Source: an uncultured Brevibacillus sp. (GTDB lineage Bacteria; Bacillota; Bacilli; Brevibacillales; Brevibacillaceae). Taken from it: a DNA stretch of 64,000 bases. Position numbers and translations under genes: made by a program. Below, piece by piece: positions 1 to 64,000 of the stretch; positions within the stretch are counted from its first letter, which is position 1; each line of letters starts with the position of its first letter. The stretch covers positions 1 to 64,000 of the forward strand of contig CAMIVR010000009.1 in the NCBI GenBank assembly GCA_946402065.1. Direction: 5' to 3'. Under the pieces are notes generated by a model. The model worked only from the letters and a program-made list of their open reading frames with translations. It made no database searches and had not been told where the DNA came from.

Positions 1-36
1 AGTTTCGTATTGCCTAAAAAGTGATTTTGAACATAC

Positions 37-798
37 TTAGATTTTCAAGATAGAAGCAACGATTGAGCGTGGAAGAATCGTTGCGCCAATCCCGTCAGCG
101 ACAAGGGAAAGGATGATGGTGGCATTTGTGCACTCACCAATTACATTCATTTCGAAACCAAGACGCCGGCATTCATTTTCAATTAGTTCAAAGTAACCTA
201 TGTCTTTCCCATTGCGTAGTAACACGAGTGGCATATCACCTATTTCGTTTATAGGTATCGCAGTTTGCGAAAAATCTTCAGCCCAGTGGGAGGGCAGCGC
301 CAAGACGAATTCCTCTCTGTCCAACTGGATCATCGAAACACGATCGTTGGCAAGCGGTGGACGCACAAAGGCGATTTCAATGTCGCGATCCTCCAACAGC
401 TGGCTCAAGTATGACGGTGAGCCTTCCCACAACTTAAATGTAACCAGGGGATAATGTTCCCGAAAGTAGCGAAGTCGTTTTGACAAGTACGGAATACAAG
501 ATGTGAGCGTACCAATTGAGAAAACTCCTCGCAGGCCTTCCTCGTTTTCCTTAATTTCCTTTATCGTTTCGTCGAATTGAGACAGCAGGTTGATCGCTCG
601 TTTATACAAGAGCTTGCCAGATACAGTTAACTCCAGACCCCGGCGGTTTCGCTCGAGTAAAGTCGTGCCCAACTCTTCCTCCAATAGCTTAAGCTGTTTG
701 CCTAATGGCGGCTGTGCCATATGCAGTCGCTTTGCAGCGCGAGTAATTTGTCTCTCCTCAGCAATCGCAACGAAATATCGAAGTTGTTTCACATCCAA
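37..798 (-). CDS. LysR-family transcriptional regulator, short at the C-terminus
   Basis: DNA-binding regulator of the LysR family. The N-terminal winged helix-turn-helix is clear (DVKQLRYFVAIAEE, then the recognition-helix region AAKRLHMAQPPLGKQ), followed by a periplasmic-binding-protein-like effector domain. I place the start at a TTG at 798, because AGGGGG lies 9 bases upstream and LysR proteins normally begin with this DVKQLRYF segment. A TTG at 843 would add 15 atypical residues. The product is 253 residues against a usual ~290-300. It stops soon after the ATILPRSIVAS segment, so the last helix and strand appear to be missing. It is divergent from the GH88 gene and probably controls that gene and the MFS gene. 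The inducer is unknown. Confidence 0.85.
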   Translation of the reverse strand: MDVKQLRYFVAIAEERQITRAAKRLHMAQPPLGKQLKLLEEELGTTLLERNRRGLELTVSGKLLYKRAINLLSQFDETIKEIKENEEGLRGVFSIGTLTSCIPYLSKRLRYFREHYPLVTFKLWEGSPSYLSQLLEDRDIEIAFVRPPLANDRVSMIQLDREEFVLALPSHWAEDFSQTAIPINEIGDMPLVLLRNGKDIGYFELIENECRRLGFEMNVIGECTNATIILSLVADGIGATILPRSIVASILKI

Positions 799-861
799 TC
801 GAACAAGCCCCCTGTTTACAAACTTTTTTCGTTCTCCGATCAAACATTATGAATATTTTTA

Positions 862-882
862 GTATAATACATTCCGTTATAC
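862..882. promoter_or_regulatory. Inverted repeat GTATAA-N9-TTATAC overlapping a -10 box (LysR-type operator candidate)
   Basis: A perfect 6-bp inverted repeat with a 9-bp spacer lies in the 142-bp intergenic space between the divergent LysR and GH88 genes. The left arm overlaps a consensus TATAAT (863-868) that could serve the plus-strand GH88 gene; no good -35 box precedes it. LysR proteins usually bind short dyads in exactly this kind of divergent promoter. Binding is inferred. Confidence 0.45.
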
Positions 883-940
883 AATGAAAGCGCGATCATT
901 TGTAACCTTTGAATGTAAGAATCGGAAAGGAGAATAAACA

Positions 941-2104
941 ATGACTACTAATGCAAACAGAAAAAGCAGAATCAAAAGCGATAGGCACGCAGGTGTACTA
1001 GAGGCATTGTGTGAACGGGTGCTTTCCACACGTAATGAAATTGGGAAAAAATGGCCCTATCATGCAGAGCCAGCTACCGGCAAATGGGAGTTAACGGAGG
1101 ATGGGGACTGGTGTGATGGGCACTGGATTGAAATGTTACGGATGACTGGTGATTTGCTAGGTCGGCGCGACTTGATCGATGAGGCGTTGGAGCGAACGGA
1201 ACGAGTGCGGTACAAACTTGAAAAAGATGACCAGTTCCGTGGGCATCGATTCTACTATTCGGCAGCGCGGTTGTGGGCGACTGAACGAGAGGAAGCAATG
1301 AGGACACTCGCTTTGGCAGCGGCTTACAGTGTACGAAGCATGGCAATGGGGGTAAACGGGGCCATGCCGATTGGTACAGAAGTGCAAGTGAAATCTACTA
1401 CACTTGCGAGTAGATCGATTGTTGCGATCGATAATTTGCACCCGAATTTGATTCTCGATTGGTGGGCGTTGAAAGAAACGGGAGATCAAACCTTTGCGCG
1501 TGGTGCAAGACGGATGTTCGAAGTCGTTGAAAAGTATTTTTTGCGCCCAGATGGATCAACAATCGAATTTATTGAATTTGATCCGATAACAGGTGCTCCT
1601 TTACGTGAATTCACATTATTAGGATACAATGATGAGTCTTGTTGGAGTCGAGGACAAGCTTGGGCTATTGCAGGTTCATTGATTGCTTATGAGCATACAG
1701 GAGATTCGTATTACCTCGATCTCGGAAAGAAATTTTTTGATTATTGGTGGAATGAATGTGGTGAGAACATTCCGCCTTATGACTTTAAAGCCCCAAATCG
1801 CCAGCACATGCCGATCGATACGTCAGCTTCGGGAATCGTCACATCTGCATTGGCAAGAATCGTTACAAGTGATGATCACTCGCAACAAGTAACACATTTT
1901 ACAGAACGCCTAGAGCCGATGCTCGACGCTCTATGTGCTTATGTGACACCAATAGGTGAGACTGATCGCCGTCCTGCTGGAATGTTGATAAATGGCTGTT
2001 TTAATCAACCGAAACAATATGCGTACAATCATGAACTTATTTGGGGAAATTTCTATTTGATGGAGACGCTTTATTGCTTAGAAAAGGGAGGAATGCCTTG
2101 TTAA
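941..2104 (+). CDS. Glycoside hydrolase family 88 (unsaturated glucuronyl hydrolase-like)
   Basis: 387-residue cytoplasmic protein with no signal peptide. GH88 enzymes hydrate and cleave unsaturated uronic-acid residues from oligosaccharides made by polysaccharide lyases. Family hallmarks are visible in order: DGDWCDGHWIEML near residue 55 (with the conserved Asp), AIDNLHPNL near 165 (matching the second conserved Asp), GYNDESCWSRGQAWAI, PIDTSASGI and IWGNFYLMETL near the C-terminus. It begins at ATG with AAAGGAG 8 bases upstream. It lies 45 bp upstream of an MFS transporter on the same strand, so the two are probably co-transcribed under the divergent LysR protein. The exact sugar substrate cannot be read from sequence. 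Confidence 0.88.
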   Translation: MTTNANRKSRIKSDRHAGVLEALCERVLSTRNEIGKKWPYHAEPATGKWELTEDGDWCDGHWIEMLRMTGDLLGRRDLIDEALERTERVRYKLEKDDQFRGHRFYYSAARLWATEREEAMRTLALAAAYSVRSMAMGVNGAMPIGTEVQVKSTTLASRSIVAIDNLHPNLILDWWALKETGDQTFARGARRMFEVVEKYFLRPDGSTIEFIEFDPITGAPLREFTLLGYNDESCWSRGQAWAIAGSLIAYEHTGDSYYLDLGKKFFDYWWNECGENIPPYDFKAPNRQHMPIDTSASGIVTSALARIVTSDDHSQQVTHFTERLEPMLDALCAYVTPIGETDRRPAGMLINGCFNQPKQYAYNHELIWGNFYLMETLYCLEKGGMPC

Positions 2105-2149
2105 CAGCCAAAGACTGTATGTTCAAATTGACTGGAGGAGGATCGTACC

Positions 2150-3490
2150 ATGAAGGCGAATCAGGCGATTGATCAAGCGAAATTTAATCGATTTCATTTG
2201 ACTCTCATCATTTGGTGTTTCTTAGTTATTGTGTTTGATGGATATGATGTCGTCATATACGGTTCTGTGGTGCCCTCACTTATGCAGGAATGGTCGCTTA
2301 CACCTATTGAAGCTGGAGCGATTGGCAGCTACACTGCGATCGGTACAGCAGTTGGTGCGATTCTTTTCGGATTATTAGCCGATAAAATCGGTCGAAAAAA
2401 AGTGGTTTTACTCTGTGTGACCCTGTTTAGTCTATTTACCGTCTTGGGTGGTTTGGTGAACAATTCAACCATGTTTAGCGTGTTTCGTGTGATTGCCGGG
2501 CTAGGAATCGGTGGGGTTATGCCAAATGTCATTGCCTTAACAGCGGATTATGCCCCGAGGGCCATCCGAAATGCGCTTGTCTCCTTTGTCTTTATTGGCT
2601 ATTCGGTCGGCTCGATGCTCGCTGCACTTGTGAGTAAAAGTTTCCTACCCACAGTGGGCTGGAAACCGATTTTTTGGGTGGGTGGAATTCTGCTGCTCTT
2701 CTTGCCATTCTTACTGAAGGTATTGCCAGAATCAATCAGCATCCTTTTAGCCAAAGGGAAGGATGCGGAATTACAAACGGTTCTTATGAGGGTTAATCCT
2801 GATTATAAGCCGCAACAAAATGAGAAATTTGATCGCCCTGAGGGAAAAGAACAAGGGGCATCGATTATGAAGCTTTTTGAAAATAAGCGGTCTCTTAGTA
2901 CGTTAATGTTTTGGATCTGCTTTTTCAGTGCGTTTGTGTTGATTTATGCACTAAATACATGGCTTCCCAAATTAATGATGAACGCCGGTTACGATTTAGG
3001 GTCGAGCTTGATGTTTATGGTTGTTTTAAATGCAGGGGCCATCATCGGAACAATTTTGCTGGGGAAATTGACAGATAGATGGGGCTTTAAAAAAGTATTG
3101 GTACCACTCTATGCAGCAGGGGGAATTGCCTTTATTCTTCTAGGGTTTATGACGAATATTACCGTTATCTATCTATTAATTGCCGTTATCGGCGCGGCCT
3201 CTATCGGAGCACAAAATATCGCGAATGCATTTGTCTCTCAATATTATCCACCTCCCATGCGATCAACTGGACTTGGCATGTCTTTTGGATTTGGGCGGAT
3301 TGGGGGCATAGTTGCACCTACACTTGTGGGTATCGTTCTTACTTATCAGTTCTCCCATCAAATGACCTTTTTTTTCATTGGACTCGCGGGATTGATAGCT
3401 GCAATCGCTGGCTCATTGGTCCAAAATAAATTTTCATTCTATTACGAAAATGAAAGCGCCTTGAAAAACCTTTCAGTTAATAGGGAATAA
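2150..3490 (+). CDS. MFS transporter, aromatic acid:H+ symporter-like
   Basis: 446-residue integral membrane protein with about 12 hydrophobic segments. The cytoplasmic loop between helices 2 and 3 carries the MFS signature (FGLLADKIGRKK), and a second copy, LGKLTDRWGFKK, occupies the equivalent position in the second half. Helix 1 contains FDGYDVVIYG, the DGxD-type motif of the aromatic-acid:proton symporter (AAHS) family. It has GGAGGAGG before the ATG. Its place behind a GH88 hydrolase suggests import of a uronate-related acid or a lyase product, but AAHS members mostly carry aromatic acids, so the substrate is open. Confidence 0.85.
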   Translation: MKANQAIDQAKFNRFHLTLIIWCFLVIVFDGYDVVIYGSVVPSLMQEWSLTPIEAGAIGSYTAIGTAVGAILFGLLADKIGRKKVVLLCVTLFSLFTVLGGLVNNSTMFSVFRVIAGLGIGGVMPNVIALTADYAPRAIRNALVSFVFIGYSVGSMLAALVSKSFLPTVGWKPIFWVGGILLLFLPFLLKVLPESISILLAKGKDAELQTVLMRVNPDYKPQQNEKFDRPEGKEQGASIMKLFENKRSLSTLMFWICFFSAFVLIYALNTWLPKLMMNAGYDLGSSLMFMVVLNAGAIIGTILLGKLTDRWGFKKVLVPLYAAGGIAFILLGFMTNITVIYLLIAVIGAASIGAQNIANAFVSQYYPPPMRSTGLGMSFGFGRIGGIVAPTLVGIVLTYQFSHQMTFFFIGLAGLIAAIAGSLVQNKFSFYYENESALKNLSVNRE

Positions 3491-3644
3491 TGATCGATTG
3501 ACCAACGGTGATCCGCGAGATGGACTCTAAAAAAGTAATCCTCTTGCGGGTCACTTGTGTTTGAAACAAGATTATCAGGAATGGAACGAGGATTGAGATG
3601 AGCTGAGGAGTTAGTACATTGCGGAAGTGTGATGACTGACAATC

Positions 3645-3683
3645 AAAAAAGCTGGCATCAATACATATCGACGACAGCTTTTA
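3645..3683. terminator. Probable bidirectional terminator hairpin
   Basis: Arms AAAAGCTG (3647-3654) and CAGCTTTT (3675-3682) are separated by a 20-base loop. The A-rich left and T-rich right flanks let it act in both directions. It lies between the plus-strand MFS gene and a small minus-strand gene, so it probably ends both transcripts. The loop is long. Confidence 0.5.
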
Positions 3684-3732
3684 CCTATTTGCTTGATTGA
3701 TTACTCGGAATGATGGCACGGTATATAACTGC

Positions 3733-3837
3733 TTATTTTGCAGCAGTCGCACGCAGTTGTTCATTGAGCTTCAGAATCTCCACAACAGTTGATCGAAAAG
3801 GCTTACTGTCTTTTTTTGGCCATGGAATCATTATCAT
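3733..3837 (-). CDS. Small 34-residue protein, unrecognised
   Basis: A short frame reading MIMIPWPKKDSKPFRSTVVE and then a charged helix that ends in AAK. AAAGGGGG sits 8 bases before the ATG, and a TTGACA-N18-TATTCT promoter lies 40-70 bp upstream. The N-terminus has aromatic and proline residues followed by a cationic stretch, then an amphipathic helix. I do not recognise the family. A dedicated promoter, ribosome site and downstream terminator make it a believable gene rather than a chance frame. Peptide signal, small regulator and membrane-associated peptide are all possible. Confidence 0.5.
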   Translation of the reverse strand: MIMIPWPKKDSKPFRSTVVEILKLNEQLRATAAK

Positions 3838-3876
3838 GCCATTTTCCCCCTTTCAAAAAATTTACAATGTACTATA

Positions 3877-3906
3877 AGAATATCATCGCGATCAATATTC
3901 TGTCAA
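3877..3906 (-). promoter_or_regulatory. Sigma-A type promoter for the 34-residue gene
   Basis: On the minus strand TTGACA (3901-3906) is followed after 18 bases by TATTCT (3877-3882). The -35 box is a perfect match; the -10 box matches 4 of 6. It overlaps the end of the preceding gene and points at the small gene. Confidence 0.45.
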
Positions 3907-4424
3907 TTTTGTCTTCTAAAATTATTTATGAATTGATATAACGTGGCAAAGTCTGCGGAATAAATATTTTCTGTTCCATTGTAGGCTTCGTATTCGCCAA
4001 TGAAGTGGGCAAATTTGGCATACAGGCGGTTCAGATACGCGTTGTCCGCTTTGGCGCGAAATTGAACTTGCTTGACGCGGTTGTTTTCCTGAGCGATCTG
4101 CCGCAAGATGTAGTGGAATCCCTCGGTGAAAGAGAGCGGAGTGCGATGCTCCTTGAGCAAAATGGCCGAATCTATGAAAACAATTTCGCCTCCGGGATCG
4201 GGTTGGTTTTCAGGCGTGACAAATCGGTAATGCAAATAGCCGACTACGTTATTCGTGTTGTCCTCAATCAGAACGACGTGAGAGACCTGGATGCATTGCA
4301 GGATGTGGGCTACGATGTCAGACAGAGAAAACCCGTTGTTAAACTCGGCCCGGTGGCGAATGAAGAATCTGGTAAACGTGACAAAGTCTTCGTCACGCAC
4401 GCAACGTCTATAATGAAGAGACAT
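3903..4424 (-). CDS. GNAT-like small protein
   Basis: 173 residues. The fold pattern fits an N-acetyltransferase: an alpha/beta protein with a central strand (HVVLIEDNTNNVVGYLHYRF), then EIVFIDSAILLKEHR leading into a helix, then a C-terminal segment with NRLYAKFAHFIGEYEAY. The canonical acetyl-CoA loop is not obvious, so activity is uncertain. The start is the ATG at 4424, 7 bases after AGGAGGT. It is the last gene of a three-gene minus-strand cluster, directly after the ABC exporter, which has a second protein of nearly equal length (174 aa) and similar strand pattern on its other side. Confidence 0.6.
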   Translation of the reverse strand: MSLHYRRCVRDEDFVTFTRFFIRHRAEFNNGFSLSDIVAHILQCIQVSHVVLIEDNTNNVVGYLHYRFVTPENQPDPGGEIVFIDSAILLKEHRTPLSFTEGFHYILRQIAQENNRVKQVQFRAKADNAYLNRLYAKFAHFIGEYEAYNGTENIYSADFATLYQFINNFRRQN

Positions 4425-4436
4425 GACTTGCACCTC

Positions 4437-6596
4437 CTAGCTTCGGCGCGCGTTCAGCGTCAGCTTGACGTGGGCGTCGATTTCCGGATATTTGGACAAA
4501 ATGTAGTACAGCGCTTTCCGCTGTAGCGTCAAAAATACACACGGCGTAATAGCAGTCACTGTGGCCGTACGCGGAACGTTCTCCAGCAGCGCGATTTCAC
4601 CAAAATGGTCGCCGTCTTCCAGTACAGCCAAGCGGGTACGGTCTGTCGACGTAGCATGCATGAGCTTGGAAACCTCGACCCGGCCCCGTGCGATCAAATA
4701 AAACTTCTCGCCAGGCTCCCCCTCCTGAATCACCCGCTGTTCGGCAGCAAACGATTCCGTATTGAACAAATGGGTAATTTCCTTCAGCACACTACGGTCG
4801 ACACCCCGGAAAAAGGGCAGTCTGGATAGGCGCTCCTCGTCAATCGTCGCTTCCTGTCCGCCATCCGAGATGGATAGACCGCTCTGCTTGTCCCACATCT
4901 CTTTGTAAAAGCCGCCTTTGTCGAGTAGCTGCTGATGGCTGCCACTGTCGACCAAATGCCCTTGATTGAATACGAAGATATGATCGACACCAGTGATAGA
5001 CGATAGACGATGGGTGACAGTAACGACAGTCCGGTTGTGCGACAGCTCTGCAAACGTGCGATTGATCGCGGCTTCCGAGATCGGGTCTAGTGCAGATGTC
5101 GCTTCGTCCAGAAGCAGAATCGACGGATTGCGCAAAATCGCGCGGGCAATGGCGAGTCGTTGCCGCTGTCCGCCTGAAAGGTTGCTGCCCTCATCAAGTA
5201 CCATCGTGTCGTAGCCGTCAGGGAGGCTCATGATGTAGTCGTGGATCTCGGCTTTTTGCGCCGCTGCAATGACTTCGTCCAGCCCGGCATCAGGCTTGCT
5301 GATGCGTAAATTCTCAAGCAATGTCCCGTGAAACAGGAAATTGTCCTGAAACACGACGCCAATCTGCTCGCGGTAAGAGCTGCGATTCAATTCCTCCAGG
5401 CTGGAGCCGTTGACGCGGATGTGTCCGGTATTTGGCTCGAAGAAGCCGAGCAATAGCTGGACCATCGTGCTTTTGCCGGAGCCGCTTGATCCGACAAAGG
5501 CAGCCGTCGTGCCTGCCGGAATGTTCAGGTTAATGTGCTGCAAGACAGGCTGCGATACGTCATAGCCAAAGGTAACATCATTGACCTGGATGTCAGGTTT
5601 CCGCTCTTCCGGACGGAACGCTTCAGAACCACCTGTGGCCTCGCGCGGTTGCTTTAACAGCTCGCCAATCCGCTCCATACTGACCAGAACGTCCGTAAGC
5701 ATAGGGACGGTAAAGGTCAGGTTGAACACGGCATTGCCAATCGACGTGTACATCGTAAAAAACGCGACGAGCGCACCAACCGTAATATACCCCTGCAGCG
5801 CCAGGTATGAGCCGAAGCCGATGATGGTGAAGTTAATCACGAGCAGGCTGACCATTGGAATTCGTTCGAGCTGGGCATTGATGACGTTTTTCTTGTAGCT
5901 TCTGATCGATAAGAGGTTCAGTCGGCTGTTGAACTTGTCCACCATCGCCGCTTGCAAATTAAAGCCCTTGATGACTTTTTGGGCCTTGATGTTTTCCTGG
6001 ATGTCTGTCGTCATCGCGGCAAACTGTCCTCTGTACTCCGCGTTGATCGCTTGAGAGCGCCGGCCAAGCAGTAACGGACCGATGAAAATCAAGGTGGCTC
6101 CGAGCAAAATCAACCCAGCCATGCTCCACTGCAAGTAAAACAGCACGATGGTACTGACGATCACGACAAACAACGACTGCAGTCCTGCCGTTAAAATGAT
6201 GGTCATCGCCCGTTCAATCGTCGGTAAATCAACGGTAAAATACGTGAGCAGATCACCAGAGCGCGCTTTATGGAAAAATCCGATGTTCATCTGCTGCATG
6301 TGAGCGAACAGCCGCTTGCGCAAATCGGTCTGCACCAGGGTATTCAATCGCGCCAGGATGTAATCACTGGCAATGCTGCTGCCCAGGCAAAGGAGAGCGA
6401 ATGCACCGAAGACGGTCACAAATAAAAAGAAAAAGTCGACATCATGCGGCGTAATCGCCTTGTCAATAATAAACTGAAAGCTCAGAGGTGCGAGCGCGAT
6501 GAACGTGAAATCAAGCAGGACAAAGAGAAAAAACAGAGTCGTCAGTAGCTTGTAGGGGCGAAGATAGCTGAACAGATTCTTTAGTACGGTCAGCAT
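4437..6596 (-). CDS. ABC exporter with C-terminal cyclic-nucleotide-binding domain
   Basis: 719-residue half-transporter. Residues ~15-300 hold six membrane segments of the ABC type-1 exporter fold. The ATPase domain (~335-570) has Walker A GSSGSGKST, signature LSGGQRQRLAIARAIL, Walker B ILLLDEATSALD and the switch His in VTHRLSS. A third domain (~590-715) is a cyclic-nucleotide-binding fold. Its phosphate-binding cassette FGEIALLENVPRTATVTA keeps the Glu and Arg that contact cyclic nucleotides. No N-terminal C39 peptidase domain is present. It should act in the cytoplasmic membrane as a dimer, with transport possibly gated by a small ligand. Substrate unknown; the neighbouring GNAT-like proteins may modify it. 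Confidence 0.85.
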   Translation of the reverse strand: MLTVLKNLFSYLRPYKLLTTLFFLFVLLDFTFIALAPLSFQFIIDKAITPHDVDFFFLFVTVFGAFALLCLGSSIASDYILARLNTLVQTDLRKRLFAHMQQMNIGFFHKARSGDLLTYFTVDLPTIERAMTIILTAGLQSLFVVIVSTIVLFYLQWSMAGLILLGATLIFIGPLLLGRRSQAINAEYRGQFAAMTTDIQENIKAQKVIKGFNLQAAMVDKFNSRLNLLSIRSYKKNVINAQLERIPMVSLLVINFTIIGFGSYLALQGYITVGALVAFFTMYTSIGNAVFNLTFTVPMLTDVLVSMERIGELLKQPREATGGSEAFRPEERKPDIQVNDVTFGYDVSQPVLQHINLNIPAGTTAAFVGSSGSGKSTMVQLLLGFFEPNTGHIRVNGSSLEELNRSSYREQIGVVFQDNFLFHGTLLENLRISKPDAGLDEVIAAAQKAEIHDYIMSLPDGYDTMVLDEGSNLSGGQRQRLAIARAILRNPSILLLDEATSALDPISEAAINRTFAELSHNRTVVTVTHRLSSITGVDHIFVFNQGHLVDSGSHQQLLDKGGFYKEMWDKQSGLSISDGGQEATIDEERLSRLPFFRGVDRSVLKEITHLFNTESFAAEQRVIQEGEPGEKFYLIARGRVEVSKLMHATSTDRTRLAVLEDGDHFGEIALLENVPRTATVTAITPCVFLTLQRKALYYILSKYPEIDAHVKLTLNARRS

Positions 6597-6617
6597 GGGA
6601 AATTCTCCTTCAGCACG

Positions 6618-7142
6618 TTAAACATATATGTCATGACGATACTTTGCGGCATAGGATTGCCACTTAGAAAACGGGACTTGATACGCATCGATTTCTCCAA
6701 AGACGGTTTCTACCGAAGACGTTCTTTCGGCGATTTTGCCGAACAGCTTGCGCGAGGACTCGTCCGCCGCAGTCCAGAAGCGCAGCTCCGTCACTTCTGT
6801 TTCCAGCTTGGCGATGTATTGCGTGAGAAATTGCAGCGTGCGAAGGAGCACGAGACTGCAGCGGTGCTGCTCCAAAAAGAAGACGGTTTGCAATTGGACG
6901 ATATGTGTATCCTCGTATTGATTCTCCCCGGTACCCAGTACATAGCCAAACGCTCCAATAAGCTCCTCATCATCGTTAAAGACGAGGAAGGCATCGTCTC
7001 CGAGCAGAAAGGGACTGGCGATAAAACTGAGCGAAACGGGGAAGGAGTAGGGCAGGTTCAGCTGTTGATAATGCTCAAGGAGAAAGTCGAGGTATTTTTG
7101 CTGGTACAATTCGGATGAACATTTGGAAAAATAGTAACCCAC
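6618..7142 (-). CDS. GNAT-like small protein, partner of the ABC exporter
   Basis: I start this gene at GTG 7142, 10 bases after GGAGGT, giving 174 residues. A longer frame is open to 7298, but it would run through a terminator hairpin at 7209-7238 and encodes an unlikely Cys/Arg-rich leader. The protein has strands and helices resembling an acyltransferase (DAFLVFNDDEELIGAFGYVL, then VQLQTVFFLEQHR), with no clear catalytic motif. Size and layout match the gene on the far side of the exporter (173 residues), so the two may be distant paralogues. It lies 21 bp upstream of the exporter, probably in the same operon. Confidence 0.6.
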   Translation of the reverse strand: MGYYFSKCSSELYQQKYLDFLLEHYQQLNLPYSFPVSLSFIASPFLLGDDAFLVFNDDEELIGAFGYVLGTGENQYEDTHIVQLQTVFFLEQHRCSLVLLRTLQFLTQYIAKLETEVTELRFWTAADESSRKLFGKIAERTSSVETVFGEIDAYQVPFSKWQSYAAKYRHDIYV

Positions 7143-7208
7143 TGCGATCTCAACCTCCGTGGCATAACACGTAAATGTACGCAATCTTCCGCAATATCGT
7201 TTTGAGAC

Positions 7209-7238
7209 AAAAAAAACCTCTACTATGAAAGGGAGGTT
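7209..7238 (-). terminator. Intrinsic terminator or leader attenuator
   Basis: On the minus strand AACCTCC pairs with GAGGTT and is followed by eight T residues. It lies 67 bp before the GTG start of the GNAT-like/ABC cluster and after the LuxR-type regulator gene, which already has its own terminator at 7361-7400. It may therefore attenuate the cluster from within its leader. Confidence 0.55.
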
Positions 7239-7360
7239 GCTTCCGCCCACACCCAGCGTAAAGGAAAGCCCACCTTCAGAATACCGTATATTCGGCATCA
7301 GGTAAATTATTTCTGCCCTCCCGACCGCGGGTCACTAGCGGCCATAGGCGCGGAAAAGCG

Positions 7361-7400
7361 AAAAAACCTGATCATCCCGGTGAGGAACGAACAGGTTTTT
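7361..7400 (-). terminator. Terminator of the pseudokinase-LuxR gene
   Basis: AAAAACCTG (minus strand, from 7400) pairs with CAGGTTTTTT (down to 7361) across a ~21-base loop, and the 3' side ends in a T tract. It lies 34 bp after the stop codon of the 7434-9176 gene. Confidence 0.6.
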
Positions 7401-7433
7401 CAGCGTCAGAATAGCGCGTCTAGCGCGAACCCG

Positions 7434-9176
7434 CTACACCAAATCCAGCATTCTGCCTTTTGCCACAGCTCTGGTCCGGCTGTTCACCTGCAGCTTGCCG
7501 AAAATGTTTTTGACGTGTATTTTGACTGTTCCCACCGATAAAAACAGCGCTTCGGCAATTTCTATATTGGAAAGACCTTCTGCCAGCAGCTTCAACACTT
7601 CCATTTCCCGTTCGGTCAACGGGTGGTACACGACTGGAAGGGGCTGGTCGCTCTTTGCTTGTGATGTGGTTTTTTGCGAAAAAAATGTCTGCATCACACG
7701 TACGTAAATGATTTGCGAGGCTAACATTTGCAGGACATACAGGCGGTCCCCGGTAAAGGCATGACTGATGAGATTGTTTTCCACGTAGAGGACTCCGGTC
7801 AATGCACCCTGGGTAAAGATGGGCAGTCCCAGCACGGACTTGGCCTTTGCCCGGTCGGCATCAAAGACGTGCGCCGTTCGTTCACGCGGATCAGCTATAT
7901 TCTCAATCAGCACCTCGGATGTTTGCGCGACACGGAGCACAACGTCCTTGATCAAGTGTTTGCCGGGATACGAGGCAAGCGGTACGGGCGGATTGTGAAC
8001 GATCACCGGCTTGTCTGTCGCCGCGACAGCATCCACATACAGAAGATGATCCTGGACGGAGAGCAGAACGGCTCGTTGTCCTCCGGCGTTCTCTATGAGA
8101 ATGGCCATGATTTTTTTGATGAGTGCGGTAACGTCTCTTTCCTCAGTAAATGCCTGTGAAGCTTTCATGAAGGTCGCCAAATCGATTATCTGCTGATAGT
8201 CCACTCCCGCAGGGCCGGCTATGTGCCGGTCAGGCTGAGCGACAGGTACGGCAAGACTGTAATGGTCGTGCAAGGTAGCCGACGGTGGATTGCTGCTCTC
8301 TGAAGTATGGATGCGTTCATGCCGCGCGATTCGAACCTCATCCAGTGCGCCGCTGTTTTCACAGAGGGCAAGGCAAGCCTCCAGATCAGCGATCAGTTCA
8401 CGCACACTTTGGTAGCGTTCCAGCGGGTTTTTCCGCAGCAGCTTCATAATAATTGCGGTAAGCGTCGCGGGTAACGGACTGTTGGCGGGAATGGGAAGCG
8501 GTGGTTTCGCCAGATGCGCGTGAGCCCACTCCACCGGGTCTTTGCCTGTAAACGGCAAACGACCTGTTAACAACTCGTAAAAAGTCATGCCCAGTGAATA
8601 CAGGTCCGATCTGCCGTCAATTCCCCAGTTCATTCGTCTGGTACGCTCGGGAGACATGTAAGGTGGACTGCCCTCCATCAATGGCGTGCTGAGCATTTTT
8701 TGCTGCTGCTTTGTCGACGTAATGGCGTGGCCAAATCCGGTTATGTAGATGCGCTTTGTTTCAGGCGCCAAAATAATGGTTTCTGGGCGTAGATTCATAT
8801 GAATGAGCTGGTGCTCGTGCAATTGAGCGACAATCTTGCACGTGGCGATGGCGTATGTGAGAAACTCCGGGATAGAAGCATGCCGCGCATGAAAGTAATG
8901 CTGCAGCGGTATGCCTTTTACCCAGTGGAAGGTGAGCGCCAGGACATTGCCTTGTCTGATCAGCGTGTGCGGCTTCAAGACGCCGGGAATGTCCAGCTTG
9001 CCCGCGATTTCATATTCATGCAGCAATTTGGCGTTCTCGATGATTGCCCGCGGCCCATCCTTGACGATTTTCATGGTGACATAGCTTGACGTTTGTTCAG
9101 AAAAAGCGAGGCAAACCATCAGATGGGACTCCTCGAAAATCAACTCCTGAAACTGGTAGCCAGGTACCGTAATCAT
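7434..9176 (-). CDS. Serine/threonine pseudokinase-GAF-LuxR regulator
   Basis: 580-residue cytoplasmic protein with three parts. Residues 1-275 form a Hanks-type kinase fold: Lys36 in [22 protein letters not shown] and the PPYMSPE activation-segment end are all recognisable. The catalytic HRD is HMN (126-128) and the DFG is GFG within TGFG (146-149). Both catalytic aspartates are therefore gone and phosphotransfer is unlikely. Residues ~330-500 are a GAF-type sensor domain. Residues ~515-575 are a LuxR helix-turn-helix ([23 protein letters not shown]). The protein probably binds a ligand and regulates transcription without kinase activity. ATG start; extended -10 promoter upstream; divergent from DUF1641-ndh. 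Confidence 0.85.
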
Positions 9177-9214
9177 TGTGCGGACTCCTTTAGCATCAAT
9201 AATAGATTGATACC

Positions 9215-9220
9215 ATTATA
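9215..9220 (-). promoter_or_regulatory. Extended -10 promoter for the pseudokinase gene
   Basis: The minus strand reads TTGGTATAAT: a perfect -10 box with a TGn extension, 39 bp before the ATG at 9176. No good -35 box is seen, as is common with extended -10 promoters. Confidence 0.45.
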
Positions 9221-9401
9221 CCAATCATTTGCGAGTGAAAGGGAAAGGGTTTGACAGACCGGTAGCGAAACGAGGACACAATAAGCGGCGACCGGGAAAA
9301 GGGAAGTTTTAGGATGACCAGGTAAAAACTACATGTATATCTTCACAAATTTGCCACAAAATTAGTAACAGTTGGTTTCTCTTTAGATAGTACTTTACAG
9401 T

Positions 9402-9464
9402 TATAATGGATGTGAAAAGAAATTCAATATATTTTTGCTATCGTATTTGTGAATTTTGTAACAA
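9402..9464 (+). promoter_or_regulatory. -10 box and candidate Rex operator upstream of DUF1641-ndh
   Basis: TATAAT stands at 9402-9407. At 9447-9464 the 18-mer TTGTGAATTTTGTAACAA matches the Rex consensus TTGTGAA-N4-TTCACAA at all 7 positions of the first half and 5 of 7 of the second. Rex senses NADH/NAD+ and in Bacillus subtilis controls the yjlC-ndh operon, which has the same gene order. The rest of the 387-bp intergenic region shows no other gene. Confidence 0.5.
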
Positions 9465-9563
9465 GCCTTGCTTCGTTTACTGATTGATTCTTCGGCTACA
9501 ACTTATGGCCCTGATTCAATGGGCGAACTAGGGGCTGCCATTACAACGTAAAGGAGTTTAGTT

Positions 9564-9992
9564 ATGTCGCAGACATCCACTCAAGAAGTTACGAAAGAGC
9601 CGGTCACAAAGGGATCACTCGATGTACTTGATCAGTTGATGAAACCGGAAGTTCAGGAATCGCTCACAGTCCTGGTAGAGAACCTGCCAAAGCTGGCGGA
9701 AATGGTTACAGTGCTGACGAAAACGTACGATGTAGTCCACGGGTTGGCTACGGATCAGGTTTTCGTTGAAGATTTGAAAGGCGGCATGAATGAAATCGTC
9801 AAGCCGATCCAGGAAAAAGCAAAAGGCCTGGCAGTTGCGGCGATGGAAGCGAATGAGCGTGCGCAGGAAGAGACGGCGACAATTGGCCTGTTTGGTTTGC
9901 TTAAAATGCTGAAGGACCCGCAAGTTCAAAAAACGCTTCGCTTTGCACAGGCGTTTTTAGACGTTATGGGTGAACGGCAAAATCAGCGTTAG
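9564..9992 (+). CDS. DUF1641 protein paired with NDH-2 (YjlC-like)
   Basis: 142-residue soluble, helix-rich protein of the DUF1641 family. Two amphipathic stretches stand out: LDVLDQLMKPEVQESLTVLV and the similar LLKMLKDPQVQKTLRFAQAF near the C-terminus, an internal near-repeat typical of the family. It lies 48 bp before the type II NADH dehydrogenase on the same strand, the arrangement of yjlC-ndh in Bacillus subtilis. It probably assists or regulates the dehydrogenase, but the biochemical role of the family is not established. Start ATG with AAAGGAG upstream. Confidence 0.8.
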   Translation: MSQTSTQEVTKEPVTKGSLDVLDQLMKPEVQESLTVLVENLPKLAEMVTVLTKTYDVVHGLATDQVFVEDLKGGMNEIVKPIQEKAKGLAVAAMEANERAQEETATIGLFGLLKMLKDPQVQKTLRFAQAFLDVMGERQNQR

Positions 9993-10040
9993 CGATCGTA
10001 AACTTTCTGAAAGTACAAGAAATCAGGATGGAGGATTAAG

Positions 10041-11222
10041 ATGTCGAAGCAAATTTTGATTTTAGGTGCGGGATATGGCGGTTTGCTTAGCGCATTGACA
10101 GCACGGAAATACATGTCAGCAGATGAAGCTACTATCACAGTCGTGAATCGTTACCCTACACACCAAATCATCACTGAATTGCATCGTTTGGCCGTGGGAG
10201 ACCTGAAGGAACAAAACATCGCACTCCCATTGGAGAAACTGTTCAAAGGGAAAGACATTGACCTGCGCATCGACACTGTCGAAGCGATCAAGCCGGATGA
10301 AAAGAAAGTCACATTGGCTGGCGGCACTACGCTGGAATACGATGTACTCGTTATCGCGCTCGGCAGCGAGACAGCATTCTTCGGTATCCCGGGACTGCAG
10401 GAGCACAGCTTTACGCTCAAATCGGTTCAGGAAGCAAACAAGCTGCGTGCACACGTCGAAGAGCGCATTGCAGCGTACAGCAAAACGAAAAACAAAGCAG
10501 ACGCGACGATTGTTGTCGGTGGCGGCGGGCTGACCGGCATCGAATTGGTTGGCGAGTATGCCGATATGCTGCCTGAGCTGTGCCGTAAATACGGTGTAGA
10601 TTTCAAAGACGTCTCCCTGTACTGTGTAGAGGCAGGACCGTCGATTCTCGCCGGTTTTGCCCCTGAGCTGGTTGAGCGCGCTCAAACCAGTCTGGAAAAA
10701 CGCGGTGTGCAATTCCTCATTGGCGTCGCGATTACGGAAATGACGAAAACAACCGTTCATTTGAAAAACGGACAAACGATCGATACGAACACGCTCGTAT
10801 GGACTGGCGGCGTACAAGGCAATGCACTCGTAGCTGCTTCGGGTATTGAAGTGAATCGTGGCCGCGCGACGGTCAACGAATTCCTGCAATCCACCTCCCA
10901 CAGCGACATTTTCCTCGCTGGCGACAGCGCAGTTGTCTTCCCGCAAGGAGCAGAGCGCCCGTATCCGCCGACAGCGCAATTGGCCTGGCAAATGGGTGAA
11001 GCGATCGGCTACAACATCTTCGCTTCGTTCAAGGATGCTCCGATGCAGCCGTTCAGCCCGGTATTTTCCGGTACGCTGGCGAGCCTTGGACGCAAAGACG
11101 GCATCGCTACGCTGGGAGCGAGCCAAACCCGCCTGAAAGGGTTGCCGGCTTCCTTGATGAAAGAGGCGAGCAACATTCGCTATCTGTCGCACATCAACGG
11201 TCTGTTTACGCTGGTATATTGA
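10041..11222 (+). CDS. ndh: Type II NADH dehydrogenase (NDH-2)
   Basis: 393-residue flavoprotein that passes electrons from NADH to membrane menaquinone without pumping protons. The FAD-binding Rossmann motif GAGYGG lies at the N-terminus, the NAD-binding motif VVGGGGLTGIELVGEYADM begins near residue 157, and the second FAD contact is the IFLAGDSAVV segment. Length is normal for the family. The C-terminus lacks a clear membrane helix, so membrane binding should be peripheral. It is co-transcribed with DUF1641 and followed 15 bp later by a terminator. A 370-codon frame lies antisense across it and is a codon-bias shadow. Confidence 0.92.
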   Translation: MSKQILILGAGYGGLLSALTARKYMSADEATITVVNRYPTHQIITELHRLAVGDLKEQNIALPLEKLFKGKDIDLRIDTVEAIKPDEKKVTLAGGTTLEYDVLVIALGSETAFFGIPGLQEHSFTLKSVQEANKLRAHVEERIAAYSKTKNKADATIVVGGGGLTGIELVGEYADMLPELCRKYGVDFKDVSLYCVEAGPSILAGFAPELVERAQTSLEKRGVQFLIGVAITEMTKTTVHLKNGQTIDTNTLVWTGGVQGNALVAASGIEVNRGRATVNEFLQSTSHSDIFLAGDSAVVFPQGAERPYPPTAQLAWQMGEAIGYNIFASFKDAPMQPFSPVFSGTLASLGRKDGIATLGASQTRLKGLPASLMKEASNIRYLSHINGLFTLVY

Positions 11223-11237
11223 TTTCTGCAACAACGA

Positions 11238-11263
11238 GGCACCGATTTGTATCGGTGTCTTTT
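11238..11263 (+). terminator. Terminator of the DUF1641-ndh operon
   Basis: G-GCACCGAT pairs with ATCGGTGT-C around a TTGT loop and is followed by TTTT. It begins 15 bp after the ndh stop. Confidence 0.75.
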
Positions 11264-11357
11264 GTTTGTTCTGCGGCTACATACATCTTGAAAAACTGTG
11301 GCAGCGGTCCAATGTCAACGATAGTAACGCAAAACCAGCCAAACCGGAAAAATAATA

Positions 11358-11386
11358 TTGACCAAAATAAGTGAATATTTTAAAAT
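11358..11386 (+). promoter_or_regulatory. Promoter of the IclR regulator
   Basis: TTGACC (11358-11363) and TAAAAT (11381-11386) are separated by 17 bp; each matches the sigma-A consensus at 5 of 6 positions. It lies just upstream of a strong inverted repeat and of the iclR-type gene. Confidence 0.6.
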
Positions 11387-11395
11387 AACCGTATA

Positions 11396-11426
11396 CCAAA
11401 ATACAAAATGACGTTCCGTATTTTGG
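11396..11426. promoter_or_regulatory. Operator-like inverted repeat before the IclR gene
   Basis: CCAAAATAC (11396-11404) and GTATTTTGG (11418-11426) form a perfect 9-bp inverted repeat with 13 bp between. It starts 10 bp after the -10 box, where a bound repressor would block transcription. IclR proteins commonly repress their own gene, so autoregulation is the simplest reading. Its position also argues against the upstream start at 11408. Confidence 0.55.
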
Positions 11427-11449
11427 GATGCAATGAATGTGGTGATAAA

Positions 11450-12226
11450 ATGGATAAAACGGCAAATCGCAGTGTTCTGAAAACGTTGGATTTTCTCGAG
11501 TACTTTATCCAACACAACGAATTAAGCCTGGCAGAGCTGGTAGAGTTGTCAGGTATGCCGAAAAGCACGGTGTTTCGCATTATCCAGACGCTGGAGCTTC
11601 GAGGTTTTGTCGCAAAAACGTCGATACATAATCCCCCTCGATACCAGTTGGGCTTAAAGCTGCTGGAGTTTGGCAACATCGTGGCCCAACGCTTAGAGAT
11701 ACGAAAAATCGCACTTCCCTATATGCTGCAATTACGCGATCGCGTGGACGAAGCAGTCAATCTAATCATTCGGGATCAAGATGAAGGCGTTTACATTGAA
11801 AAGGTCGATACCCGCCAATATGTAAGGGTTTACACCCAGGTAGGACGCAAATCGCCGCTTTATGCCGGGGCATGTCCGCGGATTTTGCTATCCTACCTGC
11901 CTGATGAGGAAATTACGGAAATACTGGAGCGGACCGAGCTGAAGAAAGTAGCGCCAGACACAAACACGGACAAGCAGGTACTGTGGCAGTGGATTAGAGA
12001 AGCCAGACAAAACGGCTACACGGTCAGCTATGGTGAACTGGAGCCCGATTCAGCCGCGATCGCTGTACCGATCTATGATTTTTCCGGCAAGGTCGTTGCC
12101 GGTCTCAGCCTGGCTGGAGCCAATTCCCGGTTCCAGCAGGACCGGTTGGAGCTGCTCGTACGCGAGACAAAAGAGGCAGCCAAGCAAATCATGGAGAAGC
12201 TCGGATACGTAGAATCAAGGGGGTAA
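11450..12226 (+). CDS. IclR-family transcriptional regulator
   Basis: Winged helix-turn-helix at residues ~5-65 (SVLKTLDFLEYF, LAELVELSGMPKSTVFRIIQ) and an IclR effector domain after it (GVYIEKVDTRQYVRV, GKSPLYAGACP-like segment RKSPLYAGACPRILLSY, DSAAIAVPIYD). I start it at ATG 11450 (258 residues); an upstream ATG at 11408 lies inside the operator-like repeat. It is the first gene of the pyroglutamyl-peptide operon and overlaps nothing, ending 3 bp before the first transporter gene. It probably controls that operon in response to a peptide or 5-oxoproline, which is inferred from position. Confidence 0.85.
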   Translation: MDKTANRSVLKTLDFLEYFIQHNELSLAELVELSGMPKSTVFRIIQTLELRGFVAKTSIHNPPRYQLGLKLLEFGNIVAQRLEIRKIALPYMLQLRDRVDEAVNLIIRDQDEGVYIEKVDTRQYVRVYTQVGRKSPLYAGACPRILLSYLPDEEITEILERTELKKVAPDTNTDKQVLWQWIREARQNGYTVSYGELEPDSAAIAVPIYDFSGKVVAGLSLAGANSRFQQDRLELLVRETKEAAKQIMEKLGYVESRG

Positions 12227-12229
12227 GCG

Positions 12230-13225
12230 ATGCTCGAAATACAAAATCTGCAGACAAAATTTCGCACCGACGATGGCGAAATCACCGTATTGGACGGTGT
12301 CAGCTTTCGGATCAGCAAAGGAGAAACCGTTGGCGTAGTAGGTGAATCGGGCTCCGGAAAAAGCGTCACGTCTCTGTCCATTATGGGGCTGCTGCCGCGA
12401 ACGGCAAAAGTCAGCGGCGGAGAGATCTTCTTCAACGGAGAAAACCTCGTCGGCGCCTCGCAAGAGCGCATGAGAAGCTTGCGCGGGAAAGAGATCGCGA
12501 TGATTTTCCAGGAGCCGATGAGCTCGCTCAATCCCGTCTATACGGTCGGTTCGCAAATCATCGAGCTGGTGCGAAATCACACGGCGATGAACCGCAAGCA
12601 GGCGAGAGAGCATGCCATAACGATGCTCAAGCTGGTCGGCATTCCCAGGGCGGAAGAAATCGTCGACGAGTATCCGCACCAACTGTCCGGTGGAATGAGA
12701 CAGCGGGTCATGATCGCGATGGCCATGTCCTGCAACCCGTCACTTTTGGTAGCGGACGAGCCGACGACAGCACTGGATGTGACGATTCAGGCCCAGATTC
12801 TCGATCTGATGCGAGATTTGCAAAACAAACGCGAGATGGCGATCATGCTGATCACCCACGACCTCGGTGTCGTTGCCGAAATGTGCGACCGCGTCGTCGT
12901 CATGTACGCTGGGCAGGTTGTGGAAGAGGCTGACGTCGAGCAACTATTTGCCCACCCGAAGCACCCGTACACCGAGGGGCTGCTCGGCTCGATCCCCGAC
13001 ATGGATAAAGAGGAAGAATACCTCTTCTCGATCGGCGGAACCGTTCCGAGTCCCGGACAAATGCCGCCTGGCTGCCGTTTTGCCGAACGCTGCAGCAAAG
13101 CGTTTGACAAATGCATGCAGCAAGCCCCTCCGCTGTTTGCCCTCGATGATGGCAGCAAAAGCAGATGCTGGCTATACGAGTCGGGAGACAGCGCAGCGAA
13201 GGTCGAGAGAAGGGGGGATTTGTAG
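12230..13225 (+). CDS. Oligopeptide ABC transporter ATP-binding protein (DppD/OppD type)
   Basis: 331 residues. Walker A GESGSGKS, Q-loop IFQEPMSSLNPVYTVG, signature QLSGGMRQRVMIAMAM, Walker B LLVADEPTTALD and switch VLITHDLG-like segment are all present. The C-terminal oligopeptide-transporter extension with its Cys cluster (PPGCRFAERCSKAFDKC) marks it as the Opp/Dpp family, where this cluster can hold an iron-sulfur centre. It powers import together with the next gene and the two permeases downstream. The stop abuts the GTG of the next gene. Confidence 0.92.
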   Translation: MLEIQNLQTKFRTDDGEITVLDGVSFRISKGETVGVVGESGSGKSVTSLSIMGLLPRTAKVSGGEIFFNGENLVGASQERMRSLRGKEIAMIFQEPMSSLNPVYTVGSQIIELVRNHTAMNRKQAREHAITMLKLVGIPRAEEIVDEYPHQLSGGMRQRVMIAMAMSCNPSLLVADEPTTALDVTIQAQILDLMRDLQNKREMAIMLITHDLGVVAEMCDRVVVMYAGQVVEEADVEQLFAHPKHPYTEGLLGSIPDMDKEEEYLFSIGGTVPSPGQMPPGCRFAERCSKAFDKCMQQAPPLFALDDGSKSRCWLYESGDSAAKVERRGDL

Positions 13226-14212
13226 GTGGATACAGTGGGACCGGATACATTGCTTGAAGTAAAAGGACTAAAAAAATACTTTCCGATTCGCAGCGGATTT
13301 TTCAAGAAAGTTACCAACCACGTCAAAGCGGTAGACGATCTCAGCTTTTCCGTCGCCACCGGTGAAACGCTCGGCATCGTAGGCGAATCGGGCTGCGGAA
13401 AGTCGACCACGGGGCGGACAATTCTCCGCCTGATCGAGCCAACTGCCGGAGAAATCCTGTTCCAGGGAGAAAATTTGGCCCGATTGACGCCACATCAGAT
13501 GCGCATGAAGCGGAAGGACATGCAGATTATTTTCCAGGATCCGTTTGCTTCGCTCAACCCGCGGATGACTGTCGGTGAGATTATCGAGGAGCCACTGCTC
13601 ATCTACAACCTGTACGGCTCGGACAAGGCCCGCAAGGAAAAAGTCAGGGAGCTGCTGCAAGTCGTCGGACTGAAACCGGAACAGGCCGAACGATTTCCGC
13701 ACGAATTCAGCGGCGGCCAACGGCAACGGATCGGAATCGCCCGAGCGCTGTCACTCCATCCAAAGCTGATCGTGGCAGATGAGCCGGTATCCGCGCTCGA
13801 CGTGTCGATCCAGTCGCAGGTGTTGAATCTGATGCGCGATTTGCAGAAGCAATTCGGGCTGACGTACATATTTATTTCGCACAATTTAAGTGTTGTGAAA
13901 CATTTTTGTGACCGCATCGGCGTGATGTATTTGGGGCGAATGGTTGAACTCTCGCCAAAGCATGCGTTGTATCAAGAGCCGCTTCATCCGTATACGCGAT
14001 CACTGCTTTCAGCCGTGCCGCTTGCCAAGCCGAAAATGAAGCGCGAGCGAATCATTTTGTCGGGTGACGTGCCAAGTCCGGCCAATCCGCCGAGCGGCTG
14101 TACGTTCCATACGCGCTGTCCGGATTGCATGGACGTGTGCAAGACGGAGAAACCTCCATTTATCGCAATGGGCGATGGTCGATATGTTGCTTGTCATCTG
14201 TACACCAAATAA
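13226..14212 (+). CDS. Oligopeptide ABC transporter ATP-binding protein (DppF/OppF type)
   Basis: 328 residues, beginning at a GTG immediately after the preceding stop with GGGGGG in reach. It has Walker [26 protein letters not shown], signature [16 protein letters not shown] and Walker [13 protein letters not shown], and the Cys-rich oligopeptide tail ([18 protein letters not shown]). It forms the second half of the ATPase heterodimer. The pair precedes the binding protein and permeases, an uncommon but known gene order. Confidence 0.92.
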
Positions 14213-14277
14213 ACAGCAGATGAAAGCTGCCATATAAGTTAGTCAATCAATGAACAAAAGGATAAGGGGGATTTGAA

Positions 14278-15876
14278 GTGAAAAAGCGTTTGATTTTCAC
14301 CGTATGTTCAGCCTTGCTGTTGTTGGGGACAGCATTGGCTGGCTGTTCAAGCAAACCGGCGGATTCCGGTACGCAAACCCAGCAGTCAGGGGAGCAATCG
14401 ACCGGCCAATCAGGTACACCCGCAACCGGCAAGAAAGGCGAATTGACGATTGGTGTCGTAGGCGACCCGCAATCGTGGGATCCGCTGGATACGTTCCTGC
14501 TCGACTGGAGCACGATTGCGACCTCCGTCTTTGAAGGTCTGGTCGAGCGTACGACTGACCTGAAAATCCAACCGGGACTGGCAGAATCATGGGAATTTAA
14601 AGACGATAAGACGCTCCAATTCAAGCTTCGTCAAGGTGTGACATTCCACGACGGCGAGCCATTCAACGCGGACGCGGTGAAATTCACGTTTGACCGACTG
14701 CTTGGCGAAGATGGCAAAAAAGGGCCGCAGCAAGCGAACTATTTGTCCATTGATCACGTTGAAGTGGTGGATGAGTACACGGTTAACTTTATCCTGAAAG
14801 AAAAAGATCCGGTGCTGATTACCAAGCTGGCCGGTTACGGCAGCGTCATCGTTCCGCCCAAGTACTATCAGGAAAAAGGCGACGATTATTTCAATACACA
14901 TCCTGTCGGAACAGGCCCGTTCAAAATGGAAAGCTATGAAAAAGATAACCGGGTTGTCCTGGTAAAAAATGACAAGTACTGGAAAGAAGGATTGCCCAAG
15001 CTGGATAAAGTAACATTCCGGATTATTCCGGAGGCGACAACCCGTCTCGCTGAATTAAAAACCGGAGCGATCGACATCATGAAAAAAGTTGAAATCAGTC
15101 AGGCTGATTCCATCAAGAGCATGTCTGACCTCGACCTGATGCAAGTAGGATCGCCAACAGCCTATGCGCTCCGCTTCAATATAAAGTTGAAGCCTGTCGA
15201 TGACGTCAGAGTACGTGAAGCGATTGCACTCGGAATCGACACGGATCTGATTATCGAATCTTTGCTCGGCGGATACGCCAAGCGCGTCAATTCATTCCAG
15301 AGTGAAATGTCGTTCGGCTATGACCCTGATCTGCCGCTGCGCAAGTACGATCCGGAAAGAGCCAAGCAATTGCTCGCGGAAGCAGGTGTGAAGGAAGGTA
15401 CTGAGCTTGAACTGTTCCTCCCTGGAAACGATGCGACCTTTAAAGAGGTAGCGCAAGCGATCGAAATGCAGCTGGGGCAAATCGGACTGAAAGTCAAACT
15501 GAATCTTGCCGACAGCACAACGTTTAACTCGGAGCTGGTACCAAACGGCAAGGCAGGCCAAATGTACCGCCAGGGCTGGGGCGGCTGGACCCTTGACTTC
15601 GACAATACGGCATACCTGATGTATCACAAAGGTGAATTCTGGAACCCGGATTTCTACGATGAGAAAGTCGAGGAGCTGTTGAAAGCGGAACGCTCCACCT
15701 TTGATCAGGACAAACGCCTGGCGACGTTCAAAGAGCTGAATAAGCGCCTGTACGAGCTGATACCGGATGTACCGCTGTATCAATCGATCAACCTGTGGGC
15801 TGTCAACAAGCGCGTGAAAGGCTTCCAGCCACCGGGAGACGAGCGGATTGATTTGCGCGAAGTAACGGTAGAGTAG
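14278..15876 (+). CDS. Peptide-binding lipoprotein of the ABC importer (SBP family 5)
   Basis: 532 residues, GTG start. A lipoprotein signal peptide is clear: KKR, a hydrophobic core, then a lipobox ending LAGC, so the mature protein is anchored outside the membrane by Cys22. A Ser/Gln/Gly-rich linker follows. Family-5 motifs include the GDPQSWDPLDTF start of the domain, ESWEFKDDKTLQFKLRQGVTFHDGEPF and HPVGTGPFKM. It captures oligopeptides; context suggests N-terminally pyroglutamylated ones. A strong hairpin terminator just downstream probably makes this the most abundant product of the operon. Confidence 0.92.
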   Translation: MKKRLIFTVCSALLLLGTALAGCSSKPADSGTQTQQSGEQSTGQSGTPATGKKGELTIGVVGDPQSWDPLDTFLLDWSTIATSVFEGLVERTTDLKIQPGLAESWEFKDDKTLQFKLRQGVTFHDGEPFNADAVKFTFDRLLGEDGKKGPQQANYLSIDHVEVVDEYTVNFILKEKDPVLITKLAGYGSVIVPPKYYQEKGDDYFNTHPVGTGPFKMESYEKDNRVVLVKNDKYWKEGLPKLDKVTFRIIPEATTRLAELKTGAIDIMKKVEISQADSIKSMSDLDLMQVGSPTAYALRFNIKLKPVDDVRVREAIALGIDTDLIIESLLGGYAKRVNSFQSEMSFGYDPDLPLRKYDPERAKQLLAEAGVKEGTELELFLPGNDATFKEVAQAIEMQLGQIGLKVKLNLADSTTFNSELVPNGKAGQMYRQGWGGWTLDFDNTAYLMYHKGEFWNPDFYDEKVEELLKAERSTFDQDKRLATFKELNKRLYELIPDVPLYQSINLWAVNKRVKGFQPPGDERIDLREVTVE

Positions 15877-15882
15877 TGATGG

Positions 15883-15925
15883 GAGAGGGAGTAGAAGAAA
15901 TCTCTTCTAGTCCCTCTCGCTTTTT
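15883..15925 (+). terminator. Strong intra-operon terminator after the binding-protein gene
   Basis: A 16-base arm (15883-15898) pairs almost perfectly with 15903-15918 around a 4-base AATC loop, and TTTTT follows at 15921. It lies in the 107-bp gap between the binding protein and the first permease. Such partial terminators raise binding-protein levels over those of the permeases and stabilise the upstream mRNA. Confidence 0.8.
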
Positions 15926-15983
15926 CCCGATTGAAAAAGTAAAGCCTCGTGAAGCAAAGTTTTTCTAAAGAAGGAGGAGCGGG

Positions 15984-16919
15984 ATGACAGCATTTATTTT
16001 CAGGCGCTTGGTACATAGTGTATTTGTCGTTCTTGCTATCACCCTTGTCGTGTTTGTACTCGTTCGTTTAACAGGTGATCCGGTAGCCATTATGTTTCAG
16101 GCGGGAGAACCGACCAAGGAAGCGATTGAGGAGCTGCGCAAAAACCTCGGATTGGATCAACCCGTCTATATTCAATTTCTTCAGTACGTAAAAGACATGC
16201 TGACGGGCAATTTCGGCAATTCCTTCCGCACGGGCGAGAGTGTATGGAGCATGATGCAGAACAAAATGGGGGCAACGTTGTTGCTCGCCTTCGGAGGAAT
16301 GTTCGTCGCTCTCGTGATTGCGATGCCTGTAGGCATTATCTCGGCAGTGCGAAGAGGCAGCGTGGCAGACTTTTTCGGGCGGATTTTTTCTCTGATCGGC
16401 ATCTCCTTTCCGAACTTCTGGCTAGGTATCATGCTGATCATTATTTTTGCCGTAAAACTGCGCTGGCTGCCTGCCTCCGGCTACCAAGGACTGCAATACC
16501 TGGTCCTGCCCTCGGTAGCGCTCGGGTTAATCCTCGCGGGCATTTTCGCTCGTCTCGTACGATCTTCCATGCTCGAGGTGCTGAACCGGCAGTACATCAA
16601 CACAGCACGCTCCAAAGGAATCAAAGAGTGGGTGGTCATTATCAAGCACGGATTGCGCAATGCCCTGATTCCTACCGTCACGTTTATCGGCCTGCAATTT
16701 GGTACGCTGCTGGGCGGAACGGTCATCATTGAACAGGTTTTCTCCTGGCCGGGAATCGGGCGGATGCTGATCGATGCGATTTCGCAACGCGATTTCCCCG
16801 TGATCCAGGGCTCGGTGATTATCTTGTCCTTTTTGATGGTTTTCGTGAATTTGCTCGTAGATATCAGCTACGGATTTATTGATCCGCGCATCAAGCAGGG
16901 GGGAGGAACAAGCGAATGA
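15984..16919 (+). CDS. Oligopeptide ABC transporter permease (DppB/OppB type)
   Basis: 311 residues with six membrane helices. Residues ~1-20 form the first helix (FRRLVHSVFVVLAITLVVFV). The EAA coupling loop is visible as INTARSKGIKEWVVIIKHGL-type sequence followed by RNALIPTVT. AAAGAAGGAGGAG precedes the ATG. It forms the import channel with the next gene, whose start overlaps this stop by 4 bases. Confidence 0.92.
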   Translation: MTAFIFRRLVHSVFVVLAITLVVFVLVRLTGDPVAIMFQAGEPTKEAIEELRKNLGLDQPVYIQFLQYVKDMLTGNFGNSFRTGESVWSMMQNKMGATLLLAFGGMFVALVIAMPVGIISAVRRGSVADFFGRIFSLIGISFPNFWLGIMLIIIFAVKLRWLPASGYQGLQYLVLPSVALGLILAGIFARLVRSSMLEVLNRQYINTARSKGIKEWVVIIKHGLRNALIPTVTFIGLQFGTLLGGTVIIEQVFSWPGIGRMLIDAISQRDFPVIQGSVIILSFLMVFVNLLVDISYGFIDPRIKQGGGTSE

Positions 16920-17827
16920 CATCAACGGTACTGGATCAGAAGCCGGCCGTGCAGCCGAAGCCGAGAAGAGGAAAGTGGAGCAAGCTGGTGCGGAGATTCG
17001 TCCGCAATCCGTGGGCCATGGTCGGCTTGTTTTTGCTGTTGCTCACGGTCTTTTCTGCCGTGTTCGCTCCGGTCATCGCACCAGAGCCGCCCGATAAGGC
17101 AGATTTGCGTGCCCGCCTGGCCCCTCCCTCGTGGCTGGATGAAACGGGAAAATCGACGCATCTGCTGGGTAACGATCAGGTCGGCCGTGATTTGCTGAGC
17201 CGGATTTTGTACGGAGCGCGGATTTCCTTACTGGTCGGGGTGGCCTCTGTCGTGATTGCGATGGTTATCGGTGTCGTCGTCGGCTTGATCGCCGGGTTTT
17301 ACGGTCGCTGGCTGGATGATTTCTTCATGCGCATCGGCGATGTTCAGCTCGCCTTTCCGTTTATTTTATTTGCCATTATCGTCATGACTGTGTTTGGCGC
17401 AGGTCTGTGGAAGCTCATCATTGTGCTTGGTATCAGCCAGTGGGTCGGGTTTGCCCGGCTGGTGCGTGGACAGGTGATGACCGTGAAGGAAATGGAGTAC
17501 GTTCAGGCTGCCAAGGCAGTAGGGGCAACCAACTACCGCATCATCCGTAAACACGTGTTGCCCAACGTGCTCTCTTCGATCATCGTGCTGGCTACGCTTA
17601 ATGTCGCCGTTAACATCCTGTTGGAAGCTTCCCTGACGTTTATCGGTTTGGGCGTCGATCCGTCCATCCCGACATGGGGAGGCATGCTTGCCGACGGCCG
17701 CAACTATCTGGAGACAGCATGGTGGGTAGCTACGTTTCCGGGTATTGCAATCATGATTACCGTATTTGGAATTAACCTGCTTGGAGATTGGCTGCGTGAT
17801 GAATTAGACCCTAATTTGCGTATCTAA
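16916..17827 (+). CDS. Oligopeptide ABC transporter permease (DppC/OppC type)
   Basis: 303 residues. An N-terminal cytoplasmic tail rich in Lys/Arg leads into a first helix (PWAMVGLFLLLLTVFSAVFA). The family motif LLGNDQVGRDLLSRILYGARIS follows in two parts, and the EAA loop reads VQAAKAVGATNYRIIRKHVL. ATGA overlap with the upstream permease indicates translational coupling. It completes the five-part peptide importer encoded here. Confidence 0.92.
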   Translation: MTSTVLDQKPAVQPKPRRGKWSKLVRRFVRNPWAMVGLFLLLLTVFSAVFAPVIAPEPPDKADLRARLAPPSWLDETGKSTHLLGNDQVGRDLLSRILYGARISLLVGVASVVIAMVIGVVVGLIAGFYGRWLDDFFMRIGDVQLAFPFILFAIIVMTVFGAGLWKLIIVLGISQWVGFARLVRGQVMTVKEMEYVQAAKAVGATNYRIIRKHVLPNVLSSIIVLATLNVAVNILLEASLTFIGLGVDPSIPTWGGMLADGRNYLETAWWVATFPGIAIMITVFGINLLGDWLRDELDPNLRI

Positions 17828-17840
17828 GGAGTGCAGACGT

Positions 17841-20800
17841 ATGCGAGATTTAGGCAAGGTGTTTACGACGGAAGGGCTGCTCTCCGATCGGAATGGAGAC
17901 GGAGTGGCAGATAGCCTGTGCGTGATCTTTCAGATTCAAGCGAACGTTGCTGTAGCGGGATTGATCGACTTTTGCGCCAGATTAGGGCTGGAAACAAGCG
18001 AGCTGGACTTGCCGGTAATGGTCCTCGGAGAGGCTGCAACTAGTCAGCGCAACGAGCACGAGTGGCTGTGCACCGTGTCCATCGATCCCTCTGCTCAAGC
18101 CGGGTATGCGCACTGTTTGCTGGAGTGGCAGACGAAACAGATTTCCTTTGTCGGGAACAGTGAGGCGAGTCTGAGTGGCCTGCTGCGGTGGATGGCGGCC
18201 CACTGGCCGCATGGAATAAAGGGAGAGCTCGATTCTGTCGATAAAATCAGTTGGTTAAACGAGCAGATTCAACTCAGTAGTGAAGGCGTAGTCATCCCTG
18301 GCGGACAGATTGGTCTACGACTGGCTGAAGCGCTGCCAGATAGCGGGCAATCGCCTGAACGGCCAAGGCCGCTCGACAGCCTGACAGAGCTATGGACTAC
18401 CGCCGGCTTTTACCAAGCGGGACGCGTGGACACGACGAGCAGGACTGACGTGTTTTTTACAGGTCTCTCCTCGGCCCAGACGGTTGCCGCTTCTGCCCGA
18501 CTTGCTGCCCGGATCGGCTTGGCCTCCACCGGATTGCAATTTCCCGTTACCGGGGAACTGCAGCGGGTGCCTGAGTTGACGTTTTCACTGGGAGATCAAG
18601 CTGCATGTTCTGATGAAAACTGCGTGGTAGGATGGTCGGTTAGTGAACAGGACGCTTCCGCGCGGATCATCCATCTGACCGGGGGAGAGCAGTCAGTTGT
18701 ATCGGCGCTGGACTATTTGTCTCAGGCAATCCCGCATCGATTGGGCGGTTCGTTCGGGGAGTGGCAGGAGCTTGCTTCAAACCAGGGAGAGCAGCAGGAG
18801 TTTCCGCTTCTGCTGGAGAAATCGTGGGAGCATCGAGGCGAAAGGGCCGAGCTGGAGCAGCTGTTTCAAACGGAAATTGATCGGGCTTCCCGTGAAGTTC
18901 CCGAGACGAACCTGATCGGGACGACTCTCGCCGTTACGGCGTTTCTGTCCGAGCCGGAGGAGATACGCCGAGAGCTGGAACAGAGCTGGAGCCGTACGGT
19001 TGCAGAGCTTTTTCCCGCAACAGAGTGTGTCGTACAGATTCATTCTGCATTTAAACCGGGTTTTTGCTGGATCAAGGAATCGATACTGCCTGCCATCAAA
19101 CGGGTGGATAAGCAGGTGGAAAGGGTAACGATACGATTCCAGCGGGAAGCCCGTAAAGCGGGGATGGAGCTGGCGCACCGCTGGCTGCAGGAGCTGTACC
19201 CGGTGGATCAGCTGCTGGAAAAAGAGCTGGGCATCGCTCTGTCCCAGATTGAGCTGGCGATGGACGAGCAGCTCGCCAGTACCTATCAGGTGCAAATGTG
19301 GGGGACGGACGGGGCGATCATCGGCAGTTGGACATTGGACGTACCTGTCGCGCGTGTACCGTATTTGGATGAAACCAGACAGGCGTACCCAACGACATCA
19401 GGGTTGTTTATGCAAATTGCTGACAGGCGAATCGAACATGCAGTCGCGACTGACCGCGAGCAGTTTTGGCAGTACTACACCCAACAATTTTTGCCGGAAT
19501 TAAGCGAATGTCTGCTGTCCGATCAGGACGTTTCCCGTATATCCAACCCGCTTTTTCATTCCATTGATGTACGTGTGAAAATGAGCGAGCAGGAAGAACG
19601 CCTGGGAATTGACGAAGAAACCATATCTTCGTTGGAAGCACTCCACGAGGATATTTATTTTTATACACTTGATTACTTTGCGCATCTGGGTGAAAAGCTG
19701 ACAGGCACGGAATGGAATGCGCCTGGGGCCGTTCGGCCATTTGTCCGTGTCCGGCCGGGAACAGCTCCTCGGGCGACGATTCGCGTGAAGCAGTATCGCG
19801 TGCAGCCGCCACAGTCGGTAAAAACAACGCAGTTATCCTTTTCCGCCAACGACACTAGTCCGATTGGAGCCCGGCTGTTGTTCGCAGATGAGACCGGGTG
19901 TCGCGTCGGAGAGTGGAAGCGGGGCCGTTCACAGGTGAAGCGGGAAGCGCTGCAAGCGGAATGGGCAGCATTGGCTGAACATCCATCCGTCCATATCTGG
20001 GAAGTGGAGAAGTCGTTTGAAGGCAGGCCGATCTTTGCGGTGGAGGTGACGGCTCCACGCGTATCGACGTACGTTTCGCCACATATGCTGACGGTGAAAA
20101 AGGCTACGGTCATGATCGAAACGGGGCATCATCCCAATGAGGTATCGAGTATGCCTGCCATTCGCGAACTGGTGGAGGAAATCATTACGGAGCGGGCGGA
20201 TTGGCTCAAGCATGTCAATCTGGTCGTCATTCCATTTGCGAATCCTGATGGAATGGCCCTCCACCAGCAATTAACGACCGACAACCCGCATTGGAAGCAC
20301 CACGCTGCCCGCTACAATGCTGTGGGCTTGGAATTTACCGCCCATCGGTTTCAAGCGACCATTTTTGGCGAAGCTAAGGTCGTTCCCGAGTTGTTTGCCC
20401 GTTGGCTGCCTGATGTCATGATCGATGATCACGGCATTCCGTCGCATGAGTGGACGCAACCGTTCGCCGGATACAACAGTCCGCCGCGCTTTCCTGTCTC
20501 GTACTGGGTACCGATTTCGCTGTTTTACGGCATTGGCCGTGAGCTGGACCGCACACGCTATCCCGAGCATGCGGCGGCGCTCGATGCGATTCAGACAGAA
20601 ACGGAGAAGATGATGCGTCTGGATGTGCGCCTGTGGGAGAAAAACAAGCGTTATGTAGATCGCTATATACGCTATGGGCATCAATGGGTAGCGGAGGTCT
20701 TCCCCTTTCCGGGTGACAGTGAGCTTATTTTTTACCGCTGGCCGACCGAGCCGGATCGTACCTCGACGTCGCTCATCGCCCGTTTTCCGGAATGGATTAC

Positions 20801-21002
20801 GCTCGATTTGATTACTGAAGCCGCAGATGAGACAGTTTACGACGAAGCGCTGCGCGATTGCCAAGAGGCGCATAAGCTGTTCAATCGGGCTGTCATTGCG
20901 AGGGTGGCCTCCTGTGTCCACAGTATACGGCGGACAATTGACGGTCAGCGTATCCGGATCGACAGACAGCGCCCATTACAAATCGGGAGGGAACAATCGT
21001 GA
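17841..21002 (+). CDS. Large M14-type zinc peptidase with duplicated N-terminal domain
   Basis: 1053 residues without a signal peptide, so it is likely cytoplasmic and acts on imported peptides. Residues ~1-135 and ~180-310 are copies of one domain: each ends with ARLGLE/ARIGLA, LDLPV/LQFPV, and later a GG/GN-x-SVVSALDYL-type segment. The C-terminal ~330 residues are M14-like: zinc ligands in GHHPNE (HxxE near residue 762), ANPDGMALHQ, and a later DDHGIPSHEW that may supply the third ligand. The middle part is unassigned and coiled-coil rich. It lies 13 bp after the permease and overlaps pcp by 4 bases. An Opp-fed carboxypeptidase role is inferred. Confidence 0.75.
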   Translation: MRDLGKVFTTEGLLSDRNGDGVADSLCVIFQIQANVAVAGLIDFCARLGLETSELDLPVMVLGEAATSQRNEHEWLCTVSIDPSAQAGYAHCLLEWQTKQISFVGNSEASLSGLLRWMAAHWPHGIKGELDSVDKISWLNEQIQLSSEGVVIPGGQIGLRLAEALPDSGQSPERPRPLDSLTELWTTAGFYQAGRVDTTSRTDVFFTGLSSAQTVAASARLAARIGLASTGLQFPVTGELQRVPELTFSLGDQAACSDENCVVGWSVSEQDASARIIHLTGGEQSVVSALDYLSQAIPHRLGGSFGEWQELASNQGEQQEFPLLLEKSWEHRGERAELEQLFQTEIDRASREVPETNLIGTTLAVTAFLSEPEEIRRELEQSWSRTVAELFPATECVVQIHSAFKPGFCWIKESILPAIKRVDKQVERVTIRFQREARKAGMELAHRWLQELYPVDQLLEKELGIALSQIELAMDEQLASTYQVQMWGTDGAIIGSWTLDVPVARVPYLDETRQAYPTTSGLFMQIADRRIEHAVATDREQFWQYYTQQFLPELSECLLSDQDVSRISNPLFHSIDVRVKMSEQEERLGIDEETISSLEALHEDIYFYTLDYFAHLGEKLTGTEWNAPGAVRPFVRVRPGTAPRATIRVKQYRVQPPQSVKTTQLSFSANDTSPIGARLLFADETGCRVGEWKRGRSQVKREALQAEWAALAEHPSVHIWEVEKSFEGRPIFAVEVTAPRVSTYVSPHMLTVKKATVMIETGHHPNEVSSMPAIRELVEEIITERADWLKHVNLVVIPFANPDGMALHQQLTTDNPHWKHHAARYNAVGLEFTAHRFQATIFGEAKVVPELFARWLPDVMIDDHGIPSHEWTQPFAGYNSPPRFPVSYWVPISLFYGIGRELDRTRYPEHAAALDAIQTETEKMMRLDVRLWEKNKRYVDRYIRYGHQWVAEVFPFPGDSELIFYRWPTEPDRTSTSLIARFPEWITLDLITEAADETVYDEALRDCQEAHKLFNRAVIARVASCVHSIRRTIDGQRIRIDRQRPLQIGREQS

Positions 21003-21616
21003 AAAAGCTGTTACTGACAGGCTTTGTGCCATTTCTGGAATACCCGGTAAACCCGTCACAGCAGATTGCGGAAGCATTGAACAAAGAGCAGATTGGCGAG
21101 TATCAGGTGATCGGGAAGGTTTTGCCGGTCGAATTTGCCTCATCAGCCCAGGTCCTGCTGCAAGCATTTGCAGACATTCAGCCTGATGCCGTCATTTCTA
21201 TGGGAGTTGCTGCCGGGCGCGACCGGATCACACCGGAACGCATTGCGATCAATTGCAATGACGGCGAGGCGGACAATTCCGGCATCAGGAAGGAAGACAG
21301 TCCGATTGTCGAAGGAGGACCGGCGGGATACTTCAGCACACTGCCGATCCGCCGCATGGTGAACCGGTCGAAGGAGCATGGCATTCCGGCAGAAATATCG
21401 GATACGGCAGGAACTTACCTATGTAATAACGTAATGTATCACATACTGCACCATTTGCATCAAAGCAATCGACAACATCATGTGCCCGCCGGTTTTATTC
21501 ACCTGCCGGCATCGCATGAGCTGGCTATCCAGATGAAACGCAATGTGCCGAGCTTTTCGCTCGAGACGTTGCAATCGGCGGTTCGGATCATGATCGAAGA
21601 GCTGTCGATCAAGTAA
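20999..21616 (+). CDS. pcp: Pyroglutamyl-peptidase I
   Basis: 205-residue cytoplasmic cysteine peptidase (family C15) that removes N-terminal pyroglutamate from peptides. The N-terminal TGFVPFLEYPVNPS matches the family TGFxPFxxxxxNPS. The catalytic triad is visible: Glu in RITPERIAIN, Cys in SDTAGTYLCNNVMY and His in GFIHLPASHE. The GTG start overlaps the M14 gene stop (GTGA). It is placed directly before the 5-oxoprolinase genes, so the free 5-oxoproline it releases can be opened to glutamate. Confidence 0.93.
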   Translation: MKKLLLTGFVPFLEYPVNPSQQIAEALNKEQIGEYQVIGKVLPVEFASSAQVLLQAFADIQPDAVISMGVAAGRDRITPERIAINCNDGEADNSGIRKEDSPIVEGGPAGYFSTLPIRRMVNRSKEHGIPAEISDTAGTYLCNNVMYHILHHLHQSNRQHHVPAGFIHLPASHELAIQMKRNVPSFSLETLQSAVRIMIEELSIK

Positions 21617-21655
21617 GCTGAGCCGATACTATCAGACAAGAAAGGGAACACATTC

Positions 21656-22381
21656 ATGAGCTTTATCTGCTTGCCAGTTGGCGATATGGCGATTGCTGTT
21701 CAATTTGAACAGGAAATATCGCAGATGGTCAATCAACAGGTCATAAATCTGGCCAGTCGCGTTGCTGCGCAGAATCTCACAGGAATCGTCGAATTGGTTC
21801 CCACCTACGCTTCATTGATGATCTATTACAACCCTTTGCACGTCTCTTATCATGAGCTTGTTAAGGCAATCCATTCACTGGGGGATGAAGCGGGCGTAAC
21901 TGCCAGAAAACGGCGCAGGGTGTACATCCCCACGTATTACGGCGGGGAATGCGGACCGGATCTGGAAGAGCTTGCCCGCTATCATCAATTAGCGGTTGAA
22001 GAGGTGGTCAGGCTGCATGCCGAAGCGGATTATCTTGTCTATATGCTCGGGTTCTCGCCCGGGTTCCCCTATTTGGGAGGGTTGCCCGCACAACTTGCAA
22101 CGCCACGTCTAAAAACACCACGACCGTTCATACCTGCAGGTTCTGTCGGGATCGCCGGATCGCAGACAGGCATATATTCGATCGCTTCTCCTGGTGGCTG
22201 GCAGATCATCGGGCATACGCCAATCGCGTTGTTTCGGATGTACGATGAGCAGGACCCGTTTTTACTAAAGGCGGGGGACAGGATCAAATTTGTTTCAACC
22301 TCCTGGGAAGAGTATGCGGACATTGCCGAACAAATCAAGAGAAACAGCTATACACCACGTATTGAACAGGACAACGCCTAG
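21656..22381 (+). CDS. pxpB: 5-oxoprolinase subunit B (KipI/PxpB family)
   Basis: 241 residues. The family signature GFSPGFPYLGGLP sits near residue 128, with a second conserved block GSVGIAGSQTGIYSIASPGG and the end GWQIIGHTPIALF. With PxpC it forms the complex that phosphorylates and opens 5-oxo-L-proline supplied by PxpA. In Bacillus subtilis the same family is known as KipI, an inhibitor of the sporulation kinase KinA, so a regulatory side role cannot be excluded. AAGGGAAC-type ribosome site before ATG. Confidence 0.9.
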   Translation: MSFICLPVGDMAIAVQFEQEISQMVNQQVINLASRVAAQNLTGIVELVPTYASLMIYYNPLHVSYHELVKAIHSLGDEAGVTARKRRRVYIPTYYGGECGPDLEELARYHQLAVEEVVRLHAEADYLVYMLGFSPGFPYLGGLPAQLATPRLKTPRPFIPAGSVGIAGSQTGIYSIASPGGWQIIGHTPIALFRMYDEQDPFLLKAGDRIKFVSTSWEEYADIAEQIKRNSYTPRIEQDNA

Positions 22382-22397
22382 TCAAGGGAGGGATAGG

Positions 22398-23159
22398 ATG
22401 CGTATCGATCTCAATTGTGATATGGGTGAAAGCTATGGCCACTTTAAAGTCGGCAACGATCAGGCCATTCTCCCTTCCATTACGTCCGCCAATATCGCGT
22501 GCGGGTTCCATGCCGGCGATCCGCAAGTAATCTGGCAGACGGTCCGGCAAGCCAAAGCACAGGGAGTCGCCATCGGTGCACATCCTGGCCTGGCCGATCT
22601 GTCAGGCTTTGGGCGAAGAGAGATGAGTATAGATCCGGCACAGTTATATGCCGAGCTGCTGTACCAAATCGGAGCGCTGCAGACGTTCTCCCGGGTGGAG
22701 GGCGTCTGCGTCCAGCACGTGAAACCGCACGGAGCGCTCTACAACATGGCCCACCGCGATCAGCGCATCGCCGAAGCCGTAGCCGATGCAGTGTATGCGA
22801 TTGACCCCGAGCTCATTCTGTTCACGCTGCCTGCCGGGGCATTGCCGGAAGCGGCAAGGGCCAAAGGCTTGCGCACGGCAAGCGAATTTTTTGCGGACCG
22901 GACGTATCAGGATGACGGTTCATTGACACCGCGGAGCCGTCCCGATGCGATGGTTGACGACATCGATCTGGCTGTCGCCAGGGTCATCCGGATGATCTCA
23001 GAGGGGAAAGTGACGACGGTATCGGGGAGAGAGATCGCGATGAAAGCGGAGACGATATGCATTCACGGGGATGAACCGACAGCTGCTTCGTTCGCCCGGC
23101 AAATCCGATCCCGGCTTGAACAGGCGGGAATTGCGGTGAAGCCGATTGGAGCACGGTAG
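22398..23159 (+). CDS. pxpA: 5-oxoprolinase subunit A (LamB/YcsF family)
   Basis: 253 residues starting at ATG 22398, 7 bases after GGGAGGGAT. The start MRIDLNCDMGESYG is the family hallmark; an upstream extension of the frame lies inside pxpB and is not used. Other conserved blocks are SANIACGFHAGDP, GAHPGLADLSGFGRREM, HVKPHGALYNM and ICIHGD near the C-terminus. Binds 5-oxoproline and completes the ATP-dependent conversion to L-glutamate with PxpBC. Confidence 0.93.
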   Translation: MRIDLNCDMGESYGHFKVGNDQAILPSITSANIACGFHAGDPQVIWQTVRQAKAQGVAIGAHPGLADLSGFGRREMSIDPAQLYAELLYQIGALQTFSRVEGVCVQHVKPHGALYNMAHRDQRIAEAVADAVYAIDPELILFTLPAGALPEAARAKGLRTASEFFADRTYQDDGSLTPRSRPDAMVDDIDLAVARVIRMISEGKVTTVSGREIAMKAETICIHGDEPTAASFARQIRSRLEQAGIAVKPIGAR

Positions 23160-23163
23160 ACAA

Positions 23164-24126
23164 GTGTTGGAAGTGATAAAACCCGGGCTGTTTACGACCG
23201 TTCAGGATTTGGGACGGCACGGGTACCAGCAGTATGGCATGGTCGTCGGCGGGGCGATGGATTCGTTTGCCTTGCGCATCGGCAATGTGTTGGTCGGCAA
23301 TGAGGAAAATGCTGCGGGCCTGGAGATGACGATGATTGGCCCCATCCTGCACATTCAAAAGGATTGCCTGATCGCCATTACGGGCGGAGATTTATCGCCG
23401 CAGCTTAACGGACGTCCCGTCCCGATGTGGAAAAGCATAGTGGCACCGAAAGGATCGGAGCTGCGGTTCGGCCAGGGGACGTGCGGCATCCGCAGTTACT
23501 TGGCCATTCGCGGCGGTATTGACGTACCGGAGGTGATGGGCAGCCGGTCCACATATGTAAAAGCGGGCATTGGCGGTTTTCAAGGAAGACCGCTGCAAAA
23601 AGGTGACGTCTTGTCTGTTTACACAACAGGTGGTGAGCGGCTTTCGCAGGTGAAAAACCGCAGGCTGCACCCGCACTGCATTCCCCGATATGAATCATCC
23701 ATCGTCGCCAGGGTGATTCCCGGACCGCAGCACGACTGGTTTCAAAGAGAGAGCCTGGAAGCTTTTTTCCGCGAACCGTACACCATTACGCCGCAATCCG
23801 ACCGGATGGGCTACCGGCTCGCCGGGAAAAAATTGTTGCATACCGGCAGCGCCGACATCATCACCGATGCGATAGCGCTGGGAGCGATTCAGGTTCCGGC
23901 CAGCGGGCAGCCGATTTTATTGATGGCTGATCGGCAAACCACCGGCGGTTATCCGAAAATCGCGACGGTCATCTCGGTCGACTTATCGCTTGTAGCGCAG
24001 GCCAAGCCGGGAGACCAGATTCGCTTTACCCCGATTACTGTAGAAGAGAGTCATCGGTTGCTCTTTGAGCGGGAACAGCTCATCCAACAACTCAAGCTTG
24101 CCAATGAAAACATGGCGAAGAAGTAA
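23164..24126 (+). CDS. pxpC: 5-oxoprolinase subunit C (KipA, biotin-dependent carboxylase-like family)
   Basis: About 320 residues. I start at GTG 23164 because family members begin at LEVIKPGLFTTVQDLGR; a TTG at 23146 would overlap pxpA. Family blocks: HGYQQYGMVVGGAMDSFALR, LEMTMIGP, GGIDVPEVMGSRSTY and later SDRMGYRLAG and LMADRQTTGGYPKIATVI. Closes the operon, which runs uninterrupted from the IclR gene. Confidence 0.92.
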   Translation: MLEVIKPGLFTTVQDLGRHGYQQYGMVVGGAMDSFALRIGNVLVGNEENAAGLEMTMIGPILHIQKDCLIAITGGDLSPQLNGRPVPMWKSIVAPKGSELRFGQGTCGIRSYLAIRGGIDVPEVMGSRSTYVKAGIGGFQGRPLQKGDVLSVYTTGGERLSQVKNRRLHPHCIPRYESSIVARVIPGPQHDWFQRESLEAFFREPYTITPQSDRMGYRLAGKKLLHTGSADIITDAIALGAIQVPASGQPILLMADRQTTGGYPKIATVISVDLSLVAQAKPGDQIRFTPITVEESHRLLFEREQLIQQLKLANENMAKK

Positions 24127-24161
24127 AGTCAGCTATTCTGCAGCAGGGTAGCTGGCTGCTT
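24127..24161 (+). terminator. Terminator of the pyroglutamyl-peptide operon
   Basis: AGTCAGCTA (24127-24135) pairs with TAGCTGGCT (24149-24157) and is followed by GCTTTTG. It begins right after the pxpC stop. The U tract is short, so efficiency is uncertain. Confidence 0.5.
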
Positions 24162-24573
24162 TTGTGTACGCTTGACCGCGCCTGCATTTTGCCGAAGCGA
24201 TAATATCAGATAAGGTTTGAAATTCGACAGCGATTTCCTTACAATTAATGTATTCAAAAAAATAATTTGAAGAGATAAAATTTTTTAAAAGAAATGCAAC
24301 ACATGACAAGAGGGGGGAACCGTCCGCCGCCAGAACGCTGCCGGACGTGAAGTCGCGGAGCGTACGTGAGCTTGGCGGTGTCAGGGAGCTGAGGCGCCTC
24401 ATCCGGCCGCTCCTGCTGACGCGTACGCCGGTTCGCATCGAAGTGCCCACTCCTCCCATTTATACAAGCGACGAGGTTCTTTGCGGCTGACGACTTGAAT
24501 CCGGAGCCCAAATTTAAAATTACCGGGACCTACGCGTTTAAACCACTGCCCAAAGTATACCGTTGCAGTGCAA
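24162..24573. other. Intergenic region without recognisable gene
   Basis: No frame here has a believable start site or resembles a known family on either strand. The middle part (24300-24480) is GC-rich and could encode frames by chance. It separates convergent transcription units, so a silent spacer is the simplest reading. Confidence 0.5.
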
Positions 24574-24606
24574 ATAAAAAAGGAACCTGCTCCACGGAGC
24601 GGTTCC
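24574..24606 (-). terminator. Terminator of the CarD-like gene
   Basis: On the minus strand GGAACCGCTCC pairs with GGAGCAGGTTCC over a tiny loop and is followed by TTTTTTATTT. It lies 46 bp after the stop of the CarD-family gene. This is one of the strongest hairpins in the window. Confidence 0.85.
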
Positions 24607-24651
24607 CAAACGCCCTTTTCCCAAGAGCGGTTCTCTACATCGATCAAATGG

Positions 24652-25131
24652 TTACTGATCAATCGCCTGCTTCAGTATAGCCGAAGCTTGCTGGGTGGCT
24701 AGTCCCTTGACGAGCATAAGCTCGCTGATGAACAGCTGCTGCGCATTGTCCAGCATAAGTTTGTCTCCGGTCCCGAGTACCTTATTTCTGCTGATCCGCG
24801 ACAGGTCGCGAATGACTTCTGCGCTTTCACAAATGTCGCCGCTCTTCATTTTCTCCTGATTCAGGCGAAAACGCTGGGCAGGGTTTATCGAAAGATCCGG
24901 CTCGCCTTCGTGGACAATCGTCAAGGCTTTGTCAATGATAGCCGAGTCAACGACCTCGCGTATTCCCAGTGCCGAGACTTTTTCGACGGGGACCATGATT
25001 TGCAGCTCTCTTAGCAACATGTGTAAAACGTAATAAAGATGCCGCTCGCCAAGAAAGTCCTTCTCTTCAATCGCCTCGACAACACCTGCACCATGACTGG
25101 GATAAAAAATCTTGTCTCCAGCTTGAAACAC
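24652..25131 (-). CDS. CarD-family transcription regulator
   Basis: 159 residues from a GTG at 25131, with AGGGGG 8 bases upstream; the longer frame to 25173 would put the ribosome site inside the gene. The N-terminal CarD/TRCF RNA-polymerase-interacting domain is clear (FQAGDKIFYPSHGAGVVEAI, with LRELQIMVPVEK at its end). A helical C-terminal domain follows (LSRISRNKVLGTGDKLMLDN). Proteins of this family bind the RNA polymerase beta subunit and stabilise open promoter complexes. It is monocistronic, with a promoter at 25199-25228 and a strong terminator. Confidence 0.88.
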   Translation of the reverse strand: MFQAGDKIFYPSHGAGVVEAIEEKDFLGERHLYYVLHMLLRELQIMVPVEKVSALGIREVVDSAIIDKALTIVHEGEPDLSINPAQRFRLNQEKMKSGDICESAEVIRDLSRISRNKVLGTGDKLMLDNAQQLFISELMLVKGLATQQASAILKQAIDQ

Positions 25132-25198
25132 AAGTCCACCCCCTTCATAACCAACTACTATAGTATACCACAAAACAATCCGTTTGATAAAATTTATT

Positions 25199-25228
25199 AT
25201 TCTAACACAAGGATTTTATTTGTGTCAA
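25199..25228 (-). promoter_or_regulatory. Promoter of the CarD-like gene
   Basis: Minus strand TTGACA (25223-25228), 18 bp, TAGAAT (25199-25204). A second possible -10 box, TATACT, lies about 40 bp nearer the gene, with a weak TTATCA 17 bp before it, so two start sites are possible. Confidence 0.6.
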
Positions 25229-25446
25229 CAAAAATAATCCCAAGAGCGCAGATCGCCATCGAGACGACAGACCGGGCCAAGCAGGCGGCACTACGGCAGC
25301 TAATCGAGCAATACGGCCCGTTTTCCGGCGATCGGCAGCTGAACAAGGGGGAGGGGAGCGCAATGGAGCGGTGCAGATGCAGTGCAGGTGAGCAACATGA
25401 GCCAAGTTTTCCAGTGTACTTTTCCGCAGCGACGCTCGCGTTATGA
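25222..25446 (+). CDS. Doubtful small plus-strand frame
   Basis: A 74-residue frame from GTG 25222 with AAGGA 8 bases upstream. The front half (AQIAIETTDRAKQAALRQLI, then EQYGPF) looks like an ordinary amphipathic helix; the rear half is less protein-like. It overlaps the CarD promoter and the end of the convergent ABC gene. I see no family. Listed because the 309-bp gap is otherwise empty apart from the promoter. Confidence 0.2.
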   Translation: MSTKIIPRAQIAIETTDRAKQAALRQLIEQYGPFSGDRQLNKGEGSAMERCRCSAGEQHEPSFPVYFSAATLAL

Positions 25447-26406
25447 GGCAACATCCCGTTTCGTAAACGTAACCCAGGCGGCCGTCATAAGCGCCACGAA
25501 ATAAGCGAGCAGGACAAGCAGGGAGAAGTTCAGCGTCATCCCCTGGATCAGCGGCGAGCCGCCGTCCATGTACACCGAGAGCGACGTATTGGCAAAAAGC
25601 GAGTACTTAATCCAACTGTACTTGCTGGCAAGCATGGATGTGACGGACGGGCCCACCAGTTGCAAAACGAGTGAAATGCCGATCGCCAAAGCTGCGTTGC
25701 GAGAGACAGTCGAGAGCATAAACGCAATGGTCGCAACGAAAAACAGTTCAATCGAGGCCAGACCGTACTTGGCAAGCAAGTAGACGATCATGCTGCTCTC
25801 CTGCACGCTGCCTTGAGCGTCTACACTCAGGTGGGGCAGGGTCAGGAGCTGCGGAAGTTCCGGCGGCGTGAAGCCAAAGAGGATGCCTTTGCACAGAATC
25901 GTACTTGCCAGCAAAACGAGCAGCATCGTCAGGGCAAACTGCAGGACGCAGAGATATTTGGCCAAAAGAATCTTGGAGCGGCTAAACGGTTTGACGAGCA
26001 GGAATTTCACTGTGCCCCAGGAAAACTCGTTGGCGACGATTCCGCCCGCCACGACGATGACGCACAGACTGATCAGTAAAACAAGCTCCACCCCTTCATC
26101 GGCAAAGCTAAAAATGGAAAGATCGGCCGGGACGATATTATGCTCCAGTGCGTACTCGTTGATTTTTAGCTGATTCTCCATCCACTTGATTGTCTCTGGA
26201 TTGTGCTCTTGCAAGAGCGAAGCTTGAAGCTGCTGATTTGTTTGCATGACGTCGGTCTGCCAACTCGTTGCAGCAGGGGCATCCGCTTGACCGTACTTGC
26301 TGACGAGCCCGATTGCGGCTACGGCCAGCAGGAGCATGGCTATCATGAACCAGGTGCGAAATCGCGTGTACAGCTTCATATTTTCATTTTGGAGCAGCTT
26401 AAGCAC
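25441..26406 (-). CDS. ABC-2 type transporter permease
   Basis: About 321 residues, six hydrophobic segments. I use the GTG at 26406, which overlaps the stop of the upstream ATPase gene; a longer frame exists but lies inside that gene. The first helix follows LKLLQNENMKLYTRFRTWFM, a layout seen in the bacitracin/antimicrobial-peptide-type exporters. A ~75-residue extracellular loop lies between helices 1 and 2. Conserved EFSWGTVKFLLVKPFSRSKI marks the ABC-2 family. Works with the ATPase gene immediately upstream; the substrate is unknown, and resistance to a peptide or lipid is a common role. Confidence 0.85.
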   Translation of the reverse strand: MLKLLQNENMKLYTRFRTWFMIAMLLLAVAAIGLVSKYGQADAPAATSWQTDVMQTNQQLQASLLQEHNPETIKWMENQLKINEYALEHNIVPADLSIFSFADEGVELVLLISLCVIVVAGGIVANEFSWGTVKFLLVKPFSRSKILLAKYLCVLQFALTMLLVLLASTILCKGILFGFTPPELPQLLTLPHLSVDAQGSVQESSMIVYLLAKYGLASIELFFVATIAFMLSTVSRNAALAIGISLVLQLVGPSVTSMLASKYSWIKYSLFANTSLSVYMDGGSPLIQGMTLNFSLLVLLAYFVALMTAAWVTFTKRDVAS

Positions 26407-27328
26407 TGTATTCACCCCGCGTGATCTGCAAAAATTTCTCTTCAAGCGTCGGCGTGGCCGTCTTTACCTGAAAAATGCTGATGCCGGCATGGACCAACGC
26501 AGAAATGACGGTGGGAATCTGATCCTTGCTCATCTGTACGCGCAGCGTATCGTTGATGACGGAGCTTGGCAAGGTGGGGAACGCATTGGCGAGCAGTGCG
26601 TTGGCATTCTCGACTTCATTCACTTCAAACGTGACAGTGGCGTCAACGGCATCGTTTCTGATCATGTCCTGCAGTGAGCGGACGTCAACCAGTTTGCCTT
26701 CCTGAATAATGGCGATTTCATCGCACATCAATTCCATTTCGGCGAGCAGGTGGCTGGAGACGATCACCGACGTGCCGTCCACATCGGCCAGCTGGCGCAG
26801 ATGATCGCGCAGCTCGCGAATCCCTGCCGGGTCGAGGCCGTTGGTCGGCTCATCGAGGATCAGCACAGCGGGGCGATGCAGCAGCGATTGGGCAATGCCG
26901 AGCCGCTGGCGCATGCCGAGCGAGTAGGTTTTCACCTTTTGGTGGATGCTTTTTTCCAGGCCGACGAGGGCGACGACTTCCTTGACGCGCTTCCTGTTTA
27001 CGTCGGGCAGCATCCGGGCACTGTGCAGCAGGTTCTGGTAACCCGACATGAATTTGTACATGTCCGGGTTTTCCACGATGGCCCCGACGTGTTTGATCGC
27101 GCGCGCGTAATCCCGCCTTACGCTCGCCCCCTTGATCGTGATCTCGCCGCTGGTGATCGACGACAGGCCGACCATCATCCGAATAATCGAGGTCTTCCCC
27201 GCTCCGTTCGGGCCGAGCAACCCGAATACCTTCCCTTTGCCGATAGTAAAGCTGACGTTGTCTATGATTGTTTTCAAACCGATTTTTTTCGTGACGTTTC
27301 TGAGTTGGACAATTGCTTCCCGTTCCAT
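26399..27328 (-). CDS. ABC-2 type transporter ATP-binding protein
   Basis: 309 residues. Walker A GPNGAGKTS, signature YSLGMRQRLGIAQSLL, Walker B VLILDEPTNGLDPAG and switch VSSHLLAEME are present, with the C-terminal extension of the CcmA/BcrA class. ATG with GGGAGGAAG upstream. Translationally coupled to the permease. No two-component system or lantibiotic gene is next to it in the window. Confidence 0.92.
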   Translation of the reverse strand: MEREAIVQLRNVTKKIGLKTIIDNVSFTIGKGKVFGLLGPNGAGKTSIIRMMVGLSSITSGEITIKGASVRRDYARAIKHVGAIVENPDMYKFMSGYQNLLHSARMLPDVNRKRVKEVVALVGLEKSIHQKVKTYSLGMRQRLGIAQSLLHRPAVLILDEPTNGLDPAGIRELRDHLRQLADVDGTSVIVSSHLLAEMELMCDEIAIIQEGKLVDVRSLQDMIRNDAVDATVTFEVNEVENANALLANAFPTLPSSVINDTLRVQMSKDQIPTVISALVHAGISIFQVKTATPTLEEKFLQITRGEYSA

Positions 27329-27559
27329 GGGCTTCCTCCCTTAAAGATGTGCGCAGGGCAAAGTAAGATCGTGAAAAGTTCAATTACACAAGTGCTATGA
27401 TAATGCGTTTTGGCGATCTCCGATACGATCCGCGGGTTGAAAGGTCCCTCCGCCTTGAGGTGGATATTTTGCTTGTGCATCAAGTGAAGCTTCTGATATT
27501 CCTTTGACATTTGCCGCTTGTGATGGAGATAAGGACACACAGCAGAGGAGGGTGGAAGT

Positions 27560-27694
27560 ATGGGTGGTGGTTTTGATCTTGAGCAATTGGCGGCGATCGT
27601 GGAGGAAGCAGAGTGGAAGCGCGTCTATGAAGTGGAGATGGCAAGCTGGCCGAGAGCTGGTCGGAACGTTCCGGGAGCTGATCAAATTAGATAA
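27560..27694 (+). CDS. Small 44-residue frame, possibly a gene remnant
   Basis: ATG with GAGGAGGG upstream and an acidic start (MGGGFDLEQLAAIVEEAEWK). After about residue 28 the sequence turns to Pro/Gly/Arg, and the +2 frame continues with a more protein-like segment (LVGTFRELIKLDKIS), which hints at a frameshift. I do not recognise it. Confidence 0.3.
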   Translation: MGGGFDLEQLAAIVEEAEWKRVYEVEMASWPRAGRNVPGADQIR

Positions 27695-27783
27695 AATTAG
27701 CCTAAACGAAAAAGCATGGAATTATCGCCGTGCCTTTCACATTCTGAAGTCCCAATTCTGCTGACTTCTTGGAATATCCGTTA

Positions 27784-28422
27784 TCAAATGACTACTCCCA
27801 GATTCGAGAGAACTCGGTCCATTTCTTCAAAATGTTCTTTATCGCTTGAAGCATAAATCATATCAAAACTATCGTCATTATTTATCAACGCTAATATGCT
27901 GTCATCGTAATGCTCATAAAATTCGATGCCTATCCAGTGCCGAAAGGAAACCCCTTTGTTTTTAAAATTTTCACGAATAAAATCCATCTCGGTTTGTTCT
28001 ATGGAATAGAACGACTCACAGCCGTATTCAAGAGCGAATACGGCTTGCAAATAGGCCATCGCATGAAAAAAATCGGTCAATGTTTCAAATTCCTTGTTCC
28101 ATACCTTTTCATCGTAACTCATGTAGACAGGAGGATTGGGCCTGGTTAAATCGTTCTTATGGATTCCCCAAACACAGACACGCTGATTCTCGCAATAAAA
28201 AATTAAATATTCGCTATGTTTGAAGTATTGGAATTGCTCGGGCTTAATCAAACAATCCTGCGTATGATTCAACCGCTCGTCTTTACCGAGTTCCAAATAA
28301 TAATCTGTAAACACCTGGGGCAATTCACCAAAAATATTTTTAATCCTTTGTATCTCGTCATGACTGAATCCGTTTCGTTTATCGATATGAAACTATTTTT
28401 TAATCATTGTAAAATCAGTCAT
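27784..28422 (-). pseudogene. SUKH (SMI1/KNR4)-type immunity gene broken by an amber codon
   Basis: Read from ATG 28422 (AAGGTG 9 bases upstream) the frame is MTDFTMIKK, then TAG at 28393-28395, then FHIDKRNGFSHDEIQRIK in the same frame and a further ~180 residues to a stop at 27784. The body resembles the SMI1/KNR4 (SUKH) immunity family: LPQVFTDYYLELGKDERLN and SEYLIFYCENQRVCVWGI. A TAT or TAC to TAG change at codon 10 explains the break. Reinitiation at TTG 28323 could give a 179-residue product without the first strand. Such genes normally follow the toxin they neutralise. Here the upstream side is occupied by the prophage end. Confidence 0.7.
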
Positions 28423-28557
28423 CCACATCACACCTTATCCTTGAACAGTTTTCGAGCGATTGACTTAAGTATATTCCAAGTCAGCCTCCTGATCCATTAT
28501 TCGGACCCTTCTCCGGGGACCTACTAACTCCGGTGTGAAGGATTTGAACATACCGCT

Positions 28558-28613
28558 GTTGCCGCGCAAAATTTTCGGCAAAAATTCTCAACATATTTGG
28601 CAAAAATTTCGCC
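28558..28613. repeat. Candidate prophage terminus with transposase-binding repeats
   Basis: GGCAAAAATT occurs at 28578-28587 and again at 28600-28609, exactly 22 bp apart, with a third partial copy GCAAAATTT at 28567-28575. MuA-type transposases bind 22-bp sites placed side by side at phage ends. The sequence begins TGTTGCCGCGCA, which resembles the Mu right end TGAAGCGGCGCA. Exact terminus and target duplication cannot be confirmed without the other end. Confidence 0.5.
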
Positions 28614-28637
28614 GTTTCCTCGGGGTTCCCCATAGCG

Positions 28638-28671
28638 AAAAAGGGGAGGGTAGCGATGTGCCACCTTCCCC
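28638..28671 (-). terminator. Terminator of the phage late operon
   Basis: Minus strand GGGGAAGGT pairs with ACCCTCCCC (one wobble) and is followed by TTTTT. It lies 15 bp after the last phage gene and ~25 bp inside the candidate prophage end. Confidence 0.65.
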
Positions 28672-28685
28672 AATATATTTGTTGT

Positions 28686-28820
28686 TTAGTCTAATTTTCC
28701 TCTTCTTTGCAATTCGGCTCTCACGTCATCACGCAAGAAAACCGGGACTGCAATTTTACCCGGTTCGGATTCCAATGTTCTGAAACCAAGTTCAACCAAG
28801 TCTGCATACATGCTAACCAT
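28686..28820 (-). CDS. Small CD1375-like phage protein
   Basis: 44 residues from ATG 28820, with AAAGGAGGTG 6 bases upstream. The start MVSMYADLVELGFRTLESEP matches the pattern of CD1375-type small phage proteins found at the end of tail operons (MxxMYAxLIxxGxKTxxxVP). Basic/acidic C-terminus. Function unknown. A longer frame reading upstream overlaps the previous gene and lacks a ribosome site. Confidence 0.6.
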   Translation of the reverse strand: MVSMYADLVELGFRTLESEPGKIAVPVFLRDDVRAELQRRGKLD

Positions 28821-28821
28821 T

Positions 28822-29007
28822 CTAATCACCTCCTTTCGCAGCAAACATTTCAACGGCCTCCGCAAGCGCCAACTGCATTTCAATCTTGTCATTTACTTGC
28901 TTTTCAATAGTTTCAGCGAGCGCTAATTGGAGATTGAGTTTTTCTTCTTCCAATCTCTTAATCTTATCCTCTGGAGACTCCTTCACATTGCGAATAACCT
29001 TCCTCAT
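28822..29007 (-). CDS. Small coiled-coil phage protein
   Basis: 61 residues; its ATG overlaps the stop of the variable-protein gene (ATGA), so it is translationally coupled to it. After a basic start the whole sequence is a predicted coiled coil (KRLEEEKLNLQLALAETIEK and a near repeat EMQLALAEAVEM). Proteins of this type sit between tail fibres and lysis genes in Bacillota phages; function is not known. Confidence 0.6.
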   Translation of the reverse strand: MRKVIRNVKESPEDKIKRLEEEKLNLQLALAETIEKQVNDKIEMQLALAEAVEMFAAKGGD

Positions 29008-30653
29008 GACACACCCACCCCAATCACTGCGATTTCAATCTGGCCGAGCGCGAGGTTCGCCTCAACGACGTGCTTTACAGCAACCGCCCAATCGGCATGT
29101 GTCTTATCCTTGTTTTTGAAAACATACTCATTTCCTGCCTGATATTCCGTGGTCATTTCTTCCCATACGGGTGACGGGTCCAACGCATTGTTAGTGACAA
29201 AAACTCTATGAGTAGCCTCCGGGTCAATTGCTTTTTTGTCCATAACACTGATAGCCCGAGGTTGAAACTGGGTGATAGACGGATGCGTGTTAATCTCAAG
29301 CTTGTTGCCGATTCTCATGCTTATGGGTGACGAAAAACTGGGCGTTTTGCTTCCGCTATCAATAGATGCTATCTTACAATTTTTGACCGACCCTTTGGGT
29401 AAAGGTCTTGGATATACAATTCGCAACATCGCGCCGTGATTATCATTGGTAGCACTCGTTATCGGGACCCAATTGCCATCTGAATAGATTTCAAAGCCTG
29501 TTGTAATGTCTTCGAATTCTTCCATTCCTTCATCATCATAAAATCTGGCAAGGAATGTTTGAGTATCGCCATCAGGATCACTACCGATGATGAACCTAAT
29601 CTCCGGTTGCACACTAGTCCGCTGGCTGTTGATCGGGGAAATGATAACGGGTGCATCTGCCACCGAGCCGGTTTTGGTGAAAGTCCAAGTCCTTGTCGAT
29701 TTTGCGTTTTTTGAATCTGTAGCCTCAATCACTGCTGTATGCGAACCGAGATTCAAGCTACCCCATGCAGACGTAAGATCATAGATGTAATTTGCTCCCT
29801 GGTCTGCATTTGGTATGGTACGCACAACCACTCCATCGATTTTTTCAACGATTGTAACTGGGTCATTTTCTGGATCGATAACTGTATAAATCTTTTGCAA
29901 CGGTGTCGAAAAATTACCAAGATCACGATCACTATCAGAAATCAGAGGCGCAGAATTCAGGATTTCAAGGACGGGACGCCAGCCGCGATTGTCATTGCGA
30001 TACGACGACGAATTGTAAGGCCAGTAGCGGGCCGAAGAGTAGCCGCGAGACGCGCGGTAAGCGCTGTTGTGTAGATAAGTCTCTTGGCACCAAGAATAAA
30101 CGCCCATCCAGTTCCAAGCCTGGTTATGGACGCTATTCTTATCCGTATCGTTCAGCGTGGTATCAAGATCACTTGCAATCGGCACCGGAAGCCCCGAGAT
30201 ATTGTCCTCGTTCGTGATGAACCGATCCCACTCATTTGGTTGCTTTCCACCTTCGTAAGTTGTTCCTGTGCCACCTTCGCGCCTTTCTTCACCACCGGTC
30301 AAAAGCCGGAGTTTGTATTGCTGCCCATCAATCGTGATCGTCTTTCCGAACACACGGCCATCGCTATTCAAATCATCCCATGACACATTGACTAAAATTA
30401 CACGATCACAAACCAGCAGTGTCTTTGCGCCATCCTTGATTTTGTGCCACTGTAACTTGTTCGCATCATTGGAATCTGTATTGCCAATGTTCCAATTTCC
30501 GATGTTCGGATCAGTTGAAAAATCGGCGATATTTCCAACACCAGCCCCGGTATACGGTTCCGTTGTGATACGCCAAGGCCGCGTCGGTCTAGGCTTAACT
30601 GTGCTTCCGTTTCGTAGCGTTCCTAGTTTTACCAGACCTTCGTATGTTGCCAA
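29004..30653 (-). CDS. DGR variable protein: C-type-lectin-like domain with Ig-like stalk (tail fibre/adhesin)
   Basis: 549 residues from TTG 30653, preceded by AAGGAAG; the next residues ATYEGLVKLGTLRNGS look like a true N-terminus. The frame is open to 30743 but without a ribosome site. Residues ~50-235 form a C-type-lectin/formylglycine-enzyme-like domain. It ends with the variable repeat and the GWRPVLE motif (224-230) that is usual in DGR targets. Residues ~235-500 look like two or more Ig-like domains (DPENDPVTIV, VQPEIRFIIGSDPDGDTQTF), followed by a terminal domain. Probable receptor-binding tip diversified by the retroelement. The variable site is internal rather than C-terminal. The start overlaps the end of the RT gene by 59 bases. 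Confidence 0.85.
   Translation of the reverse strand: MATYEGLVKLGTLRNGSTVKPRPTRPWRITTEPYTGAGVGNIADFSTDPNIGNWNIGNTDSNDANKLQWHKIKDGAKTLLVCDRVILVNVSWDDLNSDGRVFGKTITIDGQQYKLRLLTGGEERREGGTGTTYEGGKQPNEWDRFITNEDNISGLPVPIASDLDTTLNDTDKNSVHNQAWNWMGVYSWCQETYLHNSAYRASRGYSSARYWPYNSSSYRNDNRGWRPVLEILNSAPLISDSDRDLGNFSTPLQKIYTVIDPENDPVTIVEKIDGVVVRTIPNADQGANYIYDLTSAWGSLNLGSHTAVIEATDSKNAKSTRTWTFTKTGSVADAPVIISPINSQRTSVQPEIRFIIGSDPDGDTQTFLARFYDDEGMEEFEDITTGFEIYSDGNWVPITSATNDNHGAMLRIVYPRPLPKGSVKNCKIASIDSGSKTPSFSSPISMRIGNKLEINTHPSITQFQPRAISVMDKKAIDPEATHRVFVTNNALDPSPVWEEMTTEYQAGNEYVFKNKDKTHADWAVAVKHVVEANLALGQIEIAVIGVGVS
29972..30065 (-). repeat. DGR variable repeat (VR)
   Basis: 94 bp matching the template repeat at 31830-31923 with 8 mismatches (30002, 30019, 30020, 30026, 30037, 30038, 30049, 30050). 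On the coding strand every mismatch replaces an A of the template: A to T five times and A to C three times at minimum count by position. It encodes residues 197-228 of the target. Changed positions are 202, 206, 210, 212 and 218 (Asn to Ser, Ser, Tyr, Pro, Tyr). The 3' end is an unmutated GC-rich stretch adjoining the initiation site. Confidence 0.95.
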
Positions 30654-31689
30654 AATAATCACTTCCTTTTCCTTCCACGTCGATATAGTCATACTTGGCA
30701 AAAATTCCCTTGCAAAGGTTAAAACTATTGGAATGGCGAGCATATCCCAGCCAACTGCTTACGGACTGGTTTACTTCCTTACTTGTCATCTCGCCAGCTA
30801 GCAGCTTACGGTGCATCGCTTTGATGCGTCGTTTCATGGCTCGTTTGGATTGATTCCGAACCAAACGATGCGTCGTCCATATCTTGTATCCATAAGCATT
30901 CACACCTTGCTTGAGTGGAAAGATTTTGGTCTTTTTGTTCGTTTGCAGATGTAGGAACGTGGATAAAAACCACTTCATGCGCTCCAAGATGCGTTGCGCT
31001 TCCTCTTTTGTCGGGAGAATAGCGATAACATCATCCATATACCGAACATACCACTTCACACTAAGAAAACGTTTGGCGTACTGATCCAACTCGTTTAGAT
31101 ACAGATTGGCAAACTCCTGTGATGTCGCATTTCCAAGTGGTAGACCTTTTTCGCCTTCTGGCGAACTGTCGATGATTTTATCAAGTAGCAAAAGTGTATC
31201 GTGGCAACGAATCTTTTTCCGTATGATGCGTTTCAAGACGTCGCGGTCAATGGAGTAAAAGAACTTGGCGACATCGAGTTTGATGATCCACCCGCCACCA
31301 TATTTCCATTGGCACAGTTTCATAAAGTGTTGGACACGATCCACCGCTTTATGGGTGCCCTTATCCTTCCTGCAAGCGAAACTGTCGCTGATGTACACCT
31401 TTTCATAGATTTGGCTGATCACGTTTTGCACGGCGAATTGCACAACCTTATCGCGAATTCTCGGCGCGTTGACGATGCGTTCTTTCGACTCAAACACTTT
31501 AAAAGTGATATAATCGCCAACTACATATTTTTTTGTTCGAAGCTCCTGCCATAAAGCAACCAAGTTAAGCTCTTTGGTCATGCTGAACAAAATCGCATCT
31601 TTCTTGAACTTTCTGTCAGCCTTCTGCGTTTGCCTATATGCTTTTTCGATGTTCGCGAAATCAGTTATTTGATCATAGAGAGTTGTCAT
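30595..31689 (-). CDS. DGR reverse transcriptase
   Basis: 364 residues. The RT palm motifs are intact: KLDVAKFFYSID with Asp139, the DGR-type motif LPLGNATSQ (183-191; group II and retroviral RTs differ here), and YMDD (217-220). The thumb region contains GVNAYGYKIW and a basic helix. The C-terminus is basic (RSGKTRNATKRKHS). In DGRs this enzyme copies the template RNA with errors at A, and the cDNA replaces the variable repeat. It lies 140 bp after the template repeat and overlaps the target gene, so the two are co-expressed. Confidence 0.95.
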   Translation of the reverse strand: MTTLYDQITDFANIEKAYRQTQKADRKFKKDAILFSMTKELNLVALWQELRTKKYVVGDYITFKVFESKERIVNAPRIRDKVVQFAVQNVISQIYEKVYISDSFACRKDKGTHKAVDRVQHFMKLCQWKYGGGWIIKLDVAKFFYSIDRDVLKRIIRKKIRCHDTLLLLDKIIDSSPEGEKGLPLGNATSQEFANLYLNELDQYAKRFLSVKWYVRYMDDVIAILPTKEEAQRILERMKWFLSTFLHLQTNKKTKIFPLKQGVNAYGYKIWTTHRLVRNQSKRAMKRRIKAMHRKLLAGEMTSKEVNQSVSSWLGYARHSNSFNLCKGIFAKYDYIDVEGKGSDYFGNIRRSGKTRNATKRKHS

Positions 31690-31829
31690 ATTGGCATCCT
31701 TTCATGGCTTGGCAAAATGACACTGTTCATGTGTTTACACCTTATAGGTGAAGGATTGGCTCTCCCTTGAAGTTCAAAGCCTAGTCGGCGAATCCGTAGA
31801 CGCGCCGATCGAATGACTTACTAACAAGT

Positions 31830-31923
31830 CGGGACGCCAGCCGCGATTGTCATTGCGATTCGACGACGAATTGTAATTCCAGTTGCGGGCCGAATTGTAG
31901 CCGCGATTCGCGCGGTAAGCGCT
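31830..31923 (-). repeat. DGR template repeat (TR)
   Basis: Non-coding 94-bp repeat in the 257-bp gap between the avd and RT genes. Read in the frame of its target it contains eight Asn codons (AAT/AAC), the usual way DGR templates place adenines at diversified positions. The RNA just after it (31740-31830) can fold, for example CGGCG with CGCCG and CACC-TTATA-GGTG, which may serve RT/Avd binding. Confidence 0.95.
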
Positions 31924-31946
31924 CATACAGAGCCAACCCTATGAAG

Positions 31947-32279
31947 CTAAGACTTTCTCATCAAACCGCCTGTAATTCTGCCAAGTTCTACGATTTTCCT
32001 TTGGACTTCAAGCAGTTTTTTGGCGGTAATATACCGTTGTTCCTTTGCAATCCCGAATAAGACAAGCAAAAGCTTCCATTCCGCATCGACTTGTTGTAAA
32101 TACATGCGTCGATTGGATCTCGATACATTCGCCAGCATAATGTGCCGAATCCCTCGATAGCAGGCTTGCTTGATTTCTTGACAAAGTGCAAATTTCTCTG
32201 CCTTCGGAAATCTCGCAAGAAGCGGATATATTTCATTGAGAAACACTTCCGCCTTCTTTTGCAGGATAAGCGGTTCCAT
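31947..32279 (-). CDS. avd: Avd-like DGR accessory protein
   Basis: 110 residues, all helical and basic, matching the four-helix-bundle accessory variability determinant that binds the RT and template RNA. Conserved-looking parts are FPKAEKFALCQEIKQACYRG and a C-terminal QRYITAKKLLEVQRKIVELG. Start ATG 32279 overlaps the previous stop (TGATG). The gene order avd-TR-RT is the standard DGR core. Confidence 0.85.
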   Translation of the reverse strand: MEPLILQKKAEVFLNEIYPLLARFPKAEKFALCQEIKQACYRGIRHIMLANVSRSNRRMYLQQVDAEWKLLLVLFGIAKEQRYITAKKLLEVQRKIVELGRITGGLMRKS

Positions 32280-32602
32280 CAAATAAACACCTTTCCATTT
32301 CCATACATTCCCTCAATGATCTGTACGCTATCGACTGATTTGATCGTATCGATGAAGACATGCTTCATCCCGAGGTCCGTCATTTCATGATTTAATGCGA
32401 CTTCAAAAGCAAGCGCCATAACATCATGTACCAAGCCTTGAATTTCCGGCTTAAACTCTTCCAACTTTGCCTGCAAGGTAACATCATTGTCTAGCAGTGG
32501 CTTCAGTACGGGATTGAAGTCGTCTGGATGCGCCCTTGTTTTCTCCGTAACCCCCTGGATCGTCTGGTTAATGGCAGGCAGAATGTTTCCCTGAATGCTC
32601 AT
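32279..32602 (-). CDS. Small tail-associated protein upstream of the DGR
   Basis: 107 residues, acidic, mostly helical. It begins SIQGNILPAINQTIQGV and ends FIDTIKSVDSVQIIEGMYGN. It lies between a collar/fibre protein and avd, ending on the avd start. I do not recognise a family; a fibre-attachment or chaperone role is a guess from position. Confidence 0.6.
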   Translation of the reverse strand: MSIQGNILPAINQTIQGVTEKTRAHPDDFNPVLKPLLDNDVTLQAKLEEFKPEIQGLVHDVMALAFEVALNHEMTDLGMKHVFIDTIKSVDSVQIIEGMYGNGKVFI

Positions 32603-32616
32603 TTGACCGTTCCCCC

Positions 32617-32997
32617 TTAAAAGATTGCGTCGAAATCAAACTCCAATTCGTCCGTCGATTCTAAGTTTTTTGTTGTGGTAGTCTTAATAGCAGCCAAGTC
32701 GCCATCTGCATCAAAGATACCCACTTCATTGATTCCTTTGTCCGCTAATCCATCTATATCAGCCTGCACGGCCAACGAATATCGGACCGTTGTCGAGGCA
32801 GGGAGAGAAGGGGTAACAGTCCGGCGGAGGACCTCTTGAAACAGCCCCGTTTCCTCGCCGGTTAAACTCTTCGGTTTTCCTTGCTGATCGACACCACCGG
32901 TACCAATGGCAATATGGGTTATTTCCGGCATAGGAGCGAGTCCTGCTACAGCACGCGCCAACTTCTCCCGATATACTTTCGTTCTCGCGGTCGCCAT
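32617..32997 (-). CDS. Tail fibre/collar-like protein
   Basis: 126 residues. The pattern ITHIAIGTGGVDQQGKPKSL with later LPASTTVRYSLAVQADIDGL is that of the N-terminal domain of phage tail-collar fibres, which attach to the baseplate wedge. No long fibre follows in the same frame, so this may be a stand-alone adaptor to which the DGR variable protein attaches. Confidence 0.65.
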   Translation of the reverse strand: MATARTKVYREKLARAVAGLAPMPEITHIAIGTGGVDQQGKPKSLTGEETGLFQEVLRRTVTPSLPASTTVRYSLAVQADIDGLADKGINEVGIFDADGDLAAIKTTTTKNLESTDELEFDFDAIF

Positions 32998-33009
32998 CTT
33001 ACTGCCTCC

Positions 33010-34065
33010 TTAAATCGTTTCCTCTTCGATAATTTCACCATTACGGATATGACGAACGACGCAGGAATCGGCCAGCTCTAAGTAAAGGTCGATTCCCTTT
33101 GAATTGACCCCGTCAAAAGTATGCGCCCCGTCAAAGCGCCACGCTCCATTGAATGTCAAAACTCCTGGGTCAATCGCATCATACTTTCCTACCCCCAAGT
33201 ACCAAGGGAATGCTTTGAATTTAGCTCCGGCATCCATATCCTGAATGTGGGCCAGCGCTTTGCTCTTGACGGTAGCTAACGATTGTATCTCGATAGGGAA
33301 TGGAATGCTGATCCGTTGGGACAAACGAATGAAGCAAGGCATAGAAGCCGCTAAATAAACGTCGATTCCTTTTTCGTTTATCCCGTTAAAGAATCTCGTT
33401 CCATCAAACTGCCAAGTGCCGTTAAAGACAAGGCTGCCAGGGTCAGAAACTTCAAGCTCGCCAAATCCAAGGAATTGGTAGAGCATTTTCCATTTTGCTT
33501 TACTTTCGATTCTCCATCCCGAGTCAATGATCGCGCGGCTTTTCATCTTTGCTGCTGCTTGAGCGTGAAAATCACTCGGGACTTCGATAAGCAAGCCCAC
33601 AATATGCAGCAAGTGCGCGGGCTTCACTTCGTTGAAGGCCGTTTTTAAACCGGAATAGCTGACCAAATCGTCGATTTCATAGATTGTCTTAAACGTATAG
33701 TTGCTGTACAGCGGAATAAAACGGGCGCTGCGTGTCCGACTGTATGCATTCGCCAAATCAATGGCCGCTTGTTCAGTAAAGGAGCCGGTGCCAGCAATGC
33801 GTCCCTTGATACGAGAACGCCGCTCTTCGTAGGTATCATTTGGATCAGGAGTCAGCCCCCATTCCTCTTCCCAAATTTCCAGCCCCCAGCTCGCTGTTTC
33901 GATAAAAGCCTGGTCTAGTATCTCATCGAACATGAACCATACCTTATCAATCTCTATACCTTCCGTGTCCAGTAGCGCTCGCATAAGGTGAGACTTTGCG
34001 TAATCCTGATGGAGATAGCCCATCATAATGGGGCCGCGCGTACTCGTCCAATCATTGGGATTCAC
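33010..34065 (-). CDS. DUF2313/YmfQ-like baseplate protein with duplicated C-terminal module
   Basis: 351 residues. The first ~185 fit the DUF2313 (YmfQ/XkdU) family: ILDQAFIETASWGLEIWEEE-type start, TPDPNDTYEERRSRIKGRI and a KPAHLLHIVGL-like end. The last ~150 residues hold two copies of DPG-x-L-x-FNGxWxFDG, each ending KGIDxYL (near residues 218-245 and 300-325). Only the first part is usual for the family. The repeats may bind a fibre or cell-wall sugar. Start ATG overlaps the baseplate-J gene by 14 bases. Confidence 0.75.
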   Translation of the reverse strand: MNPNDWTSTRGPIMMGYLHQDYAKSHLMRALLDTEGIEIDKVWFMFDEILDQAFIETASWGLEIWEEEWGLTPDPNDTYEERRSRIKGRIAGTGSFTEQAAIDLANAYSRTRSARFIPLYSNYTFKTIYEIDDLVSYSGLKTAFNEVKPAHLLHIVGLLIEVPSDFHAQAAAKMKSRAIIDSGWRIESKAKWKMLYQFLGFGELEVSDPGSLVFNGTWQFDGTRFFNGINEKGIDVYLAASMPCFIRLSQRISIPFPIEIQSLATVKSKALAHIQDMDAGAKFKAFPWYLGVGKYDAIDPGVLTFNGAWRFDGAHTFDGVNSKGIDLYLELADSCVVRHIRNGEIIEEETI

Positions 34066-35152
34066 GAACTGTCACCACCCCTAATACAGCTACCTCGCCA
34101 GGCGCGATCTCGATATTCCCTTCGCGTCCATTTACTTGGAGTTGGTCATAATCAACTACCGGTGGAATGTCCAGGATAATATTTGCTATTCGTGTATACC
34201 GGACTAACGGATCAGAAAAGGCCAGCGTTTTTAAGTAAGCCCGCGCGCCTTCCTCAATCATTTGTTTGACTTGATCCACCGTTCCGTCACTTGCCAGCGT
34301 GACCGAAACAGAAATGTTAATAGGGACTTCAACCGCACCAGCAACTGTTACCGTGGCTCCAATAGGGCAGACGCTTTGGATAAAGGTATTTACCTGATCC
34401 ACTATAACGGGGGAGGGTGCAACCTTTTCAGCGCTTATCAAAACTACTTTTACCGTTCCCGGTCCATCCCAAAGAGGAACGACTTGCACACCCCCGACGC
34501 CTGGAATCGAAAGCGCCCATTGCTCATAGTCTGCTTTGTTCCCACTTCCTGTTGGCGTGCGAACCTTCAGCAAGAAACGCTCTAGCAATGAGCTGTCGCT
34601 TTCTTCATCCGTCCCGCCTTCCATTGCGGAAAGGTTGGTTACAGACTTGATACCCGACAGCTTTTCCGTTAAGTGACGGATTGCGCCTGGTGGCACGTTG
34701 CCGATCCGTCCCGGTTCAAGAGCTTCGGCCTCAACGAATCCCTCACCATTTGCATTCAATGTAACAGACCTTGTGATCTTAAATAGAATCGCAGGGGAGG
34801 ATTCCGTGCTTTCTGTACTGATCACATAACCGTTCGGGACGAACGATCCGGGATCGCCATCGAAACGGATGGTTTCCCCGGTTGTTTTGGCCGTGGTAGC
34901 CGGTCGACGGAAGACGCCGTGTTCAGCGCAACGCGCGTCTAAATAGACTCCGAACGTCGTTGAAGCAAATACTCGCCGCAGCACTTCTTTGGCCCAGTCT
35001 GCTGCTTGTGTTAGCTGGATCGCGACAGGGGCCAATATATCCCAAGGGAAAGACCCTTCAGACCGATCCAATTTGGCTGGTAGACGAGATAGCATGCGTT
35101 CCCTGATCGCTTCTTCTGTTTCATCCTCTAAAAAAGGGGGAAGTTGGGTCAC
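34052..35152 (-). CDS. Baseplate J-like protein (XkdT)
   Basis: 366 residues. Baseplate-J family features: N-terminal ERMLSRLPAKLDRSEGSFPW with ILAPVAIQLTQ, central GPGTVKVVLISAEKV, and C-terminal RYTRIANIILDIPPVVDY. It forms the wedge of the contractile baseplate. ATGA overlap with the upstream XkdS-like gene. Confidence 0.9.
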   Translation of the reverse strand: MTQLPPFLEDETEEAIRERMLSRLPAKLDRSEGSFPWDILAPVAIQLTQAADWAKEVLRRVFASTTFGVYLDARCAEHGVFRRPATTAKTTGETIRFDGDPGSFVPNGYVISTESTESSPAILFKITRSVTLNANGEGFVEAEALEPGRIGNVPPGAIRHLTEKLSGIKSVTNLSAMEGGTDEESDSSLLERFLLKVRTPTGSGNKADYEQWALSIPGVGGVQVVPLWDGPGTVKVVLISAEKVAPSPVIVDQVNTFIQSVCPIGATVTVAGAVEVPINISVSVTLASDGTVDQVKQMIEEGARAYLKTLAFSDPLVRYTRIANIILDIPPVVDYDQLQVNGREGNIEIAPGEVAVLGVVTVRESQ

Positions 35153-35586
35153 AAGCTCACCTCCAACCGTTGTTCGCTCCCGACAACCGGAACTACCGTA
35201 AAGGATACCCTGGCCGAGTCTCCTTCAAATTGATGGTCAAAGTCGACAACCGCCTGTGTTCGCGGATCAACAAGCAACGCCTCTGTAATCATCCGCTCAA
35301 TCTCTGACTTAACTGCGGCTCGCGTTGGTTGACGGCGGGCACTCCGCAGCTCGCTGCCATAGTCCGTTGAGTATGCCAAATAAGCAAAACGTTCGGTCAT
35401 AACTGCTTTTTGGCACCACTGTGCCCAGGCCGTATGACCGTCCGCCATAACAAAACGACCCGCACCATCAACAACAAAGTCGCCGTTGGCAAAATCAAAC
35501 AGCGGACTTTCGGGATATTGAATAAGGTTCGGGCGATTCTCTTCGACTAACTGCGGCATATCAAAAGTCGGAAATAGATTAGGCAC
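35149..35586 (-). CDS. DUF2634 baseplate protein (XkdS-like; gp25 role)
   Basis: 145 residues. Middle part AYSTDYGSELRSARRQPTRA followed by VKSEIERMITEALLVDPR is the wedge-type gp25/DUF2634 pattern. It helps start sheath polymerisation in contractile tails. Overlaps both neighbours by a few bases. Confidence 0.85.
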   Translation of the reverse strand: MPNLFPTFDMPQLVEENRPNLIQYPESPLFDFANGDFVVDGAGRFVMADGHTAWAQWCQKAVMTERFAYLAYSTDYGSELRSARRQPTRAAVKSEIERMITEALLVDPRTQAVVDFDHQFEGDSARVSFTVVPVVGSEQRLEVSL

Positions 35587-36007
35587 CGGCTGTCACCACC
35601 TTGCTGATTATGACCGGATCGCTGCGCACCCACAAGACAAGAACACGATCACCCGGCTGAAGCTCAGGGGCAAATCGAAGATTCACATGTGGGACGTGCC
35701 CACTGTCCTTACCGCCAGCAAAATCTATTCGGGTCGGCGGTGATAAAGTTGTGCCTGGTGTATCTTCACCCTCCGAAGTCACAGGGGAAGCCATCCGAAC
35801 CACGCGAGATAAGAGCGGGATGGTTACGTCCAGCATCCATTCAGCGACCAGGTAGTCACTGCGGGGGATAGGAGGGCCAAACTGATCCAGCCGTAAGTTT
35901 CCTTCCTCGTCAATAACCCCAAAATCCATTGTGCTGGGGGCTGCTGTTTTTTTGATTGTCCTGGCATCGATTGCTCGGGCCAGTCGATTTACTCCTTTAC
36001 CCGTCAT
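35579..36007 (-). CDS. DUF2577-like baseplate/hub protein (XkdR-like)
   Basis: 142 residues. N-terminal helix (GVNRLARAIDARTIKK), then beta-rich OB-like sequence with LQPGDRVLVLWVRSDPVIISKV at the end, the signature of DUF2577 proteins that associate with the tail hub or spike. Position between XkdQ- and XkdS-like genes agrees. Confidence 0.8.
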   Translation of the reverse strand: MTGKGVNRLARAIDARTIKKTAAPSTMDFGVIDEEGNLRLDQFGPPIPRSDYLVAEWMLDVTIPLLSRVVRMASPVTSEGEDTPGTTLSPPTRIDFAGGKDSGHVPHVNLRFAPELQPGDRVLVLWVRSDPVIISKVVTAGA

Positions 36008-36996
36008 ACACTTTCCACCTCCATGACCATGCTGCGGGAATCCGCGTCATGCTGAATGCCCGCAACGACAAAATAACCTATCAGCGTTCCAGCAGCGATA
36101 TACACCTTATCGCCACGGCGGAGGAACGGAAGGTCAGGAGCGGTAACGGTTCGTCGTTTACGAGGAACACCCCGTTCTTTCAAAATTTCCTGCGCTGCTG
36201 CTTTTGCTGCCGCAGCGGTATCGTACTGCTCTTGATAGATGACGTCCTGTAAAACCCCGAACTCTGTCCTGCCATCCAAAGTTGCAACGACCGGCGCGCG
36301 GCCTTCTGCATTTTCTTTGCCAACTATTTTGACACGAGTAACGAGGTCCTCAATGTCTTGCTTATCTGTCATCCCTCGAACAATATCCGTACCAAACTGG
36401 TACACTGTTTTGTTTTGCCCCTGACGAAGAACATGAATAGCACCGCCACTCGCCCGAATGACGTGCTTTCCGCCCCCGCGCTTGTGAACTTGATCCAGAA
36501 CCTTTTCAAGCATCGCGGCTAGTGTATCCCCTCGAAAGACTTGCTTCGGCAGCGACATACTCGGAACATCAATCTGCCCAATAGGGATGTTCCAAGCTTT
36601 GGCGATGTCCCGGATAATGACGTCGGCCTTTGTACCATTGGGATAATACCGATCATCCTTGCTGCGCAGGAGATAGATCAGGTTGTCGTATGATTTAACA
36701 GACAAAACACCAACAGAATCATTTTCATATTCCCAGTCGAAAATGACCCCTTGATGGATGTTTTGCCATCCTTCTCCCCAGTTGGACCGAAGAATGGTTC
36801 GCGCACCCAAAGGCAATTTTTGATGCAACCACCCATCACCAAACTTTTGATTCAGTACCCGAAATTGAAGCCGGACGGCCAATTCACCCGACTGTTCTTC
36901 CCAACCCAAGCAGTTTGCCACGTTTGACAGGGGAAGCAGTTCGCCGCTTGGCAGAAAAACACCAACGTCGTACTTTACATCAGCTAAATTGATCAA
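36004..36996 (-). CDS. XkdQ-like tail hub protein
   Basis: 330 residues. Family segments: SYDNLIYLLRSKDDRYYPNG followed by IIRDIAKAWNIPIG, HVIRASGGAIHVLRQGQN and the C-terminal LRRGDKVYIAAGTL. XkdQ proteins form the hub of the contractile tail, functionally like T4 gp27. ATGA overlap with the next gene. Confidence 0.88.
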   Translation of the reverse strand: MINLADVKYDVGVFLPSGELLPLSNVANCLGWEEQSGELAVRLQFRVLNQKFGDGWLHQKLPLGARTILRSNWGEGWQNIHQGVIFDWEYENDSVGVLSVKSYDNLIYLLRSKDDRYYPNGTKADVIIRDIAKAWNIPIGQIDVPSMSLPKQVFRGDTLAAMLEKVLDQVHKRGGGKHVIRASGGAIHVLRQGQNKTVYQFGTDIVRGMTDKQDIEDLVTRVKIVGKENAEGRAPVVATLDGRTEFGVLQDVIYQEQYDTAAAAKAAAQEILKERGVPRKRRTVTAPDLPFLRRGDKVYIAAGTLIGYFVVAGIQHDADSRSMVMEVESV

Positions 36997-37007
36997 CGTA
37001 GCACCTC

Positions 37008-37655
37008 CTACACAGGCAAACGTAAAACCTGACCTGGCTTAATCGCATTCGGATCAGGACCGATCAGCTTTTTATTTTCGGGAATGTTATAAATCTCAGG
37101 GTGTCTCGCGCCGTTTTGGAGGTGTTTCTTAGCGATTCCCCAAAGCGTATCGCCTTTCACAACCGTATGCGTCTTGGGGGGTGGGGGAAGAGGACGGGAG
37201 GCAGATAGCACTTTTGCCTCCCCATTGGATTTTGCTTCACCTTCTGAGCGGATCAGGATGTCTCTAGCCTGTACCAGCTCCAGGGAATACCGCATATCCC
37301 CATGCCCACCTTCCCAGGTGTGTTCAAATGTTTGGATGTAAACATCATGATTGAACGGGGTTTCCGTCACCAACAACCGCAATTTTTTGCCTTCGTTCCG
37401 CCAGGCCGAAAGGTCCCCTGCTATAGCTCCCGGATCGCGCCACGACTTGACCAACACGGTGTTTTTTCGTGTCTCTCCAGGGAGCAGGCCATCAAACGTA
37501 ATCCGTGTCAATACCGTGCCGCGTGGCAAGGCGTACTCGCCAAGTTCTATCGCTTCAAACGTTTGAATGCGTGCAGCGGTGACGGCAGTAATGCGTTCCG
37601 GGTTCATAGGGAAGTGTAACCGTTTGCCGGTTTCGTCTGTCAAATAGAAGTCCAT
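37008..37655 (-). CDS. LysM-domain tail protein (XkdP-like)
   Basis: 215 residues. N-terminal part MDFYLTDETGKRLHFPMNPE leads to a beta-rich domain, and a C-terminal LysM peptidoglycan-binding domain (HTVVKGDTLWGIAKKHLQ, ending PGQVLRLPV at the last residues) is clear. Such proteins link the tape measure and hub and may contact cell wall. Confidence 0.9.
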   Translation of the reverse strand: MDFYLTDETGKRLHFPMNPERITAVTAARIQTFEAIELGEYALPRGTVLTRITFDGLLPGETRKNTVLVKSWRDPGAIAGDLSAWRNEGKKLRLLVTETPFNHDVYIQTFEHTWEGGHGDMRYSLELVQARDILIRSEGEAKSNGEAKVLSASRPLPPPPKTHTVVKGDTLWGIAKKHLQNGARHPEIYNIPENKKLIGPDPNAIKPGQVLRLPV

Positions 37656-37666
37656 ACCCTCACCGC

Positions 37667-40600
37667 CTACACACTGTTATCGGTTGAACCTTCGAGGCGC
37701 GCCCCGATCTTCTCGGCGATTTCATCGGCGATTTCGTCGCCATGCTCGCGAATCGCTTCGATAACATCTTCGCCGTTGCCTTCAACTGTAATGGAGAAGT
37801 GAACGCCGCCCAGATTGATTGTTAGCCCCGTTCCCGACGGCGCGAGCGGAGCGACCGGCCCAAATGCGGGTGCTTGTACGGAGCCGACAATGCCACCGAA
37901 AGCAAAGGGACGCACACCAAGCATTTGCCCGGCTTGCTCCCACAGTTCCCGGCCTCGGTTTCTCATGCCAGGCGACAGGGGGATGATCGCTTCCGGTCCG
38001 GCTTCGCCAACCAACCCAAAATGTGGGCGGGTGATGAAGCCACCTCGGGCGTAAGCCTTTGCACCACCAGCCGCAGCCGCTTGCCCAGCTTCCTTACCTT
38101 CGCTGAAGGCGCTGCTGACCTTGCTCCAAAAACTGCCCCATTTGCCCTTGATATTCTCCCAGGAACTGTGCGCCCAGCTTTCAACACCTCTCCATTTTTC
38201 TTTCCACCAATCCCCATTGAACAGGGTGCTGTCGATAGAATCACGGGCATTGTTCCAAGTCTCTTCCAAATCTGCCCAAGTGTTATTCGCCCAATCTTCG
38301 ACGCCTTTCCATTTCTCATTCCACCATTCACCGTTAAAGATTGTTTCCTCAATGGCGGAGATAGCGTCGTTCCAGGTTTGTTCTGCATTTTTCCAGGAGG
38401 CATCCGACCAAGCTTCGACAGCGCTCCATTTCTCGTTCCACCAATCTCCGCTGAAAAGAGTGCTGTCGATGTAGCCGACGGCAAAGCCAATTCCTCTGGC
38501 GATTGCTTGCGGAGCGGTGTCGGAAATCCAGTTCCAGGTATCGCCTGCGATGCGCTTCACGCCATCCCAAGCATCTCGCGCTATGTCACCTAGCTGGTCA
38601 AACTGTCCGCCGAGCCATTCTCCAATCGCGCCGCCGCCCAGACTTCCCAAGATACCGCCGATCAGACCGCCGACTGCTGTTCCTAACCCTGGAATAATCG
38701 AACCGAGTGCAGCGCCGCCAGCAGCTCCAGCAGTGAATCCGCCCCAACTGCCGACCGTTCCACCGATAGCCCGGTTTCGTTCCTCTCCAGGACGAGCAGA
38801 AGCGATGCTCAGTGCATCCAGGCCAATCCCCAGCGGGAGGGCTGCTTTTCCGGCAACACGCGAAATCAATCCCATTTCTTTGCTTCCGCCCAGCAGTCGC
38901 TTCCACCAGCTTTGCTTTGGCAAGGCCGTTTCTGCCGTTTCTAAAACAGGAGTCACAGCAGCCCTGGACGTGGCAAAGACTTCTCTGGCTTGATCCACGC
39001 GAAGTTGCTGCGTTTTTGCAACGTCTTTCAAATCACTCACTTTACGCGACTGGGTAATGACTTCACTCCTGGCAGCTTCAACAGCTTTTTTAGCTTCTGT
39101 AACCTTTTTGTCCAATCCAGCCGGAATAGGTGTTCCAAATCTCCGGTATGCCTCTGCCGCGTCCGCAGATTGTTTGGTAAGCTGCTTGTATTGCTTGACT
39201 GTTTCATTCAGTTTCGTTTGACTGGCATGTCGTGCTTTTTCAGCAGCTTGTACAGCTAATTCAGCCTCTTTAGCCTTGTTGATCGCTTCACGGAAGGAGG
39301 CAGCGCTTGTCTTCAGGTTAGCGGTTGACTTGGCTAGATCGGCAGACGAAGCGGACGGGATGGAATCCGCAGCCGACGGAATTGGCGTTTTACCGCCTCC
39401 GAATATCCGTCGGTACCAAGGAACTTGACGGACTGCATCGGATGCGGTTGCTGCGGTGGCGGCAGCAGTTGTGGCGACGTCGCCCCGCATCATTTGAGAA
39501 ATACTTCGTCCTCCCTTGACCAACCCTCTGCCAAGTTTAAACGGGCCTTTAAGCAATTTTCCGACCTTTGTAATCAACCAGGCATCCATCATCAGCGCAA
39601 GCGACTGACCTACCGGGCTGCTTGTCTCACCGCCAAGCCAGGTTGGTTGTAGATTAAGGAATGCTTCTTTTGCCTTTTGCGCGATTTTCCCTGCATCGAA
39701 GGCTTCGAGAAACGCTTCAAGAAAAGAGCGTCCAGCGGAGGCACCAGCTTCAACAAAAGGCGAATCGCTAATCTTTGCTTCCGCGTCGGTCCCCATACCT
39801 AGAAGACCAAGAAGCACGCTATTCAGCCCGGCACCTAACGCACCGCCGATGCTTGCGGCGATGGAATCAACTCGTTCCTTGCCGCCGCCAGCCCACCAAG
39901 ACGCGAACGGTTCACTGATAATTTTGTCCCAGGCGATTTTCACTTTCCCGAACAAATCAGCGTTTTTGAACTGTTCGTCATGAAAGAGTGCCCGAAGATT
40001 GCGGGTCATGACTTGGACTTTATCCACGAAATACCGCGTGAATCGAGAAGCTACTTTTTCCACCTGATCGCCCATCCTGGCGATTCCTTCGGCATTTTCC
40101 TTTCGCCATTGGCGAAACGATTGTAAAAGGGGTGTGATCCCATCAGTCAAACCTTGACCCCACCGCTTGATGATGTTGTTCATAAAAAACGATTTGACGC
40201 CCAGGAGAAGGTTAGCCAGGTTGTCCGAAAGCTTACTCATCATCCCGTCGAACCGGGCAAATTCCTGGACTGCTTTCGGCCATGTTTTGCTGATGTCCAT
40301 TCCTGAATCGGCCAACTTCTCCAGCCGTTCACGAGCAGCTCCCGAAATAGCCCCCATTTCCTGAAGGGCGGATGTCATCTCGCCAACCGGACGACCCGAC
40401 GCCATCGCGTCATAAAGCCGCCCCATCCACAGCGCAACATCACCAAATTCCTTTTGCGTACCAGCCGCAATGTCACCGACAAGCCGCAATCCCTCACCGG
40501 TCGAAAGAGCATTTCCGGTAAATACTTGCAGGACCCGGCTGGCTTCATAAATCTCATCACGGGTATAGGGCGTTGTTCCGGCGAAAGTCGTCAATTCCTC

Positions 40601-41047
40601 AACACGCTTTTTGGCCGCTGCGGCATCACCGAGCAATACCTCGAAGGCCGTCTCGATATTTTGCTGTTGCATGACCATTTTCAACGGCACCACAATGCCC
40701 CCGGCTGTCCCTGCGCCAATACCCAGGATGCCAAGGGCTGAATTCATGCCTCTTAATATCGTCCGGAATGGGGAGGTAGCCATATCCAAAACACTGACTG
40801 TGATTCGGTAGCTACTGCTAGCGACACGGCGGGCCAATGCGCCTATTCTGTTGATCATTGCTGAAGCGCGGTCAAGGACATGGATCGCGAGCTGCCAGCG
40901 GGTGCGATTCATTTGGTCAAGCCGTTTTCGCGTACGATCTGCGATCTGATCAAACCTGCTTACTTTCTTTTCGGCATTCGACAGACTGGGTTCGGTCCGA
41001 TCCTCAACCGTCACCGGGATTTCAATGCGGTATACCTCTTCAGCCAC
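37667..41047 (-). CDS. Tape measure protein (XkdO-like) with three 39-residue repeats
   Basis: 1126 residues from GTG 41047 (AAGGGG 9 bases upstream). It holds long helices and coiled coils, a Gly/Ala-rich hydrophobic region near residues 770-830 that may cross membranes, and the conserved end FGLVGEAGPEAIIPLSPGMR. Near residues 855-970 three tandem 39-residue units share LFNGDWWNEKW-x-GVE-x-W, with period 117 bp in DNA. By the rule of ~0.15 nm per residue the tail would be ~170 nm. Starts just after the frameshift product of the chaperone genes, as expected. Confidence 0.92.
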   Translation of the reverse strand: MAEEVYRIEIPVTVEDRTEPSLSNAEKKVSRFDQIADRTRKRLDQMNRTRWQLAIHVLDRASAMINRIGALARRVASSSYRITVSVLDMATSPFRTILRGMNSALGILGIGAGTAGGIVVPLKMVMQQQNIETAFEVLLGDAAAAKKRVEELTTFAGTTPYTRDEIYEASRVLQVFTGNALSTGEGLRLVGDIAAGTQKEFGDVALWMGRLYDAMASGRPVGEMTSALQEMGAISGAARERLEKLADSGMDISKTWPKAVQEFARFDGMMSKLSDNLANLLLGVKSFFMNNIIKRWGQGLTDGITPLLQSFRQWRKENAEGIARMGDQVEKVASRFTRYFVDKVQVMTRNLRALFHDEQFKNADLFGKVKIAWDKIISEPFASWWAGGGKERVDSIAASIGGALGAGLNSVLLGLLGMGTDAEAKISDSPFVEAGASAGRSFLEAFLEAFDAGKIAQKAKEAFLNLQPTWLGGETSSPVGQSLALMMDAWLITKVGKLLKGPFKLGRGLVKGGRSISQMMRGDVATTAAATAATASDAVRQVPWYRRIFGGGKTPIPSAADSIPSASSADLAKSTANLKTSAASFREAINKAKEAELAVQAAEKARHASQTKLNETVKQYKQLTKQSADAAEAYRRFGTPIPAGLDKKVTEAKKAVEAARSEVITQSRKVSDLKDVAKTQQLRVDQAREVFATSRAAVTPVLETAETALPKQSWWKRLLGGSKEMGLISRVAGKAALPLGIGLDALSIASARPGEERNRAIGGTVGSWGGFTAGAAGGAALGSIIPGLGTAVGGLIGGILGSLGGGAIGEWLGGQFDQLGDIARDAWDGVKRIAGDTWNWISDTAPQAIARGIGFAVGYIDSTLFSGDWWNEKWSAVEAWSDASWKNAEQTWNDAISAIEETIFNGEWWNEKWKGVEDWANNTWADLEETWNNARDSIDSTLFNGDWWKEKWRGVESWAHSSWENIKGKWGSFWSKVSSAFSEGKEAGQAAAAGGAKAYARGGFITRPHFGLVGEAGPEAIIPLSPGMRNRGRELWEQAGQMLGVRPFAFGGIVGSVQAPAFGPVAPLAPSGTGLTINLGGVHFSITVEGNGEDVIEAIREHGDEIADEIAEKIGARLEGSTDNSV

Positions 41048-41053
41048 CGGTGA

Positions 41054-41745
41054 TCACCCCTTGTTTCCTTGCTTCGCCAGCAAAGCCCGACGTTCTTCCG
41101 CTTCGGCCTCTAACGCTACTTTCGTTGAGACAAAACAAAAAAGCCGCTCACCTTCGGGCAGCTTTAGGATTTCACTCGGGAGTTTTCCCTGGCGCTGAAA
41201 AATATGGTGCAGGAGAGTTGCTTTTCCTCCTGCCTGGATCAGTTTTTTATGATTTCTTCAGCCTCTCCGCTTTCCTCTTCGTCGAGGTCATATCCAGATA
41301 AACGATCAATCTGTTCGATGACCGCTTCTTTTTCTCCGGGAAGCAGAACCTTGTCGATGAGCTGCACGCCACTAATGACATTGAGCTGATCCCACGCCGA
41401 TTTGTTATTCCAGACCTTTTTGCGATCTTCTTCGATGGTCGCTTCATAGATGAGGAAAGAGCGGTATCTAGCTGTATCCGTGTCATCTGGCATTTTAATG
41501 CCGCCCAAGCGGCGGTTTTTCTTATACTTGGTTGCTTTATCTCGGCAGGAGTTGTATTCCGCTTCGGTCAACGGACGAATTCTGAATCGGAAAAAGACTT
41601 TGCCTTTGCGAGCGATTTCGATTACCTTTCGTTCTTCTTCTGTGTTGGCCGCTGCATCGAGCAGGCCGCGCAGGATGTCCGTTTCGTTGTCCAACAATTC
41701 CTCTGGCGATGTGCGTTCGTCTTCATGTTCGGAAAATGGTTTCAC
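41054..41745 (-). CDS. Tail assembly chaperone pair made by -1 frameshift (XkdN-like)
   Basis: The zero frame (41239-41745) gives 168 residues ending EEIIKN. The slippery heptamer A-AAA-AAC lies at 41248-41242, in register, right at that stop codon. A -1 shift continues for 62 more residues (ending at 41054) through GKLPSEILKLPEGERLFCFV and an acidic helix. The joint product is 230 residues. Contractile and siphophage tails use such gpG/gpGT-type pairs to load the tape measure protein. The next gene is the tape measure, as in those phages. Confidence 0.8.
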
Positions 41746-41809
41746 AGTTTCATTCCTCCTGAAGGGTAGTTGGTAGGGAAGCGCCCAGGGATTCCCCAGG
41801 CGCTACTCG

Positions 41810-42256
41810 TTATCTGCTGGCGCGAAGTACGCCGGTAAAGTTGAATACGGCATCAGGCGCTTGAGAGCGCAAGCTGTCGACCAGTTTTTTAAGCAGGATC
41901 GCATCGCGAATCACTGTTTCGGTAAAAGTCAGTGTCATGCTGTAACTTTGCATGATTGCCCAGGTATGCTTTTGCCCGGCGGGCTGATAGTCCGAGTTGG
42001 TAATACTGATCTGCGCTTGCCAGGTGTTTACTTCGGCCAAGAACGTACCGTCGCCGTCGTACAGCTCGCCGGAATATCCCCGCGAGATATTACGGAAATC
42101 AAAGACGCCATAATCAAGCATTTGCTGAATGTCCGGCGGGCTGTTCACCCGGAAAGACCAGGCACGTTGCACGATCTCCCCGACTTGAATGTTCGCCACG
42201 TCGATGGAGCCGTCCGGGACGCAATCCCGGAAAATATATCTTGCATCCTTCGCCAT
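41810..42256 (-). CDS. Tail tube protein (XkdM-like)
   Basis: 148 residues, beta-rich: ARYIFRDCVPDGSIDVANIQ at the N-terminus and SMTLTFTETVIRDAILLKKL towards the end. Follows the sheath gene by 16 bp with AAGGAGG before ATG, the usual sheath-tube order. It forms the inner tube through which DNA passes. Confidence 0.85.
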   Translation of the reverse strand: MAKDARYIFRDCVPDGSIDVANIQVGEIVQRAWSFRVNSPPDIQQMLDYGVFDFRNISRGYSGELYDGDGTFLAEVNTWQAQISITNSDYQPAGQKHTWAIMQSYSMTLTFTETVIRDAILLKKLVDSLRSQAPDAVFNFTGVLRASR

Positions 42257-42272
42257 CGTTGTTTAAACCTCC

Positions 42273-43694
42273 TTACGCCGTTTTCGGCGAAAATTGGAAC
42301 CCGAAATCCATGTACAGCTTTTCGATGCTGTCCAAGTCGGCCAGGTCCGTGAAGCGGAACCATGCCGAATCGCCTTGCGGCGGATTGTCGGGGTCCACGA
42401 CCAATTGACCGCTTTCCAGTCCACCCTCGCGGATCATCGTCTGAATGATCCCGTTCGCAATGGTGATGACAAACGCGCGGCCATCTTCATTGTTGTTCCA
42501 TTTACCGAGGTACGGGTGGAGCGTATACACGATCCGATCGATCAGTTCAAATCGGGTCTTTGTGCGGCGAATTTTCTTCCAGCCCTCGTCTTCGTCAGCC
42601 AGAAGCGTTACTTTGGTGTTAATTCCGTAATCAATTTGCGCCAAGCCGTCCGGGTTGAGCGAGAAGGTGAGCATACCGGATTGAATTGCCTCTTTGTACT
42701 GCGCATTCGTCAGTTCTCCGACCAGATCGATAGAGCCGGTCATTGGAACATGGGTTAAGCTGACATTGTACGCACTGGAGGCAATCACTCCGGCTACCCG
42801 AGCAGCCGCTTTTGCACCTTCCACCGGACCGCTGGCAGTCTGAAATCCGTTGCCGACATAGACGACGGCAAAATCGTTGAATGCTTTGGCGTTTTGCTTT
42901 CGCGTCGCAAACGGGACGCTGGTCGGTTCGCCGACCACGCCGATAATCCGCCCGCCGCCTTCGGCCAGCATACGGTTGACGAATGACTGAAGGGAGGCGT
43001 GAACCGCTGCGTCCTCGGAATCGACCGTGATCGTATCGAAGAATTTGCGTTCCAACAGCATAAAAGCATTCGCATAATCCTCGCCGGTGATAGCCGGATC
43101 AGTACCGCCGGTTAACGGTTCATCCAGCAACGTGTCTAATTCGCCAGCGCCATCGGCCAGCTTGGCAGCGTTGAGGTATTGGCTCTTTGCGTTGATCACC
43201 TCAACAAGTCGAGCCGGTTCGCCGTTTCCTTTCGCAAACAGCAGACGTTCCATTTGACGGGTGTTCTCATGCACTAACAATTCCCGCATGTCCGTGTCGT
43301 CCAGTGAATCGCGGATCGTAACCGTGAACGGGCGGGTGGTCGGATATTTGGTCGTCAGTTTGACAACTTTGACCGCCGTATCGGCGGTGTCGGTCAGCTC
43401 CAGCGACGCCTTTGTGCCACCGGTCCCGCTCCGAACGGCCAGCACCGTGCTGGCTCCGCCCGAGAAAATTTCTCGGATGCACTCCGGGCCGTTGCCACTT
43501 CCGAGCTTTCCGGTCAACTCGCCAGGCGACTCGACCGTAACAACTTCACCGAGCGGCCCCCAATTTGATTTGATGACGGCAGCAGCGACGCCGACCGTTC
43601 CCGTGACAACACGGGCACCGCCAGCATTATGCCAGCGGACATAGACGTCCGGCCTGACCTTCTGCTCGCCCAAAATGAATGTTTCTCCTGGCAT
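42273..43694 (-). CDS. Tail sheath protein (XkdK-like)
   Basis: 473 residues. Start PGETFILGEQKVRPDVYVRW and VTGTVGVAAAVIKSNWGPLG are the sheath N-terminus; DYANAFMLLERKFFDTITVD and RTKTRFELIDRIVYTLHPYL are later conserved blocks. The C-terminus inserts into neighbouring subunits during contraction. Shows that the phage has a myovirus-type tail. Confidence 0.92.
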   Translation of the reverse strand: MPGETFILGEQKVRPDVYVRWHNAGGARVVTGTVGVAAAVIKSNWGPLGEVVTVESPGELTGKLGSGNGPECIREIFSGGASTVLAVRSGTGGTKASLELTDTADTAVKVVKLTTKYPTTRPFTVTIRDSLDDTDMRELLVHENTRQMERLLFAKGNGEPARLVEVINAKSQYLNAAKLADGAGELDTLLDEPLTGGTDPAITGEDYANAFMLLERKFFDTITVDSEDAAVHASLQSFVNRMLAEGGGRIIGVVGEPTSVPFATRKQNAKAFNDFAVVYVGNGFQTASGPVEGAKAAARVAGVIASSAYNVSLTHVPMTGSIDLVGELTNAQYKEAIQSGMLTFSLNPDGLAQIDYGINTKVTLLADEDEGWKKIRRTKTRFELIDRIVYTLHPYLGKWNNNEDGRAFVITIANGIIQTMIREGGLESGQLVVDPDNPPQGDSAWFRFTDLADLDSIEKLYMDFGFQFSPKTA

Positions 43695-43697
43695 GGG

Positions 43698-43898
43698 TTA
43701 CACCTGCCTTTTCTTAAAATCTTGAATCGCCCGTTCCACTTCGGCACGGGTCAGGGTGTCCTTGTCCACCCGACGCAGCGCTCCGGCCATCATGTCGGGG
43801 GAGACTCCAAACCCGGCGACAGCGGCCATGATTTCCTGCTTGCTGTAGGTGGCTTCAGGCTTTGTTTTTCGCGTTTTGCTTTCTTTCACTTCCGTCAT
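43698..43898 (-). CDS. Small lysine-rich protein before the sheath gene
   Basis: 66 residues from ATG 43898, with GGAGGTG 7 bases upstream; longer reading upstream lacks a ribosome site and overlaps the preceding gene. Basic start (TEVKESKTRKTKPEATYSKQ) and a helical end that looks like a small helix-turn-helix-like segment (DMMAGALRRVDKDTLTRAEV). Unknown role; small proteins at this place occur in PBSX-like tail modules. Confidence 0.6.
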   Translation of the reverse strand: MTEVKESKTRKTKPEATYSKQEIMAAVAGFGVSPDMMAGALRRVDKDTLTRAEVERAIQDFKKRQV

Positions 43899-44724
43899 AG
43901 TAAGCACCTCCGTTAATGGCAATCTGATTAAGCGGCGGCACTGTCGCACTCGTCCGTAGGATGCCGAACCGCACATCCAAGGCGATTTGCCCGGTGCGGA
44001 ACGGGTCCAGGGAGCTGTCGGCGGATACCCTCTGGATGATCATGCGAGACTGGTCCAGCATGGTGATGTGGCCGTCGAGGGCGAGCTGCCGGACTGTCCG
44101 ATCCAGCCATGTATTGCGGGCCGGAACGCGAGGGACGAGCATATGGCCGCGCATGGTCGCGTCGATCCACGCGCCCCAGTTTATCGTTTGGATGCTGCGG
44201 ATCGCGGCGATCCGCCAGTACAGGGCTGGCGTCTCGTCCGACGGGTTCCAGCTCTGTGGGTCCGTCTGCATGGACGGAAACCGCTGCGCCGCCCATGCAG
44301 ATAACGCCGATGCAGGATCTGGCTCCAGCGGCTCATGCAGCAGCCAGCCGAGCGAAAAGACTTCGAATTGAACACCCCGCGTAATGGCGTTGAACTTTTC
44401 GTCCAACATGTCCGCGCTGGTCGAGCCGGTGAACCGGCACAAGATTGCCTCACCGGTGACACTGTCCGTGAGCAATCGGTGATCAAGAGCGTCAATCACA
44501 GCAGAGACAAGGCTGTCCACATACCTAAATTGTGTGTGTGCCACATAGGGCCATACTTCAATCATGGAACTGATTCCCGCCCAGTCGTTTTCGTCCGATT
44601 CCGACCCTTTCGTCATAACGAGGTAGGGCTTTTCTTCGTCCGCTGCGGCTGCGTCCGTTTCGAAGACGCGACCAGCGATCTCGGGGATATGATCAATAAG
44701 CTGCTGACGTATGAGTCCGCGCAT
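43855..44724 (-). CDS. Phage protein between connector and sheath genes (tail terminator candidate)
   Basis: 289 residues from ATG 44724, with GGAGGG 9 bases upstream. The first ~160 residues have the size and strand order of a tail-terminator protein (PYLVMTKGSESDENDWAGIS, then HTQFRYVDSLVSAVIDAL). The rest (~130 residues) is an extension I do not recognise (TPALYWRIAAIRSIQTINWG). It overlaps the upstream HK97-gp10-like gene by 1 base. The role is inferred from position. Confidence 0.6.
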   Translation of the reverse strand: MRGLIRQQLIDHIPEIAGRVFETDAAAADEEKPYLVMTKGSESDENDWAGISSMIEVWPYVAHTQFRYVDSLVSAVIDALDHRLLTDSVTGEAILCRFTGSTSADMLDEKFNAITRGVQFEVFSLGWLLHEPLEPDPASALSAWAAQRFPSMQTDPQSWNPSDETPALYWRIAAIRSIQTINWGAWIDATMRGHMLVPRVPARNTWLDRTVRQLALDGHITMLDQSRMIIQRVSADSSLDPFRTGQIALDVRFGILRTSATVPPLNQIAINGGAYYDGSERKQNAKNKA

Positions 44725-45161
44725 CACGAATCCCTCCAAACATCGCGTACCGCTTTTCGTAGCGTCCCGATATGGCGCTGAACGGTCGGCTTGATGATTG
44801 GTCTTGGTTTCATCCCTTTGACCGATCCGGCGATCACATATTGACCGCCGCCGACCGGAAACCGGAGCGCCTTTTTATGCTTCGGTTTGATCACCTGTTT
44901 CTTTGGACCATACAAACCAGTTCCGGTTTCCAGGTAACTGCCGTAGCGCATGGTGTGCGCCAAATAAACAACGGCCATTTGATTCCCTTTGCCACCATCC
45001 GCGCCGCCATGTATGCCTTGCCTGGCGTGGCCGGTTCGATCTTCCCAGGACGCTTTTTGTTTCGCGTCGCCTTCCATAATTTTGCCGACATGCTTTGCGA
45101 CAAGCAGCGTTGCCGCTTTCCGGCGTTCGATTTTAGCTCGCACTTCATCCAGGATCGACAT
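44724..45161 (-). CDS. HK97 gp10-like head-tail/tail completion protein
   Basis: 145 residues. Family traits: long N-terminal helix, then WEDRTGHARQGIHGGADGGK, YLAHTMRYGSYLETG and KPRPIIKPTVQRHIGTLRKA near the end. The 'YGxYLExG' block is typical of the HK97-gp10 family, which closes the head-tail joint. AAAGGATG before ATG. Confidence 0.8.
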   Translation of the reverse strand: MSILDEVRAKIERRKAATLLVAKHVGKIMEGDAKQKASWEDRTGHARQGIHGGADGGKGNQMAVVYLAHTMRYGSYLETGTGLYGPKKQVIKPKHKKALRFPVGGGQYVIAGSVKGMKPRPIIKPTVQRHIGTLRKAVRDVWRDS

Positions 45162-45162
45162 A

Positions 45163-45549
45163 TCACTTCATCCTTTCCAGCTCACATACATAGCCGCACA
45201 CCTCGTTTTGCACAATCTGCGGATGAACGGATGTGATCCGAAATTTCCCATGCGGATACGCTTCGAATTCCTGGGTGACATCCGGCCCGCTCGGGAGGTT
45301 AGCCGCATAGTCGGCCAGCAAGGAATAGCTCTCGCTCACTTCTTTCCGGCCTGCCCTTTCGGAGACAGTTTCCGCTTTTAGCGGGCGTGATCCGACAAAA
45401 ACCCGGACCGTCAGCGGGCCGATCTGCGACTTGACTTCCTCGAATCCGCCGCCCGATTTGACCTTCTGCGTGACGCGGATCGTGATGTCGGTCGGGTTCT
45501 GACGGATGTTCCAGTCGATGTGCGCTTTTCTGGCCGCTGCGTCGAGCAT
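45163..45549 (-). CDS. Head-closure-like connector protein
   Basis: 128 residues from ATG 45549, with GGAGGTG 6 bases upstream, overlapping the previous stop. Beta-rich (PTDITIRVTQKVKSGGGFEE, SYSLLADYAANL, FRITSVHPQIVQNEVCGYVC), consistent with a stopper/head-closure fold. No signature sequence seen; assigned by order. Confidence 0.6.
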   Translation of the reverse strand: MLDAAARKAHIDWNIRQNPTDITIRVTQKVKSGGGFEEVKSQIGPLTVRVFVGSRPLKAETVSERAGRKEVSESYSLLADYAANLPSGPDVTQEFEAYPHGKFRITSVHPQIVQNEVCGYVCELERMK

Positions 45550-45914
45550 CAAAGCACCTCCGGGCGCTTGACAGATAACATAAAGCTACCCGTTGCATGA
45601 GACGGTGGTGTCTGCGCCATGGCATCGAATGTCTCGGCCATTTTGAGCGCTGCGGCCAGCGCTTTGGATAGATCGACCCGTTCATACTGCTCCGCGCCCG
45701 TTGTGTAAGAAGCAATATCGCCGAGTCGTTTTTGAATCCTTGCCGCCTTTCGCCGCCACCCTTCGGCGGCAGCGGCGTACAGATTTGACGCCGACTGGAT
45801 CAGCCGGTCCAGCCGGGCGTCTGTGAAGGCGGTATCCTGATCGGTGCCGTCCTTGGGTATTTCCTCGTCGAGCAGTTCGCGCAGCTCTTCGCGCAGCTCG
45901 TCAGTCGGCGTCAT
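45549..45914 (-). CDS. Head-tail connector (adaptor) candidate
   Basis: 121 residues from ATG 45914 (GGGAG upstream). Helical N-terminal half (DELREELRELLDEEIPKDGT, then RLDRLIQSASNLYAAAAEGW) fits the gp6/gp15-type adaptor that docks under the portal. Between the capsid gene and the head-closure-like gene, where the adaptor is expected. Confidence 0.6.
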   Translation of the reverse strand: MTPTDELREELRELLDEEIPKDGTDQDTAFTDARLDRLIQSASNLYAAAAEGWRRKAARIQKRLGDIASYTTGAEQYERVDLSKALAAALKMAETFDAMAQTPPSHATGSFMLSVKRPEVL

Positions 45915-45978
45915 ATGCACCACTCCCGTACCAAAGAGAGCCGAGTGGACCCGTCTCCTTTGTCAATTATTTTGAGAA

Positions 45979-47010
45979 TTACGTTAACGCGATCTCCTGG
46001 ACGTTTTCTTCGACCGCAGCATAGACACCACGGAAGGCGTAACCAACCATTTGGCTTTGCACCAGGCGGGTCAAATCGCCTTGATTGGCTTCGATCTGCA
46101 AGTCCTTTTTCAGCAGCTCCTTGAATCCGCGTTTGCCGCGAATCAAGAACGCCTTACCAGCCGGTACGCCGGAATAACCGTATTCCTTTTTTCCGACCTT
46201 GACAGAATAGCCGTCGTAATAGATGACGGTTGTAATACCACTGATAGGGGCGTATGTCGTCCCGGCGTGGCTGAAGCCCTTCAGCGCCATTTCAATATGC
46301 GTCTGATCAGCGCTATTCGCCAGCAGAATGTTTCCTTGCCGCTTCGCTGTTCCCGCAGTGCTTTGCGCTTCGACCAACGTCCGCCAAATCGAAACCCAGC
46401 GTTCTTCATCCGTTTTGCCTTTGTACGCGGTTTTATTCTCCGCCTTATAGGCAAACGAAATAATGGGGGAGAGGTGGATATGATTCAGCAAGGCGTTGTA
46501 CCCTTCGCCCATTGCTCGGTTCAAGATGTCCACTTCAAAACTGCGATTGAATTCCATCATTTGCTTGGTGTACTCAAACGCTGCCGAGTACGTCACGATC
46601 CGGGCGGTTGGCCCTTGCTCGGCCCGGAGGCTGCCGAATTTCACTTCCTGGCCTTCCATATGCTCGGCAAAGATGACCGCGCCGGACATTGCCCATTTGG
46701 CGTCCAGCAGCTCGGGGAGGTTCGCATCGGAAATCAAATCATAGATTTCCTTGTACAGCAAAGGCACCTTCTCGCGCCCTAGCTCCACATCGAGCGTAAC
46801 CTTTCCTAGCAGCTCCTTGAAGCTTTCGGCGCTGCCCAGGGTGAGCATTTCGCCGAACGGCCTGCTCCAGCGAGGGATCGACATTTCCCCGTTGACAATC
46901 TTTTTGACCACCTCAAAGCGCTGGCCGTCCAAGACGAAAGGCACCCGGTTTTCGATGGTGCCTTGCCGACGCTTTGCTTTTTCACCCTCAAACGATATGA
47001 CCTTAAACAT
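45979..47010 (-). CDS. Major capsid protein
   Basis: 343 residues. It follows the protease/scaffold and cement genes, the usual site. An extended N-terminus, a helical spine (AAFEYTKQMMEFNRSFEVDI), and a C-terminal segment ending FRGVYAAVEENVQEIAL agree with a HK97-fold subunit of the gpT-like group. The motif ILLANSADQTHIEMALKGFS is typical of these coats. GGGGG ribosome site. No transmembrane segment. Confidence 0.8.
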   Translation of the reverse strand: MFKVISFEGEKAKRRQGTIENRVPFVLDGQRFEVVKKIVNGEMSIPRWSRPFGEMLTLGSAESFKELLGKVTLDVELGREKVPLLYKEIYDLISDANLPELLDAKWAMSGAVIFAEHMEGQEVKFGSLRAEQGPTARIVTYSAAFEYTKQMMEFNRSFEVDILNRAMGEGYNALLNHIHLSPIISFAYKAENKTAYKGKTDEERWVSIWRTLVEAQSTAGTAKRQGNILLANSADQTHIEMALKGFSHAGTTYAPISGITTVIYYDGYSVKVGKKEYGYSGVPAGKAFLIRGKRGFKELLKKDLQIEANQGDLTRLVQSQMVGYAFRGVYAAVEENVQEIALT

Positions 47011-47028
47011 GGTTCATTAACCCCCTTG

Positions 47029-47442
47029 TTACGGCTGCGGCTCGGCTTGCGGACCGAGCAGGAACCATATGACGTTGTTGGCATCCTTGCCACTGGAAAC
47101 ACGTCCGACAGGGCGATTCCCTGTAGCGGTTTCTGTAATCTTCTTCGTCGTGTCGTTCCAATAAATGGCCGTTCCCTTTGCGAACGCCTGGCTGGTGCTG
47201 ATCTGATCGGTTTCGTACTCCGCTTGTTCAATCGTCAGCACAATGTCTTTGGTTTCGCCTGCGCCTGTGGTGACGGATTGCATCGCCAGGCCGAAAAATC
47301 CATCAAGCAGCGTCCATTCACCGGCTTGGATTGTCGTTTCAGGCGGGACAGTCACTGTAATGGATTGGCCGTCACTGACTTTCGCCCGCGATAGCTGGTG
47401 AACCGTCATCGGCACAGGATTGCCCTGGTATCTTGTTTCCAT
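47029..47442 (-). CDS. DUF2190-like capsid cement protein
   Basis: 137 residues. Beta-rich with QAFAKGTAIYWNDTTKKITE and PVGRVSSGKDANNVIWFLLG, the pattern of DUF2190 decoration proteins that clamp the capsid surface. TAAGGAGG before ATG; between scaffold and capsid genes. Confidence 0.75.
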   Translation of the reverse strand: METRYQGNPVPMTVHQLSRAKVSDGQSITVTVPPETTIQAGEWTLLDGFFGLAMQSVTTGAGETKDIVLTIEQAEYETDQISTSQAFAKGTAIYWNDTTKKITETATGNRPVGRVSSGKDANNVIWFLLGPQAEPQP

Positions 47443-47457
47443 GATTGAAATTCCTCC

Positions 47458-47937
47458 TTAGATCGGAACGCTGTCCGTTTGGATTGCCATGCCGACGGGC
47501 TGGCGGTTATCCTTGGCGGAACCGCCGATAAATGACGGCGTATCGATCTGCATACGGCTGATCATGGCCTTGATGGATTCGTCGGCCAGCAGATTGTCGA
47601 TCTCGCCAACAATCATTTCTTTCGTTTGCCCTTGTTTCGGTGTGATCATTTTCGCGATCAGATTTTGCGCCATTTCGCCGGACACTTTTTCCCGGACCGC
47701 ATCTTTTACTTCCTGCCCGAGTGCGGCTTGCTGGCTGTCTTTGAGTGCCTTTCCGGCCTGCTCTACACTTGCCAGCAGTTTGCTGTCCTCGGCCACGCCG
47801 AGGGCTTCTTTTACCTTCGCGAGCAGCTCCAGTTTGGTAGCCGTATCGGCGTCCAAAGATGCGATGATTTCCTGCAAGGACGCCTCGCCTGCGGCGATTT
47901 TGGCCTTGAGCTGCTCAAGCAACTGTTTCCAATCCAT
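47458..47937 (-). CDS. Predicted scaffold protein from an internal start (Mu gpZ-like)
   Basis: ATG 47937 lies in frame within the protease/scaffold gene and is preceded at 9 bases by AAGGGGG, a strong ribosome site that interrupts the DEGG linker of the long protein. The product would be 159 residues, the helical scaffold only. Mu makes its scaffold gpZ from an internal start in gene I in the same way. Expression is not shown. Confidence 0.5.
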   Translation of the reverse strand: MDWKQLLEQLKAKIAAGEASLQEIIASLDADTATKLELLAKVKEALGVAEDSKLLASVEQAGKALKDSQQAALGQEVKDAVREKVSGEMAQNLIAKMITPKQGQTKEMIVGEIDNLLADESIKAMISRMQIDTPSFIGGSAKDNRQPVGMAIQTDSVPI

Positions 47938-48507
47938 GTTGTCGGTTCCCCCTTCGTCTAATTCGTCCATTTCGCCCAGGGCCACAATCCGCGTCGGCAT
48001 GCCAGAACGGTCGAGCGGCGTCCAGTCGATGGACAGCGGTTTATAGTCGATCACTTGGGTTTCCCCGGCGACCGTCTGAAGCTTGGGCATCCCAAAAATA
48101 CTGACTTGCTTGATTCTGCCGGAGCGAATCCAGCGTTTTAAGTCTTTGGCTGCTGCATCCACAACGCCCCGGAAGTAAGCCCGCGTCCCTTCCATACGCG
48201 CCCCGACCCAATGTGTGACGGGCGGGTCAAACTTGTTGGCGACTTCCTCCGCCTTTTGATGCCCCAAGAAGCCGGAAAGGGTGTCCCGGTTGACGTGATC
48301 GACAATCGCCTGAAGACTCTCAGGCTTGTAATTCCAGCCTCGGGTTGATTTGCCCGCCGGGACTTCGACCACGACTTCCAATGGATCGTCGTCGCCGGAT
48401 TTGATCGCCTCCAGGTCAACGCCTGGAGCAAGCGGAACGTCTTGCGGCTTCATTTCCCCGGTGATGGATGCCGGGAGCAAAATGAGCTTGTTTTTTGCCT
48501 TTGCCAT
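47458..48507 (-). CDS. Prohead protease fused to scaffold (Mu gpI-like)
   Basis: 349 residues. N-terminal ~190 residues resemble Mu gp32 (I) head-maturation protease: GWNYKPESLQAIVDHVN, LSGFLGHQ, THWVGARMEGTRAYFRGVVD, RIKQVSIFGMPKL. The remaining part is a helical, charged scaffold (LKAKIAAGEASLQEIIASLD, and so on). The start is ATG 48507 after AGGTGAG. An internal start at 47937 probably makes the scaffold alone (separate entry). Confidence 0.8.
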   Translation of the reverse strand: MAKAKNKLILLPASITGEMKPQDVPLAPGVDLEAIKSGDDDPLEVVVEVPAGKSTRGWNYKPESLQAIVDHVNRDTLSGFLGHQKAEEVANKFDPPVTHWVGARMEGTRAYFRGVVDAAAKDLKRWIRSGRIKQVSIFGMPKLQTVAGETQVIDYKPLSIDWTPLDRSGMPTRIVALGEMDELDEGGTDNMDWKQLLEQLKAKIAAGEASLQEIIASLDADTATKLELLAKVKEALGVAEDSKLLASVEQAGKALKDSQQAALGQEVKDAVREKVSGEMAQNLIAKMITPKQGQTKEMIVGEIDNLLADESIKAMISRMQIDTPSFIGGSAKDNRQPVGMAIQTDSVPI

Positions 48508-48557
48508 TCTTTTCTCACCTCTTTGTCAGGGTCAACCTGTTCAATCGATCCGCTAAC

Positions 48558-48583
48558 ACCGTTATATCGCGTTATAACGGTGG
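48558..48583. repeat. Perfect 10-bp inverted repeat in the late operon
   Basis: CACCGTTATA (48558-48567) and TATAACGGTG (48574-48583) surround TCGCGT. It lies in a 135-bp gap between MuF and the protease gene, by far the largest gap of the head module. A second dyad AGAACGC-N7-GCGTTCT (48625-48645) overlaps the MuF stop. No U tract follows either. Candidates are an mRNA processing/stability element or a regulator site. Confidence 0.5.
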
Positions 48584-48642
48584 TGTAAGTGGAACGGTAT
48601 AGATTCGGACGGGGTAAACTGTTAGAACGCACAGGAGGCGTT

Positions 48643-49650
48643 CTAGGCCGTCCCTAGGTATTCGGTCGCGTACCAGTCGTTTAAGCTTGGCTGACTAGCC
48701 GGATCGTCGATCCATGACCGGAGCTGGCGGACGAAGTCGTCCACTGGCTGATGCACCTCTATGAGATAGGACATCGTGTTCGGGTGGGCAGGGTAGGGAG
48801 GGGGATCATCTAGCGGATAGACACCCGGCCCCAGCCCCACATCCTGCGTCGCCAGTTCGTCACATATATCCCTAACCCGGTGAGCTGCGGACAAACAAAA
48901 CTTAATTCCGGTGCAGCTCGGAGAGGCTCTCGCCGATTGGATGCTGCCTTGTCCCAAGGCTGCGGTCGTTTCCGTCCTTGCCGTGCGAAGGGCCTGGTAA
49001 CTCAAGTCATCCGGTACCCGGCCTTTCATGCGCTCTAGCATCCCCTCGTAATATTTGGACATGACGCTCACATCGCCACGAACATAACCCTCTAGGGCGC
49101 GGGCCGTTTCGATAGCGTCTCGCCCGCTAGCGATGCCGTCCTGGATGATGTTGCGGATCACTTCCCCAGCGCCGTTTGACATGTTCCATATGCGGTCTGA
49201 AAGCTTCATGCCGTACCTGGTGCGCTCGATGTGGGCGCGGACCGCTGCTTCATTGACTCGCACAAACATGCGTTCCAGGCCGCTTTTGCTGACGCGGGGG
49301 ATCGAAACTTTTTGCGTCATCAAATCAATGGTCACAGTTCTGTTGTATCGGCTTCCGATCTCCACCGCTGCCGCGATTTGACCTTGTAGCGTATCGGACA
49401 GGTTATCCCGCAGCTCGTTGATCAGATAGCGGAGCTGGCCTTCAATAGCACCAAGCAGCCAATCATCTGCCGGGCTAGAACCGCCTTGCCGTAGCGTGTC
49501 GGCGATCTCATCAGCCAGCCGGACGAACAGCTTGCGGACTTCCGGGTCTTGGTGAAGCCGCAGCTCTAACCACGCTTGCCGGGCCTTGAGCGCTTCAGGA
49601 GCATATTCACCCGTAATCCGTTTGATCTGTGCGATCTCGTCACGTTTCAT
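48643..49650 (-). CDS. Minor head protein, MuF family
   Basis: 335 residues. Long helices in the N-terminal half, then IIQDGIASGRDAIETARALE and the MuF-type end: DDLSYQALRTARTETTAALG, and near the C-terminus a CDEL-x-n-PPPYPAHPNTMSYLIEV block which replaces the usual PPxHPxCRC (one Cys retained). It is injected or bound to the portal in related phages. ATGA overlap with the previous gene. Confidence 0.85.
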   Translation of the reverse strand: MKRDEIAQIKRITGEYAPEALKARQAWLELRLHQDPEVRKLFVRLADEIADTLRQGGSSPADDWLLGAIEGQLRYLINELRDNLSDTLQGQIAAAVEIGSRYNRTVTIDLMTQKVSIPRVSKSGLERMFVRVNEAAVRAHIERTRYGMKLSDRIWNMSNGAGEVIRNIIQDGIASGRDAIETARALEGYVRGDVSVMSKYYEGMLERMKGRVPDDLSYQALRTARTETTAALGQGSIQSARASPSCTGIKFCLSAAHRVRDICDELATQDVGLGPGVYPLDDPPPYPAHPNTMSYLIEVHQPVDDFVRQLRSWIDDPASQPSLNDWYATEYLGTA

Positions 49651-49955
49651 TCTCGTTTCGCCCCTTGCCGGGCCTGCGCTTCAAACAACGCCTTGTTTCC
49701 GGTTGCCAAGGCGAAGTCGATCAAGGTGTCACGAATCACATTCTCGCTCTCCTTGGTGATCCAGGCGTCGGCAGGCTCCAGGTCGCATTCAGGCGACCAG
49801 TATTCCTGTTGTTCGGACGGAACTCGGATATAGTAGGGCGTACCGAAAAAACCGCGAGACTCGATCATAACCACATAGGCAAGCGCGCCAACGGGCATGC
49901 CATAGTTCAGCGTGTCGGATATGATCATGACCGGCTGCATTAGATGGTATTTCAC
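49647..49955 (-). CDS. Small protein between portal and MuF genes
   Basis: 102 residues from GTG 49955, with AGGAAAGG 8 bases upstream. Hydrophobic strand segment (MQPVMIISDTLNYGM, then GALAYVVMIESRGFFG) then an acidic helix-rich end. Not recognised. Confidence 0.55.
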   Translation of the reverse strand: MKYHLMQPVMIISDTLNYGMPVGALAYVVMIESRGFFGTPYYIRVPSEQQEYWSPECDLEPADAWITKESENVIRDTLIDFALATGNKALFEAQARQGAKRE

Positions 49956-49960
49956 ACGGT

Positions 49961-51454
49961 TCAACCCTTTCCTAATTCTTTTTTGATCGCACTGATTTCG
50001 CCGAGGCCAAGCGCACCGTCCGCCAGGCGCTCGCGCTCTACCTGGTTCATAATGATCCGTTGACGTTCGGTGTCCGCTTCGGGATCGTCCGAATCGTATT
50101 CCCGCATGGTCGGGATGTACGCCCTCAAGAATTCGGCGGCGGAATCCGCGCTCAAGAATCGCCCTTGAACGGCCGTGTTCAACCCTTGCGTTAGGGCGTT
50201 GATCGTGTCGGCCAGCTCTTTTTCATCCCTCGGGTCGATTTCTTCCCATTCCAGGGTCGTGGCGAACGTATTGAATTCCTGGCCGGTGTCCGCTTTGGTC
50301 ATCGCCAACACCATGCGTGCCAAACGCTGCCAGTTGTTCGCAAAGTCGGCGCGTTTGCGGCTGATATTGCGAATGAATACCGGCATTTGCTCCTGGACGC
50401 TCGACAGGCTGCTGGGCGTATGAACCCCCAGTACGAATTCCGGCGTCTCCGAAACGGCCACAATGCAATAAAAAATGAGCTTCAGCAGGCTGGCCGCATC
50501 GCCAGTGGAGCTGCGAACCTCAATAAAACTCGCGTCTTCACCTTCGGTCATAATCAAAAATTCCTTGCCGTCCAAGGTGATCGTGCGCCCTTCCTGGGCG
50601 TACTTGGCCGGGTCTTCGATGCCAAAGTTATTCCGTAAAAAAGCAGCCACGTCCTTGAGGTTGAACTTCAGGCGTGGCGTGGAGTGCATCTTGCTGCCTT
50701 GCAGGGCATGCAGCATGACATCGTGATACGCCTTCAAAAACGGCTCGATGGCCTCCAGCTCACTTTGCCCGAACAGGCGCGTTTCGTCTTTTTCGTTGGC
50801 AAAGTGTTCAATCGGGATGAAGCCGAGCAAATTCGGCTCTTCATGCTCGGAAGGGAAGCCAGGGATCGGGTCGCCTTCCAGGCGGACCTTGCGCCGTTCA
50901 GCGCTAATCCATTGCGTGACTTTGGTGTTCCTGCGGCTCCCGGTTTCGTCTGTCCATTCCATATTCGATACCAGGACATACTCTTCCACGCGACCGGTCA
51001 TCGGGTTGCGGTTGATCGAATCCACTTCCTCGTTGGGGATGATGGTATACACCAACCGCGATTGTGTTTCAGGATATAGCGCCGCATCGGTCGTTTCGCG
51101 CCTGATCCAGACGAAACAGTCACCTTCCAGCAGCGCCTTTTTATGCGTTCGGTTCATCTTGGAGGTTTGCCCCGAAAAGAAGGCCTTCACAGTTTCCTTT
51201 GCTGCTTCGTCTTCTGAATGGAAGGTGGGAACCCCCATAAATCCGGCCTTGACGTTGATAATCGGCCTACAAAATCCCGCGCCCAGTTTGTACGATTCTG
51301 CGTCGTTGTCGTACAAGCTGCGGGCCAGGGCGTAATCGACCCGACGGCTATCCAGCTTGTAACTGGAAAAGCCGAGGCCGACCATTGCGCTGACTCGGCG
51401 GCGCAGCTTGGAGATTTCGCCAACAGCTCGCTTCACCCAACCGCCTAACCCCAT
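49961..51454 (-). CDS. Portal protein (SPP1-type)
   Basis: 497 residues. Portal features: N-terminal helices, ARSLYDNDAESYKLGAGFCR, IPIEHFANEKDETRLFGQSE (conserved NxxxE block), SPTPLR-like SSTGDAASLLKLIFYCIVAV and the C-terminal wing helices. The dodecameric ring at one capsid vertex through which DNA enters. Overlaps the terminase stop by 10 bases. The Mu family normally carries a DUF935 portal; this one looks closer to the SPP1/gp6 type. Confidence 0.85.
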   Translation of the reverse strand: MGLGGWVKRAVGEISKLRRRVSAMVGLGFSSYKLDSRRVDYALARSLYDNDAESYKLGAGFCRPIINVKAGFMGVPTFHSEDEAAKETVKAFFSGQTSKMNRTHKKALLEGDCFVWIRRETTDAALYPETQSRLVYTIIPNEEVDSINRNPMTGRVEEYVLVSNMEWTDETGSRRNTKVTQWISAERRKVRLEGDPIPGFPSEHEEPNLLGFIPIEHFANEKDETRLFGQSELEAIEPFLKAYHDVMLHALQGSKMHSTPRLKFNLKDVAAFLRNNFGIEDPAKYAQEGRTITLDGKEFLIMTEGEDASFIEVRSSTGDAASLLKLIFYCIVAVSETPEFVLGVHTPSSLSSVQEQMPVFIRNISRKRADFANNWQRLARMVLAMTKADTGQEFNTFATTLEWEEIDPRDEKELADTINALTQGLNTAVQGRFLSADSAAEFLRAYIPTMREYDSDDPEADTERQRIIMNQVERERLADGALGLGEISAIKKELGKG

Positions 51455-53175
51455 ATTCTAAGCCTCCTAAACACGCCAAGCAGCTTGTTATCCAGGACGC
51501 CCGCGCTTTTCGCGATTGTCCGGCAAGCCTCCAAGGCGTCCGGGCCGTCGTCGTATGCGCCCATTGGAAATTGCTTGAGCTGCTCCAGCAGCCGCTTATG
51601 ACGTGCATCGAATTTCATGTATTTGTTCTTGACATCTGGCTGGAGTGTTTGAATTCGCATCGTTTTATCGCCGTGCTGGTTTACCTCTTCAATCGGGAGG
51701 TACAGCCCCAGTTCTGCGGATTTCTCGGCGATCTTCTCCTTGAGGAACCACTGGAATTGATTGGTTTCACATCCCAGTTTGGTATATCCACGGCCAAAAC
51801 TCATGCGCAGCCAGCGCTCTTTTTCCATCACGTCGGTTATGATGGCGTCGGGGTGCCGCCGCTCGATGTCGGCGTCCAGCACATACATGTAGCCGGTGCG
51901 CGTCTGCTTGGCAATCGTGATGATCGCCGAGAAGTCGCTTTTTTTCTTCTTGCCCAGGGACGGATCGACGAAGCCGAAAAACTCGAAGCCGACCGTAAAA
52001 TCCACCGCTAGCGGGTTGTAGAAGTCGAGCCACTCTTCATTGAACAGGCAGTCCTCCGGGTTGATCGGTTCGTTCTGTTCCTCTGAATTGAACGAGGCTT
52101 CGCCCTCGACCACTTTCATAACCATCAAGTCGTAATAAGAGAGCTTCGCTTCCCAAAGCACCTGTGTTCCGGCCAGCATATCCTCCCGACGATCCTGGAA
52201 ATAGGCGAGGGCGTCTTGTTCCCGGTTCTCATTGTCAAGGTCGGTCAGGATCGCCTCCCATTCGTCCCACAAGTCTTTGCGAGAGCTGAAGGAGAGGACG
52301 GCTTTATATTTGCGCGTCTGATAGCCAGGATTTCGCAAGATGTTCGCCAGCAGGCTGTCATAGTGCAGGATCGTTCCAATGTAAAAAATGTCCGTGTAGG
52401 TGTCCCCGGACTTACTAACCGCCTTGAAAAACCAGCTCGCCAGCTTTTTGCGCTGCTGTGGCGTCAGGACGTTCTCGTCATTTTCGATGTCATCGAGCAG
52501 GATCAAGTCTGGACGCCAGTTCTTATGTTTCCGGCCCCGAACCTTTTTCCCCGAACCGATGGCCTCGATCTTGATGCCGGTGCTGGTCAGGATCACGTCG
52601 TTCCGCCAAACCTTGCCGCGCAAATCACCGAAGTCTTCGCGGATCGCAGCGTTTTCCTCAAATTCATCGCGGATCAGCTCCAGGAAGCCCTCGGCCTGAT
52701 CGGAGCTGTCGGAGAGGATCAGCACATACCGCTTGTACTCGTAGAGCGTCGCGTGGGCGGCATCTTTGAACGTAACGTTCGTTGACTTGGCGTGACCCCG
52801 CGGGGCGGCAATGGCTTGCTTGCTGCCCGGTTGCTGATTGACCTTTTTTGCCGCTTCGCTGTCGGTAGGGACAACGCCCTTCAGGACACCTTTCATCCAC
52901 AGTTCGTCTAACTCGCGGTGAAACTCCGGCGTTTCCCGGTTAAAGTAGTTCCCGAAATACGCCTTGCCGAAATACTCCAAATCAAGCGCCCCGAGTTTCC
53001 GGCGCAAACCTTGCTTCCCAGTGAGCGGCTTTCCGTCTCGGTATTGCTTGCGCAGTTCCAGCCGTTCGGGCGATTCGTCCCGATATAAATACACCTCCAT
53101 GAGTTGCCGAATGGCTTTTGTCTCCTGGAGGGCAGCATTATCATTTTTTTTGGCAAAATCTTTAAGTATGCTCAT
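51445..53175 (-). CDS. Terminase large subunit
   Basis: 576 residues. The ATPase part has Walker A APRGHAKST near residue 126 and Walker B DLILLDDIEN near 235. The nuclease part begins GFVDPSLGKKKKSDFSAIIT, with the first acidic residue, near residue 404, and ends FDARHKRLLEQLKQFPMG, DDGPDALEACR. It packages DNA by headful cutting in Mu-like phages. Start ATG overlaps the stop of a newly noted 38-residue gene. Confidence 0.93.
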   Translation of the reverse strand: MSILKDFAKKNDNAALQETKAIRQLMEVYLYRDESPERLELRKQYRDGKPLTGKQGLRRKLGALDLEYFGKAYFGNYFNRETPEFHRELDELWMKGVLKGVVPTDSEAAKKVNQQPGSKQAIAAPRGHAKSTNVTFKDAAHATLYEYKRYVLILSDSSDQAEGFLELIRDEFEENAAIREDFGDLRGKVWRNDVILTSTGIKIEAIGSGKKVRGRKHKNWRPDLILLDDIENDENVLTPQQRKKLASWFFKAVSKSGDTYTDIFYIGTILHYDSLLANILRNPGYQTRKYKAVLSFSSRKDLWDEWEAILTDLDNENREQDALAYFQDRREDMLAGTQVLWEAKLSYYDLMVMKVVEGEASFNSEEQNEPINPEDCLFNEEWLDFYNPLAVDFTVGFEFFGFVDPSLGKKKKSDFSAIITIAKQTRTGYMYVLDADIERRHPDAIITDVMEKERWLRMSFGRGYTKLGCETNQFQWFLKEKIAEKSAELGLYLPIEEVNQHGDKTMRIQTLQPDVKNKYMKFDARHKRLLEQLKQFPMGAYDDGPDALEACRTIAKSAGVLDNKLLGVFRRLRIWG

Positions 53176-53288
53176 GCGTCACCTCCGGCGGGCATGCTTC
53201 GCCACCCGGCTGCCTTGCTCGGCGCTGGTTGTGGCTTGCATGTGTTCCCGGCGATCCCCGGCCCTGCCGTAACAAGGTGCCGCTTCAT
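53172..53288 (-). CDS. 38-residue gene locked between nusG-like and terminase genes
   Basis: Its ATG overlaps the stop of the NusG-like gene and its TGA overlaps the ATG of the terminase gene, each as ATGA, so all three are translationally coupled. The peptide starts MKRHLVTAGPGIAGN and is rich in Gly, Ala and Pro, with one Cys and two Trp/Arg clusters; no predicted membrane segment. Not recognised. Exact stop-start overlaps at both ends argue that it is translated, at least to keep ribosomes moving into the terminase gene. Confidence 0.55.
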   Translation of the reverse strand: MKRHLVTAGPGIAGNTCKPQPAPSKAAGWRSMPAGGDA

Positions 53289-53785
53289 ACCGGTGCCTGT
53301 TCTAAAACCTCGATGCCAAAATCAATTTCCTTCGGTTCCCCGAACAACGTCAGTCTCACCCGCGCCCGGCCTTTGCGCCGATCCACGCGAACGATCTGTC
53401 CTTCCAGGTTCTTAAGAGGGCCGCTGACAACCTTGATCCGGTCGCCGTCTTCCACCTTGGACAGTCCGATCAGCTCGCTGTCCTCGCACCATTTGAGGAC
53501 GTGGGCCATTTCCTTGACCGGCACAGGAGCCGGGGTTGGTCTGCCCAGGATTTCGATGACGCCATCCGATGCGACAATTTTGTAATAGCTTTCATTGTCC
53601 AGGAATATGTAAACGAACACGTATCCCGGAAAAAGCAGACGGGAGACTTCTTTCATCTTGCCGCCATGTCGTTCCATTAGCTTGCGCCGAGGGATCAGCG
53701 TTCGGATTTGCGGCGCGGTGCGAGCGAGGCGCTTCTGCACATTCAGCTCTTCGCCGGTCAAGACGTGGAGGACGTACCAGTTCAT
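53285..53785 (-). CDS. Phage-encoded NusG-family antiterminator (LoaP-like)
   Basis: 166 residues from ATG 53785, overlapping the small-terminase stop (ATGA). A NusG N-terminal (NGN) domain covers ~2-97: NWYVLHVLTGEELNVQKRLA and SRLLFPGYVFVYIFLDNESY. A KOW domain follows (~112-160: VEDGDRIKVVSGPLKNLEGQ). The LFPGYVFV block is universal in the family. Specialised paralogues such as RfaH and LoaP modify RNA polymerase so that long operons are read through terminators. It is encoded within the late operon, so it could extend late transcription ~25 kb to the DGR. Host NusG is elsewhere. Confidence 0.88.
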   Translation of the reverse strand: MNWYVLHVLTGEELNVQKRLARTAPQIRTLIPRRKLMERHGGKMKEVSRLLFPGYVFVYIFLDNESYYKIVASDGVIEILGRPTPAPVPVKEMAHVLKWCEDSELIGLSKVEDGDRIKVVSGPLKNLEGQIVRVDRRKGRARVRLTLFGEPKEIDFGIEVLEQAPV

Positions 53786-54351
53786 TCGTCGTCCGCCTCC
53801 AGTCGTTCGGCCACGCGATTGGCGACTTGGATCAGCCGTTCGCACAGCTCCGGCTCGATGCCTTCCAGCTCCGCGTAAACCTCTTTCTTAAATTCATCCA
53901 GCGCAACCTTCGTTTTCTCGGCCAGGTCGGCTTTGATCTTGTCCTTGTATATCTTCGTCCGGGACAAGGCAACCATCACGCGGGCGGCCTTATCCAGCGG
54001 CATATCGTCCCATTCCTCTTGGGCCTGCGCAAACTTCTTGGTTAACTCGCCGGCCATGATCTGCAAGCCGCCTTCCGTGTAGTCCGCGTCAGGGTTTTGC
54101 TTAATCAACTGAATCAGCGCTTTGGTCTGCTCCTGGGCTTCCTGTAGTCGCTGCGTGGCCCGGCCCACCCGGAGCGCATAGCGACCGATGGAGCTTTTGG
54201 AAACATCGTAGCCTTGATCGAACAAGAATTCGGAAATCTCGTAATAGGTGTACTTCGTGTCCAGCAGCATGGCGTCCACCTGGTCTTTCAAGTGGATCGG
54301 CAGTTCGTCCACTTTGGAACGGACACGCCTCTTTTTGTGCTGATCGCCCAT
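53782..54351 (-). CDS. DUF3486 protein, small terminase (Mu gp27-like)
   Basis: 189 residues, helical. DUF3486 pattern: RRVRSKVDELPIHLKDQVDA, DTKYTYYEISEFLFDQGYDV and SKSSIGRYALRVGRATQRLQ, followed by a long coiled coil. The N-terminal helix-turn-helix would recognise phage DNA for packaging. Next to other Mu gp26/gp25-like genes, as in Mu. Confidence 0.88.
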   Translation of the reverse strand: MGDQHKKRRVRSKVDELPIHLKDQVDAMLLDTKYTYYEISEFLFDQGYDVSKSSIGRYALRVGRATQRLQEAQEQTKALIQLIKQNPDADYTEGGLQIMAGELTKKFAQAQEEWDDMPLDKAARVMVALSRTKIYKDKIKADLAEKTKVALDEFKKEVYAELEGIEPELCERLIQVANRVAERLEADDE

Positions 54352-54668
54352 TAGATCAACACTCCCGGATCGTCAGGCGTGGAGCCTTCCAGCAAGTCGA
54401 TGCCTTCGACGGTCAGGCGGATGACGGCATCGTTTGCGTATGCGTTGTACGAATTGATCCGGTCGTTTGTGAATTCGATGTACCCTTTGCCGACCAGGTA
54501 ATCCAAATGCTTGGATATGTCCGGGCTAATGATGACACCGTCGTTTACCATCACGTTGACAAGCTGGCGGCACAACAAGGAATTGTTGTGCCCTTTCGCC
54601 AGGGAACGCATGATGTATCCGCGAACCGCCTTATTGTGTTGGGCACCGCGATAAGCCTGATCATCCAT
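54351..54668 (-). CDS. Winged-helix protein (Mu gp26-like)
   Basis: 105 residues from ATG 54668 (GGAGGTG upstream). Winged-helix outline: AVRGYIMRSLAKGHNNSLLC, then SPDISKHLDYLVGKGYIEFT and IRLTVEGIDLLEG. Mu has a protein of this place and type. Possibly a transcription or packaging factor. Overlaps both neighbours. Confidence 0.65.
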   Translation of the reverse strand: MDDQAYRGAQHNKAVRGYIMRSLAKGHNNSLLCRQLVNVMVNDGVIISPDISKHLDYLVGKGYIEFTNDRINSYNAYANDAVIRLTVEGIDLLEGSTPDDPGVLI

Positions 54669-54930
54669 TTCGGCCACCTCCGATCATGCTGTCGTGTATT
54701 TTGTCGAGCTTTTTATCCACGTTGTTCATGGTTCTGATAAAGTCTTCGCGGGTCGTGTAAATGAAGGGAAGATCGGATCGGAGGTCGTCCAGCTCTTTTT
54801 CCAGAGCGGAAACCCGTTGAGCATTTTCCTTGATTTGCGTTTTGATCTCGGACATCGAAGTTTTGAGAAAATAACCAATGACGCCGATCCCCAGCATGGT
54901 GATCGTTTGCAGCGCCCAATTCAAATCCAT
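54661..54930 (-). CDS. DUF2730-like membrane/coiled-coil protein
   Basis: 89 residues. One N-terminal membrane helix (ALQTITMLGIGVIGYFL) then a coiled coil (AQRVSALEKELDDLRSDL) and a short tail. This pattern and position (between holin-type and gp26/gp27-type genes) is that of DUF2730 in Mu-like phages; a spanin-like or lysis-regulating role is possible. GGGAGGT before ATG. Confidence 0.75.
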   Translation of the reverse strand: MDLNWALQTITMLGIGVIGYFLKTSMSEIKTQIKENAQRVSALEKELDDLRSDLPFIYTTREDFIRTMNNVDKKLDKIHDSMIGGGRNG

Positions 54931-54934
54931 CCGT

Positions 54935-55390
54935 TTATACCTCCCGCAGCTCCAGCGCTTCGGAAATGACAGCGCTCTGCTTCAGCTCCAGCACCTTGGC
55001 CTCAATTGTCGTTTTAATGTATTTGTCCAGGTCGCCGAGCGTGTTCTGGAGCGCATTGAGATAGTCCGGTTCCATCGTGCGCACGATTTCGCTATAGGCT
55101 TGCTTGGCAAGAGCGGCAAGCTCTTCCTTCGTCGCCTGACCGTTTTTCACCGCCCGCCGCAGCTCCTTGGCCGTCGTCTGCTCGATGGTCTTGACAGTTT
55201 TGGTTGCTACATCATCCAAGCGCGCGACCGCTGCCTGGACAAGCGCCCTCTGATCGTCATTCGCGATCTTGGCCGTCTCGGCGGAAATCTTGACCGCCGC
55301 CTTTCGGATGTAGTACAACGCATAGGACGACAGCAGCGTCAACGCAGCCAGCGCCAGGTTGAACAAAAAGTCTTGCGCCATTTCTTGCAT
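54935..55390 (-). CDS. Holin (LLH-type)
   Basis: 151 residues from ATG 55390, with AAAGGAG 9 bases upstream; a GTG 9 bases earlier lies against the ribosome site. One N-terminal membrane segment (FLFNLALAALTLLSSYALYY) precedes a long charged helix, as in LLH-family holins. It opens the membrane so that the amidase reaches the wall. First gene of the late operon after the terminator. Confidence 0.75.
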   Translation of the reverse strand: MQEMAQDFLFNLALAALTLLSSYALYYIRKAAVKISAETAKIANDDQRALVQAAVARLDDVATKTVKTIEQTTAKELRRAVKNGQATKEELAALAKQAYSEIVRTMEPDYLNALQNTLGDLDKYIKTTIEAKVLELKQSAVISEALELREV

Positions 55391-55410
55391 GTGATCCACT
55401 CCTTTGCAAA

Positions 55411-55450
55411 ATAAAAAAGCTACCGTTCGGCTTTCGCCTACTGGTAGCTT
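55411..55450 (-). terminator. Strong terminator between Mor and the late operon
   Basis: Minus strand AAGCTACC (55450-55443) pairs with GGTAGCTT (55424-55417), with an inner GGCGAAAGCC tip, and TTTTTT-A-TTTT follows. It separates the early/middle genes from the holin gene. Mu also has its middle and late operons as separate transcripts, late ones started by a Mor/C-type activator. Confidence 0.85.
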
Positions 55451-55492
55451 ATAACAATGTTTCTGATCGTTTTAGACGGGGAAACCCGGAGT

Positions 55493-55822
55493 TTACTCGC
55501 CTCGTTCCATCCATGCGAAGATGTCTAGCTGATTTTCGTCTGTTTCCGGTTCGGGCCTTAGCCCTTCGCAAATTTCCCGAATCCGCCGCTCGCTCAAATT
55601 GTACTTTTTGGCAAGCTGGTGGGAGTTGCTCCCCCTGTATTCCTCTCTTATCCGTTGATCCCGGATCGGCCTCAAGAAAAAGTCGGATGTCGGAATATAG
55701 AGGGTGTCCCCCTTGGAATAGTCCGCCAGCTTAATGAGGTTTTCCAGGCCAATCAGCTCCGCAATGGGTCGGTATCGTTCGGGAATCATGTCGGGGGTTA
55801 ATTCTTTGATCCAATCCTCCAA
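55493..55822 (-). CDS. Mor/C-family transcription activator
   Basis: 109 residues from TTG 55822 (GGAGGTG, 9 bases). The Mor family pattern is clear: DMIPERYRPIAELIGLENLI, the strand DTLYIPTSDF, and the C-terminal helix-turn-helix EEYRGSNSHQLAKKYNLSER. In Mu, Mor turns on middle and C turns on late transcription with sigma-70 polymerase. Only one such gene is in the window, so it may cover both steps. Confidence 0.9.
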   Translation of the reverse strand: MEDWIKELTPDMIPERYRPIAELIGLENLIKLADYSKGDTLYIPTSDFFLRPIRDQRIREEYRGSNSHQLAKKYNLSERRIREICEGLRPEPETDENQLDIFAWMERGE

Positions 55823-55867
55823 AGGGGATTCACCTCCCTATTGTAGCAGATTTGCGAAAATGTCAAC

Positions 55868-56605
55868 TTAAACCGTAATTCCTTTTTCCTTGCGGTATTG
55901 AATGGTTAGGGCACGCCAGAAGTCATAACTACCCGTTTTCGGGTTCATATGGGGGGAGTAGTATTCCGCCGCCTCCTTGGCCCATTCCGGGGCTGGAATG
56001 TTCCGTTGGTCCTCCATACTTTTGATGCGCTCGTTCTGCTTTTGAACAGTCGCTTGCAGCTCTTCGATCATTTTCTTTACTTCCGGTGTCATTTCCTCGT
56101 TGTCCTCCTTTGCGGCCAACCTGGCCGAAACCATATTCTTGAATGTCGTCCAACCGGTCCATTTGCCGTTATCATACATGAGCCTTGGGCAAATTTTGCC
56201 GCTCCAGTCGAAGTGACGCCGGAGCCGATCCACACCCCAGCCGCGTTCCCTGAGCATCGAAGCGACCAATTCAGCAGCGTTTTCGAGCGTCTTGGCATAG
56301 TTGCCCGATTCGCATATTTCAATCCCGATAGAGGTTCGGTTGCCACTCGATGCGCCGCTGCCATCGCCTGCGTGCCAGGCATTTTCGTTCAGCGGAATGC
56401 ACTCTATAGCCTCGCGTTCGTCCACAACGATATGAAACGAGGCGGTCCTGTCGTTGCTGGGATTGGTGAGCCAACCACGTTCATTCGCCGCCGTCGATGA
56501 CGGGTTTCCTGTGTTGTGGATCGTGATGGTCGTCGCCTGCATCGCCAACCCAGGGCGGCGATCTTTCGCCGTGTTCTTAGGGATGTGATCAACGCGATAG
56601 TTCAT
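55868..56605 (-). CDS. N-acetylmuramoyl-L-alanine amidase (endolysin)
   Basis: 245 residues from ATG 56605, with AAAGGAGG 7 bases upstream. Amidase_2 domain: TTITIHNTGNPSSTAANERG (zinc His), SFHIVVDEREAIECIPLNEN, and LRRHFDWSGKICPRLMYDNG (second zinc His and the Cys ligand). A short coiled coil and a C-terminal segment (GSYDFWRALTIQYRKEKGIT) may bind cell wall. Cleaves the peptide from peptidoglycan glycan chains at lysis. Lies before Mor rather than next to the holin. Confidence 0.92.
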   Translation of the reverse strand: MNYRVDHIPKNTAKDRRPGLAMQATTITIHNTGNPSSTAANERGWLTNPSNDRTASFHIVVDEREAIECIPLNENAWHAGDGSGASSGNRTSIGIEICESGNYAKTLENAAELVASMLRERGWGVDRLRRHFDWSGKICPRLMYDNGKWTGWTTFKNMVSARLAAKEDNEEMTPEVKKMIEELQATVQKQNERIKSMEDQRNIPAPEWAKEAAEYYSPHMNPKTGSYDFWRALTIQYRKEKGITV

Positions 56606-56766
56606 CGCTTTGCCTCCTTTTTCATTTGCTTGTATAGATAGTTCCAGCAGTTGTAGCACACAAATCTTTTATCATCAGGAAGGGGAGACTGTATAAGCTC
56701 GTACCTTTCCCGAGTGCAAGGCTCCCGTTGGCACTTCATCTTGACTTCATCTGGATGCCTTTTCAT
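56602..56766 (-). CDS. 54-residue zinc-ribbon-like protein
   Basis: ATG 56766 overlaps the stop of the previous gene, and its stop overlaps the amidase ATG (ATGA), so it is tied to both. Four cysteines, C12-x4-C17 and C37-x2-C40 (FVCYNCWNYLY), suggest a zinc site. Basic at both ends. No family recognised; could bind nucleic acid. Confidence 0.6.
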   Translation of the reverse strand: MKRHPDEVKMKCQREPCTRERYELIQSPLPDDKRFVCYNCWNYLYKQMKKEAKR

Positions 56767-57191
56767 CAGGCTACCACCAGCTCAATGCTCGTGTTGTTCT
56801 TGATCAGATGGCTTTTAAGCGCCCGGAATGATGTCCAGTATGGCTCGTAATACACGTATTTGTTTTTGGCCTGCATTTCTTTGAAAATGCGCTTGGAGAT
56901 TTTCTTGAAGTCGGCCATATCCTTTTTGGAGTAAAAGCTCTTGCTTTTCGGGCAGAGGAAACGCCGTCGTTCTTCGCACTCCTCAACAAACCATCTGCCT
57001 TCGATTTTCCCATTGACGTAGACCGTGATCGCGTTTTTGAATTGTTTGATTGGCCGGAGCATGAGCGTCAGTTCGTAGCCGTCGCAGATGAGCTTTACCT
57101 GATCAAAAAAACTTGTCAGGCGTTTCTCAATCTCTTTCCAGTCCTGCGCAGTTACAGCTCGTGTCACAGGCTGCTTTTCAGTCGCTTCCAT
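56766..57191 (-). CDS. Phage protein of unknown function
   Basis: 141 residues from ATG 57191, 11 bases after AGGAGGT. Basic, alpha/beta; AQDWKEIEKRLTSFFDQVKL then a strand-rich middle with GKIEGRWFVEECEERRRFLC and a cationic end. The block near 'CPKSKSFYSKKDM' looks like a nucleic-acid-binding surface, but I see no known domain. Confidence 0.65.
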   Translation of the reverse strand: MEATEKQPVTRAVTAQDWKEIEKRLTSFFDQVKLICDGYELTLMLRPIKQFKNAITVYVNGKIEGRWFVEECEERRRFLCPKSKSFYSKKDMADFKKISKRIFKEMQAKNKYVYYEPYWTSFRALKSHLIKNNTSIELVVA

Positions 57192-57198
57192 ACGAATG

Positions 57199-57387
57199 TC
57201 ATACCTCCTTTTCCTCAACATGCGATAATGCTATTTCGATATGTTCGAGAGCGAGGCGCATAGCCACGATGTCCTCCTGATCTCGCTTGTTCGCAACCAG
57301 ATACAACCGTGCCATTTCCGCCTGCTCCTCGGCCTTTTTGAGCGTCTTGATCAGGTTATCCCTGCGCTTTTGGTCGTGTTTGTTCAT
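57199..57387 (-). CDS. Small helical phage protein
   Basis: 62 residues from ATG 57387, which overlaps the previous stop (ATGA), with AGGAGG upstream. All-helical, charged (KRRDNLIKTLKKAEEQAEMA). Not recognised. Confidence 0.6.
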   Translation of the reverse strand: MNKHDQKRRDNLIKTLKKAEEQAEMARLYLVANKRDQEDIVAMRLALEHIEIALSHVEEKEV

Positions 57388-57632
57388 CGGTTCCTCCTGC
57401 GCTTCCATTTGCGCCAATTCTTCGCTTGGCTCTTCTTCTTGCGGTAGGACAGGCGCACGATTCGCTTTCGCTGGGCGTTCTTCTGATCGACAATCTTCTG
57501 GATCATCGGAGTGTACTTTCTCACCGTCTGTATGATCCTACGAACGGAAACAATGGCGGCTTTGACGAACCCTTGGAACAATCGGATCACTTCGACCGGC
57601 ATTTGAACCGGCCTTTGATCAAATTTGTTCAC
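57384..57632 (-). CDS. Small very basic phage protein
   Basis: 82 residues from GTG 57632, with GGGAGGG 7 bases upstream. The C-terminal half is strongly basic (RKRIVRLSYRKKKSQAKNWR), with an amphipathic helix before it. Could bind nucleic acid or the membrane. Unknown family. Confidence 0.55.
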   Translation of the reverse strand: MNKFDQRPVQMPVEVIRLFQGFVKAAIVSVRRIIQTVRKYTPMIQKIVDQKNAQRKRIVRLSYRKKKSQAKNWRKWKRRRNR

Positions 57633-57660
57633 TTGCAACCCTCCCTTGACTTTTTGTCAT

Positions 57661-57852
57661 CTATTTTGAGAATGCGCGAGCGACTTCTTTTCCTTGTTTC
57701 GTCGAGAGTACGATCACGTAGCAGCGTAGATCGTGACTCCAGCGGATCATGTTGCGCCCTCGTCCGAGCCGTTCGCACAGATTGAACAGCCGGTGACGAT
57801 GCTCGGCAGCGACGTAGACATTTCCCTTGTTATCATTCATGACTGACAGCAT
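57661..57852 (-). CDS. Small phage protein after the DnaC-like gene
   Basis: 63 residues; ATG 57852 overlaps the DnaC-like stop (TGATG). Compact alpha/beta sequence (NVYVAAEHRHRLFNLCERLG, RCYVIVLSTKQGKEVA). Not recognised. An ATG at 57840 would also serve. Confidence 0.55.
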   Translation of the reverse strand: MLSVMNDNKGNVYVAAEHRHRLFNLCERLGRGRNMIRWSHDLRCYVIVLSTKQGKEVARAFSK

Positions 57853-58703
57853 CACATGAACAGCTCCTTGAATCGGTGGTCCAAGGCCAGCGGGTCCTCG
57901 CCTTCAGCGAGCAGCATTTGACCGAGGTACCTTTTCCCTTTTGGGCTTTTAGTACACTCGAATAAGCGGCCCGCCGTGGCTTTGGACAAAAAGCCGATCA
58001 GTTCGGAATAATATTCGCTGGTGTATACGATGGGGAGCTGCTTCCGATAACGGTAATCGACGATGCCGTAGAACTCTTTGACCCATGTGTCCTTTTGACT
58101 TTCCTTGCAGATGTCGTCAACTACAAGCAAATCGCAGTTGTAAATACGCTGTCGGATTTCCTCGACCTTATGCGCGCCATCCGGGTCATTGTAGTGAGCG
58201 AACCATTCTGTAAAGGATTGAACCCAGTTAAAGAAAAGGGGATGGATGCCGTATTCGATCAACGGTGCAACGGCTGCTGTTACCAAATGAGTCTTACCTG
58301 ATCCGCTTGTACCGAGCAGACCGAACCACGGCACACCTTTCAAATCTTTGCCTTTCTTCGCACGAGCGACCAAACCGTCAGAGTATTCGCGCGCCAATTC
58401 ATACGCTGCGACGACGCGCGGATCGAGGCCGTCGAGATGGAAGCGGTCGAATGTTTTGTACATCGCATCTTCGCTCATGTTGACGGATTTCAGGATACGG
58501 GCAAGACGTTTGCGTTCCAGGCATTCGCATCTGTAGCAGACATTTCGCTCGGGGTCGAACACGATACCCTCGTCCTTGCAGACGTGGCAGTCATAGTCCG
58601 AGAAGTCGTCTGCGGAAGGCTTCTTCGGCTTTGGTGTCGCGTTTGCCCTGGCTGCTTGCATGCGTTCGAGCAGTTGGGGCATGACTTCCTCGATTCCTTC
58701 CAT
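57852..58703 (-). CDS. DnaC/IstB-type ATPase, probable helicase loader
   Basis: 283 residues from ATG 58703, with AAAGGGGG 8 bases upstream. An N-terminal zinc-binding region has CHVCKDEGIVFDPERNVCYR and a third CEC. The ATPase core has Walker A GTSGSGKTHL and Walker B CDLLVVDDICKE. Such proteins load the replicative helicase onto DNA. Unusual beside a MuB-type ATPase, since Mu relies on host PriA and DnaC. The first 113 bases overlap the end of the upstream gene in another frame. Confidence 0.85.
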   Translation of the reverse strand: MEGIEEVMPQLLERMQAARANATPKPKKPSADDFSDYDCHVCKDEGIVFDPERNVCYRCECLERKRLARILKSVNMSEDAMYKTFDRFHLDGLDPRVVAAYELAREYSDGLVARAKKGKDLKGVPWFGLLGTSGSGKTHLVTAAVAPLIEYGIHPLFFNWVQSFTEWFAHYNDPDGAHKVEEIRQRIYNCDLLVVDDICKESQKDTWVKEFYGIVDYRYRKQLPIVYTSEYYSELIGFLSKATAGRLFECTKSPKGKRYLGQMLLAEGEDPLALDHRFKELFM

Positions 58704-58962
58704 CAGGGGCACCCCCTTTTTGATTCCGCTTGTTCCGCATGATACCTCGCGTGTAATCTTCTCGGTGGGTTGGATAGTCCTTAATGTGAATAGCCAGCGA
58801 TTTAATCACGATTTCCGGTTCAAACTTCGCCCAATACTCGTATTCGCGTTGCTTGATCCCTTCGGAAATCTTCCCAGTTCTGCGAGTGAAGCGTATCGTT
58901 TCCCAGTAGGCTTCAATGACTTGCCGTTGCGCTGGCGTATACCGTTCAAGTACGTCCGGCAT
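58591..58962 (-). CDS. DnaD-like or replication-accessory protein (tentative)
   Basis: 123 residues from ATG 58962 after AAAGGAGGT. The first ~75 residues read YTPAQRQVIEAYWETIRFTR, with KFEPEIVIKSLAIHIKDYPT, which resembles the helical C-terminal domain of phage DnaD-type replication proteins. The tail is basic and low-complexity. Directly upstream of the DnaC-like ATPase, the usual partner of DnaD-type proteins. Family assignment is tentative. Confidence 0.55.
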   Translation of the reverse strand: MPDVLERYTPAQRQVIEAYWETIRFTRRTGKISEGIKQREYEYWAKFEPEIVIKSLAIHIKDYPTHREDYTRGIMRNKRNQKGGAPDGRNRGSHAPTARTHASSQGKRDTKAEEAFRRRLLGL

Positions 58963-59203
58963 CGACTTTACCTCCTTTCGTTACCCATCGGTGTCCGGGC
59001 CAGTCCCTTTCAAAAATAAACTTTCGCAAATTTTCGTCCGTCATGTCTTCGATGTCGTCAGTAGTGATAGGGCAGGGGAGGCGCTTAGATAGCGCCCACC
59101 CCACATAATCCCTCGCTATCGCCACCAGCTCCCAACGGGATAATCGTCGCAGCAGTTCCCGAATCTCCCGGCTATCCACAGGCGACAGACGAACCTTATC
59201 CAT
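58946..59203 (-). CDS. Small early phage protein
   Basis: 85 residues. Acidic/basic alternation with a helical start (RLSPVDSREIRELLRRLSRW). The rest reads CPITTDDIEDMTDENLRKFI and a WPGHRWVTKGGK tail. Overlaps GemA by 8 bases and the next gene by 17. Not recognised. Confidence 0.6.
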   Translation of the reverse strand: MDKVRLSPVDSREIRELLRRLSRWELVAIARDYVGWALSKRLPCPITTDDIEDMTDENLRKFIFERDWPGHRWVTKGGKVDAGRT

Positions 59204-59636
59204 GCTGTTGTCGGCGTTGCTCCGAGCGCAGAACGCCTTTCAGAGATTCGATCAGCGCGCTAGCCTGGTCGTATTGCAACCACTCCATCCGGGCAATACC
59301 GCCGCTATATTTCTGCATAAAGGATCGGAGACGCTTCGGATTGTCGGACCACCCCAAATCACGCTCCAAGGAGCGGATTTTATGGATTTGCTGCGGCGTC
59401 GCCATCCCTGGACGACGGGTTTCGATGGTCGGGGGCGACTGTTTGCCACCCAGGCGATTCAATTCGTCAATGACGACATGGGCTTGGCGGCGGGTCAGGG
59501 CGGAAGTGCTGCGTTGGCCGGTCAAGCGCTCCACTAGATCGCGCAGCAACCCCTCGTCGAATCCAAGCTCCCCGGCCAACGCCCAAATTTTGCGGTTTTG
59601 TTCGGGAGTCCGCTTCTCCGCACCGGCCCGGCTCAT
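59196..59636 (-). CDS. gemA: GemA/Gp16-family regulatory protein (DUF1018)
   Basis: 146 residues. Two similar halves with the DUF1018 pattern: PEQNRKIWALAGELGFDEGL, LTRRQAHVVIDELNR, and again TPQQIHKIRSLERDLGWSDN, YDQASALIESLKG. Mu GemA modulates host gene expression and DNA supercoiling, and this family is diagnostic of Mu-like phages. ATGA overlap with the upstream gene. Confidence 0.85.
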   Translation of the reverse strand: MSRAGAEKRTPEQNRKIWALAGELGFDEGLLRDLVERLTGQRSTSALTRRQAHVVIDELNRLGGKQSPPTIETRRPGMATPQQIHKIRSLERDLGWSDNPKRLRSFMQKYSGGIARMEWLQYDQASALIESLKGVLRSEQRRQQHG

Positions 59637-60274
59637 TTCTCGTACTCCAATCCGACACCGACCTGGTCTTCCACGAACACCGATTTGCGTACCCGCGCGA
59701 GCTGATCGGCGGTCAGGCCGGAGAAGAAGCGGTCGATCAGCTCGGTGTTCTTGATCTGCCGTATCGCGTCCAGCTCTTCCTCGCAGTCGCCAATGACTCC
59801 CACGCTCTCCAGGACTCGTTTGTCCTTGAGGTAATCGCCCTTGAGCTTCTTTTTCACCGATTTGATGGTGGCAGCGTCCAGGCCTAGTCCTTGCAGCACA
59901 TCATCCAGCGTCTGACCGTCCGTGGCAAAATCGTCCTTGAATAGGGCGATCAGTGCTTCCTTGAAACGCGCTTCGACCGAGTATTTGATTTCTTCCTTTC
60001 GGACGATCTTCGATTTGGCTTTCTCGCCCATGACTTCGATCAGGGCGGCGTAATCGTCGAGGTCGAATTTTTCCTTTTGGGCCACATTGAAATGCCCGTC
60101 GTTGCCGAAGATTTGTAGCCACTTCAAATTTTTGTTGTCCATGACTTCGACTGCTGCCACCTGCAATTCGGCTTTGATCGCATCCAGCCGCTTCGTGTCT
60201 TCCTTAATCTGCTTTTCGAGGGCGATGCCCCGATCCACCAGTTCGGCCAGCTCGACCAGACGTTTGTTCGTCAT
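59633..60274 (-). CDS. Early phage protein with coiled-coil start
   Basis: 213 residues. A coiled coil covers residues ~5-50 (DRGIALEKQIKEDTKRLDAI), followed by an alpha/beta region (KNLKWLQIFGNDGHFNVAQK) and a helical end. This is near where Mu carries its gam nuclease inhibitor. The coiled-coil start is reminiscent of Gam, but I see no decisive Gam signature. Function open. Confidence 0.6.
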   Translation of the reverse strand: MTNKRLVELAELVDRGIALEKQIKEDTKRLDAIKAELQVAAVEVMDNKNLKWLQIFGNDGHFNVAQKEKFDLDDYAALIEVMGEKAKSKIVRKEEIKYSVEARFKEALIALFKDDFATDGQTLDDVLQGLGLDAATIKSVKKKLKGDYLKDKRVLESVGVIGDCEEELDAIRQIKNTELIDRFFSGLTADQLARVRKSVFVEDQVGVGLEYEK

Positions 60275-60561
60275 ACGACAGCGCCCCCTTTCAACGCCCC
60301 GGCCATCCTCGCATCGGAGACTTGGCCGTCCATGCTCTCAATGCAAGAGGCGCAGACATAGCGGCCATTGAAAACGACTAGCTCATTTCCAGACCCGCAG
60401 AACAAGCAACTTCCTGCCGTGCGTTGCAGCATGATCGTGCCGTCTTCGCCGTCAATCGTGATTTTGAACCGTTCACCGTCGGCCAGGCCGTACTCCCTGC
60501 GAAGCGCCGCTGGGAGGGTGATCGAGCCGCTTTTGCTGATTTTCTTGTTGAAGTCTTTCAT
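60271..60561 (-). CDS. AbrB-like DNA-binding protein with zinc ribbon
   Basis: 96 residues. The first ~50 residues are a SpoVT/AbrB swapped-hairpin domain (KKISKSGSITLPAALRREYG, then GERFKITIDGEDGTIML). A C-terminal zinc ribbon has CLFCGSGNELVVFNGRYVCA plus SC (C-x2-C and C-x2-C). Such proteins bind DNA as transition-state-type regulators. It is a candidate early regulator; its start faces the divergent gene at 60627. Confidence 0.75.
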   Translation of the reverse strand: MKDFNKKISKSGSITLPAALRREYGLADGERFKITIDGEDGTIMLQRTAGSCLFCGSGNELVVFNGRYVCASCIESMDGQVSDARMAGALKGGAVV

Positions 60562-60626
60562 TCGTGTTCCTCCTTGCTTGATGATAGAATGGTGTTAATC
60601 AAAACCAATAGAGAGGGTGAATCCGG

Positions 60627-61073
60627 TTGAAACATGAAAACGAAACTTCAAAGCTAGCCGAAAATTTCCTGACCGACTTCTTTAGCAAAAGCGCTGCCTC
60701 GAAAGTCAGTGCCTATTCGTCGAAGCACTCTATGTCCAGAACCTTATCCGAGCAAAGGAGCATCTATCTTGAGCAAACGGAAGAGGCTATTTCCAGACTG
60801 GGCGAATGCGTCAGCATCTATCAAATGCAGACAGCTATTCGCAAGCTCCCAATCGAAGTTCAATATTTCCTCTCGGAACGTGCCATCGTCTTATCCGTCA
60901 CGAGTCAGTATGATGACCGGTTGACGCTCGACGACGACGAACTTTCTCTCGCGTTGCCTCAAAGAATCGTTCAACTGCTTCGGCGGTTATGGGAGCTACA
61001 TCTGCACCATCTGAACCAGGATGGCATAGAGCTTGATACACACCTTTCCCACATTGTTCACGGCCATTTATAG
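60627..61073 (+). CDS. Plus-strand phage gene of unknown function
   Basis: 148 residues from TTG 60627, with GAGGGTG 8 bases upstream. Helical throughout; the middle reads EEAISRLGECVSIYQMQTAI, then VQYFLSERAIVLSVTSQYDD. It is the only plus-strand gene I accept inside the prophage. It faces AbrB divergently (65-bp gap) and ends inside the end of a convergent gene (176-bp overlap), so one of the two could be shorter. Not recognised; superinfection immunity or host-modifying cargo is possible. Confidence 0.45.
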   Translation: MKHENETSKLAENFLTDFFSKSAASKVSAYSSKHSMSRTLSEQRSIYLEQTEEAISRLGECVSIYQMQTAIRKLPIEVQYFLSERAIVLSVTSQYDDRLTLDDDELSLALPQRIVQLLRRLWELHLHHLNQDGIELDTHLSHIVHGHL

Positions 61074-61416
61074 GCGGCTGCTGTTTTTCTTCGCTACTTC
61101 TTTTCAATTCGACTTCCTCCTTTGGTATAATGTCGCCTCGGAGCAAGCCGGGGCTGTATTCGCCGCCATAATATCCGTCAATGTGCAGGATTAGCGGGGA
61201 GAAAGCGACCAAGAACCTCGGGCAGCTTGGCGCGTTTTTCCTGATTTTCTTGCCATACTGACCGCCGCGCTGGACAGCACAGAAGAAGAGGTTTCCGCTT
61301 TGGAAGCGTACTGCTACGATATGATCACAATGAGCGCATTTGGTTACTGGCTCTGACTCTAGTGATTCCGACGACTGCGGCAGCTCGGGGAATAAATCCA
61401 AGTGGTCGGACTTCAT
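60898..61416 (-). CDS. Zinc-finger phage protein
   Basis: 172 residues from ATG 61416, with AAGGTG 8 bases upstream. The N-terminal half carries CAHCDHIVAVRFQSGNLFFC with a further C in NAPSCPRF, the four-Cys module common in short phage early proteins. The C-terminal ~80 residues are charged and low in recognisable structure, and overlap the plus-strand gene at 60627-61073. Function unknown. Confidence 0.6.
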   Translation of the reverse strand: MKSDHLDLFPELPQSSESLESEPVTKCAHCDHIVAVRFQSGNLFFCAVQRGGQYGKKIRKNAPSCPRFLVAFSPLILHIDGYYGGEYSPGLLRGDIIPKEEVELKRSSEEKQQPPINGREQCGKGVYQALCHPGSDGADVAPITAEAVERFFEATREKVRRRRASTGHHTDS

Positions 61417-61768
61417 GGGGCACACCTTCTTTCCGTGGTTCGTCCACCTGAGATATGAGGCGGCAAGCTTCGTCCAGGGGGCTGATCGCAAAGCACTCCC
61501 GGAGGAAGTCATCGGATAAGTCTTTCGCTCGGATCGCCAGTTCTGACAAGCCGATCTCGCCGGAAATGTCCGAGAATTCCTTCAGCGCCAGACTGATATG
61601 AGCGGCTTCCATCGGTTCAAATTGATAGTAGCCAACGGGGTGCATATGATCAGCGATTCGCTCATATGCTTGGGCGACAACGGGCGGGGCGTCAAAGGCG
61701 CGCAGGCGCATGGCCGCGCGAACCAATGTAACCTCCGATGTGATCAGTTCCATCTCAATTTTGTTCAT
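61325..61768 (-). CDS. Early phage protein, helical
   Basis: 147 residues. Helical start (EMELITSEVTLVRAAMRLRA) and SLALKEFSDISGEIGLSELA. The last ~30 residues overlap the start of the next gene in another frame and look less protein-like, so the functional part may be shorter. Not recognised. Confidence 0.55.
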   Translation of the reverse strand: MNKIEMELITSEVTLVRAAMRLRAFDAPPVVAQAYERIADHMHPVGYYQFEPMEAAHISLALKEFSDISGEIGLSELAIRAKDLSDDFLRECFAISPLDEACRLISQVDEPRKEGVPHEVRPLGFIPRAAAVVGITRVRASNQMRSL

Positions 61769-61964
61769 GGTGCAGTTCCTCCAATTCGTCTAGCCATACT
61801 TGAGAATAGAAAGTGCCTTGTTGATTTTTCCGGCTATATACAAACCCTTTATTGCGGTATAGAATGCCGTGATCGCGGATAACTTTTTCCACTTTGCAGC
61901 CGGTTAACTTCCGGCCGTTCTTGCGCTTAAGCGTCACGGTATCCCCTTCAGATACTTGGATCAC
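61755..61964 (-). CDS. Small SH3-like early phage protein
   Basis: 69 residues from GTG 61964, with AAAGGAGG 9 bases upstream. Beta-rich, KOW/SH3-like start (SEGDTVTLKRKNGRKLTGCK). Basic. It follows the MuB-like gene by 13 bp. Could bind nucleic acid; family unknown. Confidence 0.6.
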   Translation of the reverse strand: MIQVSEGDTVTLKRKNGRKLTGCKVEKVIRDHGILYRNKGFVYSRKNQQGTFYSQVWLDELEELHHEQN

Positions 61965-61977
61965 GCTTACGCCTCCT

Positions 61978-62928
61978 TTAGAGCATCATCATGCTGCTGG
62001 CTTTCAGAATAGTGTCCAGGGTGATGGTATCGCCTCCATCCGCGCGGTGAACGCGCAGGACATTGTCGAGTGTTCTTGCCAGCAAGCGGAAGCAGCCGGT
62101 TTTGTTGTTTGTTCCCCGTACGATCATTTCTTCCAAAGCGTCTGGCTCGAACGGGAATCCGTTCAAGTAGTCCCGGACTTCCTTCTCGCTCAATCCGAGC
62201 AGCGTCGTTCTGGCATCTACCCGATTGGCAAAGCGTTCCAGGTATCCCTTGATCAACGTCTCCAGCTTCGGTTCTCCAGCAATGACCAACCCGACACTGC
62301 CGTTGTTGCCGTAAATCGAGCGGAGGATTTCCATTTTCTTTTGCGTATACTTGTTGATCAGCTTGTCGGCCTCGTCTACGATCAGCAAGTATCCGCGGTT
62401 GACATTGAAAAATTGAATGATGCCTTGCTTTTTGCGGTAGATGCTGCCAGTGGTGGGAGGGATGCCGAGCGCCTCTTCGATGGCTTCGAGCAAATCTTTG
62501 CAGCCCATCGAATCGTCACATTCGACGTATGCCACTCGCTGCATGCGGGCGAAATGCTTCAGGGTGTGAGTCTTGCCATAGCCTGTTTTTCCGACGACGA
62601 TACCGAGTTTGCCGTGATCCTGGCATTCAGTGCAAAGACCAACGATGTCACGGGCGTCTCGGCCTGCGTAAAACTTCGGTGCGGCCATCGGAACAGATGG
62701 TTCGATCTCACTTTGACCGTGTTCGGCTAAAAAATCAGCGACCGCCGGTTCTACCTTGGAATTTTCCGCGTCGTACTTGCCGGAAAGAAAACGGGAGAGG
62801 GCAGTCCGGGAAATGTTCATTTTCCTGGCGACCTCCGTAATGGTGGCGTTCGCGCGGCTCATGTACTCATTCATGCGGGCGACAAGGTCCGTCTTGAGCG
62901 TGTAATTTTTCGTTGCTTCCATTGCCAT
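61978..62928 (-). CDS. MuB-like transposition ATPase with N-terminal helix-turn-helix
   Basis: 316 residues from ATG 62928 (GGAGGGG, 6 bases). Residues ~15-60 are a lambda-repressor-type helix-turn-helix (ATITEVARKMNISRTALSRF). The AAA+ core has Walker A GKTGYGKTH near residue 110 and Walker B YLLIVDEAD. MuB binds target DNA, recruits the transposase and gives target immunity. Located directly after the transposase as in Mu. Confidence 0.9.
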   Translation of the reverse strand: MAMEATKNYTLKTDLVARMNEYMSRANATITEVARKMNISRTALSRFLSGKYDAENSKVEPAVADFLAEHGQSEIEPSVPMAAPKFYAGRDARDIVGLCTECQDHGKLGIVVGKTGYGKTHTLKHFARMQRVAYVECDDSMGCKDLLEAIEEALGIPPTTGSIYRKKQGIIQFFNVNRGYLLIVDEADKLINKYTQKKMEILRSIYGNNGSVGLVIAGEPKLETLIKGYLERFANRVDARTTLLGLSEKEVRDYLNGFPFEPDALEEMIVRGTNNKTGCFRLLARTLDNVLRVHRADGGDTITLDTILKASSMMML

Positions 62929-62941
62929 ATAAACCCCTCCG

Positions 62942-64000
62942 TCAGCCGAGTTCTTTCAGCTTTTCCAAAGCTTGCTCGGCGCGTTTTTGGTAATAATCGT
63001 TTTCGATAACAGCAGGGCGTGCCTTTTTGCTGCGAGTATCTTCCTTGTATTGTCGGTCATTCGGCAGCGCGACCACTTTCGACATTTTGCCTTTGACCGG
63101 CTGTCCTTGAATGAACAGCCCGGCGATATTGTCCTCGGCGTTCGCGTGCTGGTCGATCCGTTGTTCCAGCGGGGTAGTCAGTTCCTTCAAGCGTTCCCGA
63201 TCCGCCTTCAATTGGCGATTTTGCGCCTGCTTGTGTTCCTCCAGCGCTTTTTGCGGCACGCGCGGCGCGATCTTGAGAAGCTCCTGACTTTCTGCCTCGC
63301 AAATCTTGTCTCCAGTGATGCGGTCGTATACATACAGCCGAGTCACATCGTTTTCATCCCACTTGATGTTGACGTAATCGTCGATGTAGCTGTCCAGTTC
63401 CGTAGCCCGGTACTCGTAGCCAAATCGCTTGATACCGACCTGGTACACCCGGACGTTTTCCTCGGCGTGCATGAGCATAGTTGCGGCGAAGGACCTTGGC
63501 GGAACCGCCTTGAAGTATCGCTCCGCATTCTGGAACACTTCCAACGGCGTGTGCCAGCGCTCGCCCTGGGCTTTCAGGCCGCTATGCGGGCGGGTGTGAT
63601 ACTCTTCACGAAATTGCTTCCAAAGCGTGTACAGTTCTTCCATTGTGATCAGTTCGCCACGCTCCAGCATGCCCGGAATGTCCTTTTTGACCTTTCCAGC
63701 GGTGCGCGATCCGGTCAAGGTGCCGGTGTAACTCATTAGCCATTTTTCAAACCGATTGATCAGCGTCAAGAAGAACCTTTCGATTATGGCTTTGCCCCAA
63801 GGTTGATACGGCAGGCTTCGGAAATCGTCCTGAATGCCGATACTCCGGTAAAAGCCAGTTGTTTCGCTGTCCAAGCTGATTCGTTCCGTGCGCTTGCGTC
63901 CGGTGAGCGTTTCGGCGGTAAATTCCTTCCCGTTGTCGATCTTGATCCATTCGGGAACGCCGCCGATCTCGTTGTACACCATATTGAGGATGGATTTCTT
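62942..64000 (-). CDS. DDE transposase (MuA-like), N-terminus outside the window
   Basis: C-terminal ~350 residues; the frame continues past the right edge. The catalytic core shows the second Asp in PEWIKIDNGKEFTAETL and the Glu in PWGKAIIERFFLT; the first Asp must lie beyond the edge. The beta-barrel region after it (YRATELDSYIDDYVNIKWDE) and a basic C-terminal tail follow, the part that in Mu contacts MuB and ClpX. Cuts and joins phage ends during integration and replicative transposition. Confidence 0.92.
   Translation of the reverse strand, partial: KKSILNMVYNEIGGVPEWIKIDNGKEFTAETLTGRKRTERISLDSETTGFYRSIGIQDDFRSLPYQPWGKAIIERFFLTLINRFEKWLMSYTGTLTGSRTAGKVKKDIPGMLERGELITMEELYTLWKQFREEYHTRPHSGLKAQGERWHTPLEVFQNAERYFKAVPPRSFAATMLMHAEENVRVYQVGIKRFGYEYRATELDSYIDDYVNIKWDENDVTRLYVYDRITGDKICEAESQELLKIAPRVPQKALEEHKQAQNRQLKADRERLKELTTPLEQRIDQHANAEDNIAGLFIQGQPVKGKMSKVVALPNDRQYKEDTRSKKARPAVIENDYYQKRAEQALEKLKELG

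Follow-up and report, generated by a model that had tools for sequence, protein, structure and literature searches.

A predicted, probably functional Mushu-type diversity-generating retroelement in a Mu-like prophage carries an RT-9 RNA in its spacer

The diversity-generating retroelement (DGR) of the Bordetella phage BPP-1 (AY029185) has its target gene upstream of avd, giving the order target-avd-TR-RT, where TR is the template repeat and RT the reverse transcriptase. The spacer of BPP-1 folds and recruits RT-Avd, and cDNA synthesis is primed by an adenine within it (PMC12875486). In the same phage, transfer takes its direction from a 21-bp segment that differs from TR at five positions (PMC3240598). 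Faecalibacterium phage Mushu (Mushuvirus mushu, MG711460) is a Mu-like phage with the order tail genes-avd-TR-RT-target. Its variable repeat (VR) varies in virion reads (PMC5883640); in later work no clean VR peak was seen for this phage (PMC11792537). In tentaclins an N-terminal C-type lectin domain, which bears a VR hairpin, is combined with one to four Ig domains and with a conserved domain at the C-terminus; the Mushu target, compared in the same work, has the tentaclin topology in published models, with the C-lec fold modelled (PMC10743442). The Bacillus phage BalMu-1 (KP063903), a Mu-like phage of a Bacillota host, encodes a DGR-type RT and also has TR and VR, with the target located upstream of TR.

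The window, i.e. the whole 64,000-nt stretch of DNA analysed, contains, within a Mu-like prophage, a cassette which we identify with high confidence as a complete Mushu-type DGR, by prediction probably functional. Open reading frames and a repeat search yielded avd, TR, RT and a target gene with VR, all on the minus strand, at the positions given in the first-pass annotation, and its claim of a whole DGR is supported by mismatches at TR adenines, Avd and a DGR-clade RT beside TR. The avd gene (31947–32279, or 32282) encodes the DGR accessory protein (Pfam bAvd, 4e-27; PHROG Avd, 8.8e-28; NCBIfam DivGenRetAVD, 81.3 bits, above the cut-off of 80), and a small ORF upstream of it (32279–32602, minus strand) has no Pfam or PHROG match. 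TR (31830–31923) and VR (29972–30065, within the target) share 91% identity over their 94 nt. The 140-nt spacer (31690–31829) is defined by its placement between TR and RT. The RT gene (30595–31689; RVT_1, 1.3e-18; phrog_1423, 1.8e-122) has the motifs LGNATSQ and YMDD. The target gene (29004–30653) encodes 549 aa from a TTG start codon inside the RT gene, which it overlaps by 59 nt at the RT end; the target starts inside the RT gene in several relatives too. The RT, avd and target frames are all open, and the RT motifs are intact. The order avd-TR-RT-target was found again in relatives from the genome and viral collections.

In gene order, RT clade, target homology and the RT-9 RNA in the spacer the locus agrees with Mushu, which is also Mu-like and has a related Hoc-like target. 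The two differ in host order and in sequence, with RT and target each about 45% identical; VR variation, predicted for the window cassette, has been seen in Mushu (PMC5883640). The cassette is thus a new member of a kind already known, one more well-preserved representative of the Mushu branch. BPP-1 shares with it Avd, adenine mutagenesis, a structured spacer and a TR-spacer helix beyond which come one nucleotide and then an A, but has a different gene order, an RT in the sister clade and a spacer that matches Rfam Phage_DGR rather than RT-9. Moreover, an 8-bp hairpin follows the VR of BPP-1 and has no counterpart in the Mushu-type clade: the longest stem after VR is 3 bp in the window and 3–6 bp in relatives, none above chance. 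We did not file the window DGR as BPP-1-type because it lacks an inverted repeat just after VR. BalMu-1 differs in target position, in its spacer (Rfam RT-14) and in its RT (38% identity).

The target protein has matches in phrog_36643 (9e-118) and in the 'Hoc-like' phrog_10993, and over 416 aa it shares 45% identity with the Mushu target. VR corresponds to residues ~197–227 of 549, i.e. to the N-terminal domain and not to the C-terminus. The 25 aligned targets differ in how many middle domains they have and show conservation of the N-terminal VR domain and of the C-terminal region; Big_9 is present in the proteins of 17 of 25 relatives, whereas the window's own protein has no Pfam match. With its N-terminal VR domain, putative Ig-like domains and conserved C-terminal region the protein probably resembles tentaclins, but similarity to phages nd4 and nd12 is confined to one Ig stretch. 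An AlphaFold2 model had a mean pLDDT of 84.5 and pTM of 0.50 with low values around VR, and a Foldseek search with this model, weak around VR, gave only Ig/Fn3-type matches near the top and did not confirm a C-lec fold. Homology is thus the basis for assigning a C-lec fold: the earlier description of the target as lectin-like holds through its kinship with the Mushu and tentaclin targets, and our own model did not add to it.

The alignment of the two 94-nt repeats contains eight mismatches, all at TR adenines (21 of the 94 bases), and none at other TR bases. The first-pass annotation had counted the same and put the chance at a few in a million; the hypergeometric probability is 1.8e-6. A looser extension of the repeat to 96 nt adds one more mismatch at A (nine of nine). 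The eight Asn codons of TR become Ser, Ser, Tyr, Pro, Asn, Tyr, Asn and Asn in VR, so that five are changed and three kept, again as read before. Just 3' of the homology TR and VR differ (GACTTGTTAG vs GTCCTTGAAA), as IMH* and IMH do. When the window is taken together with 30 relatives, the 31 TR/VR pairs have 361 mismatches, of which 341 fall on TR adenines, a count slightly favoured by the repeat finder, which discarded pairs with fewer than 60% of their mismatches at A; adenines make up 684 of the 2890 TR bases (24%). The substitutions at A were to T (131), G (132) and C (78). A search with the VR sequence matched only VR and TR, with no second target or VR in the same genome. No other strains with different VRs were found, the nearest RT relative being 68% identical.

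A profile of the RT searched against PDB had as its best match 8ub7, listed as 'Reverse transcriptase' (E 7.7e-66), which we take to be the BPP-1 DGR complex; a group II RT followed at 4.7e-31. A tree built from 68 RTs places the window RT in a 34-row clade with Mushu (support 100/99) nested in a 40-row clade (90/83). The other large group includes BPP-1, BalMu-1 and VHML among others. Another RT of the same genome is a far outgroup in this tree, and the genome contains just this one close RT. A grouping with retron or group II RTs was looked for, and the RT groups with DGR RTs both in the tree and in the PDB profile match, which upholds its earlier assignment. Assignment to the retron, group II or defence RTs was rejected on the same two grounds and on scores under the family cut-offs (128 bits vs 300 for group II and 54 vs 235 for retrons).

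The most informative part of the cassette, the spacer RNA, had been overlooked at the first reading. The spacer contains the Rfam family RT-9 (RF03080) at 31721–31810 of the minus strand, scoring 85 bits against a gathering score of 46.1. RT-9 was present in the spacer of every scanned relative from the 40-row clade with an intact spacer, including Mushu (86 bits) and clade members with the canonical gene order. A pattern drawn from the RT-9 core alone had 21 matches in the viral collection, all of them immediately upstream of a DGR-type RT, and among 398 sampled genomes of the phylum two carried RT-9, at five sites that each adjoin a DGR. RT-14 was found in the spacer of BalMu-1 and of four other loci. 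This allows RT-9 and, on the basis of these five loci, RT-14 to be annotated as spacer RNAs of DGRs, so that a search for DGRs can use the RNA in addition to the RT. The literature searched, which did not cover the source paper of RT-9, contained no link between RT-9 and DGRs, and an earlier notice is possible.

Within RT-9, CAAGG can pair with CCTTG at the 3' end of TR in most relatives, at the point where TR/VR identity ends. Compensatory changes are seen among relatives: CAGGG/CCCTG (in two separate clades), CGAGG/CCTCG, CAAGA/TCCTG and CAAAG/CTCTG. In the window the TR end reads ACTTG (31825–31829, minus strand), so that four of the five pairs hold and one is lost. The pairing held in 181 of 195 cells, with the TR register set by hand for three divergent rows; the mean of shuffles was 172.8, none of 20000 shuffles reached 181, and the best shifted register had 148 cells. 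When only distinct combinations were counted, the result was weaker (588 of 20000). The third pair shows a recurrent A-C mismatch among relatives. In BPP-1, TR ATCACCT pairs with spacer AGGTGGT, and one nucleotide further lies A56, presumably the primer of cDNA synthesis. The distance from the RT-9 helix to the invariant A of GGGA is the same, and by this spacing A31763 (minus strand) is the predicted priming adenine.

The spacer segment TTCAAGGG (31764–31771, minus strand) can pair both with the 3' end of TR and, over more bases, with the 3' flank of VR, TCCTTGAA (29964–29971, minus strand). In the window there are seven Watson-Crick pairs and one G-U pair with the VR flank and four pairs with TR, both being short. 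Over 31 loci the segment forms 7–16 contiguous pairs with the VR flank and 0–5 with TR. Spacer-VR pairing exceeded that with shuffled VRs at p ≤ 0.05 in 21 of 27 loci. Cognate spacer-VR pairs outperformed swapped ones outside the universal core (p 0.00015), a comparison uncorrected for kinship, with a coding flank and a correlation that partly reflects one event. At the same place BPP-1 has nine Watson-Crick pairs, AGGTGGTCA with TGACCACCT. In RNA duplex energies of 32 canonical DGRs the cognate advantage was marginal (VR, p 0.03; TR, p 0.01), and because of this we do not claim that spacer-VR pairing is general. The literature searched contained no report of RT-9 pairing with TR or VR, and the spacer-VR pairing may have been noticed earlier.

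The prospects are about even that this complementarity is a by-product: the spacer would pair with TR, which was formerly a VR copy, and VR would be kept by its protein code. The coding and conserved VR flank is in line with this, as are the uncorrected relatedness, the single event behind part of the correlation and the marginal advantage in canonical DGRs. However, at every one of the 31 loci the match between spacer and VR continues past the position at which TR has diverged, and the same spacer-VR excess is found independently in BPP-1. We tentatively suggest, as a reading with somewhat less than even prospects, that the RT-9 spacer is a two-step guide, the short pairing with TR placing the priming adenine and the fuller pairing with the VR flank anchoring the cDNA. 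The spacer segment would be covalently joined to the cDNA when it pairs with the VR flank. If the two-step guide is true, the IMH/IMH* difference that sets the TR-to-VR direction is a difference in complementarity to the spacer, and the longer spacer-VR pairing may replace in the Mushu-type clade the post-VR hairpin of BPP-1. Longer spacer pairing with VR than with TR is thus a possible physical basis for this direction, and we propose that the 21-bp directionality difference of BPP-1 may be read through the spacer. Priming and TR-to-VR directionality, still an open point for the DGR field, could on this view follow a base-pairing rule, which can be tested.

As for the pairing with TR, CAAGGGA of RT-9 might instead be conserved for a local hairpin of AGGGA with UCCUU, which was proposed by RNAalifold. 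We consider this unlikely, given that only one of the five hairpin pairs shows a double change and that the hairpin leaves CAAGG/CCTTG, CAGGG/CCCTG and CGAGG/CCTCG unexplained. The hairpin and the favoured TR pairing could also alternate.

By analogy with BPP-1 and Mushu, a single transcript would carry avd, TR, spacer, RT and target. The spacer would fold as the RT-9 RNA and hold the RT and, as in those two phages, Avd; its pairing with the 3' end of TR would let the spacer adenine prime cDNA synthesis, a step modelled on the same systems. The RT would then copy TR and misread adenines, and the cDNA would replace VR in the target, if retrohoming proceeds as in BPP-1 and Mushu. The protein affected, a putative virion adhesin by analogy with the targets of the same two phages, would be expected to have the Asn-coded residues of its N-terminal domain randomised.

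Activity of the DGR is likely. The unclear VR peak in Mushu in the later work (PMC11792537) speaks against it. A relic that diversified VR formerly and is now inactive nevertheless seems improbable. Consistent with a relic, TR and VR are identical among the three copies in Maledivibacter and the four in G405, and because all VRs are identical within each of these multi-copy relatives, no homing is visible since their copies arose; the TR-spacer helix of the window also lacks one pair. Against it, RT, avd and target have remained open with intact RT motifs, and TR and VR have accumulated no mismatches outside TR adenines. An ordinary duplication beside an uninvolved retron or group II RT, in keeping with the sub-threshold matches to those models, is in practice refuted by the adenine-only divergence in the window and over the 31 pairs, the RT tree, the PDB match and the presence of Avd.

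The Mu-like prophage, annotated on the minus strand, extends from 28557 to 64000 of the window and on to ~67527 of the contig. These ends are plausible but tentative: the 5-bp repeat ACCGC at 28557 and at contig position 67527 is one of many candidate end pairs. The region encodes a MuA-type transposase (62942–65011 of the contig), a MuB-type protein, terminase, portal, sheath, tape measure, Gp48 and a tail-collar fibre, so that MuA/MuB-type transposition genes occur together with Mu-type tail genes. The DGR sits at the far end of this prophage, where it had been placed at first reading.

The spacer between the template repeat (TR) and the reverse transcriptase (RT) carries a recognizable RNA in more than one group of diversity-generating retroelements (DGRs). 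The Rfam RNA RT-9 was also found in DGRs of canonical order, with the variable repeat (VR) upstream of avd and the TR (L080, L086, L088, L091, L093 and L099); hence its presence tracks the RT clade rather than the gene order. Another Rfam family, RT-14, also looks like a DGR spacer RNA, since it matches the sequence between TR and RT both in BalMu-1 and in four contigs of viral origin (L037, L097, L098, L107, L110).

Two genomes contain several copies of one Mu-like prophage: three in Maledivibacter (L005, L006, L012) and four in genome G405 (L032–L035). In both cases the TR and the VR are identical across the copies, which suggests that homing was slight or absent after the copies arose. The TR of another relative, L022 (positions 5771–5868), differs from that of the closely related L018 at six positions, each of them an adenine in L018, as if the template were hypermutated as well. 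Possibly, these differences reflect an assembly mix-up of the TR with the VR: L022 shares one contig with L043 and L070, and this contig is metagenomic, making such a swap conceivable.

The listed contamination of the assembly containing the window is 8%; the window's contig reads as a single coherent prophage. Near the proposed right prophage end, two 20-nt repeats 22 bp apart (28567–28608) could be transposase sites. Beyond this end, the segment 27739–28300 is 91% identical to DNA of G060, a genome from another family, an identity probably due to recent transfer.
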